Of a DNA stretch of 61,921 bases, positions 1-61,921 are shown in pieces. The DNA comes from Spirogloea muscicola. Taxonomy: Eukaryota > Streptophyta > Zygnematophyceae > Spirogloeales > Spirogloeaceae. The translations under genes were made by a program, and so were the position numbers. Each line of letters begins with the position of its first letter. Position 1 is the first letter of the stretch. The stretch covers positions 282,178 to 344,098 of the forward strand of contig WELB01000071.1 in NCBI GenBank assembly GCA_009602725.1. Direction: 5' to 3'. The notes under the pieces were generated by a model. That model searched no databases. It had not been told where the DNA came from and saw only the letters and a program-made list of their open reading frames with translations.

Positions 1-91
1 GGCGCGGCCGCCGGCGGGGCCGGCTTGTCTGGCCGCCGCCGCCCGTGAGACCAGCCCCGGCCCCTGGCGTCCCCTGGAGGCCCTCGCCCGG

Positions 92-1874
92 ATGGCTGCT
101 GCCGCCGTCACCGCCGCTGCTGCCCCGGGGCCCGCTCCCGCTGCTGGTGGGCGCCCACCTGAAGCTCTGCCGTCCCTCTAACGTCGCTTGGAGGGCCTGC
201 GCGACGCGTTCAGTGGCAGGCAGAGAGGGGCTCGGCTACATGAGCTCACCATGTTCTGGTCCTGTGCTCAAGTCCTTAGCGCGCAACAGCGGGCGGGCAA
301 CGCCTTTCCGTACGTCGGCCCTCCATAACAATTGATGTTAAATTTCGCGAAGCGGCTAAGGGCGGGTGTCTCTCCTCCTGCGGCAGGCAAGGTGGTGGTT
401 GTCACAGGCGTCACCAAGGGCCTGGGCGAGGCGCTGGCTCTTGAGCTGGCGTCCCGCGGCCACACGGTGGCCGGCTGCGGGAGGTCCGAGGACAAATTGG
501 AAAAGCTGCGGTCGAGGCTGCAAGGCAAGCACCTCTTCAAGGCCGCCGACGTGGTTGGTGTGCTCTTGCACTGCGCTTACTGGCCACCCTGTCACAGCCA
601 TCAGCAGTCCATTGATTTGCAGCTTCTGCTGAATCCTAAACCTGAGATGTATACAGCTGACATGTTCAAAGTAGCCCAACATATGCTGTGGAATGGACTT
701 GTGACCTAGAGTTTACGTCCATTTGTCGTGTCCACCTTCACGGGCATTCGCTGACAGTGCAATCACAACATTGAGCCGCGTATGCTCGCAGACCTCTGAC
801 AAGAGTGTGGGAGAATTTTGTCAAACTGTTATTGACACTCTCGGCATCCCTGATATAGTAAGTAAGTAACGCATGTCAGCACAATGACCACCCGTATTTG
901 GTGCAGCCTTGTCAATTGTACTTGAGGTGAAGGACACTTCTTAAACTGATTGTGGACTACTTTTCGCCGGCCTCATCCCAGCAGCTCACAAGCTGACTGT
1001 TGCTGAGGCTATCCTATTTTCTTGTGCAGTAAACAACGCGGGCTGCATCAATGCAAATGCCAAGTTATGGGATGTACCCATAGAGGAATTTCACTCTGTA
1101 ATTGACACAAACGTCAAGGGCACCTACCATGTCATCAGGCACTTTGTTCCTCACTTGGTCTCTAAGAAGGGCTCTGTCATTGTCAACCTTTCGTCTGGAT
1201 GGGGTAGATCGACTGCGGCTGAGGCAAGTGCTCCTGCTGAGTCGCTGCATCCTCTTGTTCCTGCCAATCTGCCCTGACCAAAGGACTAACGTAATGCAGA
1301 GACTGCAACATTAGGTTGATCCTGCCCTCCAACTCTATAGCAGATACAGTGTCCTTGAAGGCTATTCTTATTGCTCGCATTGACTATCATCACGAGTCAC
1401 GATAGATCTGCTCTCTTGAAGCCCATGTTGCAGCTCTGCAGCCTGGTCGAGCATAATCGAGCATACTGTGTGCCTTACTGGCCTATGGTTCTGTTGAGGG
1501 CTGGGACGCACAGGTTGCTCCCTACTGTGCCACAAAGTGGGCAGTGGAAGGCATGACCAAGGCCCTAGCGAAAGAGCTTCCGCCTGGCGTTGTCGCCGTA
1601 GCTCTCAACCCAGGCATTATCAACACAGCCATGCTCCAGTCGTGCTTTGGATCATCAGCTTCCATGTATACCACGCCCGACCAATGGTGAGCTCACTTGG
1701 CATCTTCCCTGTAATCTATGTGCAGTGGCAGTTGATGTAGCTTCGCTTGCACGGTTGCAATTGAATTGGACTCAAGTCTGCACACTCATTTGTTGACTTG
1801 GCAGGGCACCTCATGCTGCTAATCTCATTCTTGGCATATCGCCCTTGGACAACGGCGCATCCATGACTGTTTGA
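92..1874 (+). CDS. Short-chain dehydrogenase, NADPH-dependent pterin aldehyde reductase-like
   Basis: A cytosolic-type SDR resembling the plant enzyme that reduces pterin aldehydes in folate salvage. Exons I read: 92-146, 387-553, 792-857, 1030-1223, 1514-1686, 1805-1874. The protein has the Rossmann motif TGVTKGLG near its start, the NNAG motif, the catalytic serine in NLSSGWGRS, and YCATK as the YxxxK pair. The C-terminus DNGASMTV matches what I recall of the Arabidopsis enzyme, and length (about 240 residues) fits. The first exon is short and Ala-rich, and its ATG is my choice because the 146/387 junction keeps frame; an ATG at 335 is the alternative. The donor after 1223 reads GAG|GCAAGT, a GC-AG intron. 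Oddity: joining 857 to 1030 with canonical GT-AG leaves a TAA; one extra G restores the expected V-N-N-A-G, so a base may be missing in the assembly. Family assignment is firm, substrate is inferred. Confidence 0.85.
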
Positions 1875-2229
1875 CAATCTGTGCAATATTATAGACAATC
1901 TTCTCGCGCATTCAGCGAGCGCAGACAGGACAAGGGACTCTTGTGATTGCACCCCATATCATTTGCAGTGTCTGCTACTTCCTTATACTAGTATGACTGA
2001 TCAGATCATGGATGCACAAGCATCATATAAGTGATAATGTGCAAAACTTTCGTTCTCATAGACTCCAGCTGCACTGCTGTGTCTTCACTAGGCAGTAAAG
2101 AACAAATCAAAATCTGTACAATCTAGGCAACATCAGGCAGATCTAAGGCTGACTTAAGTCCTACCATTACTCATAGAGGACATACCCTCAAAGGACAACA
2201 GGCAGAGCTGTGACCACCATCAGATATGC
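1875..2229. other. Intergenic space between convergent genes
   Basis: Short AT-richer stretch between the stop codons of the SDR and GAPDH genes, which point towards each other. It must hold both 3' UTRs. I see no further gene. Confidence 0.6.
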
Positions 2230-5400
<3,171 letters not shown>

Positions 5401-7540
5401 ATACGAACGAATACGAACGAACAATCACCTTCGTCGGCGGAGATTGATGAAAGCAGCTCTTCCAAAGGTGGGTCTGACGAAGGTGGCCTCTTGCCCTCCA
5501 TTTCTTTGACTGAAGTGCGTAGATTGAGCATGTCTTGCCTCCATTTGCAGAAGCCACGGAGCGTAGTTTCGCGATGCTTTTGCGCCATCCGGCCCTTTCA
5601 GAAGAAAGTGCTCGCCCATTGAGGATTCAAGACGTTGTTCTTTCCTTTTGGGAGTGCCACTTCTTTCCTTTTGGGCTGGCCTCTCATTGGAGATCCCCAT
5701 TGGGAGAGCCACTTCTTCTTCCTCTTCTTCTTCCTCTCACAGAAGGCAAGGAAAAGAATGAAAGAGCGCGCCCATAGAGAAAGGGGGCCAGCAAAGCCAG
5801 CCCAGAAAGAATGGACAATGTCAGGCAAGGGCTGTGAAAAGCCAGCCCGAAAAGAATTGACAAAGGTTCGAAGGGGCCAAGAACGCTTAACAGCTACGAA
5901 GGGGCCTGAAGAAGCTATGTCAGGACGGTGTGAGGATGGACCACTCAGTAGTTACGAGTGAGGAGCCTCAAATCCGACAGACTAGCTGCCGGAAAACTAA
6001 TCCCCCTGACAAAAGCCGGAGGCCGCAGCGAGAGCACGGCCAGCACGCAGATGCAAGGCTTGGGCCATGGACCGCTGACAGCCATTGCCTTACACTGAAA
6101 GAGGTGTTTCGATGTGCTAGCCTCTCACACGGCGGAGTGCCTCTTTCCCTGCAGCGAGCTACTCTGACTTGATATTGCTCACTCGCGGGTACTGAGCTTC
6201 CCTCTGCATCGTCTCGTCTTATGATAGTGTAGTCCTTTTCGGCACCTTTTTCTTTGGCTTTCGACGTTGTCCATTCTTTTTGGGCTGGCTTTGCCAGCTC
6301 CTCCTCTCTATGGGCGAGCACTTTCTTCTTTGCCAGCCCCTCTTCTCTGTGGGCGAGCACTTTCTTCTTTTCTTCTCACAGCCCAAAGGGAGAAAGTCGT
6401 TTCCAGCAGAGGGCGATGGCTGTGAGTTGCCAGCCCAGATCAGAGAAATGAACAAAGTTTGAAGGGGCCAAAGACATATCCTGCTTTTTCACGCTATCTG
6501 GCTGTGCCAGAGCCGCGCTATGACTGCTGCTTCTGGGTCCGTCTGGGTGCCTCTTTCCCAGGTGCGAGTCACTCCAACTTGCTGCTGCTAACTCGTGGTT
6601 TCTCTAAGCTTCCATCTGCGGTAGTCTCGTGCATAGCTGTGTGCTTTAGGCTTCTTTCGGCTCTTTGGACCTTGTCCAGTCTTTTTGGGCTGCCCTTTCC
6701 CAGCCCCTACCTTCGTTGGGAGAGCCACTTCTGATTCAGACCTTGTCCATACCTTTTGGGCTGGCCTCTCACAGCCACTGCTGTCAATCGAGGAGTGCTG
6801 TTCTTTTGTGCTACAGCGCACAGTGACTCAAGTGGCCACGAGGCACTTAGTAACCCAAAGGAGAGCCCCCTTTGACGGAGCCACCTTCTAATTTCACAGC
6901 CACTGCCTTACATCGGATGAACTGTTAACTCGGCTGGCCTCTCACAGCCATCGCATAACCTTGAAAGAGCTGCTTGTCTCTTTATCTGCTTGTCCATTCG
7001 TATTTTCGGGCTGGCCTTTCACAGCCAAAAAGTAGGCCCCTCTAAAGTGTGCGAAGTCTCACCCCTTCTGCTGCCTGCTGCTGCAGCCCGTCGCCGCAGC
7101 CCGTTGCTGCGGATCATCGCCGTCTCGCTTCGAGTAGTCTGTAGCGAACCGTGACGATCCCACCGTTGAGGGCGCTTAACCTCGGGTTGACGCTTACGCG
7201 TAGTGTCTGTGGCGCGGACAAGCACTTGTACGCTCGGTACATTTGTCAACGTGCTTGCCTTCGTATTTGGCCAACTCAGGCCCTCCGTCGCTCGACAAAC
7301 ACTCCATCTCCTTCATTTTCCTCCCCTCAGCTCATCTGACTTCCTACTGCTGACACGGGGGTATTGAGGGCGCCCTGTCTGCCTAGCCTTTGGCTCCGTC
7401 ATGAACACCTGTATGCATCTGGCTGGCATTTCACAGCCGATTCTTTCATATCAGCAGCCGCTTTCATGAGAGAAAGACGCTTCCATGAGAAGGCGGTGGC
7501 CTTCATACGCTCCCGCGCACTTCTGACGCGGGTGACACGC
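5401..7540. repeat. Gene-poor block of short dispersed repeats
   Basis: No gene is recognisable. The block is built from many diverged copies of a roughly 40-60 base unit whose core reads CATTCTTTTTGGGCTGGC then TTTCACAGCC, on both strands: near 5795-5830 and 5838-5880 (minus), 6262-6310, 6372-6462 (minus), 6660-6710, 6742-6775, 6938-6960, 6985-7030 and 7415-7440. Several sit as facing pairs. Copies of a second motif (TGCTCACTCGTGGGTACTGAG) occur near 5942-5965 (minus), 6165-6200, 6571-6605 and 7335-7368. Confidence 0.7.
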
Positions 7541-7598
7541 AGTGTGACGCGCCGGCAAGCGATGTGACGCGCAGGCTCGCTGCCATCCAGAAGAAAAT

Positions 7599-7818
7599 GC
7601 GTGTATATTAAGAGATGGGGAGGCCATGTGTGGCCAAGTACAAAGGCAAGCACATTGGACAAATGTACGTCACCTGCTGCTAAGCTGACCCGCTCAGTAA
7701 CCACGAGTCAGCACATAGAGGTCGCTAGCTGACGCTCGAATACCGGACGGCAATTGACTAGCTCTTGTGCCAGCAGCTAAGGCTCGACCAGCTTTCTGAT
7801 GCAGAGCATACGCCTGAG
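7599..7818 (-). mobile_element. 5'-truncated non-LTR retrotransposon tail
   Basis: About 220 bases matching the 3' end of the element at 28561-30907, including the last codons of its reverse transcriptase frame and the 3' UTR ending in ATATACACGC. A-rich AGAAGAA-like sequence flanks both ends and may be a short target-site duplication. Confidence 0.85.
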
Positions 7819-7948
7819 AAGAAGAGGAGCTGCTCGGGCATTTGTTAGGGTTTCTCACGGACCTGCCCTCGTACTACTTGCTGTGACGCGGATGTGATGT
7901 GGTGTGACGCGCCTGCACCGCGGTGCGACGCGCAGGCGCGCCGCTTCC

Positions 7949-8097
7949 AGAAAATGCGTGTATATTAAGAGATGGGGAGGCCATGTGTGGCCAATACAAA
8001 GGCAAGCACATTGGACAAATGTACGTCACCTGCTGCTAAGCTGACCCGCTCAGTAACCACGAGTCAGCACATAGAGGTCGCTAGCCGACGCTCGAAT
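7949..8097 (-). mobile_element. 5'-truncated non-LTR retrotransposon tail, duplicated copy
   Basis: About 150 bases of the same 3' tail, shorter than the copy at 7599-7818 and lying in the second unit of the tandem duplication. Confidence 0.85.
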
Positions 8098-8170
8098 AGG
8101 CTTCCAGAAAGGGAAGCTGCTCGGCCGGGTCCTCAACGAACCTGCCGGCGCACTAGTAAGACCCTCCTCG

Positions 8171-9852
8171 GGCCCGCTCTCCCAGGGGTGGAGGACGACT
8201 CCGTGTTATGTATCTGATCAGCTAAGGCTGACAGTGCAAAGTTCTCCTTCTGATGCTTCTGGCACTGACTAATCTCTCGTGCCTTGTAGACCTTTTGCCA
8301 GAGCGTACCCGTGGATCTTCATTGGTGATTCTCTCGCCTGCTGCATCCATGCTCCCGGGGTCGGCTGATATGAAGTGGCCCTCCATCCGGGCGGTCATTG
8401 CTATTGCCAGCTTAGCATGTCGCGTTCATAATTACCTGCAGTCGACGAACTGCCTGCCTATTCGGCATGGAGGTGAGACCGAGCGTCGCTGGGTGTGCAA
8501 TCTAATTATTTGACGGGGGTTGGTTCATACTCCAGTCCTGGCTCCTCCCTCAGCTGCTGGTGTGCGGCTTTGTGTTTGGGGGGTATGGCTTGCGCGTTAC
8601 CATGATTGCTTTGCTTGCCCAAGTGCAGTTTTCCAGCAACATTGTGACATATCATATTGAGAGGTTTCGCTGGATGCCCACACTCTCAGCTGCTGGTGCA
8701 GCAAAATGACAGCCTTGCGCTTAATCACCGAATGAGGCTGATGCAGTGATTAGTAGTTTAAGAGCCTGCAAGTGATGCTAGTGAACAGCTGCATAGTCAT
8801 GTCCTCTAAGCTCTACGCATTAGCCTGACTTTCTCGTTCTCTGGCATCAATGCAAGCTGGGCAAATCTCCTGCAGTGCTTCATGCAAGTGTGGGGGCGGC
8901 AAGCAATGGCAGGCATGTGCCGCAGGCCTGGCTGTAGACATGTTAGCACCGTGCTAAGGGGCTGCATTAAAAGTCTTCTTCCTCTGGCTGCTCCTGATGT
9001 TGCTCCTGTCGACTACGTTCAGCAGCCTCCCCTTCTTGTCTCCTCAACTGAGATTCCCCAACTGGACGTTTGCCTTTCTTCAGAGGACCAGCAGACCGCC
9101 CTCCTCTCGGCGTTTCAGATGCTCGTGGCGGCACACAGATTCCGCCCTCTCTCAGGAATCAGCCACACATGGAAGTAGACAGCACAGGCTCTGTCTTCAC
9201 TAGCCACACAGTCAGAAAAGCACAGGCTTCGCCCTCGCTCAGAGAATGATTAGCCGTAGCTAGGACGCACCAGAGTAGCGGACGCCTCAGAGCCAGAAAT
9301 TGGATCTAAGACCGACGCGCCCGGGCACCCCTTGTCACAAGGAGTGCCCCAAGGGCTTACAAGGCTGAGTCTGTTGGTTCCTTAGCCAAATTACCAGATT
9401 ACAGCATTTGGTAGAGTGCTTCCCCAGCCCAAATCGCTGATCCACAGTATCACAACATCAACATGCATAGCCCAAGCTGAACCTGCTGAGCCTTTGTATG
9501 ATAGGACCTAGTTTTCCTCATTCTGGCCTGCCATTGTCATACCTGCCGCCGAATCATTGTGTAAGCTCCCAGCAGGCTCTGCATATCACTTTCATTACAG
9601 TGCGCCTCCATTTACTACGTGTTAAGTGGAGTGTTGGCAACGTGTGAATGGACAGAAGGTGGCTTAGCAACATATTTGACCGGCCGCCACCTCTGCAATG
9701 GAGGTTGCGATGCGTGAAAGCCCTGACGACCTGCCCTTCTAAAGTTGGACGCACTTTTACATGAGACATGAGCTGCCTCCTAAGTAAATGGGTCCTGCTA
9801 GTGAAACTGATTGCGACTAATCAGTATCGCACGACAAAGACCCGGTGAGCAA
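8171..9852. other. Gene-poor stretch, nothing recognised
   Basis: Open frames at 8253-8513 and 8882-9178 are short, low in recognisable motifs and lack splice partners that I can defend. The right end carries the 3' UTR of the minus-strand VPS28 gene. A direct repeat of GGGCTCATTCACGTGTG lies nearby, near 10018-10052, in VPS28's last intron. Confidence 0.45.
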
Positions 9853-11016
9853 CTAAGAGGACTTAGGGAGGGAGTTCATGAAGGCTGTATAGGACGAGTC
9901 CAAGTCGAAAGCAAGCTGTCGAGCTTGCCCTTCTGTTAGCTCGTCCGAGGCTGACATCCGATTGAATCTTGACAACCACTCCCTCCCCTGGCACTTGGCA
10001 TACAAGCTTGTCTCAGATGGGCTCATTCACGTGTGAAGGGCTCATTCACGTGTGGCAATCAGCAGCCTGAGGAGTAGATTCACAACCAAGGGACAGAACT
10101 TGTCATAGATATATGGCACCCACCTTGACCTTGCCTTCAAAATCAGCTGGCAGTTGTGGAACACGATTCAATGATCCGACAAGGTCTGTCAAGTGAGGAT
10201 ATATTTGGTCGACAGCAACCATGTTGAGCTTGAGCAGATCCATGGTAGTGATGAAGTGTTGCACAGTCTCGGCAACTGCAGAAGCAGTGTTATCCGAACT
10301 GGCTGCTTTATGTTCCACGGTCGCTGGGATGCCAGACACCAGCAGTCTGTGTCCCACAATAAACAACTCAGGAAAAGTATTCCACGCGTCAATTCATGTA
10401 GATTTGCTATCTGCACAATAATTAGAGAGATCAAAAGTTCAGGATATGATGAGGAGGCAATCTTCGGATGGAGTGGTTCCGGCTCTGACCTATTCACAGC
10501 AGCAGGACAGTCCATCTTGTATGCAGCCATGAAGCGCTCTACATCCGGAACAGTATCCTGCCCAATAGAACCAAATTGGCGCTGTCAACAAAGGAATCAT
10601 AAGGGATGAATGTTGCAGGCATTGAGGTTCTGCACGATGCACAAGAGAGTACCTTTAGGGTCGTTCTAAGGGTCTTGAACTGCGTGATCAACTTCAAGCA
10701 GGCAGGCTCGTAGTCCTTGGCACTGATATCGTCCCTGACATACGCTTTCTCCAGCTTCTCTGCACTGCCAGGAAGGATCACAACGGTAGGCTGTAGTCGT
10801 CACAGACAGAACCGTCAATGGCCCTTGCAGCTCCGAGTCGAAGTCGGCGCAGGCAGGCGGTCGTTAAGCAGAGGCCAAGCGGAGCTGCACACCTGTGGTC
10901 TTGATGATGGCATACAGGTCAGCGAAATTCTCGTACATCTCCCTCTCCTTCTTGTCCGACCAGAGCTTCACCTCCCGCACGTCCGCGGCTGCAGTTGAGC
11001 CCGCGGCCATCGCCAT
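9853..11016 (-). CDS. VPS28: VPS28, ESCRT-I subunit
   Basis: Subunit of the ESCRT-I complex that sorts ubiquitinated cargo at endosomes. Five exons join in frame to 218 residues, close to the usual 210: 11016-10893, 10759-10653, 10557-10490, 10346-10124, 9987-9853. The N-terminal half holds the helical ESCRT-I core region with EKLEKAYVRDDIS and the AYKMDCPAAVNR segment. The C-terminal four-helix domain begins around SAVAETVQHFITTMDLLKLN and includes AVDQIYPHLTDL and PADFEGKVK. The tail has EWLSRFNRMSASDEL. The match to the Arabidopsis protein as I recall it covers the full length. The ATG at 11016 precedes a second in-frame ATG two codons on, so the exact start is uncertain by two residues. 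Confidence 0.95.
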
Positions 11017-12037
11017 CGGGGTGGGGACGCCGAGCGCGGGCAACGTGCTGGAAGCCCGGGAATGCTGTCGTCCGAAGCACGCGGGGTCGCAGCAGCCACT
11101 GGAGTGGCGGCCGGGCTCTCGAACTCCAGACGGCTATTGAGACCGAGGCGACGAGCGGCCGCGACAAGCTGACGGGCTTCGCGTGTGAGAGCGACGGCGC
11201 GGAGGCGATAGCGGCGGCAGCCCAGGCGCGGCGCTGGCGGCTGTGCAGTCGGCGAGCACCACGACTCGAGGCGGACCAAGCGGTTCACTCCACGTCGGGA
11301 ATGGTGTGGGCTCGGAGCGGGGCCGGCCCAGAGAGTCCTGGAACGGGGTTGCCCCGACGGCCTCCGTCTCCGCTGTTTTTAATGTATGGTTACGCCACTC
11401 GTTAGTACTCCTCCAGATTTGTATGTGCTCGCTCGTGGGTATTTCCAAATCACACCAATCACACATTCCACATAATCCACATGATTCACACCACCCCTTA
11501 GCGCCCTTAGTGTAGGGCTTCGTTTTTGTAGCCCCAATATCTGCACTAGCTTTTGCCTGAATCGTGATTTTATGGCCTGATGTGGCTCCCTCTCATTTCA
11601 TGCTGCTCACCGCGCGCCTTCTCCTTCGTCCAAAGACATCGATCGGAAGGTCATGGCCATGGTCACAACCCCGGGGGCCAGCGGAAGCGCGCGGCGGCTC
11701 CTCTGACGGATGCGGCCACCGACCATCCGACGATGCCAAGTGCCTTGGTGCGGCGCCGATGGCCACGCTGACATCTGCTCTCCTTCCTGCAACTACTGCC
11801 TTGTCGTGCTGCCTCCTGTCCTTGCGGCGGCGACTTGTTGAAATTGAGGGTCAGTGAGCTGCCCAGCACGACAAGCCCCGCCTTCCTGAGCTTGCGTCTT
11901 GCCTGGCTGCTTCCCCGTCACGTTGGCCGTTCTTCAAGCGAGCTGCTTCTGTGCACTCAGGAACGAGCCTCCACTCTCCAAGAAGCACACTGCTACAGAT
12001 ACCTTGACGCACTTGTGGCTACTGGCCAGCACGGTGC
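11017..12037. other. Divergent upstream region between VPS28 and NTH1
   Basis: About 1 kb between the starts of two divergent genes. The part next to VPS28 is GC-rich. A copy of the dispersed motif TGTATGTGCTCGCTCGTGGG lies at about 11419-11440, about 400 bases upstream of VPS28. No gene is supported here, although open frames exist on both strands. Confidence 0.5.
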
Positions 12038-14998
12038 ATGAGGCCCGCCGCTGCTGCCGCCATTGCCTCCGTCGTCGGTCCCGCCACTCCCAGGCTGCTG
12101 AGCGTGATGGAGTCGGTGATGAGCCGGACGACCCGCCGCAGCCTGGCTGCTAGCTTCCGAGTGGCTGCAGGTGCAAGGAGACCTTGCTCCACAACTGCTT
12201 GTGGCCAATTACAGGCTGAAATTTGACTTCGTATCCCGGCTTGCAAGTGCACTTTGAAAGTATCCAGAAAATGAAAGGTCCAAGAGCTGGCTGTTGCTAA
12301 TCAGCAACCGTCACTCCTGCAGAGAATCCACTTGTGAGCCAAGAGTTCCACGTTTCAGCCTGCCTGCGAAGATCTCCAAGAGGTAGGCCGCTCATGATTT
12401 ACAAGAGCTCCTTGAAATGTCAGTTATGACTAGAGATTAGAATAGATGGAGTAAGGTCCATGGCAAAAGATGGAGCAGTGTGTCCAAGAGGAACTGTTGT
12501 TGTCCTAGAGTTTACTATGTACTTGTAGGATCTGAAGGGCTATATGCTGAAGCACTGAAGCTCGACCTTTGTTGGACCAATCATGAGCTGCATCTATCCT
12601 CCTTCCAGCACATTTATGCAATTAATAAAGAAGAAGAATTGTGGATGGTGCTAATAGTGCGCTGCTCTGTGAAATGTAGTGAAGAGGAAGCTCAATGGTG
12701 ATGCACCGGTTGATGTCAAGTACGAGGAAGAAGTGCAGCTTGCCTCCACGGATGTTGGTCCTGTCCAGGGCTTCTCACTTGAGAACAAGGTCAATATCTT
12801 AGACCACCTGTTTCAGAGCTCTTTGCCTGCAACTTGTAAACGTGAACACTGGCGCGTACTTACATTCATTCCTGTATTCCCTGGTGCAAGTTCACGTGTT
12901 CTGCACAATCTTGAGTTTGCATCATCTTCTGCACAATTCTTTACAGGCTTTGGCAAATGCAATGACTGTGATCAGAGGAGCAAATGTTGAAGTCAAGCTT
13001 GAAGCTGATACTCTCGCAGAACACCCCACCCCAAGCAACGACACAGCAACAGGTACAGCGAGTATGTACAGTCAGAATCACCTTGATTGGCTATATGACA
13101 TGCTAAGTCTAGCAATCTAGAATTGTTATCAAGCAAAGCATGGTGCAGGCGGTTGCAGTGGATTCATACAACTGCTACAACTGCAAATTATCATCATCAT
13201 GGGTGCTTGGCTGCTTGATTTACAAGCCTCACCTGTTGTGTGATTCTTCTTAGAGGCCAAACCTCATCTGGACTTCACTGTGGTTGTGCAGTACCTCCCG
13301 GGAAGTGGCAAGAGGTACTTGAGACCATAAAGAGCATGCGATCAAAGAGTTCGGCTCCTGTGGACACCATGGGCTGCGAGCAAGCTGGACTTGGCCTTCT
13401 ACCCAAGGTTAGATAATTGTGTGTCACTTTTGTAGAAGTAGCTGATGAGAAGGAGCTGGCATGAATGGAGTCAAAAGACATCGCTGCAAAGACATTGTTG
13501 CCGACATCTCATTTCCGCTGATTGTGAGCTTCCAGGAGCGGAGATTTGCTATCCTGGTTTATGCTCTACTATCAAGCCAGACTAGAGACGAAATTACGCA
13601 TGGTATGCCTCCAAGTTCCTCAAGCTTGCGGACTTGTTAAAGTGTCAGATCTTATAATGGCAGTGGTCAATTGCAGTACTTACTTTCTTAAGCTGTCTTC
13701 TAGGTGCTGTCCTTAGACTGCAGAAGGCAAACTTACTCAATGCTGCTGCCATGATGTCTGCGGAAGGAAAAGGCATTAGTGAGATAATCTACCCTGTAAG
13801 TGCTTTTGTATGAGCAGCTCATTTCCCCGTATGTATGTAGCTGAGTGTTACAAGCTTATATTTGGCACTTCCTTGAAAGAATCAAGTAAAAAAGCATGGA
13901 GTGTTTCATCTACAGAGATTGACCAATTCTGCACTTCCTATCTCTATGACATGCAGACTAGTGTCATCGGCAGCACTCATATGCTGACTCTGTAAAGGTT
14001 GGGTGAGCAATCAGGTAGGGTTTTATTCACGCAAGGGGGTCTATCTGAAAAAGGTTGCAACAGTGTGCTTTGAGCTTCATGGAGGAGATATACCACCTAC
14101 ATTTGATGGGCTTATGGAGCTTCCGGGGGTTGGGCCTAAAATGGCCCATCTGGTAAAGCTGGCTGCTTGATCCAACACTCTCATGTATGCCACAAAAATT
14201 ACTCCTGCTTGTTTGTGATACTAACCTTCACATACGTGCTGATAATGTTGCCTCTGTGATGTTAATAGTGTTGCTTTAGTCAACATAGTCGACATTGTTT
14301 CTGACAAGCTTGTCAAGACTGGGCAGGTGATGAACGTGGGATGGGAAAAGAGCGAAGGCATCTGTGTAGATACACATGTGCACCGTATCAGCAACCGATT
14401 AAGGTGGACAGGGCACGTTAAAGCAAAAAGTGGCACCATGCAGGTGAGAATGACAAGGTGCTCAGGATGAATGTAAGAAAATGGTTGGGTCACATCGGAG
14501 TGGAAGCTCCCAGCTCTTGACGGCGCTTATGAAGTGTGTAGTGATGAGCAATTGCAAGCTTTTTACTACTTGTCTTGAAATATATAACAGGGGACAAAGA
14601 CACCTGAAGAGACGAGGAGTGCCCTTCAAGCTTGGCTGCCTCTCGAGCACTGGGTGTCTCTCAACCCTCTCTTGGTATGTGCTTTGACTGCTCAGACATC
14701 CTCCACATTGTTACAGTCCATATCGCCTTGCTGATTATCTCCCGAGTGCTAGTTACTTTCAACGTGGTGCATATGCACGAAAATCCCAATTTACTCAGAT
14801 CTGCTGTGCTGCACGACTGGTTGCCTTGATAGGGTTGTGATAACTTGCTCGATTCTGCAGGTGGGGTTTGGTCAGACGGTTTGCAGGCCTGTGAGACCCC
14901 GCTGTCACATGTGCACACTTTCTTCAAGTGGCCTGTGTCCTTCGAGCACCCATACAACAGCTGCGGACACACTGGCGCCACAAACACCCTCCCTATGA
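12038..14998 (+). CDS. NTH1: Endonuclease III homologue, DNA glycosylase/AP lyase
   Basis: Base-excision repair enzyme that removes oxidised pyrimidines and nicks the abasic site. Ten exons join in frame to about 366 residues: 12038-12170, 12680-12789, 12947-13052, 13292-13407, 13536-13602, 13704-13795, 14015-14152, 14327-14443, 14591-14674, 14861-14998. Exon 1 encodes an Ala/Arg-rich presequence that looks like an organelle targeting peptide. The catalytic core has [10 protein letters not shown], the helix-hairpin-helix [11 protein letters not shown] with the catalytic Lys, and VDTHVHR with the catalytic Asp. The iron-sulfur loop starts [11 protein letters not shown] and its last Cys follows after seven residues; the family norm is five. 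The Q-T-P-S-L end is short. The donor after 12789 (AAG|GTCAAT) is weak, so the exon 2/3 junction is the least certain. Confidence 0.94.
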
Positions 14999-15789
14999 CA
15001 CCCCTCCCAGAGTAAGGAAGGTCAATGTGCCAAGCATGGCATGGCCTTACTCATAATGCTTTCAGAACAGTACTGTCTGCTGAGCAGGAAGAGTCTGACG
15101 GCAATCCGTTGAGCCTCTTCAGCAGAATGTCATCAAAACCTACAATCTCAGGCAGCCATTCGCTGATTACGTGATTGCGACTCACTGTTTACATAACTGC
15201 AAGTACATAAAGCTTAAATGGGCAAATGCTTTAGTGGACAGATGACTGTGCGCTCTCATTCCCATGCCAAGACCTGTCTGGGTTGAAGGAAGCACTGCTG
15301 TAACAGTAGAGCTGGCTGCACAACTCCAGACATTCTTCTGTGTGGCTAGCTTCTGGTTAGGCAAGTTCAAGAAGGGCCCACCAGTTAGAGCGCTCATTGC
15401 CAGGCATCACCAACATGCCCAAAACCAGTTCGCATTCATATGAACATGATCAAGTGGAGGGAATCGAATCCAGACAAGTACAGAAATTGGCAATCCTCAA
15501 CAACCACGAGCCACAGTGCCTTGGGGCCAGACAAGTAGTCGGAGACGGTGACCTATGAATGCCATGCATCTTGCTTGTACTTGACATCAAGCACAGCTTC
15601 AATGGATGCCGTGGTCACGTCCTGCATCATGCTGCCTTTGCGGCAGGTGTGCAGCAGAGTCCAAACACTGGAAGGAGGGGTGACGGAAAAGTCCAGTCTA
15701 CATTCTTACAAAAAAACGAGCAGCCGTGAGAGCCCTGCTCGAGTTACCCGACATCTGCAGCATCATCGAAGGCAAGGCCGCATGTGCGG
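14999..15789. other. Intergenic, convergent 3' regions of NTH1 and PsbY
   Basis: No gene recognised. It must contain the 3' UTRs of two convergent genes. Confidence 0.5.
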
Positions 15790-16433
15790 CTACTTCCTCC
15801 TACCACCCTTCCCTTGCATGTTCCTGAACTGGTTGAGGGCGGCTGGCAGGATGTTGAAGAGCACCCAGCCAACAGCGGGCCCAAGGACGACGAGGAGAAT
15901 GAGGGGGCGCGCGTCCGTGTCAGCCAGCTGCATGATCTCCTGGGCGGCGGCGTCAGCCTGCGGGGCGGCGAGAAGGGAGGCGGCGGCGCCGAGGCCGACG
16001 GCGCCAGCGAGGCCCTTGGCGCTCCGCATCCGGTCGAGCTGCGACAGCGCCGGCTGGGCAATGTTGAACAGCACCCAGGCAATGGCGGGGACGAGGGCCA
16101 GGGCCAGCGCCAGGGGCCGCGAGTCGTCCGCCAGCTGCATGATCTCCTGCGCCGCGTCCGCCTGAGGGGCGGCAGCCAGCGCCGTGGCGGCAGCGCCGCC
16201 GAGGCCGACGGCGGCCAGCACGCCTCGCCTGCCGCCGGACTGCATCCGCTGCAGCTGGGCGAGGGCGCCGGGGAGGATGTTGAAGGCCACCCAGCCGACG
16301 GCGGGGCCCAGGACGAGGAGCAGGATGAACGGCCGGGCATCGTTGTCGGCCAGCTGCATCAGCTCATGGGCCGCCTGCGCCTGGGGCGGCGCCGCGAGCA
16401 GCGCGGCGGCCACGGCGGCGACGCCGGCGCCGG
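15790..16433 (-). CDS. PSBY: Photosystem II PsbY polyprotein precursor, at least three units, 5' end missing
   Basis: Nuclear precursor for PsbY, a small thylakoid membrane protein at the edge of photosystem II near cytochrome b559. The visible frame is uninterrupted and holds three PsbY units in tandem, at about 16245-16372, 16025-16155 and 15790-15950. Each unit starts after an Ala-rich AxA-type cleavage site with a form of HELMQLAD or QEIMQLAD, followed by a hydrophobic helix with GWV or AWVLFNI and a basic tail such as QRMQSGGRR. Ala-rich hydrophobic linkers between units resemble thylakoid-transfer segments. The land-plant precursor is known to yield two PsbY peptides, so three or more is unusual. 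The N-terminus, transit peptide and perhaps further units lie in the N gap. Divergent to CPN20. Confidence 0.93.
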
Positions 16434-17214
16434 NNNNNNNNNNNNNNNNNNNNNNNNNNNNNNNNNNNNNNNNNNNNNNNNNNNNNNNNNNNNNNNNNNN
16501 NNNNNNNNNNNNNNNNNNNNNNNNNNNNNNNNNNNNNNNNNNNNNNNNNNNNNNNNNNNNNNNNNNNNNNNNNNNNNNNNNNNNNNNNNNNNNNNNNNNN
16601 NNNNNNNNNNNNNNNNNNNNNNNNNNNNNNNNNNNNNNNNNNNNNNNNNNNNNNNNNNNNNNNNNNNNNNNNNNNNNNNNNNNNNNNNNNNNNNNNNNNN
16701 NNNNNNNNNNNNNNNNNNNNNNNNNNNNNNNNNNNNNNNNNNNNNNNNNNNNNNNNNNNNNNNNNNNNNNNNNNNNNNNNNNNNNNNNNNNNNNNNNNNN
16801 NNNNNNNNNNNNNNNNNNNNNNNNNNNNNNNNNNNNNNNNNNNNNNNNNNNNNNNNNNNNNNNNNNNNNNNNNNNNNNNNNNNNNNNNNNNNNNNNNNNN
16901 NNNNNNNNNNNNNNNNNNNNNNNNNNNNNNNNNNNNNNNNNNNNNNNNNNNNNNNNNNNNNNNNNNNNNNNNNNNNNNNNNNNNNNNNNNNNNNNNNNNN
17001 NNNNNNNNNNNNNNNNNNNNNNNNNNNNNNNNNNNNNNNNNNNNNNNNNNNNNNNNNNNNNNNNNNNNNNNNNNNNNNNNNNNNNNNNNNNNNNNNNNNN
17101 NNNNNNNNNNNNNNNNNNNNNNNNNNNNNNNNNNNNNNNNNNNNNNNNNNNNNNNNNNNNNNNNNNNNNNNNNNNNNNNNNNNNNNNNNNNNNNNNNNNN
17201 NNNNNNNNNNNNNN
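16434..17214. other. Assembly gap (781 N)
   Basis: Run of unknown bases that hides the first exon(s) of both PsbY (minus) and CPN20 (plus) and their shared upstream region. Its flanks are very GC-rich, a likely reason for the gap. The true length may differ. Confidence 1.
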
Positions 17215-18597
17215 GGCCGCGCGGCCTCCGGCCCGGGCGTCGCCAGGGCCGCCACGGCCGTCGCGCCCAAGGTGAGCGCTCCTCGCTCCCGCAGGCCCCT
17301 CTGGCGATGACCACTCTGGCGCCGCCGCTGCCATGGCCGTCACTCCGAGGAGCCGGCAGGGGCGGCGCAGGAGCCGCGGTCGCGCGCGACTTCGCAGCTC
17401 CGTGCATTGTGGCGCCTGGCCCGTCAGACGTGCTCACGCGGCTGCTCAATGTGGGGCGTTGGTGCGTCGGCCCGCGGCTCTTTCTCCAGTTCAAGACGTT
17501 GACGCCGCTGGGCGACCGCGTCCTCGTCAAGATCCAGACCAAGGAGGAGAAGTCGCAGGGCGGCATCCTGCTGCCCACGGCGGCGCAGACCAAGCCCCAG
17601 GGGGGCGAGGTCGTCGCCGTCGGCGACGGCCGTACTCTTGGCGACAAGAAGGTCGCCATTGACATCCAGGTGTGCTGTCCTCAGATGGAGCTTGTTCCAG
17701 CCGGCCTGGCTCCCCAGACGTGTGCGGGGGCTGTGTCTGGCTGTCAGCTAACGGGAGATGTCAGCAGCCCTCGTTCTGATGCGTTCTTAACCCCACGTCG
17801 CCGTGCAGACGGGCAGCAAAATCGTGTACTCCAAGTATGCTGGCACCGAGGTGGAGTTTGACGGTGCCGAGCATCTGCTGCTCAAGGAGGACGACGTGAT
17901 CGGCCTCCTGTCGTCGGACGATATCGAGGACCTCAAGCCGCTCAACGACCGCGTCCTCATCAAGGTGATCACTGGCTCGAAGGTTTCATGGAACTGGCTG
18001 TACTGTCACGTGGCCTTCTGATACCCTTACAATGTATGTCGCCAGAAGTCCTCTGTGTGTTTCTCAAGTTATCCACACCTCTTTGTGATTATGCACCTAT
18101 GCTTCTGAGGCATATGGCTTCTGAAGCAGCTGCAGCAGTGTGCCTGGCCAAGGCATTGTCAGCAATGTCACTTTCAATTGATGGAGATCTGCGTCATTGC
18201 TTGAGCTTGAGCCCAGGTGGCCGAGGCGGAGAGCAAGACCGCTGGAGGTGTGCTGCTCACAGACAGTGCTAAGGAGAAGCCAGTAGTTGGAACGGTGAGT
18301 GACCTGAATCGCTTAATCTGTCATCCATCAACATTGGCAGGAAGGTGGCGCGCGCCACGGTGCGGCTGCTCTTTGCCTGTGACCGTTCTGTGTGGCTAAG
18401 AGCAGCACCTTCTTGAGCTGCAGGTGGTTGCGACTGGCCCAGGACCCTTGGGGGAAGATGGCTCGAGGAAGCCGCTGGATATCACAGAGGGCAATACAGT
18501 CCTCTACTCAAAGTATGCCGGCAGCGACTTCAAGAGCAAGGACGGCACTCAATTTGTTGTCCTCCGAGGAAGTGACGTGATGGCCATCCTCTCCTGA
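17215..18597 (+). CDS. CPN20: Chloroplast 20 kDa co-chaperonin (double GroES), 5' end missing
   Basis: Plastid co-chaperonin that caps the chaperonin-60 barrel used for folding Rubisco and other stromal proteins. Exons: up to 17271, 17490-17669, 17809-17964, 18217-18294, 18424-18597, all in phase 0, giving 214 residues plus the part in the gap. Two GroES domains follow each other: the first starts at PLGDRVLVK with mobile-loop sequence KSQGGILLP, the second at PLNDRVLIK with KTAGGVLLT. Each ends with a YSKYAG segment, and the protein ends in DVMAILS, as in land-plant CPN20. The visible piece before the first domain, ARAATAVAPK, looks like the end of a transit peptide. The transcript starts in the gap, facing away from PsbY. 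Confidence 0.96.
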
Positions 18598-19559
18598 ATG
18601 ACAGATAGCGTCGCTTGCCGAAATTGCTCCCACCTTTGACATCTTGAAGTGTCTCTCCCAACTTCGAGAGTCAATTGACAGAGCCAATTCACAGGGACAG
18701 CAGCAGCAGCAGCAATTGAAATTGGCCTCCCAGACCCTGTTAGCTGACAAGCAAACAAAAGGGTCTCCTGAAGTGAGTACAGCAACTCGTGATGGGTCAC
18801 AGTAAGCACCTCCAATCCAATAATTTTAGTTTGAGGGGCATCCTCCTCCATTGTCGATCAATTTTTGTGCATCATGAACCACTTATAACAGCGTCTCTTA
18901 CCATGCCTAGGCCCAGGTTCTTATTGTAGTTGCCCCCAGCTGTGCTTTGCTTGCCTAGCACAGCCTGGCTAACTTCTCTTGCATAATCAAGCTATCCAGA
19001 AGATGACGTTACGAATGCGCTCGCATCACTTGCCAAGCGGTCAATATATCGAGCTTAAGTGCTTGGGATGCTACAGCCAGTGGTAGCTATTCCCGCCAGT
19101 GTTCTCTTGTTTGTGCACACAAATAGCAGATTTACAATCTTGAAGGAACTGTCGTCTTCATGGGTCCCCAATGGACCCAGTCATCCTGCTTGACTCATCT
19201 TCAGTGTGCAGAATTCAACACCGAAGGTCAGTGTGGCCTGATGGATAGTAAGCAAGTTGTGACGGGCAGTAAGCAAGATGTCGCCGTTATTCAATGGTGG
19301 AAGCGGAACTGGTCAACAGAGTTCCACCGCAAGCTCTCCTATGAGTGTGGTGCCAGTGTGCCGCTGGCCAAGCGCTGCTCATCTTCGCGGTCAATGGCAG
19401 ACTGCCGAGGCAAGCCTAGGAAAGTCTGCAATGGTAGGTCTCTGACATGGCAAGGATGCATCACTTTGGTCAGTATTAGAGCAATCAGCAAACAGCACAT
19501 GGTGCTAGCAACAAGCCTCTCAAACAGCAGCACAAATGAGTACAAACGAAGGGTGATAC
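18598..19559. other. Intergenic, nothing recognised
   Basis: Holds the CPN20 3' UTR on the left and the left edge of the gag palindrome on the right. Open frames such as 19160-19624 show no family features. Confidence 0.5.
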
Positions 19560-19804
19560 TTGTTGAAAGGAGATGCCAAAACGTCAGATTCTTGCATGGT
19601 CACATTTGGCCTAGCGGTAACTAGCGGTCACACTGGCCTATCTGGGCCGGCCGCGACCCTTTTGTATCGACCGGCCGGTATCCCAATCTGAGATTGCACG
19701 CCATCCTGCCGCTGCAACGCGCCACCGCCACCGCTGCCGCCGCTGCGGAGCGCTGAGGCTGGTCTCCCCGTCGCTCTTGTCGCACAGCTCTCCTCGCGGT
19801 CGAC

Positions 19805-20578
19805 ATGGCCAGCCAGGGCCATGGTATCACAATTCAAGATGGTATCAGAGGAGGCCTCGAGGGCCTGCGACAGTTCGACAGCACAAATTGGACCGTTTGG
19901 CAGGAGATGGTGGAGCTGGCCATGGACCACCTTGGTCTACTGGCCATCCTACAGGGGACATAGGCAGAGCCAGTGTCGCAAGCAGCGGATGCGGTTGCCT
20001 CAGAAGCGCTGCAGATGTACAGGCGGAGGCAGACGCACTGTCTCTACCTTCTCAAGTGCAGCCTTAACGCCACACAGCTGCAGCTGGTGGTGGGCAAGAG
20101 GACGCCCGCAGAGACTTGGGCGACTCTGTGCCAGGAGTACGGGAAGACTTCACAGACCAGTATCAGCATCCTGCTGAGGAGCTTCGCCAATATGGAGATG
20201 GGACCAACAGAGTCGGTATCTTCCTATGCGCTAAGAATGCGTGCCAAGGAGCAGGAGTTGGGTGCAGCAGGACAGATCATCTCTCCTGACATGCTGGTAG
20301 CCCACCTGTTCCAGAGCCTTCCAGCAAGATTTCATCACACCATGGAGACGCTGCAGACCTACAAGCCACCGTTGTCTTTTGACGACTGCATAGAGCGTCT
20401 TCAGGGTGTTGAGGACCTCCAAAAACAGTGGGATCAGAGAGACTCCGTGATTGAAAATAGTGCTCTCTATGCGCGCAGTGATCAGCAGCAGCCCTGGCAG
20501 CAGCAGCGGCAGCAGCAGCAGCAGCAGCAACAGCAGAAGCAGCAGCGGCAGCAGCAGCAGCAGCTGCTGCTGCTGCCG
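19805..20578 (+). pseudogene. Copia-like retrotransposon gag fragment, left arm
   Basis: Encodes a gag-like protein of the UBN2 type found in Copia elements, with features such as NWTVWQEMVELAMD, TPAETWATLCQEYGK and LQGVEDLQKQWDQR, ending in a Gln-rich CAG tract. A TAG at about 19961 interrupts the frame where the right arm has a sense codon. No protease, integrase or reverse transcriptase follows, because the sequence folds back at the tract. No LTRs are visible. It is a fragment and cannot move by itself. Confidence 0.85.
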
Positions 20579-21279
20579 CTGCTGCTGCCAGGGCTGCTGC
20601 TGATCACTGCGCGCATAGAGAGCACTATTTTCAATCACGGAGTCTCTCTGATCCCACTGTTTTTGGAGGTCCTCAACACCCTGAAGACGCTCTACGCAGT
20701 CGTCAAAAGACAACGGTGGCTTGTAGGTCTGCAGCGTCTCCATGGTGTGATGAATCTTGCTGGAAGGCTCTGGAACAGGTGGGCTACCAGCATGTCAGGA
20801 GAGATGATCTGTCGTGCTGCACCCAACTCCTGCGCCTTGGCACGCATTCTTAGCGCATAGGAAGATACCGACTCTGTTGGTCCCATCTCCATATTGGCGA
20901 AGCTCCTCAGCAGGATGCTGATACTGGTCTGTGAAGTCTTCCCGTACTCCTGGTACAGAGTCGCCCAAGTCTCTGCGGGCGTCCTCTTGCCCACCACCAG
21001 CTGCAGCTGTGTGGCGTTAAGGCTGCACTTGAGAAGGTAGAGACAGTGCGTCTGCCTCCGCCTGTACATCTGCAGCGCTTCTGAGGCAACCGCATCCGCT
21101 GCTTGCGACACTGGCTCTGCCTCTGTACCCTGTAGGATGGCCAGTAGACCAAGGTGGTCCATGGCCAGCTCCACCATCTCCTGCCAAACGGTCCAATTTG
21201 TGCAGTCGAACTGTCGCAGGCCCTCGAGGCCTCCTCTGATACCATCTTGAATTGTGATACCTTGGCCCTGGCTGGCCAT
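20579..21279 (-). pseudogene. Copia-like retrotransposon gag fragment, right arm
   Basis: Inverted copy of the left-arm gag. It starts MASQGQGITIQDG and lacks the left arm's stop, but a one-base loss at about 20750 (AGATTCATC versus AGATTTCATC) shifts the frame, so the product is split over two frames. The differing lesions mean the arms are not identical read-through copies. Confidence 0.85.
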
Positions 21280-21713
21280 GTCGACCGCGAGGAGAGCTGT
21301 GCGACAAGAGCGACGGGGAGACCAGCCTCAGCGCTCCGCAGCGGCGGCAGCGGTGGCGGCGGCGCGTTGCAGCGGCAGGATGGCGTGCAATCTCAGATTG
21401 GGATACCAGCCGGTCGATACAAAAGGGTCGCGGCCGGCCCAGATAGGCCAGTGTGACCGCTAGGTACCGCTAGGCCAAATGTGACCATGCAAGAATCTGA
21501 CGTTTTGGCATCTCCTTTCAACAATACTCTTGAACATTCGATGACATCGTGCATCAGCAGAAAGTCATCGCAGCCGACAGCAGAGGAGCTTGTTGATCTG
21601 CGTGCTGTGTTGTGGTAGCAGAGGGTATATGAGGGGACAGACTGGCAGACATAACATTCAGGGTGCCTCACCTGGACTCTTTGATGATAAATGTGTCCAC
21701 AATGGAGGTGCCC

Positions 21714-22361
21714 TCATACACAGGACCTGCACGCCAGCAGTGCAGTAGGAGCTTGAGCTATGGGGCCGCATAACAATATTTCTAAGAAAGGCATACTACG
21801 CCAGTGGAAGACAACCTCAAGCGGCGTCCGTGACGGGCTACACGGCCAGAGGTGTGAAAGTGCTTCCACCAGAGCGCCCTGCATCTTGCCAATGCTCTTA
21901 CCGGTCTTATCAAGGACGCCAGCGGAGAAATACTTGTGGTTGACGTACTGCAAGTACTCCTTTCGATACGCTCTGAATTGCTCCTCGCACCGCGTCTCCA
22001 CGTCTGTCGCGCTGATGCCCCAGCACGCCGCAATGTCCTCTAACTTGGTGAACGGGAGTGGCTGGTCGTCACTCAGGATCATCATTCCAGCGCAAGCAGC
22101 AATCCTCTCAATTTTTCGATTGAGAGGACTGGCAAACTCTGAAGATTGTGACGCTGTTGCTGCTCTAAGATGTGCTCTTTGAGGTGCTCAACTGAAAGTC
22201 CAGTGCATCATTGGTCCCCCCCGGCGAATAGGAGGAGCAGCACAGAGATCTTCCGCGGCGCTTGCTGCCTGGCAAGAGCGACAGGCAACTTTGTGAAGGA
22301 GGTCCACGGAGAGCTCACGCAGCAGAGGGCCCGGCGTCCCACCGCCTCGCAGGCCCGGGCG
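21714..22361 (-). CDS. Unrecognised protein-coding segment
   Basis: I do not recognise this gene. The best evidence of coding is an open stretch from about 22148 down to 21714 containing LNRKIERIAACAGMMILSDD and DVETRCEEQFRAYRKEYLQ, charged and helix-like, with balanced composition. A possible first exon begins at the ATG at 22361 in a GC-rich context, and another frame around 22310 reads PLLRELSVDLLHKVA, but I could not join these in frame with confidence. No membrane segment or signal is visible. The 3' end is uncertain and lies about 200 bases from the gag palindrome. Confidence 0.4.
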
Positions 22362-23020
22362 CCGCCGCCATGCCGGCTGCAGGCGCCCGACCCGCCACGC
22401 TCAGCTCGTCGCCACTGCAGCTTCTACTCGGTGCAGCGGAACTCCGCCACCCGGCCCCAGAGCCGACTGCAGGCGCTCAGCTGCGCGGCGAAAGTGTCGC
22501 CGGGCGCGCCGTCGCAGGCTGCGCCGCGGCCTCGGGGCGCCGAGGGAGGTGCGCACTACGTGCTCTCGGCGGCGGGGGAGCGCTCCGAGGCGCGGCTAGG
22601 AGCCGGGCCTGGGCCTGGGCCGCACTTCCGTGGCGGCGCTCCGGCTCCCCAAGTTAAGCCTGTCGGACTGTATTTGCTCACCCGTGGAAACCACCGTCAC
22701 ACGTCTACCTACAGTAAAGCCACCTTGAAGTAGTGCTTCGATTCACGGAGCCCCACTTCCACTGCACAAGCTGTTGCCTGACCAGTGCATCATTGGCTTG
22801 AAGTGGCCCACCCTTTCGACAACATGCGCACCGTGCCCCTTCTCTTTTGCGCGCCGCGCGCGCCCGCTCTTCCTGACGTAGAAGAGCCTTCTGGGCCCGT
22901 CATCCCCAGCACCAGGCCGCCGTTCAGCGCCCCGTTCCCAGTCCCCAGGCAGGCTGGCCTACAGCCCGGGGCGCGGCCGCCAACTCGCCCTTCGAGCCTC
23001 GCCCCCGGGGTTCTGCTGCG
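22362..23020. promoter_or_regulatory. Divergent upstream region before the dehydratase gene
   Basis: GC-rich region between the unrecognised minus-strand gene and the plus-strand dehydratase. It holds a copy of the dispersed TGCTCACCCGTGG motif near 22661-22695 and a minus-strand copy of the GGTGCGCATG...GAAAGGGTGG motif near 22790-22845. Its role as a promoter is inferred from position only. Confidence 0.4.
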
Positions 23021-25331
23021 ATGGCGCGCGCCAAGGACGCGTACCTCGCGGCGTACAACGCCGCGCAAGCGCTGGGCTGGTCCGCGCCTCGCCCACGTCC
23101 TCGCCTACTGCAGCGATGGCTGCTTGACCCTCAGGATACCTCGATGCTAGGTGCCGCAGCGGCGCAGCCAGGAGTGGGCTAGGACACCCGACGCCGTGGG
23201 CGCCGGCTATCCACAGTGGCGTGCAGCCATAGTGCTGGTGGCTCCGAGCGGTTCTCGTCCTGAGGGCTGGCTGCGCGTGACTTGGGTCCCTGCCTTGGCC
23301 GCACCTCATAGCTCCTCCGCCCGACTGACCGCTAGCAGGGGCGCCGCCCTCACGCTGGTGCTAGGAGCCGTGGTGCGCACAGGCGGGTGGAGGAGCGGGT
23401 ACTCTGCGGCCGGCCAGCTCGTCTGTACGTGGCAAGAGCTCGCCGGCTTGGCATCGGTGTCTCGGAGCAGGACGTTGCACTGCTAAGCGTGATGCATCCT
23501 CTATATGGCTAGTGGCATACTCATGGCCAAAGTGGGGTGCCGTGTGCGTGGACTCCCCAATTCGAGCTACTTCTCAAGCACATTCCTCGTGCATTTTGCC
23601 GTTATTGCTTTCTTCATCTTGCCTCATTAGTCGGCAGCCTTGGTGGAAAATTTATGGACGTTGTCCACCCACGTACTTGTCCTGCCAGATTGGCTGAGCA
23701 TAAATACTCGCAGCAGCATGACATCCTACTCCGCTGCGCTCCTGGCACTTGCAACAGGTATTTGCCAACTGGCAGCCGTCTTGGAGGTTGTTCACGCCGC
23801 CACAGGTCTGTAGTTGGAGCAGCGCCCTTGCTGGCCTTTTGCAGCAGCATGAGTGAGTGGCCTGTCTTTCTGGAAATTGTCAGCTTCTGATCGGAGTTGG
23901 CCTCAATGGTTGCTCACCTTTAACTTGCAGGACTTGTGAGGAGCAGTGCACAGACAGCCTTCCTGCAGTGGTTTGGCAGGACGCATGCACTGCTGGCAGT
24001 CATCGCCAGCGTCCCTGAGGTTGGTTCTGCTTCTTGTAGTCGCGCATTGATCGTTTGGGATAGCACTGCCCTTCTCTGGATGCCTGGCTTAGCCGGAGGC
24101 TGTAACCTTGAGCCTGCACTGTCTTACCTGTCCAGCTCATATTGCATATACGTTAGGCAAGGCCGAAACGTGCAGTAGTCAGAACCTCAAGCAAGTTTTA
24201 TTACATTCCATTATGCAGGTGCAGCAGCTCCAGTCAGTGACGGTGATGCTCTTGGCCTGGGCTTTGAGTGAGGTAGGCTCATGCATCAAGCTGCATCTGG
24301 ACAGGCTCTGCTACCCGTGCTCGAGTCTTTTATGCTGGCTTCACTGTCGTGAAAGCACTGAAGCGGTAGCCTTTCAAGCGATAGCCTCTATTTATAGCCT
24401 TCCTTATACCCCCTCTAGTCTTGACATGCAGCTCTTGTTAATGCCTCAATAGCTATCTTTGCTGGGGCATTAGGTGATCCGGTACCCTCAGTATTGCCTG
24501 AACATCCTGGGAGATGTCCTGGCTGGTTGACGTGGCTCAGGTGCGGTTTACATTGATCATCTGCGTACTCGCCCAACTTGGCGCTGGGGATGAGCTTTGC
24601 TCAGCTTGGCTTTGCTCAGCTTGACTAACTTAGGGAGACAAATAAAATGAGCCTTCTTGACAGCAACAACGTGTAGTAGTGTAGTTGCTACTTCCACCCA
24701 AGGTCACTCATTGACAAGGCATGATGAGCTGTTCTGGCAGATACACTGCATTCATTCCTCTCAACCCGCTCGGACTCTTTTGGGGAGAGAGTACGTTCTT
24801 CCGAGAACCTGGGCTATGCTTCTGCAACACATTATTTGTCTGAGTGAACATCTGCCTGCAACATGAAGAACTGCAATGCAAGAGGATGGGTCCTACAAGT
24901 TCCACTGCTTGTCAAAATGAGTGATGAATGTGCAGATTCTCTGAAACCAAGCGCTTGTGTTGTACAATGAGCTGCTTGTCTTGAGAGCACAGGGTTCCAA
25001 CTTATCCAGCCTTTCTGTTGCCAATACTGTGGTTTGCAGTGTGGACCATGTATAAGGCTCTGCCTTTTGTAGCAGATCAGCAGACTCATTCTGCCTTTTT
25101 CTCACTCTTGCCATTTGACTACCGCACTTTCCTTGCGGTGAGTTCTCACCCAGACGTGTCAAAGGGTTTGTATTGAGAAGCTGCGCTTTAAACTGTTATA
25201 CTTAAACTACCCAATGGCCATACCAGGTGTTGCTGGCTGTGTACCCTGCAATATGGTGGCAGCTCTACTCCCACATGTTCAAGCAGCGGCGAATCAAGCT
25301 GGGCAATATGGAGGGGCATAAACGTGAATAA
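23021..25331 (+). CDS. 3-hydroxyacyl-CoA dehydratase family (PAS2/HACD), catalytic Tyr replaced
   Basis: ER membrane protein of the family doing the third step of very-long-chain fatty acid elongation. Exons: 23021-23079, about 23717-23805, 23931-24019, 24219-24272, 24474-24525, 24719-24790, 25040-25137, 25227-25331, with phases agreeing from 23805 on. Family features in order: CQLAAVLEVVHAATGLVRSS, VIRYPQY, GRYTAFIP, YKALPFV, FDYRTFLA and the basic ending FKQRR. Where the family has Tyr-Pro-x-Gly followed by a catalytic Glu, this protein reads LNPLGLFWGE: the Tyr is Asn and one residue is added before Glu. This may be a non-catalytic paralogue. The N-terminal membrane segment seems short, so an exon between 23080 and 23716 may be missed. 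Confidence 0.85.
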
Positions 25332-25722
25332 AGCTCAAGTATGCTTGAGACTAGCCTGCAACCGCATTCTTGGTGCACCTGCAGGCATGGGCATGCCTGG
25401 CACGACTGCTAAAGTACTGTTGCATTTCTGTGTTAATCTTTGTGATGTGCAGTTGCTTAGTGCACACGTGCGCACCCTCACCTCCTCCTAAGCTTGTTAG
25501 CATTAATGAGCTGACAATCACTGCCTACGTTTCACAAATAAGACAAACTGCTGTATGAACAGCTTTATCGTTTCTGAACAGCCTCGCTAAGCTTCCATAA
25601 ACTGCTTGATCAAGACAACTTCAAGATCGAATGTGGACACCAATAACATGTCCACACTGCACGGCTTGGATGGAGTCAAAGGAATGTGCCACTTGGTGAG
25701 GGGCCAGTGCTTGGTACCACTG
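25332..25722. other. Intergenic, convergent 3' regions
   Basis: Between the stops of the dehydratase (+) and tRNA-binding protein (-) genes. No gene recognised; an open minus frame at 25587-25775 overlaps the last exon in another frame. Confidence 0.5.
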
Positions 25723-26947
25723 CTATTGAGGAACATGGGCTGGCAGCACTTGAGATCCCGGTGGTAATTTGCCAAGCCCTGGCAAAATGAGCTTGAAGCT
25801 CCGCGGCATTGGTGTGGGGTCGTAGTTCAGTCCAGTCAATATTAGCCCTGCATTGCCAGCACAGGCACGCACCTCCCGTGTCAGATGAGCCCGAAATTCA
25901 GGCACTGAGCAATGATGTGCGGCTACTGCACAAGAAGGCCCACGCACAACTCGGCAGTAGGCATCTCTTTCTGCTTTACAGACTTTATGCAACAATAAGG
26001 GTCAGTTGCAGTGCTTTGTTTCAGCAAGAGAAGCAGGCATACCATGGCTTTGGACCCCCTCAATCTCCTCTGGGAGCACGTTGGCAACCAAGAGCACCTT
26101 TTTACCGACAGCATCCTCCACATCCATGACGTACTTGCACTCACTGACCACCGTTCTGGACTCGCAGCCAATGTCCACCTGGACGCGAGGCACAGCTGTG
26201 CTTCAGTTCTTCAGCAGCCTCTTACGAGGTGGCTGACAAAACAGGGCAGGTCAACAATCTGCATGAAAGAATTGCTGGAAGCTCGTTCCAGTAGCTAGTC
26301 CCCCCTTACTTACAGAGGGTCACATATGTCAGGTGCCGCAGACCTTTCCAGACAAGGTTTACGTAGCACAGTGACGGTCCCTGCCGGCTAGCAACAAGCT
26401 AGTCAGCAAGAGAGGCAACCAGAGAGGCGAGTCAGCCGACCGTGAGCTGCAGGCGGGTGCGGCTGTTGGTCGGCTTCCCCCTCTTCTCCGTCATGGCCTT
26501 GTCCGGCACCGGCTTTGCCCCCGTCTGAAGCAGGCGGGGCTCGAGGGAGGCCACGGCAAGGCACAGCAGAATGCTCAGAAGCAGGACACACTGTTGAGCC
26601 TCGTAGAGAAGCTTGTCTGCATGTGATTCTTGTAGCTAGCTGAGCAATGGCTTCCTGGCCGCCCTCAATTGGTGGATCCGGTCACTGATCAGAGGAGCTG
26701 GGGGCTGGTCAGGAGGCAAGCCCCGCAGAAGAGCGTACGATGAGGCCGATGCGGAGGTCCACGGACTGGAAGTCTGCACTAGTGATGGCCTCCTTGATGC
26801 GCGGGCACGCCGCGCGGTCCACCTCCTGGGCCGGCGGCGCGACCTCCGTGTGCGCGCGGGGGCCGCGCGGGCGGCGGTGTCCCAAGGCCTTCCGCCGTCC
26901 GTGAAGCTCTGCAAGGCCTGCGTCCGCTCGAAGCTCGGCTTGCTCAT
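25723..26947 (-). CDS. EMAP-II-like tRNA-binding domain protein
   Basis: Small protein with an OB-fold tRNA-binding domain of the kind found in Arc1p, AIMP1/p43 and plant methionyl-tRNA synthetase tails. The start at 26947 gives a hydrophilic leader (MSKPSFERTQALQSF). The domain opens with SADFQSVDLRIGLIV around 26760. Exon 26178-26043 encodes VDIGCESRTVVS and VGKKVLLVANVLPEEIEG. It joins in phase to 25847-25723, which restores SHGLILTG and ends LPPGSQVLPAHVPQ. Two doubts remain: the leader and the domain start are in different frames across a C/G run near 26885, which suggests a one-base indel, and the piece between DLRIGLI and VDIG (about 20 residues) was not placed. It probably delivers tRNA to a synthetase; the partner is unknown. 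Confidence 0.72.
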
Positions 26948-27485
26948 CGTCTCAATCACAGCGGGCCAGGCCTCACGTAAGCAGACGGACGGGGTGGACG
27001 TCGAGCACCATCCGGCTCGGAGTACGGGAGCGCGCACCCGCGCTGCGGAGCGAGCAGCCGGAACGCGAGGCCGCGTCGCAGCGACGGCTCGGCTGCCGTG
27101 TCGACGACGCCGAGGACGCCGACGACGACGACGACAACGGCGACGGCGACGCCGCCGCCGTGGCCATCGCCGTCGCCGTGGAGCGCGGGCGCGACGAGGC
27201 CGGTTGCCAAGTTTGGCGGGGCGGGCCTCCGGCGGCCTTCGCGGCGACGGCCGCCGCCGCCGCCGCTGCCGCCGCCGCCGCCATGGCTCGCAGGCTGGCC
27301 GGGGGAAAGAGGGCGGGCGAGTGATCCGACGTGGATGGCACCGTATCTCGTAGCCAGGGTCCCTTTCACACTGCCCGGGCCCTTTTGCCGCCGTGGCGCC
27401 TCGACGCCGCCGGGTGCCCCTCGGGCGGCTACCACTCTCTCGACGGCTTTGGCAACCCGGCCTTGACCGCCGCGTCGCCCTTGCT

Positions 27486-27522
<37 letters not shown>

Positions 27523-27733
27523 TCAGCTGCAACGGCGGCGCTGGAGACGGCGGAGGCGGCCGCAGCTCCTCTCACTTCGCGGCCTCGGCTCCGTTGCCTG
27601 CATGCGCGCAGGGCACTGTTTGCGGTGGCCTTCTTGCTCAATTGCCTGCGGGCTGCCGAGCAGGTCAAGCGCGGAAGCCCTTGCAGAGGCCCGCTCCGTG
27701 CCACTTTACCTTGCGAGCGAGCACTAGCAGCAG
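26948..27733. promoter_or_regulatory. Very GC-rich divergent upstream region with triplet repeats
   Basis: Lies between two divergent genes. It holds long CGA/CGC/GCC triplet runs, including a pure GCC tract at about 27486-27524. These create long Arg-, Pro- or Ala-rich frames on all strands that are not genes. Confidence 0.5.
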
Positions 27734-30700
27734 ATGGTGCGGTCCGGCGGCGTCGATTTGGGCCACAAAATATGCGTGCTCGCAGATGAGTCCACTGTGC
27801 TCGCTGTGACTGAGGATGGCAGCGAGTCGCTGACGATTGAGACTGCGGGTGCCGACGACGCCGTCATTTCCGGCGACGGTGGAAATATTGCCGTGCTCTT
27901 TGACGCCCGCTGTGTCGCACTCTACGACGGCGTCACTGGTGAAGAGGTAGGTGTAGTGAATAGTGTAGTGAATCTGGTCAATTAGCTGGCAGTAGGGGCC
28001 CTGCAGGAATTGTGAAATATACAGTGACCTCTGCCAGCAGTGCTGCTAGCAAGCTGTATGAGGCACGTGTTTGGCTTGCCATGGCCGAGCTTGCTGCCTA
28101 AGAGAAGACTTGCAGTGGCTAGGTTGGCCCCTCTTGGGAGGCGACCGATGGCAAAGCTCTAGCTGTCAGCACGATGGCGTCACATGTGACTGTTCTTCGT
28201 GGCAACACCGTAGTGACGGTTTATGATGGGCAGTCTGCACTTGAGTTGTTGGCTCTTAAGATCAGCAATGCGCAAGACATAGGTATTTGTGGAGACGGCA
28301 GCGAGGTCAGTACCACGCAATGTGTGACCATTCATGATTCTTTTGTATAGTTGGCTTGGCATCTACTTCACCATCCTCCTTTGTAGGCTTGCCACATCAA
28401 GTTGCGTACTTCTTTTTGTGTAATGGTCGACAAGATGATATCAAGATGATAAGCTTGCTAGGTGAAGATAGGACAAGCCCAAACTGAGCTCATGGTGTCA
28501 TAGTTGCCAGTTCTTCATCAGGAAACTTGCAGGTATGCACCTTATTGTCTTTCTGAGAAGTGCGTGTATATTAAGAGATGGGGAGGCCATGTGTGGCCAA
28601 GTACAAAGGCAAGCACATTGGACAAATGTATGTCACCTGCTGCTAAGCTGACCCGCTCAGTAACCACGAGTCAGCACATAGAGGTCGCTAGCTGACGCTC
28701 GAATACCGGACGGCAATTGACTAGCTCTTGTGCCAGCAGCTAAGGCTCGACCAGCTTTCTGATGCAGAGCATACGCCTGAGCTCGTTGCAGACAGGTTGA
28801 CACTCGACGTCGCAGAAATGACAGATAGGCTGCCGGCATACCCATCTGGGCTGGGAGCATATCCTCGCGTCGTGCATATCCCAGACTCGCTATGTTCTCG
28901 AGTAGGGTATGGAAGCGAGGACCCAAGCAGCCGAAAGTGTCGATTGCGGCCGGGAGGAGGTGGTCACTGCGGGGGTAGTCTGAGTAGTGTCGGAGCTTTT
29001 TCTGCTCAGCACCTCCCACTGCGTGGCCAGCAATGTGTGTGGAAGCGGAACTCTTGTATGCCTCAGTCACCACCACATCAACCAAAGCTCGTGGGCCTCC
29101 GCCAGGTTGTACACCCACAATGTCCAGGGTGCGACGGTGATGGCCTCCCTGGGAATCCGTGGTGATGGGCATTACATTGCTCACTTCAACGATGGCGCGG
29201 TAGCCGGCGTCGCGCATCAAGCCCGCCAGGGCGTCCCGTAGGAGATTGTGGACGCCCACCACCTCAGGGCCTGTGGGACACCGCAGCATGTGGGTGGCTA
29301 GGTCTCCGCCCTCCGTACGGAAGCCACACTCACACTGAGTTACTCCAATCAGGCAGGTCGGGGGCAGGCCCAGGAACAGCTGGAGAAGCGTCCGGAATGC
29401 TTCAGGGCTGATTTTGAAAGCGTTGTGGATTGCGTGTGTGGTGAGCCAATCCGTTGCCCCAGGCGTTGCGAGCGATGTGAGACGTGCCAGACTCCTTGGA
29501 TTGGTCTTGATATCCGGCATCGTCCTCAACGCCTTGCGACGCTCGTCCTCAACTGCCGCAACGAGTCTGGCCTGTGCCGCTTTGTCTGGTGCTTGAGCAA
29601 GCGCTGAGAAGGGGGTGAGGAGGGGTTGTAGGGACGGGAAGGAGCCGAGTGCTGACTCCCGGATGCTCCTCAGTTGTACTTGGAATGCCAAGGAGCCTTC
29701 CTCCACCTCGGCTGCAGGGCCGGCCAGGCAAGGGAAGCGCAAGGGAAGAAGGGAGGCAACCTGGTGCCAGCAACCGAGAAAGGCTGCCTGCGCCGTCTGT
29801 TCAAGTGACCGGCAGCCCAGGCCGCCCATTCGTGTGGGAAGGGATGCCTGCAGGGAGGATGAAGGTGAGGGGAAGGATGGGTGTTGAATCAGGGAAGCCA
29901 GGGTTTGCCGGAGGGAGGTGTCGAACTCCTTGTACAGCTCGCCCACCATGTCCGTTGGGGCGACTGTCCGCTGCAGGTAGCCAGCTCGTTGACCGATGCA
30001 GCGAGTAAGGATGGCCAGCGCCAGCTGCGGATCTCCGAGGAGGGGAAGGGAGGGAAGGGGGGCAAGGTGTTGCTGCAGGCGTTCACGCAAGTCCTCCGCA
30101 ATGTGGGATGGTGTGCCAAGGGGAACTTTGAGAACAGCCAGCCCATTGGCAGGGGTCTGGCAGCCTGGTGGGAGCTGGAGGTTGGTGGGGAGGGGGCGTG
30201 GTGACCATGCCACGTTCTTGGTGGGGCAGACCCGCAGGCCCATTGTGCTCAGTTCGTGTACGAGCAAGGGATAAGCCGCCATGACTTCTGACGGTGGGCC
30301 GACGATATGTGTGTCGTCTGCATAGGAGGGGAAGAGGAGGTTCGGGTGCAGGCTTTGGGTGCGCCGTAGTGCTCGGGAATGTGCCAAGGCGAAAAGTATG
30401 GGGCTGAGGGGATCTCCCTGGCGTGTGCCAGTTGTGGACCATAAGGTCGTCCAAGACTCCTCCGAACGCCACAGCAGCCGCCCTGGCCGGCCATAGGCCA
30501 TGAGGAAATAGGGGATTAAGGAGGGGAAGTGATCACGCAGCTCCTCCATGATGGCGTTGCGCTCCACAGTGTTGAATGCATTGGCTATGTCCAATCCAAG
30601 GACCATGTGTGATGGGTTGACATCCAGCGCTGCGCGGATCCCGTGGACGAGGGCCTCTGCCCCGCAGGACATGCCAGCACCAAATTGGTGGGGTGCAAAA

Positions 30701-31565
30701 TGGGTGGACAGCTGGGACTTTAGCTCGCCGCACAAAGCCTTGGTCACCAGCCGCATTATTACTTCTGTCATGGCGATGGGCCTGACACCACCTGACGGCT
30801 TGGCCAGGGCCAGCAGGTGGCTGGAGTTGAGAGCGTCGGCGATGCGGGGGGGGATGGTGGCTCTGGTGATGTGCCGGCAGGTGGAGAGGAGCAGAAGAAG
30901 GGGAGCTTTTCTGAGAAGGGGAGCTTTGCCGATTGGATCTGGACAGGTTGTTGTGTTGAGTAACAATGTGAGTGTGGTTGTTTATGATGGAGCCACTGGC
31001 GTGGAACTGAGCAGCTGGCAAGTTGCTGGAGCCAATGCAGTGGCTATCAGCGAGGATGGCAAGTACGCTGTGAATCAACTCTCTCAGCTCCAGCACCTCT
31101 GCCAATTCGGTTGCTTTGGCCCAAGCCGCATCTGAAGTTGACGTCGTAGGGTGCCTTTTATTCGCAGTAGCTCCATTCCTATGGCAGAGCTAGCTAGCTT
31201 CCAGCATGTTGCCAGCAGCTTCTGCGTCTGCCGGGGTGCCTTGTGTGTCCAGCAGCATTCGACCCACACCAGGTCATTGCCCAGCTCCATGACTAACGTT
31301 CGGCTGACCACATGCTTTCTTGGCTGTCAGAACTGTGGCAGTGCTTAGCCACAAAGGACAAGTGACTGTGTTTGAGGCTCTATCTGGCCAGCTACGGACA
31401 TCATTCGTTTTTAGGGAGCTGCAAGATGTAGCCATAGATGGAGATGGGACCAGCATTGCTGTGCTTAGGCACGACAACACTGTGAGCATTGTTGACATGG
31501 ATGGGCAAGTACTGCACGACTTCAAGATTCAGGCGGCCAGGCGAATATCCATCAAGGCAGACTAA
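27734..31565 (+). CDS. Beta-propeller-like repeat protein of unknown function
   Basis: Four exons join in frame to 248 residues: 27734-27946, 28123-28305, 30947-31062, 31331-31565. I know no named family for it. The protein is almost wholly built of about 40-residue repeats: a short strand, an ISGDGG- or ISEDGK-like turn, IAVL or VAVL, then a strand with VTVYDG and a following TGEE- or SGQL-like turn. At least five repeats are visible, for example AVISGDGGNIAVL, DIGICGDGSEVVVL, AVAISEDGKTVAVL and DVAIDGDGTSIAVL. This spacing is that of WD40/quinoprotein-like propeller blades, but the Trp-Asp pair is absent. There is no signal peptide or membrane helix. Intron 2 (28306-30946) contains a complete insertion of a non-LTR element on the opposite strand. 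Five to six blades are fewer than usual, so dimerisation or a missed exon is possible. Confidence 0.75.
28550..30918 (-). mobile_element. 5'-truncated non-LTR retrotransposon with target-site duplication
   Basis: Element 28561-30907 is flanked by the direct repeat TTTCTGAGAAG (28550-28560 and 30908-30918), a target-site duplication. The 3' end lies at the left; it has no poly-A and ends in ATATACACGC. It sits within intron 2 of the propeller gene in antisense orientation, so the host exons remain spliceable. It lacks ORF1 and the region before the reverse transcriptase, so it is a dead-on-arrival copy. Three shorter copies of its tail occur at 7599, 7949 and 37766. Confidence 0.93.
28657..30907 (-). 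CDS. Non-LTR reverse transcriptase, N-terminally truncated
   Basis: Long open frame of about 750 codons with reverse-transcriptase motifs in order: KPSGGVRPIAMTE, the LGLDIANAFNTV palm motif with its Asp, GTRQGDPLSPILFALA, and the catalytic YADD. After the polymerase come a Cys/His cluster (CECGFR ... HMLRC) and a segment reading RRTLDIVGV followed by ALVDVVVTEAY. This Asp ... (hydrophobic)-Asp-Val pattern resembles the C-terminal restriction-like endonucleases of some non-LTR elements; that reading is inference. The frame ends in YVLTRGY, whose DNA is part of a motif found elsewhere in the window. The frame upstream of 30907 is host intron. Confidence 0.92.
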
Positions 31566-32916
31566 CTCGTTTCAATGTATATAACTTCTTGCACAGCAGC
31601 CTGCAGCCTCTTGCTTCGATGACATCTACTGTGCTCCAATTACAATGTGGGGATCTGTCAGGTCGCAAAGGTGTCGGAGCCCATCACTCCTGAGGTGCAA
31701 CAAGCATACGACTTTTTGTCCGAAGGTATGGATGGTGCATATAGTCGCCCGTGCTTGTAGAAGGTGCTATGCCGGTTGGGAGTCGCAGTGTCAGGATGCC
31801 AAGTGCAGTTCGACAGCGGTGAGGTGAGAGCAGCATGCAGACTGCGACATCATGGCAGCTTGCTGGCCAGTCTGTGCGCCGAGCGTGGCAAAGGCGGCAG
31901 GGCTGAGTACACGGTGGCCCAGCCCCAGCATTGTGCCGCAATCACTCGTCGGACCGGCGGGACGCTGTGCGTGGGCGCGGAGTCGGGGGTTTAGGGGGCG
32001 GCGGGGGGTGTAGGGCTGCCACGGCGGCCACCGAGGCCCGCGCGCGGCGGCCAGTACCTGGCTGTACCCGGCACCAGCGGATCAGAAGCCCGGCAAAGGC
32101 GGGCTTTTGACAAAATCTTAGCGGAGGGGCCCCACGATGGCTGGAGTGGGGAAGGGGAGCCAGGGGGTGGCGGAGATGGGGGTTTCGAATCACTCAGTAA
32201 CCCCTGCTGAGCAGTCGCAGGTCAGAGATGCTGGGCTCCTGGAAGTGGGTTCCCTGGCCAGAGCCAGAGAGGCAGCAGCGAGGGTTTCGGAAGGTGCGCC
32301 GGGGGGTTCGGATGGCTTGCGGGCCCCGCTAGGCGGACAAGCCGCGCGAGCTGGCGGCGGCGGCGGCTGGCTGGGGGTTAGCGCCGGGCCCCGGCTCGGT
32401 TGCGGCCCGCCCGGGGCGCCGCCTGCAGGGTGGCCCGTCAATTAAGCCGTTGGTGCTCCCACTAAGCCCCATTGTTTCGGAGCGGCCGGGAACGGGGACC
32501 CGGGGGCGGGCCGGCCTCGGTCCAGCCCGGGCTGCGCCCCCCCCCCGGGGGCCCTCCCACGTGGGCCGCTCGTCCACGCCGCCACGTGGGGAGCTGGCGC
32601 CCAATCCCCGTCGCCGCCTCGGCGCGGCCAGCCGCCGGGCGGAGGGACAAGGAGAGAGGGCGGCCCTCCGGAGGCGAGGCGCTGGGAATCTTCTTTCTCT
32701 GCGGGAGGGGAGGGAGGAATGGGAGGGAGGGGAGGGAGGGAGCCCCCCCCCCATTCAATCTCCCTTCTGGCGGGCTCGTCAGTCATCTAACTTGACGAGA
32801 GCCACTCCGCCCTGCCCCCGGCCGCCGATCCCCCGCCACACATCCGCCAGCTTCCCCCGCGCCCCTTTCCCCGCCACACCCCCGCCGCCGCCGCCTCGCC
32901 CCCCGCCGCCGCCGCC
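31566..32916. other. Intergenic, GC-rich upstream region of AMT2
   Basis: Left part is the 3' flank of the propeller gene. From about 31950 it becomes very GC-rich with G and C runs, and presumably holds the AMT2 promoter and 5' UTR. A minus-strand copy of the CTCAGTAACC motif lies near 32195. Long frames here are compositional. Confidence 0.5.
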
Positions 32917-35552
32917 ATGTCGTCCGACGGCGGCGACTACCTGGACCGCGGCGACAATGCGTGGCAGATGACGGCGGCGACGCTGGTGGGCCTGCAGTCC
33001 ATCCCGGGCCTCATGATCCTGTACGGCGGCGTGGTGAAGAAGAAGTGGGCCGTCAACTCCGCCTTCATGGTCCTCTACGCCTTCTCCGCCGTGCTCATCT
33101 GCTGGATCGGGTGGGGCTACAAGTTCGCCTTCGGGCACAAGATGCTGCCGTTCTGGGGCAAGCCCGGGCCGTCGGTCGGCGGCTCCTACTACATGACCCA
33201 GGCCTTCCTGCCGGAGGCCAACATCGTGGCCAACTACCCCATGGCCACCATGATCTACTTCCAGTTCGTCTTCGCCGCCATCACGCTCGTCCTCATTGCC
33301 GGCGCGCTGCTCGGCCGCATGAACTTCCTCGCCTGGATGATCTTCGTACCCCTCTGGCTCACCTTCTCGTACACCATCGGCGCCTTCTCCATCTGGGGCG
33401 GCGGCTTCCTCTTCAAGTGGGGCGTCCTCGATTACTCTGGCGGCTACGTCATCCACGTCTCCTCTGGATGGGCCGGCTTTACAGCTGCCGCGTGGGTGAG
33501 CCACCTTCGCCCACCTCCACCTTGGATAGCTGCCATTGTCATTCCCCCTTCAAGCTGTGCTTTTCAGACAGTGCCGTAGCTGACACCAGGCTTTCTTGCT
33601 GTGAGCTGCAAAAGCCGCCATTGCGGCACTGTTGCCGTGGTAGTAGCTACTCATGCAAGCCTCCCAGCTTGGGACCACCTAGCGGAGCTGATGGCAGAGC
33701 TGACTGCTTGAAGCCCAAGGTGTGCGCGACACGGTCCTCATTGTTTTGAGCAATGCTGCTGTCCCCCAGGTTGGCCCTCGTCTCCAGCGAGACCGGGAGC
33801 GCTTCCCCCCCAACAACGTGCTTCTTGTTCTGGCGGGCGCCGGCTTGCTCTGGCTCGGTTGGAATGGTTTCAATGGTGGTGACCCTTATGCTGCTAACCA
33901 GGTTGGTGGTAGATGCTCCTGGCCTGCTGTATCTACAAGCATTTTACATGGTGTATACTTATTTGTCATGTCGGACGAGTATTGTATGGCAGCCTGTGGG
34001 TCATGTCACATCATTGCAGTGTATATTTTGGTCCTCTTAATTTGTGTGGCCAGGGTTGAATGATAGTCCTTCCTCAGCTCTGCACCAGAGCTGAGGCAGT
34101 GCAGTTCACCTGTAGTCCTCTTGTTTTTAGTTCATAAAAGTGTCATAATCTGTAGAGTTGATGTACAGCATACCAGCTAGCGTATTGCATTAGAGCTGAG
34201 GCAGTGGAGTTCACCTGAGTCCTCTTGGCTTTGTTCAATAGGGTCAAACTTTGTAGAGTTGTACAGCATACCAGCTGGCATAGTGTCCCCTTGCTTCAAG
34301 CTTAAACTCTTGGGAAATTGCGAAATGCATTGTATGGCTCACTTTCGTCAGCCTGCCCACACTGCAGGATGCATCTGTTGCTGTTCTCAACACCAACACG
34401 TGCACAGCGTTCTCACTGCTCACGTGGACTGCGTGGGACATCATCTACTTTGGCAAGCCGTCTGTCATTGGTGCGGTGCAGGGCATGATCACGGGCCTCG
34501 TTGCCATCACTCCAGCCGCAGGTAAGCCATCCATGCATTGCGGCGGTCTTCACTGGTCAACCATGCGAGTGCGGCTGGCTGGTCGGGATGGATGTGCAGC
34601 GCTTGACGTGCTGGCGATGTAGTAGTTTGCATACCACCTTTCAAATGGCTTGCCTCACCTCCCAAATTTCTACTTGTGTATCTCCTGTTGTAGGCCTGAT
34701 TCACGGCTGGGGAGCCATGTGCTTCGGTTTCATTTCTGGATCTGTTCCTTGGTTTACTATGATGGTCCTTGGCAAGAAGTTGGCCTTGCTGCGAATTGTT
34801 GATGACACCCTGGGCTTGCTCCACACTCACGGCATCGCTGGTGTCATCGGCGGCTGTCTGACTGGCCTCTTCGCTGTGGAGGAGCTCTGTGTTGGTGAGT
34901 GATTCCTGTAAAACCTTCACTCTCTAGCTACTATGCTATACTGTACCAAACAAAAGGGAGCTCTTCATCTTCAAAAAGAGCCTAAGAGGTGTTATCTGCT
35001 GCATCTGCAGCTTTCGCGCTGGCCCCTGGGACCAAGGGTGCATTTTATGGTAGCGGAGGGCAGTTTGGCAAGCAGGTTGTGGGGGCCCTCTTCATTATTG
35101 GCTGGAATCTTGTCGTCACCAGCATCATCATGTTTGCAATCAAACTTGTCATCCCCCTCCGCATGAGCGTGGAGCACCTGGAGGTGGGTTGTGAGCTAAG
35201 ATGACCTCCACCACTTCTGCTGAGAGTGTGTCTATTTGCGTCTCACCAGTACAGACATACTAACATTCTATGCTGACAATGCCTACTCTGCAATCCAGTA
35301 CGGGCATTTTTGACAGTTGTGCTGACAGACTGAGATTGGTGCTTTTGTGGCTGACTTGACTTGGACCTGTAATGCCAGATCGGTGATGAGGCTGCTCATG
35401 GTGAGGAGGCTTACGCTATGTACGCTGACGGGGACATGGACCCGGGCAAGACTTCGGGCTGGTATGGTTACGACGTGACCCACCATGGAGGTACAGCGAA
35501 TCCAGTTGGTGCACCGGTTGCCACCCGTGGCGTTGGTGAAAGTCTTGATTGA
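32917..35552 (+). CDS. AMT2: Ammonium transporter, AMT2/MEP type
   Basis: Plasma-membrane ammonium transporter of the AMT2 clade. Six exons join in frame to 470 residues: 32917-33495, 33770-33901, 34368-34521, 34694-34894, 35011-35183, 35379-35552. The N-terminus reads [20 protein letters not shown], typical of AMT2 rather than AMT1. The two pore histidines are visible, in [10 protein letters not shown] and [21 protein letters not shown] and [20 protein letters not shown] are signature segments, and about eleven hydrophobic helices can be traced. The cytosolic tail has [19 protein letters not shown], matching the AMT2 C-terminal regulatory region as I recall it, then a divergent short end. 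The start ATG sits in a GCCGCCGCC context, and no upstream in-frame ATG is better. Confidence 0.96.
34083..34283. repeat. Tandem duplication in AMT2 intron 2
   Basis: Two adjacent units of about 95-105 bases, 34083-34186 and 34191-34283, share GAGCTGAGGCAGTG, GTCCTCTTG and TACAGCATACCAGCT in the same order. They have diverged by substitutions and small deletions. No coding role. Confidence 0.8.
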
Positions 35553-37765
35553 GGCCGTGGCTAACAAACACCGGAGTCAGTAAGCATATCTGTGAATATT
35601 TGTGGCAAGGCAAGCCAGACAGCCCAAGCCGAGCCCCCAAGCCGAGCCAGGCTGCAGGCGTCCCTCTGGTTGAGTGAAGGGCTGCTGAGCCCTGAGGATA
35701 GTAGAGGAACATGAGGCCAGCGAGGCATAGTTGCTGCTAGGACATTCTCCACGTTGTTCACGCCAGAGTGCTCATGATGCTGTGGAGAATCCCATAGTTA
35801 CTAGTCAAAGGCAATGACGTGACCCACATCCCTGTCAAAAGCAGGTAGAGAAGTGCTCTTGCTAGAATAGAACACTCACAGGGGGGCTTTTCCAAGTGAT
35901 GAGGGAGCTCAAGAAAATACATGTGATCAGCACTCCCATAAAGGACACTCATGTAAGGATCTGCACTTCTAAATTTGACTTTAGCTACCTCTCCAACTTA
36001 AAGTTGCAAAGTCCATCTTGCATAGAGTGCATTGAGTAGGCCTGATGCAGCATTAACTGGTCTCAAAGAATGGTGGACGGATTCTTTAGCTAAGCTCTTC
36101 CAGCTTTAATTTGATAGCATTGGAGCTGGTGGGGCTCGCTAATCTGCTTAAATAGCTTAGTATTTACTGGTTCCTTTACATAGTGTACCTATCTCAAGTA
36201 ACGAAAGCAATGCGGCGCTAGTCCATGTGCTACACAATATCTTTCGGGACAAGTGGTAGGGCCTTCTGAATTATGCCTTGTTTGAATTGTACTTGAGTCA
36301 CCATCGTCATCAGTTTTCTCCCTCCCTTCAACATTGGCAGCATAACAAGTGATACTTCTGAAGACCACCATAATCTGCGACAGATTCCTCCAGGTTCTAC
36401 CACGTGTTTTGTTTGCGAGCTATCCACAATCACATCACATTGTACTCAAATGTGCAGATGAGAGCTGTGACAAAATATTAATCACTACCCACAAGTAGCA
36501 CATCAACATCAGGTTTTCCATATTATGAATAGGCTGCTGCTAATATGGCCTGGTGCCTGGGAGAACAACCTCGTCCATGCAGAGATTGGCAGAAGGTATC
36601 TGTCCGGTTCGGGCCCGCGCTTAATAAGAGCCATTAATTCTATCTTCTTGCCAGCCATCAAGAACGCGAGTAGGCAAACAGGAGCAGCTGGATCTGCCGC
36701 AGAAGCTGGACGCGGCTGCTAGAGCTATCAGCACAGCAGTAAAGTGAAGGCAAATACATGTACATAAGTGAACCTTGCAGGAGACTAAGAAGAAGGAGAG
36801 CGCTCCAGCAGCGCAGGCAAGGTCATCTGCAGGATGGGACAATGTTATCGCATTGGCAGGACATTCATCAGTGGCTATGGATCTGGTTGAATCATGTGCT
36901 GATTTCATCTCGTGTTTGTCAGCTTAGAAGCTCCGAGGTCTCCGGATCACTTGATTTTTGACTTGCACTCCCCCTCAAGTGCCCAACTCAATCATGATCA
37001 TCTGCAGCTTGTGCAGCATCTTCTCCACTGCGGCTTCAGAACCTTTGACCTTTGAGACTACAGTATGAGATGGCAAATCATAAGCGACAGGAGCAAGTTT
37101 GACGCCGGCAATCCAATGCTCTAAAGGGGCAGCGACTGCAGTGTGCCAGCCTAAATTCAAGTGGAAAGACGACAGTCACAGCGGATAGTGGACCATCTGG
37201 CAGGGACGAGCAAGCAAGTGTGTCCATCGAGCTGCAGCGAAGTATGTCCCTCGAGCTGCGGCACGCTGCGCCGCAAATGGCACGCAGCGTGCTCCGGAAT
37301 TGGGCCCCTTGCAGCAGCTGCAGGCGTGGCTTTCGGTGGCCGGCCAGAGGGAGATGGTGTATTGAGTGTTGGAGGGCCTGAGCGGCCAAGCACAAGGGCA
37401 AGCACATCGACAGAGGGCCAGAGGAATGCGGCTGCTGATACCACAACAGCGGGCTGTGACGAAATGAAAGAAGAAATGACGCTTCGTGAAACCCAGCCAG
37501 GTGCACACAGAACAGAGGGTGTTCATGTCTGTGCTAGCGGAGGCAATGTAGAAGGAAGAAGTGGCACTCCAAATGGGGGCAAGGGCTGTGATAAGCCAGC
37601 CCAAAAAGAATTGACAAGGGTTCGGAGGAGCCGACAAGCGTTTAGCAGCTACAGAGGGGCCTGAAGATGTCGTGTCAGCACAGGGTGGGATCACTCAGTA
37701 GTTACGAGCGAGGAGCCGCAGATCCGACGGACTAGCTGCCGGAAAACTATCCCCAATGTAGAGGA
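35553..37765. other. Intergenic region with possible minus-strand coding fragments
   Basis: No recognised gene. Minus-strand frames at 36975-37160 (with EKMLHKLQMIMIELG) and 36230-36433 look less like random sequence than the rest, but I could not splice them. Near 37578-37632 is a copy of the GCCAGCCCAAAAAGAATTGACAAGG repeat, followed near 37690-37720 by the CACTCAGTAGTTACGAG motif, the same order as near 5840-5965. Confidence 0.4.
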
Positions 37766-37903
37766 AATGCGTGTATATCAAGAGATGGGGAGGCCATGTG
37801 TGGCCAAGTACAAAGGCAAGCACATTGGACAAATGTACGTCACCTGCTGTTAAGCTGACCCGCTCAGTAACCACGAGTCAGCACATAGAGGTCGCTAGCT
37901 GAC
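37766..37903 (-). mobile_element. Non-LTR retrotransposon tail just upstream of a gene
   Basis: About 140 bases matching the 3' end of the element at 28561-30907, with two small differences (ATATCAAG, GCTGTTAAG). It ends about 23 bases before the ATG of the RmlD-like gene, so it probably forms part of that gene's promoter or 5' UTR. Confidence 0.88.
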
Positions 37904-37926
37904 AAGAGGGGGGCGCCGGCTCGGCG

Positions 37927-39949
37927 ATGGAGGGCGCGCGGGTGCTGGTGACGGGCGGCAGCGGGTACGTGGGCCAGTTCGCGGCGGCGCGGCTGGCCGC
38001 CCTCGGCGCCGACGTCGCGCTCACGTACCACTCGGGGGGCGCCGCCGCCGACGGCCGCGCCCTGGAGGCCGCGCTCCACGGCTGCCGCGCCTTCCGGGCG
38101 GACCTGCGCTCCGGCGACGGCCTCGCCGACGTCCGCGACGCCTTCGGCGCGGTGAGCCGCCGCTAGGTCCAGCGCGCGGCCTCTCGACGGCGAAGCCGTC
38201 TGCCGCTGACGGCGGCGCCGCCGCTCTCGCGACGCTGCCCGTTCCCGACAGCCCGACGTGGTCGTGAACTGCGCCGCCATCTCCGCGCCGAGGGCGTGCG
38301 AGGCCGACCCGGAGGCCGCCCAGGCCGTGAACGTGCCGCGCGAGCTCCTCCGCTGGCTGGCCGCCGGCGCTCCCGGCGGCGGCAAGGCCTCGCCGCTCCT
38401 CATCCACTTGTCCACCGATCAAGGTCCCTGCCACTCGATTGCTTCCGAGGCCTCCATTGGTGTCCTCAGCTGCTAGCTTTCGAGTGACCCATATGAGACA
38501 ATTACAGACTGGACGTGGATAAGCGCAGATGGAACGTCATCCGTTCCCTTAGCGGAGGCCTCGCAGACGTTCAGATGCGGAGATTTCGTACGACTGCACC
38601 TCTTAGTCCTGCTTGACGCCTTGGGTCTCCTTTTGCTGCCATTGTGCTGCGAGCGCTGCAGTCTATGACGGCTCCAAGGGCTTCTACAAGGAGACGGACG
38701 AGGCGAAGCCCATCAACGAGTATGGGCGAAGCAAGGTCAGGGCTGAGGAGCTGATCGCCGGCAGCTGGCCCAACTACGCCATCCTGCGGTCCAGCATCAT
38801 CGTCGGGCCCCAGCCACCAGTTCCGCTCGCAAGGGGCCTCCCTCTGCTAGTAAGTCGATGCAGGACGTAGCTGCCACTCTCCAAGCGGCAATGCAGCGTG
38901 TGCCAAATGCCCTACGAGGCATAAGCTGTGAGGCACAATCATCTCAAGATCATTACTACGAGCACATCTGCAAAGTTGCAATGTGACCCTCACTGGAAGG
39001 TCGTCGCAGGTAGTCAACAACCACAGTCAAGGGTGGTCTGATCTCCATGTATCTGAGGGGTTGCTTACTGTCAGCAGCATACTGTGTGGTTGCCCCTGTC
39101 TGTGGGATGCAGTGGATGGACAGCACCCTGGCCTCTGGTCAGCCGACCGACTTCTTCAATGATGAGGTCCGCTGCCCAGTGTACGTCATGGACGTCGTGC
39201 ACGCAGTAGAAATACTGGCAAAGTCAGCAATTACAGGTAACAGACTGTTCTGTGCCCATCCTCTCCATCAGTATATGCCAATGGGCCTTAGGTGTGCACG
39301 CAAAATGGACAAGCACTTTCTGTGAGAAGGTGGTGGTTCTCCCCTTCCATCATCACTATCTAGTGCAGATGCTGCATGTAAAAGCATGCCACTTGTGTGC
39401 ATCTGGCAGGCCACGAGAGTTTCAAGGACATCTTCAACCTTGGGGGCCCAGACCGCCTGTCACGCGTGGAGATGGCCGAGGAGGTCGCACGAGTGCGTGG
39501 CTACGACCTGCAACTCATCAAGTCGGTGCCAGCAGCTTCTGTGAGTCTGGCTTATAGATGCTCCTATTTATTTTCTTCTGGTGTTGCTTCATAGCCCTGC
39601 GTGTTGGGTCCAAGTTGCAGCAACTAGGCACATCAGCTTGAAAATAGCAACCTTACCGCAAATTATCTTCAGCATCAAGCAGAGACGAGTGCAGCATATG
39701 AGCTGACATTCCACTGCAGCGGTTCACTCTTTCGGGCATAGGAAATGTATGTCTATATGTCCACCAAGTGTCCACCAACAACTGCTACTATCTGTGGTTA
39801 AATGTTGCACCTTTGTGTGATGTGACCAGGTGAATCGAGGAGTGAAGAGCCCGCTTGACATATCAATGGATGTCACTAACATTAGGACGAGATTAGAACT
39901 GCCACTGACGTCCTTCAAGGATGCAGTGCTTAAAACATTCCAGCTCTAG
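37927..39949 (+). CDS. RmlD-like NAD(P)-binding protein (extended SDR)
   Basis: Cytosolic extended short-chain dehydrogenase of the RmlD substrate-binding family (dTDP-4-dehydrorhamnose reductase-like; also related to the MAT2 beta subunit). Six exons join in frame to 319 residues: 37927-38151, 38252-38423, 38662-38849, 39113-39236, 39410-39540, 39830-39949. The N-terminus has the nucleotide-binding VTGGSGYVG. NCAAISAPRACE and LIHLSTDQVYDG follow, then the catalytic YGRSK. ILRSSIIVGPQ, VYVMDVV, NLGGPDRLSRVEMAEEVA and RGVKSPLDISMD match a plant homologue I recall along the full length. Substrate is not settled: true rhamnose synthesis in plants uses a different bifunctional enzyme, so the role may be other nucleotide-sugar reduction or regulatory. 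Confidence 0.92.
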
Positions 39950-41976
39950 TAGATTCTATTTGTCCTTATTTTTTTGTTGAGGGAAAACATACCTCAACTC
40001 ATTTTACCATACCAAGGTTCAGGGTGAAGCAGCTTACTTGAGACAAGGACCGAGAATACGCGATGCATTGCTTGTCCACTATGCCTTCTGTCAGAAACTG
40101 CTCAATACATGGCTAGGGCACTAAAAAGGAGTTTGATTGTCGTTATTGTGGTACAGGCAACCCGATTGTGGTCAAGGGCGCTAGTCATATTGTCACGTCT
40201 ATTCTTGTTGTTCTAATGGCAAGAAATTACATGAATCTTGGAGAGCAGCAGCTCACCAGTTGCAATGCAATGCTGATCAACTGGGCCCTTCAGTATTCGC
40301 AATGCCACCTTTCAAAAGCTGTCTGGTCCTTAGCTTTGAAATGCATATTTGTTTCGTTTGTGCGTGCAGCTCGTGTCATGTGGCTATAGCTGTTGCATTC
40401 TAGATTCGCGTTCTAAATCAGGGTGCCAACCTCATCACCAAATTGTGCAATCACCCGGAGCCTCTTTGGCTGTGAATTTGCTTGCAGTATCCAAGATCGC
40501 ACCTTCAAGCTTTTCAAAATATAGGCACCCTGCAATTTAAGTAGTGTGGCAAAAAAGTGCGACACACACGGTTGCATGCACAACTACAGCAATTCGTGGT
40601 AGCAGCAAGGCACATCAGAGCCAAGAGGTTTCTGGGGTTCTTTGACTTCTGGTGGCCAACCCAAATCTTCATATCACGTCATCAGTATACGCAGCAAAGT
40701 CCGTATGGATAAGCTGAAAGTAGCCCCAAATTGGTACCACAAGCTCAGAATCGTGACAACAATGACAAGTGAAGAGATAACCTCATACTTATGGAAAACC
40801 TCCATCAGAGACGTTCCTTCCAATGTCGTCAAATATCAATAGCTGAGATCCTCCTCGGCTTGCACACTCCTCGGCCAATGCACTTGAACAACCTCGATAA
40901 AGCAATGGACTGAACTTAATGACACACTTAATCTGCTACACACAAGCACGGATAATGGCAGTGTGCTTGGAGAAAGCAGAGCTGCAGAAATGCAGGCGCC
41001 ACAAGATGGTGAATGGTCAACAAAATCCCTCTGAAAATGGACTTCCAACGGCAAGAAAGAGATTGTGCGCAATGTTCTGCGGCGAAGGATGCCTCTATCA
41101 ATGAGGTGGTACACATACAACAGTGAACATATATTTACATCCTCCTTCAGAGCACGTTCATAATGCAACGGTCCAAGCTTGGCCAGCGACCTTGACCTTA
41201 ACCGACAAAACATCGACAAGACAACTATTTTACCGGGCCCCTCTGTGACAACCAGCAAGACACTGTTTCTGCACACCATTGTTGGCGTTTAAAACGGCGA
41301 AGATAACATCCAACACCGTAAGGATGCCTAGCAGTGGTATTTGCGAAGTAGAAGGCACAGGCCATCCAAAAGTGATACCAAAGTATCTGACTTAGTCTCA
41401 AGACTGCACAGCAAGCTTCCCAGCAAGCTCAGCTAACCTAAATCAAGCAGAACACCCACGATCTCAATGAGTGGACAAGAGATTGTGGAAACTCCAATAC
41501 GAGTCAAGCGCTCTTCCATCTTCTAGATGACCAGCGCTGAAATAGCAATATTGCTCTATCACTTGCACTAGTGGACAAAGTGGTACGTTAGTAGGGCTGA
41601 GCTGTGGCATGTGGAGGAGGCTGCTGACTGCTACTCGCAGCACTTAACTCTCTTCCCAGCTTCTCCATCAATATTGTCACAAGCACCCCTGATCTATCTA
41701 ATTCTTTCGCCAGCCGGTGGTCTTCCACTTCGTGTACTACAATGTTCACCTGCTCCCAACAACGACAGCCTGAGTCATGCCGACCATCTTGTCTTGCTTT
41801 ACATCAAGACTGATGGTGATCCTGACCCTCTGATCCTGCAAGGCTCAAGGCAACCTTGAGATGGACTAACCGTCTAAATTAAGCCAGATACACAACCTCC
41901 CAAAAAGTAGACCATTAGCACCATCTTGACATAAGTTGCATACAAGATGAATGGCAATACAAGAACACCAACGAGG
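39950..41976. other. Intergenic, nothing recognised
   Basis: AT-richer 2-kb stretch between convergent genes. Open frames on both strands (for example 40836-41279 minus, 41611-41859 plus) lack family motifs and good splice context. Confidence 0.5.
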
Positions 41977-43398
41977 TCAAACCCTGTGGGCAGGAAGCAG
42001 TTGAGCCTGCGCTTGATCGTGAAGCCAGTTGCCACAGTGCACTGTTATGTCTGCTTCTGAGGTGGCAACCGCCTGCATGATCTGATCATGGTACTGCATT
42101 TGCCAGGCCTGCTCCCTTCCGGGCTTCAGTGAAGAAGTCGTGTGGTCAACCTGCATATAGTCACGCACACAGGGAGCAGGCCTGAACAGACCTAGCGTAA
42201 TGCTCCACAGACAGCCCTTGCCTCCGGACATTGAAGACTGAAACAAAATCAAGCAAGTTCTGCTAAACATACAGACAAGCTCTTTGCAGACGCACATCAC
42301 GAAACATAGGACGCAAATGATGAGCAGAATTGCTTAAGCAACTGCGAGGACCATGTAAGGTGAGAGCCTGCCTGAGGACAGAAGGCCAGCACTGTGGTGG
42401 CCAATGGGGAGAACATCAGAGCAGCACTTGCCCCCATGGAGTCACCCAGAAGCAACACCTTGTCGTATTCTTTGACAATTTCAGAAATTTCAGTCCTATA
42501 ATATTCGCAGAAAATCCCAGGTCTTCCTGCAGTCTCCAATCCAGCAGTATCTTTGCTCTCGCGACGTGTGTCTTCACTATACTCGGTAATACCATCACCT
42601 TGCAAGGCACCAATATCTCTCAACGTACTATTGTTGCCACCTTGCCTGGCCAATGTGCGCGAAGAAGCTGAGTACCAAGAGCGGGCTGGGTCCACCACGT
42701 ATAACGTATCAAAGGCAGGAACCACATTGTCATCCTTCATGTGAGCTCTCACTTTCTTCAGTAGGCCAGCCCTGCAAGAACAAGATTAGACTCGTACGTC
42801 TTGATTTTGCTTTGCGACTTCCTTGTTGCTGTTATTGATGGCATTTGAGAACGTCAAGCATCTGTGCTTGAGACGCTATAAACTCCAAATCCAATTCTAC
42901 TGCTAGCCAGGATAACAGCCGGCATTGCAGCAGACATGCAACCAGCAACTTGACATCGCCTAAGCACCTGCTTGTCTGGTATTGTCTTGCACTTTGACAC
43001 ATTCCTTACCAGTTTGGGACACCTGGAGCACTTCCAAATGCCACTACAAGCACACTCGCTTTTGCAAATGGCACATCTTCTGCTTGAATCTTTGCAAATG
43101 ATTCCCATGGTTGAATCTGCAAAGAGACATAGTGCATTGCCAGTTGCTCACTTGTAGGCAACTTTTACTCGTATCATGCTGAATTCATTTGGGCAAAAGT
43201 GCTCAATGAAGATTCAAAAGGATCAAAGCACGCCCTCAGATCAGGGGAGTTCAAGCTGTGTCCAAGTACGTCAAGCATGTACATAAGACTGACCTTGAAA
43301 TAACCTCCAGAATGTCTAGCAGCTCCAGTCCCAGCAATTGGGGAGACTATCAAATAATTCTTGGCCTGAAGTATGACATCCTCCCTCAAGAATTGGGC
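41977..43398 (-). CDS. Alpha/beta-hydrolase-like protein, 5' part uncertain
   Basis: Encodes a hydrolase-fold protein with the nucleophile elbow GDSMGAS in the context KVLLLGDSMGASAALMFSP. Supported exons: 43398-43294 (AQFLREDVILQAKNYLIV ... AARHSGGYFK), 43116-43023 (WESFAKIQAEDVPF ... VLVVAFGSAPG), about 42770-42646 (DTLYVVDPARSWYS), then from about 42517 (PGIFCEYYRTEISEIV through LAFCPQ), and from about 42153 to the stop at 41977 (VDHTTSSLKPGREQAW ... TVHCGNWLHDQAQAQLLP). The donor after 42646 reads CCAG|GCAAGG, and the one after CPQ also begins GC, so two GC-AG introns are likely. The junction between 43023 and 42770 does not keep frame as I read it. No upstream ATG is in place, so this may continue from the LRR coding region next to it. 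Substrate unknown. Confidence 0.62.
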
Positions 43399-43528
43399 CT
43401 ACAAAGCAGTATAGAAGCATGTAAGTAACTCCTAGTAATGCTTTGAGGATAGTTTATGATTTCAGGTCGAGGTCCATTTAGGGTTGTGCTCTCAGCAGGA
43501 TCTGGTTGCACGACTGCTTGAAAAGCAT

Positions 43529-46500
43529 TCAGCATTGCCCTTCCTCTTCTAGTAATCGAATGCATCTACAATGTGGGCGTCTATCCACTCCAGTAAGGAA
43601 ACCATCTTCAAGAACATGATCTGGTAGCTGAAGGGGAGAGTTTCTCATATTGAAAACAGAAGCTTGCAGTTTTACACTACTTTCAAGTAAGTCTCAACAA
43701 CCCTGCACAAGTGAGCAGGACACTGCTATCGAGTACAGCACAAGCATGTACAGTTGATAAGAGCTTCATGTGAGAAGCCACACTTGCTCTGAATCAACTC
43801 CAATTGCCTTGAGGTTGGAGAAAGAAGGTATTGCATTTTGAAGCCAGTTTGTCTGCAGAGGGTTACTCTGCAGTGTCCACGAAGACAGATTGTGCACTTC
43901 AAATAGATTCGTGTAAAACAAAAGCGGCCTGTGTTAAAGATCTCTCTGCTCATTTGTCAACTTGGCATCGCAGAGGGTGGAAACAGCAGAGCAATATGAT
44001 CAGCATGTTAAGAGCCAATCTACCAACACATCTAGGCCGTAGTGAAAGGGGCTGTGTCACACCTCCAACCAGATATACTTTAGCTTCTTGTGGTTTGGCA
44101 TGAATTGTGGAACCTCTTGTAATTTGTTCCCATATCTGCAAGTGCACAAACCATTTGCACATAATGAAGATGATCAGGTGAAATAACATGTAGAAACAGC
44201 ATCTGAAGGTCGCCTTCTGGTATTCGTCTGTTGCAATGAAAATTGGGTGGTTATTACACAGCAGCTGTGGAGCCCAGCCGAGTAGGTAAAGAAACGACTT
44301 GGAGGATTGAGGGACTTACAGCCACATAGATTCTATCATAGGTAATTTCCCCATTGAATTTGGCAGTGTTGCAAGGTCATTGTCTGCAAGGCTCAGCTGG
44401 CTTAGCTGAGACAGGCGAGATAGGTCCTCTGGTAATGACTTCAAATCATTCCCCTGCCCAAATGTTAAAATACAGTCTTTCTTTGTCATGGCAGGAGACA
44501 CGTTCACCCTCGGCCAGCAGTCTGTGCAGCATCTCTCTCTAATGCGGACTATTGATGTGCGAAGAAAGAGAGGACGTGACAGAGCCATCTCTGTAAAGAT
44601 GTGCCAACGATGAGAAAAGCTTCAATGCAAGCTTGCCACCATATCAAGAATTCGTTTTGCACCAAGCATTTTAGTAGCTGAATTATACTCGGAACACTCT
44701 TGACTTTCTCATCAGGTCTGGTCTTAAAACGTCAGTCCCAAATCCTTATATCATGTCTACTTTACCTGGAGCCACAACTCGCTCAACGAGGTGAGGGAGC
44801 AGATACTGTCAGGAAGAGAGCACAGTCTATTGCCGAAGGCAGAGAGAACCTTCAGCTGAGAGAGCTCTCCAATCTCTGTCTGACAAAGGGTGGAGTAAGC
44901 CGAACCTTAGTCAGTCATCTGAAGGCCTGAGATGTAGTGAAGGTAAAAGTGTGCTTCTCAAGCAAGTGTTAAGTCTTGTTTCAACAACTTGGCGAAGCTG
45001 CGGATAGGAAAGGTGCTGTCTTGCTGGCTTCTACTAACCTTGTGGTAGTTGACGAAGTCTGTTGCCGGCCACAGATAGTGCCTGTAGGTTGGCAAAATGC
45101 TGTAGTGAGAGATGTCAAGCATCTGACAGCATCAGAAGCTATGATACTGCATTTCGACTGAGGATCTGAACCATGTGCATCTGTGCTCTCACCTGCAATG
45201 AGCAGAGATCCCCTATAGTGCTTGGCAGTTGTTCCAATAAGTTACCGTCCAGATCGAGAATACGTAATCTCAACAGCCTGCCAATCTGTTCATGTAGTTC
45301 CCGTTAAACATTATACAAGGAGTAAATACCGACAGAATAGCTCCTTGCGAGCATGTAGATTCAAGAAGAATTCAGGAGTTACAATAGATCAAGCTCCTCT
45401 TGTCCTGTATTTCACCAACTCCATTCTGCATTGCTAGTCAGAGCAGGAAGAAGAAACATGGCCTGCAGTTAGCACTGACTGTCCTATATGACCATGTGTA
45501 GCAGCCACTTTTGTTGGATAGAAGTTGTCAGACCAGAGCCACTTACCTCCGATGGTACCTCCTGAAGAAGGTTGCTGTGCAACCAAAGGCCTTGTAGGTA
45601 TGTCAATTGACCGATGCTAGCAGGCAGCTGTCTCAAGCGATTACCAGCCAATCCTAGCCTCCTCAACTGCGATTTGCTGGCCAAATTTTTGAAGATTGTC
45701 AGACACAACAATGATAGTGAGGTATATGTTTGCATCCACTATCAGTCACAACCACGTAACTCCCTTAAAGGCTACAATCAATCCTGAAAGTAAGGACTAC
45801 CACGTGAGAGGCTTGCTGTTCTAATTACATTGGTCACGTGAGAGGCTTGCTGTTCTAATTACACTGGTCAGCTTGCCAATTGCCTCAGGCAGAGACGTGA
45901 TAGTGTTCCCAGCCAAGTTGAGGTCTACAAGCTCGTCCATTTCAAAGATGATTCGTGGTACCTCCGCAAGTCCTGCGCATACGCACAGGAGAAGATGCTC
46001 CTCTCAAGGACACTGGTGTTGCAGGCCTAATGCGGAGTCAGGCGGAACATGCATGGTGTGAGGACCCACAGATTCTTTCACCTTTGCTCCTATATATGGC
46101 AATGCATGACATGAAAGTGGACCAATGAGCAGTAGACTTTTGCAGTGACTCAAAGGTGCAACATCAATGACGGGATGGCAGCGCTTGACTTACCGCAACC
46201 GCTGAGGTCAAGAGAACCAGAGGTTGCAGCTTTCATGATCCTCGAGTTGAGCTCGGCATGCTCGATCCCCTGGGAAACAGCTGCAAATGGAGGAGCTCCT
46301 GCTACCTATACTTACTAGGAGGTGTATGATGGTGTGGTGTCCAGTAAGCATACTGAAGCTTTTGATGGCTACTTTATGATGGCTACTGCAGCACACCTGC
46401 ACCCATGTCTACGGACCTACATTCAATCATCGAATCAGAGAAGAGAGCAGACTAGCCATAAGCAGAGCTCCCTGTTAGTGAATAACTGACCTGCTGTGGT

Positions 46501-46776
46501 CCCGGATGGCAGGGTTGCATCGGCCAGCCGCTGGCCAGCTCCTGCCTGTGAGCGAACACAACTCAGCCTCTCTGGGAGCAGCAGCGTAGGAGAGGGGCAA
46601 CGGAAACGCCAGAAGAACCGGGGTAGATCCAGGCGAAGAAATGAGGGAGAGGCCTGCAGATTCTCAAGTCGAGCAGTGGAGTGGAGCAGGCCAAGGTGGG
46701 GAGAGCGGAGGCGCTGCCGCTGCAGCGAGGCGTTGTGCGACACGGCGCCGCCGCCTCCGGGGGCGGGGCATGCCAT
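43529..46776 (-). CDS. Leucine-rich repeat protein (intracellular plant type)
   Basis: Protein with about ten 23-residue leucine-rich repeats of the intracellular Ras-group/scribble type. Clear repeats, with minus-strand positions: SGSLDLSG near 46200, PRIIFEMDELVDLNLAGNT near 45950, SQLRRLGLAGNRLRQLPASI near 45640, LLRLRILDLDGNLLEQLPST near 45250, LSQLKVLSAFGNRLCSLPDS near 44830, LSQLSQLSLADNDLATLPNS near 44390, and KLQEVPQFMPNHKKLKYIWL near 44090, closing with PSFSNLKAIGVDSEQV near 43810. Each repeat is roughly one exon. The likely start is the ATG at 46776 in GC-rich sequence. The last segment, below 43628, is ambiguous: one frame gives a 32-residue tail ending at 43529, another gives a longer coding run that heads into the hydrolase exons. 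Such LRRs bind partner proteins; the partner is unknown. Confidence 0.75.
45801..45868. repeat. 34-base tandem duplication at an exon border
   Basis: Two exact-length copies of CACGTGAGAGGCTTGCTG... in a row, 45801-45834 and 45835-45868, differing at one base near the end (ATTGGT versus ACTGGT). On the minus strand that base decides whether the sequence reads CCAGTGTAAT, a possible 5' splice site after the LRR exon, or CCAATGTAAT. Confidence 0.85.
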
Positions 46777-51759
<4,983 letters not shown>

Positions 51760-52908
51760 GACAGATCTTGCAGTAAAAATTTGCTCAAAACAGAGCAACA
51801 GGCGACATGTTTGAGGCCTTTGGTATTGCAAAAGGATGTAATAGCTTCTAATCTGGCTGACTAAGCTTGGCCACCCATTTTTGACAAGCTTGTATTATCA
51901 AGCACGCCCTCGTGTACACCCTTGTAATTCTTGCTTTGAAATTGTTTATATGACTGCCTAAGCATTTTTCCGTCTGACATGTGAGGTTGCTTGCATTGAG
52001 TTTGACAACCGACCATCACACATAGACATCTATAGTTGTTGAGAAAGCAACACGTGGAACAAATATTTACTAATGTGGGAAGAGTAATATAAGCAGACAA
52101 GTGTCCAACTCTGAGATCTTGTGGCTTGATAAAGTCTTTGTGCATCAGATGTGGATTAAACATCATATGTTACCAGTAAGCTGACAGGTTACACCAATGT
52201 TACTTTGATTCATCAATTTCTGTCATCTGGTTCTGATTTTTACTGATTGCTAGGTGATCCAACTAGCATGTGCAAGTGTAGCTTATACTGCCACATGAAC
52301 ATGCAGCCTCCCTTTGTAAGCAGAATTGTCACCTTCATGCCAAGATTTTGACCATTGGCAGCATGTGTGAGGTGAGCGAAAAGGAGCTTCTAACTCACAG
52401 CTATATCAAGAGGCCAGCCACGTTGTGCCAGACTCTGCTGAAGCGGAAATGTATCACTTGAGTGCGGAGTGCCCTGACTGATCTGAAGAGAAAGCAAGCT
52501 TGAGCACAGGTGGTGCAGAAGCCGACCAAAGCTGGGGCAGTGGAGATAAGTGGGCTCCAAAGAGAGAATGACTCTTTCAGCGGAGGGCGATGGCTATGAT
52601 CGGCCAGCCCAGGAGAAAAGCATGGTTTTCAAAGAGGCTGTGAGGAGCCAGCGTAGGAGCAAAGATGGAGGTCCACAGCAAGGACGCCGACGTTCCTTCA
52701 CAGAGAACGTCGTCTGGACATGGAATAAAGATTGAAAGGGAGGCCAAATTCGAGCCTTTACAAAGACCTGTAACGGGGCAATAAGCCGGCTAAAGGGTCT
52801 CTAGTACCCACGAGTGAGCACATACATACCCGACAAAGGCGCCCCCTCGGTCCACAGTGGCGCCCCCCTTAGGGCGCGCCTTAGGGCGCGCTCCGCGGCT
52901 CGCCGCCC
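51760..52908. other. Intergenic, phytepsin 3' flank and upstream region of next gene
   Basis: No gene recognised. A copy of the GGCCAGCCCAGG repeat lies near 52560-52630 (minus). GAAAGGGAGGCCAAATT near 52734 and a minus-strand copy of TGTGCTCACTCGTGGGTACT near 52802-52825 follow, about 80 bases before the SERAC1-like start. Confidence 0.5.
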
Positions 52909-55900
52909 ATGCTGCGGTCGCTGCTGCGGCTGGCCGCCCCCCTGCCGCGCGCCGCGGCGCTCGCGCNCCTCGTGCGGGCGCCCGGAGGACGGCGGGAGGC
53001 GCTGCTGCGGTCCTGCAATGGGCCGCCGGGAAGCCGGGCTCGCCTGCGACCCCTCGGCGGCAGCGGCTGGCTTGCCGACGGCCCTGGCAAGGCTGGCGAC
53101 GCTGCCCCAGGACCGTCGCAGCCGGCCGCGGGTCAGGTGAGAGACGCGACCGTCAGATGCCACGCGTGGACATAGCTCAAGGCTGCCCGTGGCAGACCAC
53201 TGCCGCCCTTACTGGGAATCGCATTGGGCCAGCTTCGGCGGCAGATTCACAGGCCCCACTACATACACTGTCCTTCTCCGTGGCTTCAGCTCACCAAGGC
53301 ATATGTCCGTGTCTTCAGCTCACTAAGGCCTGCGAGGCCGCTAACCAAGTGACTGCCTCCTTTCTGAGCCCAGGCAAAGTCCCGAGGTGATCTTGCTCCT
53401 GTGGCCGGTGGAGCTCGGGCTGGAGTTGGAGGTACTGGCAGTGCCACTGCCCAGGCCACTGCCAAGAGGAGAAAGCGCGGCCAGCCGCTGCTGCGTCCTG
53501 TCTTCCTCACCGTGGCTGCCCTCAGTGCGGCAGCGACTCTCTGGATTCTGGGAGATGGAACTCACAAAGAGGACCAGAGCAGTCCGCTGAGCTTAGCAGC
53601 CATCAAGGAGCTGCTCAAGCGGCTGCTGCATGACGTCATTGACGGCGCGAGCGCAACATTGACTCGTGCCACAGAGGGCCTTCAAGCCGCATCTGTGCTC
53701 TGTCGCAGCATCGCCTCAATCGTCCTGTCAGGTATGTACAAGCCAGTGTTGGTCATGACAGCTCAGTAGCTCAGTGGGTGTCCTTACTTGGTAGTGCAGG
53801 TGTTCAAGGGTCCTGATTGCAGAGCTGGAAAGACAACATATCAAAGACAGTTGGCTGAGCACCCTGCTCTATGCAGCACCAGAGCTTCTAAGATTGCTCC
53901 AAGCATGTGGTCATAGATGCATGTATGAAAATTCCGCCTGATTCTGCACAGATGTCATATTACTCCTTGCACTTGACACAGACATTGCGTATACAGATAG
54001 ATAGGCTTGACGTTTAGTAGTCACGCTCAGGAGCTTGTAACACAAATGTGTCCTGGACAGAGAGGGCGAGGCAAGGGCCCAAGGGAGAGGACTGGTGGGC
54101 ACCTGCAATTGCCGCGCTTGTGGCCGACTTTGTCGCTAACGAGAGAAGGCGACGAATTCTTGCTGGAGATGAGAAAGTTCTGGATTGGCTGCTCCACCAG
54201 GTGGCGGAAGGGCATCAACTGACCTCCCGAGAGGGTGGGAGGGCTCTGGCTCTCATGCTCAGCGACCCCCACAGCATGGCCATGGTCTTCAATCACAGGG
54301 GAGCGGTGCCTTGTCTCCTCCAGTATGCATCATCTCTGGACCAGCCTGACCTGGAGAAGGTACTGTTCTCTCCATTGCTATCTCTTGAATGAGTGCTACT
54401 AAGAAGGACATGTCCTAAATTTTATACCCATAAAGCCTAACTCATAAACCCTGTATCCTAATCCTTAACTCTAAATCCTAATTTTAGTACCTACTAAACT
54501 CTAAGCTCATTGATATTTCAACTTCCATCGGCACAGGACCAAGCTTGCTCGATCCAGGTATTGAAAGGTGGTGGTGGTCTGCAGTTGTCTGTCAGGCCCT
54601 GCAAGGGGCGTAAGTGCACAGCTTGTGTGAGGATTGACAGGGCTACAGTATTCATGCTTTAACTTATTCCCTCATCTCTCTTCTGATGATGTGCAGATCA
54701 AAACTAGTTCAAGAAAGCGCGGAGTCAGAGCATCAAATGACCAGCTCGTATCGGCCATCATGGACCTGGTCACGTCGAGCTCGATTGAGCTTGAGAATGC
54801 AAATGGCGCTGTGCCCAGGCTGTTGGAAGAGGCATGCGTGGATGATATCGCAGCTGCTTTAAAAATAGTGAAGGAAGGGGGCTTGGAAACAGAGAGCAGT
54901 GAATCCCAGAATCATGACCATCTCACATCTTGGAGCCCACAGATTGAAACTAGCACGTCAGCAGGTGTAGTCAAGTCAGCAGAAGAGTTGCTGCAACAAG
55001 CGGAGCCAAAGGCTGTGAAGCCGGCGCCAATGATGATCAGGTCAAGTGCTGTGAGACGCCTTACCACAGCAGAAGGGGTTGAGTCCTCTCAGCGGCGAAA
55101 TGAGCTCTTGAGATGGGAGGGCCATCAAACCCCTGGGCAGCTGCCACAAGACAGCGACGAGCCTGACGAGCAGAGTGGCCTTTGGGACGACCTGACGGGG
55201 ACCTCAATTGCAGTGCTGCTGGCAGCATGGGCACTGGCAGCATGGGCAAAGGTGAGAGTGTGCTCTTCACTCCCGGTGCTTCACTGAGATGGCCAATGTC
55301 TGCCTCCCCTTGCCTGTGAACTGCTGTACCTCGGATTCTCCTTGTCTGTTGGCAACCTCCTGCATGGACTCTGCATGGCCTTCTGCCTATTCTCTGCTAA
55401 GTGGCTAAAGTACGACCACGAATGTGAAATTGGTTAGAATATTACGACAAAGTGAAACAAGATGAGCAGAGCTTATGTACAAGCCTCGCCTACAACAATG
55501 AGACCTAATGTCCTTCCATAGTTGCCTGGTCATCTGGAGACTTCAAATGTGAATCAAGTAGTAGCATTGGGCTTACATCTGAGGAAGGCAAGGCAGTTTT
55601 GACCAGGCATGGAGAAGGACGTGTTTACAAACTCCGTATCAGTGGTTGCTGTACGATCGCCGTCTTGATCCACAGGATTTCTGGAAGTTTTGATGGACTA
55701 GTTGCATGTTAGTCCAAGTAAATCGTTCTTGCTCAGCAGCCACTTATAGTTGTTGTTGGTGTGCCCTGTGCAGCGGTCAAGCAAGAACAGGACCAAGATT
55801 GTGGAGCTGGATGAGAGTGGACTGGCAGTGATGGCCGGAATCCTAGCCCCGGAGCGCAGCGTGCGGTGTCATGCCACGTCAGTGATGAATCTTCTTCTCC

Positions 55901-58900
55901 AGTCACAAGAGCTGGCAACTTCTACAATTGAGGGCCTTGCTGATCTGTGGAGTGGCCCTCTCCTTGGGACCGTTGTCACAGCAATTGAGGGCGGCGATAT
56001 CGACCTGGCCTCTGCGTCCTTGGGAGGGCTTGTTGACTGCATGCGGCACAGCCAGGCCGTGTGCTCTTGGATTGCCAAAGAAATGCTGCCAACACTTAGA
56101 CAGCTTGTGCAGGCCACAGAGAGCGAAGCTGTTCTGCAGGTACTGTTACACAGTCTACTCGTGCATATTGCTCACTGCACAGATTGTACCTCTTCTCACT
56201 TCAGGATCTTCTGGTTGCTTACAGTGAGCAAGTGGGCATGTCATAACAGAGGCAGTTTGCTGAAGCGCTGGAAGTGGCATGGTGTCACGACAACAATCTC
56301 CCCACCGAGGAATGCCGGCAGTGGAGCTCGGTGCTGCTGAAGTGGGCGTGCAGCAGCAACTCAGACAATCCCACCAGGGCATTGGCCGTTGCAGTGCTGC
56401 AACGCATGCTAAATCAGATGGGCGAGGAAGGAGGAGCTGTACCACTCACACAGGCATGGCTTGCGGCTATACTCATGGGCATTGTTACTGAGAATTCCGG
56501 CCAGGGAAATCGTCAGCTGCTTCACACGGTTGCTCAACAAAGTGCTCTCCAGGTTGGCATCTAACCCAGGGCCTTCCTCCAGAGCCTGTCGGCCTATGAC
56601 TCTATGGGATGCGTCAATTGCTATCTCGCATTGATGGAGGAGAGGATGCTTGGCAGTGAAGGCGATGCAAGTGCACGTTATTTGAGAGTTGTGTCATGTT
56701 GTCTTCCCATCCGCAAATGTCAATCACCTAGAGCGATACTATCTGACCAACTCCAATTTTAAAACTATGACACTGGCAATGGTTCTTGCTCGTGCAGGAC
56801 CAGGTAAAAAAGAGAGCAGCAGCAGCGGCGGCTAGATTGGCAAGTGTGGTGGCTCGGGAGGCCCAGGATGCGCAGGAGGCTGCTGCATCAGCAGTTGAAG
56901 GCAGTGCCACGTCCACGGAATGGCATGCAGACCTGGCAGCTGACCTGCTTGGGCTAGAGAGCCTCAAGGATGCAAACGGCACAGAGACCTCGGTCCACCC
57001 AAAGAAGAAGAAGGCTAAAGCACCTGTGCGAGCAGTGGAGGCTGTGATAGCTGTCTCGGCAGCGGTCAAGGCAGCTGCAGAGGTCTGTGCCCAGGATCCA
57101 GGAAAGCTTGTGCAGGTTGCCAATGCTGGCGGGTTGCCACTGCTGCGGAGGCTCCTGCTCTACAAGGACTACAGCGCTTGGCTTAGACAGGATGGAGCTC
57201 CGAGTGCTGATGAGAAGGAGGTTCAGCACATGAACAAGCATGCTCTGAGGCTTCTGAAGCAGCTTCTTGCAGCGGGTGGAGGCGAGTGCTGGCGTCAGCT
57301 GGCTGCTGACGAGGCCTGGCGAAGCTGGTTGACCCAGTGCGTGAGAGGGCAGCTTGACGGCTGCAAGGAGGACAAGATGCGCGCATATGCCAGGGAGGCC
57401 TTGCTACACTCTTCTCCGTTGGCTCATAGCACACGTGCGCAATCTGGAAGGAAGGACAAGCAGGATGTGGATCCTTTGGACAGACCGAGGCCTAGATACG
57501 AGGACGGCGTCTTCCTTGTGAACCCCACATCGCCGCTCTTCTCCCTGGAGCCTGGGGCTGAGCCCAAGATGGACATTGTCTTTGTCCATGGTCTCATGGG
57601 CGGGCCCTTCAAAACATGGCGGGTGGCTGACGAGCCCATGATTAGCAGGGCCACTCCTACTGCAACAAAGGGTGTCTTGGAAGATGCGGGCGTTGATGCA
57701 GGAACTCCTGGAACTTGCTGGCCTTCACAATGGCTGGCCAAGGATGTGCCGTATGCAAGGATGCTGACTATCAAGTACAAGGTGAGCTCTTGAAGAAGGC
57801 AGCCACCTAAATCATTAAGGCCGCATAAAGACTTTGCACCTTCTCGCAAATTCGTGAGTAGATGCAGGGCTTTCAATGAGGAGCCGGCACTATTGCACGT
57901 ATTATGATTATTGCTTTTGTATGGCCAGATTGTCTGCGTACCTTAGACTACCAAGAGTTCTTAGAAGAAGCAGTACTGATGCAGATAATCTGGCACATGC
58001 TGATCTACAGACGAATCTGTCTCGTTGGGCAGGCGTGACTCTACCATTGCAGGTAGTGCATGCAGTGCCGAGTGCAAGAGTACTTCTTTCATTTTGCAAC
58101 GCTCTGGTATTAACTCTGCGGTAGTGGTGGCTGTTTCTAACAGCTACACTGCTTGGCCATCAGGAAGTCAGCTCAATACTTCTTCAGAAGCTACGGGCTG
58201 CAGGTGTTGGTGATCGGCCAATTATCTTCGTGACGCACAGGTCTGTTCTACCTCTCATCGGCTTCTGAGTATTACAGGCAGTGACTGTGCTCTGCATCCG
58301 CCTTGAGAGTAATCTGGCACTGGTGTGCTTCCATTGTATGGTCACTTCTGTGGGTGGCAAAGGTCTTTCTGACGTGCAGTGCTTCTGTAGTTGAAAAGAA
58401 ACTTGTGTAAGCAAGATATGGATGTTTGTTATAGCCAATCTTCTGTTTGGAGTGCATATGACCAACAAATCGCAGAGAAGCTGGTACACACGTCACAGAT
58501 GATTGACAGTCATTTCCGGCGGAGCGCATGAGAAATACTCTGTTGTCCATAGAAGTCGCATTACTTGCTGTCTTTCTGAATGGCAACCAAAAGGTGGCCT
58601 CGTTTGGCAGTATGGGAGGGCTCATTGTCAAGCAGATGCTGGCGTATGCAATGGCTGATGCTGCATATGAGGGGTTTGCTAGACAAGTAGCAGGAATGGT
58701 AGGCATCGAGGCAACCTTCCATTTTTGAGCCATGTAGCTCCATATAGTTGGAAGCTTTACCCTCACATTGATGAGCAGTCAGGTGCAGCAGCTGCGGAGA
58801 TCTCATTATTGTAGCTGCATATGCCGGTGCCGGTCCTCGGATGTCCAACTTAGTCAATGTCCTTGCCTGGTGGTCCAGATCTTCTACACCTGCCCCCATT

Positions 58901-59969
58901 TTGGCAGTCGCCTTGCTGACATGCCGTGGGGCCACTTTGGCTTCAGGCCTGCTCCCTCGGTACAGACACAGTACTGATCGTTTTCACGAGTTCTTTCAAG
59001 CAGCCAATCTCATGCAAGCCTGGCTTGGTGAACGCACTTTCAAGATCTTCTGAATCATGTGTCTCCATCTGTTCCTTGTTTTAAGGTCCGTGAAAATTCT
59101 TGCTCTCACAGCTTAGGCACTTCCCTGTGCAGGTGGGAGAGATGCGTACAGGATCGCCGAGATTGGAGGAGCTCAACCGCAGATTGCGACAGCTCCATCA
59201 GAAAGGCCTGGTGCAGGTCCTCAGTTTCAGTGAGGTACTGAAGTAGATCACATAGCTGCGTATGGCATTGGCCTCCGCTTCGTGTCTAGCTCTCGATGTT
59301 TTAGATTCTGTACTTCCTGATAGGAAAGTCTCTAGCAAGCGCATTCGTGTGCCATTGGGTGCAATATTGGATAGGAGCTTGGAGGGCTTGCAGGGTGACA
59401 AGTTTTCTGAAGGCCATGTGAAGTACAAGGAGTCAAGAGGAGAGCGATCAGTAGTAGCCTAGTAGTCCTGCTTGCAATGACCACAGGACCTGTAAGTAAG
59501 GGAAGTGCTGATTATAGCTCCTGCTGATGAACTGTTCTCCTGTCTCAATCTATGGGGTGTCAGACAAAGCCAACGCCAGTGGTTGAGAGTTATGGTGGAC
59601 TGAAGCTGCGCATGGAAGTCGTTCCTATTGAGTCTGCATATCCAGGCTTTGGTGACATAGTGGTTTGGCTCCTCCCCATCATCGTGCATTGTTCAGGACA
59701 TCATTGCAAATTTGGCAGTGAATTCTTTGCACGTCTGTTTGCTAGAGTGCAGAGGCATGAAAAAGTACTGGTGAGACGTGTGTTGCACTTGCATGTGACT
59801 GCCACAACAGGCATGCTTAAGATATGGTATAAGAGAAGACCACTGTGTGCAGGTGTTGAGTGGTATCGACCATGTAAATTCTTGCAAACCCAGCAGCAAG
59901 GCCGACCCTGCTTATTCCAAAACATTGGAGTTCGTGCAAAGCATCGCTAAGAAATCTGGAATCAGTTGA
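52909..59969 (+). CDS. SERAC1-like serine hydrolase with long helical-repeat N-terminus
   Basis: About 1265 residues from sixteen exons that join in frame: 52909-53136, 53374-53731, 53823-53909, 54061-54359, 54537-54557, 54697-55251, 55774-56139, 56256-56552, 56798-57781, 58011-58052, 58164-58240, 58611-58698, 58879-58959, 59133-59234, 59564-59659, 59853-59969. The Arg/Ala-rich start looks like an organelle presequence. Hydrophobic segments occur in PVFLTVAALSAAATLWILG and in SIAVLLAAWALAAW. The middle is Ala/Leu-rich helical, armadillo-like. The C-terminal alpha/beta-hydrolase has VFVHGLMGGPFKTWR, the nucleophile in THSMGG (split by an intron), YTCPHFGSRLADMPW, PIESAYPGFGD and the late His in GIDHVNSCKP. 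SERAC1 proteins act in phosphatidylglycerol remodelling at mitochondria-ER contacts in animals; the plant role is less clear. One base is unknown (N at 52967). The seven-codon exon at 54537 is the least sure. Confidence 0.92.
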
Positions 59970-61921
59970 GTTGCCAAAGAGAGGCCTCAGTTGCGCATGA
60001 CTGCCCCAAAGTGGGGATACCAGCTTGCTGGCCCACTTCAAGGTGCATGCTTCCGAAGCACGAGCTTTGATATGTACCATCGTCCTGCTGTTGACCACGT
60101 TGCCCAATGCTACTGATCACATTGGTGCAAGTCAAGGCCTTTTCACATGTTAGCAGATCTTGGCCTAGACTTATGAATCTACCATCAAATAGTCAGTGTA
60201 CAACTTGAGAAATCGAAGGCATCACTCAGCATTATGGTGGATTTTCTACAGGTTGGACGTTTGTGGTTGGGACACACTGGTGTTCGTGGACATAATAGTA
60301 CCACAGTTGGTCAGGAGCTGAAAAAGCTTGGCTGAGAGAGGCTAAAAAGAGGCCATAAGCATACTTGATTGCAAGTCCTCCGTGAAAGCCTTTCAAGCTC
60401 ACCCCAGAGTCCTGGACATCAAGGGACCACAACAATGTTGTAACAATGTACGAGTAGTGATGTAGCTTATGCATCTCCACCTTAGTCAAAGCTCTGATCT
60501 ATCAGCACCCTGGCATTCATCAAGCAATACTTCTCTTCTAACACAAGAACGTCACTGTCCATGGCTTGGCAGTCAGTTGTGGTAGAGACAAAGTATTGCT
60601 GGACGTACATCATGATTATGATGATGATGGTTTGGGCCGGCCAAAGGATGCACGGCCACCATCACATTGTCCGATCAACCACTGCATTCTTGGGATGCAT
60701 GTCAATAACATGGGGATAGATTTAGACCGTTCCAACATGTTGCTCTAATGCCAGGGCGTGAATGCAGGAGCTTCACGGGTTCGTTGAAACCTAATATTTA
60801 CACATTGGTGTATATCACTGGTGTCTAGGAGGTGGACAACAGGAGCTCTTGTACAAGTATAGGTGTGCCTCACTTCACTAGTAAAGAAATAGTACTGAAC
60901 TATCAGTCGTTGATCCACCACAATCTGCAATTTGATCCGCAGCTTTCTTCCCATTCTTAGGACAGGCTTCTTAAGGACGCTATATTTTGAGAAAGCACTG
61001 CTTGAGAATCCTGCTCTCAGTGGTATGTACACACAAGGAGAGCGCTCCCTGTCAGTACCTTTGTTGCTTTCCACTGTGATCTGCAACTTCAGCTCAGATG
61101 GCGTCCACCAAGTCGCCGTCTCTCGCTGGCACTTCCTTGCCTCACCACTGTGTATAAGGTAACGCTAAGGTGGTGTTAGACGAAGGCCTTGAGCCTCTTC
61201 CATTATCCACGAGCTGTGTGCACCCTAAATCAGACCACCTGCTTTCGTGGCGATGTCCCAAATTCGTCAGATTAGCCTGACGAAGTTGTGTGTGCTCCCT
61301 TGTTGGTACTGGAGCCATCTTCTGGCCGTGCTTACGCCCTGGTTCATTCGCCACCCACTCTCAGTCGGAAAGTGCAAAAAGGATAGGCGCTTTCTGTAGC
61401 GCCTATGCTTTGCACGTTGTTCATTCTTTTCCATGGGCCGGCCAATTTACAGCCATCGCCCTCTACTGAAGATGTCTTTCCCTTTTTTTGCACTCCCTTG
61501 CCTTCTGAGTAGTGGGCATTGGCTCGGCTTGGCCTCCCCCCAGTCCATGCGCCTTCTCGCCGTCTCGCTTTCCCCCCGAGAGCAGGTGCCACTTGCACGA
61601 GCCCGTCGGCCGCCACTTGGCGGCCTACGACCGCTCCGGGTCCGACGACCACCACGTGGCGAGTCCAGGCGCCCCTCGAGGCGCGCCCGAGGCTGCCGCC
61701 ACGTGGACCGTGGTGAGCGGAGTGCGGGCGGAGGCAGGAGGGAGGTGGCGCGCGGGTGCGCATGAAATGAAAGGGTGGCCAATTGGAGCCAAAGAATGAA
61801 CTGTTACGTAGATAGCTAATGGGCAAACAATGCTGTACACATTCCTCGCCTGAGGTCACCAGTGAGATCCGCCGCCGCCGCCGCCGCCGCCTCCGCCGCC
61901 GCCGCCGCCGCCGCCGCCGCC
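59970..61921. other. Terminal stretch without a recognised gene
   Basis: Open frames (60232-60489 minus, 60745-61086 minus) have no recognisable motifs. Near 61405-61460 is a GGGCCGGCC...ACAGCCATCGCCCTC copy of the dispersed repeat. Near 61756-61785 is a GGTGCGCATGAAATGAAAGGGTGG motif. From 61870 to the end runs a GCC/GCCTCC triplet tract, which often marks the start region of a gene in this genome, so a gene may begin beyond the edge. Confidence 0.5.

Follow-up and report, generated by a model that had tools for sequence, protein, structure and literature searches.

Known PsbY precursors

In cyanobacteria, PsbY is described as the product of a single one-unit gene, while in plants a single locus (At1g67740 in Arabidopsis) gives rise to two PsbY products, a view supported by import experiments; for the plant case, the review from which these statements are taken cites Mant and Robinson 1998 and Thompson et al. 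1999 (PMC4823308). In green algae, Fadeeva et al. (2023) reported four PsbY copies in one protein of Chlorella ohadii and three to five in other members of the group (PMC10416949). No statement on the number of PsbY units in Chlamydomonas was found in the portions of the Chlamydomonas photosystem II (PSII) literature that were available. According to the two papers on the C. ohadii complex, PsbY is an added subunit of each PSII monomer (PMC10416949), present as a single helix beside PsbE, PsbF and PsbR (Psb10), where it is thought to shield cytochrome b559 (PMC10416949, PMC12789144); its contacts to these three proteins involve Arg324, Asn342 and Gln350 (PMC12789144).

The first-pass annotation of the locus analysed here had set a precursor with three or more PsbY units against the two-unit precursor of land plants. 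The contrast is correct for plants. As a novelty, however, such a precursor does not stand, since the contrast has already been answered for green algae by multi-copy precursors that are both published (three to five copies; PMC10416949) and in the PDB, where chain U of 9hd7 (367 residues) aligns with the precursor described below in four stretches.

The psbY frame holds three complete PsbY units

The whole stretch of DNA that was analysed (61,921 nucleotides; hereafter the window) carries on its minus strand the 3′ part of a nuclear psbY gene with three PsbY units (15790-16433), the 5′ end of which is lost in an assembly gap of 781 N (16434-17214). The stop codon lies at 15790-15792; the frame, which extends without interruption as far as the gap edge (16433), specifies a protein of 213 residues (P0001). 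Read from the gap, the frame contains the end of the unit 1 signal (16372-16431; residues 1-20), mature unit 1 (16240-16371; residues 21-64, helix 35-53), the linker and signal of unit 2 (16153-16239; residues 65-93, signal helix 70-88), mature unit 2 (16024-16152; residues 94-136, helix 107-125), the linker and signal of unit 3 (15949-16023; residues 137-161, signal helix 138-156) and mature unit 3 with its basic C-terminal tail (15793-15948; residues 162-213, helix 177-195), all on the minus strand, the C-terminal borders of mature units 1 and 2 being presumptive. The curated cut-off of the Pfam PsbY family (PF06298) is 24 bits; units 1, 2 and 3 all exceed it, with 48.3, 43.3 and 55.2 bits (matches at 16243-16341, 16027-16125 and 15817-15915, respectively), and the protein as a whole reaches 124.4 bits (E 1.4e-36). 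The spacing between units is 210 and 216 nt.

Hydropathy analysis of P0001 revealed three mature helices, one per unit, plus two weaker signal helices between the units; the first signal helix is cut off by the gap. An AxA motif stands directly before the mature start of each unit (AQA, ADA and ADA), and likewise in the two further copies of the locus described below. Taken alone the motif carries little weight, since the signals are rich in Ala and AxA followed by A also occurs elsewhere within them (residues 6 and 84). Together with the family scores and the hydropathy profile, these observations bear out the earlier description of three PsbY units in one uninterrupted frame that runs into an assembly gap, each with an AxA motif and one helix; PsbY identity, the tandem precursor and a layout of the AxA-type maturation kind are all supported. 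Downstream, a TGTAA (15706-15710, minus strand), which we take to be the usual poly(A) signal of green algae, starts 80 nt past the psbY stop codon; in the two further copies of the locus the distances are 74 and 76 nt. The psbY gene and this TGTAA point to a green alga as the source of the window.

When the PDB was searched with the window precursor, the second-best match (94.6 bits) was chain 5 of 8z9d, presumably the spinach PsbY precursor. Three chains that we take to be single-unit PsbY of cyanobacteria and other algae (4il6_R, 6w1o_R and 7y5e_RL) aligned their single mature helix to single window units (E 0.07-0.14).

Three diverged copies of the locus keep the same arrangement

Collinear copies of the psbY locus are present on three contigs of the genome: that of the window (C71), C45 and C32. 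Both C45 and C32 match the window on either side of psbY, over 6.7 kb (left) and 7.2 kb (right), in pieces that keep their order; the larger flanking pieces are 80-89% identical to the window. In a DNA search, the psbY part of the other two copies was 97% and 96% identical to that of the window; this search also returned four short matches (49-67 query bases, 82-86% identity) on C47, C17, C9 and C3. The three collinear contigs suggest a triploid, hybrid or triplicated genome, or perhaps a mixture of related strains.

The same three units occur in the same order in every copy, and the position at which the sequence gives way to N is nearly identical in all of them, C45 providing 24 coding bases more. 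Units 1, 2 and 3 are distinguished by their N-terminal stretches (AHELMQLADNDAR, AQEIMQLADDSR and AAQEIMQLADTDAR, respectively), the C45 copy having Q for H in AHELMQLADNDAR. A simple codon count among the three copies gave pS values of 0.073-0.141 versus pN values of 0.007-0.015, and of the six residues that vary, one belongs to a mature unit and the other five to signals or linkers. Since synonymous differences exceed amino-acid changes, the psbY gene must be regarded as real and constrained; the recurrence of the same units in two further copies, with pN well below pS, argues in turn that the three-unit arrangement is not due to chance.

Proposed processing of the precursor and docking of its products

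The locus very probably encodes a multi-unit PsbY precursor that is cut into separate peptides. A chloroplast transit peptide, expected within the gap, would be followed by three modules, each made up of a cleavable thylakoid signal helix and a mature PsbY with one helix. After import, the precursor would enter the thylakoid as a series of paired helices; the thylakoid processing peptidase would cleave it behind each AxA from the lumen, and further cleavage from the stroma would follow behind every mature helix. The separate PsbY peptides would dock beside PsbE/PsbF (cytochrome b559) and PsbR. Counted along the 9hd7_U chain, the C. ohadii contact residues Arg324, Asn342 and Gln350 correspond to an R, an N and a Q column in the alignment of the units, and by eye these residues are kept in all three window units; each unit could therefore fill the PsbY site.

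It is conceivable, though rather doubtful, that only one unit, probably the last, provides the PsbY that accumulates, the others being spacers or being degraded. Barley mass spectrometry saw PsbY-2 only, as stated in the review (PMC4823308), and the C. ohadii peptide resolved is numbered as the last unit (Arg324-Gln350; PMC12789144). However, mature units 2 and 4 of C. ohadii are identical over 44 residues (units 1 and 3 being of the other helix type), so the structure cannot tell one from the other. In the window, moreover, the contact residues are kept in every unit, not just the last, and the residues that vary among the copies lie, with one exception, outside the mature parts.

Three units are probably the full count

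The 781-N gap would be expected to hold the psbY start, the transit peptide, the promoters and the 5′ ends of both psbY and the divergent gene on its other side. A gap occurs at the matching place in the other copies, with 595 N in C45 and >3.6 kb of N in C32, where it runs on through the first 718 bases of L012. The coding GC of psbY is 0.73-0.74. Extreme GC is a likely cause of the gap in all three copies. The psbY start codon and the expected transit peptide are seen in no copy; completing the 5′ end from the other copies was therefore ruled out, C32 and C45 being gapped there too.

The C45 copy does, however, provide 28 residues before the first cleavage site, and these include no K or R and no GLG. 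Of the two other first-unit signals compared, both partial sequences, that of C. ohadii (9hd7_U) has one K/R and that of 8z9d_5 none, and neither has a GLG, whereas all six inner signals (two from the window, three from C. ohadii and one from 8z9d_5) have 2-3 K/R and a GLG; in total, this comparison covers nine signals of three species (three first, six inner), several of them partial (23-26 residues). The C45 flank thus resembles first signals and is unlike inner ones, from which we infer that unit 1 is the first, and that the full count of psbY units is probably three. The same mark (few basic residues and no GLG, from nine signals) could serve to distinguish first from inner units where the 5′ end of such a gene is missing. 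A search of the genome with PF06298 listed ten matches; nine, three from each copy, exceed the cut-off, and the tenth, on C164, falls short of it. The latter was considered as a further PsbY unit and rejected: it is a 25-position match (E 0.48) in a 40-residue frame whose short run of hydrophobic residues, by eye, resembles the PsbY core only loosely, and was taken as chance.

It is unlikely that the precursor has four or five units, like those of C. ohadii and other green algae, and that the gap conceals the ones not seen here. The numbers reported in relatives (three to five copies) and the four stretches in which 9hd7_U aligns would be in keeping with this reading, as would the size of the gaps: at about 210-216 nt per unit, there would be room for an additional one (about 213 nt) even in C45 (595 N, against 781 N in C71), provided that the gap sizes are right. 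Yet the C45 gap presumably has to accommodate the remainder of the two transit peptides and the two promoters as well, the flank before unit 1 in C45 lacks the basic residues and the GLG of the six inner signals, and the genome search with PF06298 found no further unit over the cut-off, bearing in mind that a match missing from an assembly is not the same as absence. Both this reading and that of a single accumulating product are variants of the preferred explanation, i.e. a multi-unit precursor cut into separate peptides, and are compatible with it.

Relationships among the units and PsbY stoichiometry

Mature units 1 and 3 are identical at 33 of 44 residues, while unit 2, which has an Ala/Leu-rich helix (AWVLFNI), is identical to units 1 and 3 at 26 of 43 and 27 of 43. 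The observation in the first-pass annotation that unit 2 differs most thus holds within this protein. It does not follow that unit 2 is simply the most derived, since among the three it comes nearest to the plant units (25/40 for plant unit 1, and 23/38). Overall, the window units share 21-25 of 38-41 residues with the two plant units of 8z9d_5, and 16-21 of 43-44 with the mature units of C. ohadii. In a FastTree phylogeny of the units, as had been proposed for dating them (nine sequences of about 45 residues), those of C. ohadii grouped with a support of 1.0, and look to have multiplied or been homogenised within their own lineage; the group of window units had a support of 0.659. A firm claim that the units multiplied in the window's own lineage was rejected because of the few residues and sequences involved, the support of 0.659, and the fact that unit 2 is as near to plant unit 1 (25/40) as to units 1 and 3 of the same protein. 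A viral origin is mentioned as a possibility by Fadeeva et al. (PMC10416949). A viral-contig scan gave one pattern match, without tblastn confirmation, and tblastn of a phage collection gave no match; neither result lends support to such an origin, algal viruses being covered only as far as these two collections reach.

The idea that three or more copies would change the stoichiometry of this PSII subunit is disfavoured. In PDB 9hd7, two PsbY chains are seen in complex with a dimeric core; the four-unit precursor of C. ohadii therefore does not raise PsbY per PSII there. Most likely, the extra units raise peptide output, or give slightly different, interchangeable versions of PsbY, rather than a new stoichiometry, and the accepted view of PSII stoichiometry is left unchanged. 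That the three units are PsbY isoforms for different PSII states, e.g. unit 2, with its distinct helix, versus units 1 and 3, seems improbable; if true, the precursor would encode a set of isoforms in fixed ratio and not mere extra copies.

There is very little to be said for the notion that the three units stay joined as a multi-helix thylakoid protein with its own function: the AxA site is kept in every unit, a single PsbY helix is present in C. ohadii PSII (PMC10416949, PMC12789144, as above), and an antibody against plant PsbY-2 detects a single band near 5 kDa but no fusion of 10 kDa, as reported in the review (PMC4823308). An assembly artefact can practically be dismissed for, although the stretch is GC-rich and the frame is cut off by a gap, the units differ from one another (26-33 identical of 43-44) and three diverged copies agree in their order.

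Neighbouring features

Beyond the gap lies a divergent chaperonin-10-type gene (17215-18597, plus strand), recognised by a PF00166 match of 56.3 bits in the frame 16329-17861; its 5′ end falls in or near the gap, and its stop codon and borders were read by eye. A second, CPN20-like domain was recognised by eye only, and the frame 17862-18272 gave no match to any Pfam family. The stretch 17860-18800 has a match in C45 (85%) and none in C32, whose gap (>3.6 kb) lies there.

Further along, a near-perfect palindrome occupies 19560-21524, with arms that are 99% (19560-20331/20753-21524) and 98% (20331-20528/20557-20754) identical and a centre rich in GCA repeats. It is absent from the C45 and C32 copies, has partial relatives on many other contigs, and is apparently a mobile element of the foldback type. 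The empty site in C45 and the window flanks, compared by eye, suggest a 3-bp target duplication (TAC); also by eye, C32 reads differently at this place. On the other side of psbY, a dispersed repeat (9000-9380) was found at 71-85% identity on many contigs among the matches listed, and 13500-15000 (plus strand) contains candidate exons that, by eye, look like those of an endonuclease III-type DNA glycosylase whose C-terminus is Cys-rich; no Pfam match was obtained with one translated frame from the region.

Comparison with known PsbY systems

With the window, one more green alga joins those whose PsbY precursor has three or more units, and its three diverged copies of the locus all preserve the three-unit form under purifying selection. 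Single-unit PsbY chains (4il6_R, 6w1o_R and 7y5e_RL) are 33-41 residues long, in contrast to the three-unit precursor seen here. The land-plant precursor (8z9d_5; At1g67740 in Arabidopsis) is, like that of the window, nuclear-encoded and composed of non-identical units with a signal before each, and its units are closer to those of the window than are the units of C. ohadii; it has, however, two units instead of three. The precursor of C. ohadii (9hd7_U; resolved helix in 8bd3) shares with that of the window the tandem PsbY units, signals that each end in AxA, inner signals with basic residues at the start and GLG inside, and the R, N and Q contact positions. It differs in having four units against the three seen in the window, and in pairing units 1 and 3, and 2 and 4, by helix type, whereas in the window it is unit 2 that stands apart from two similar units, 1 and 3.
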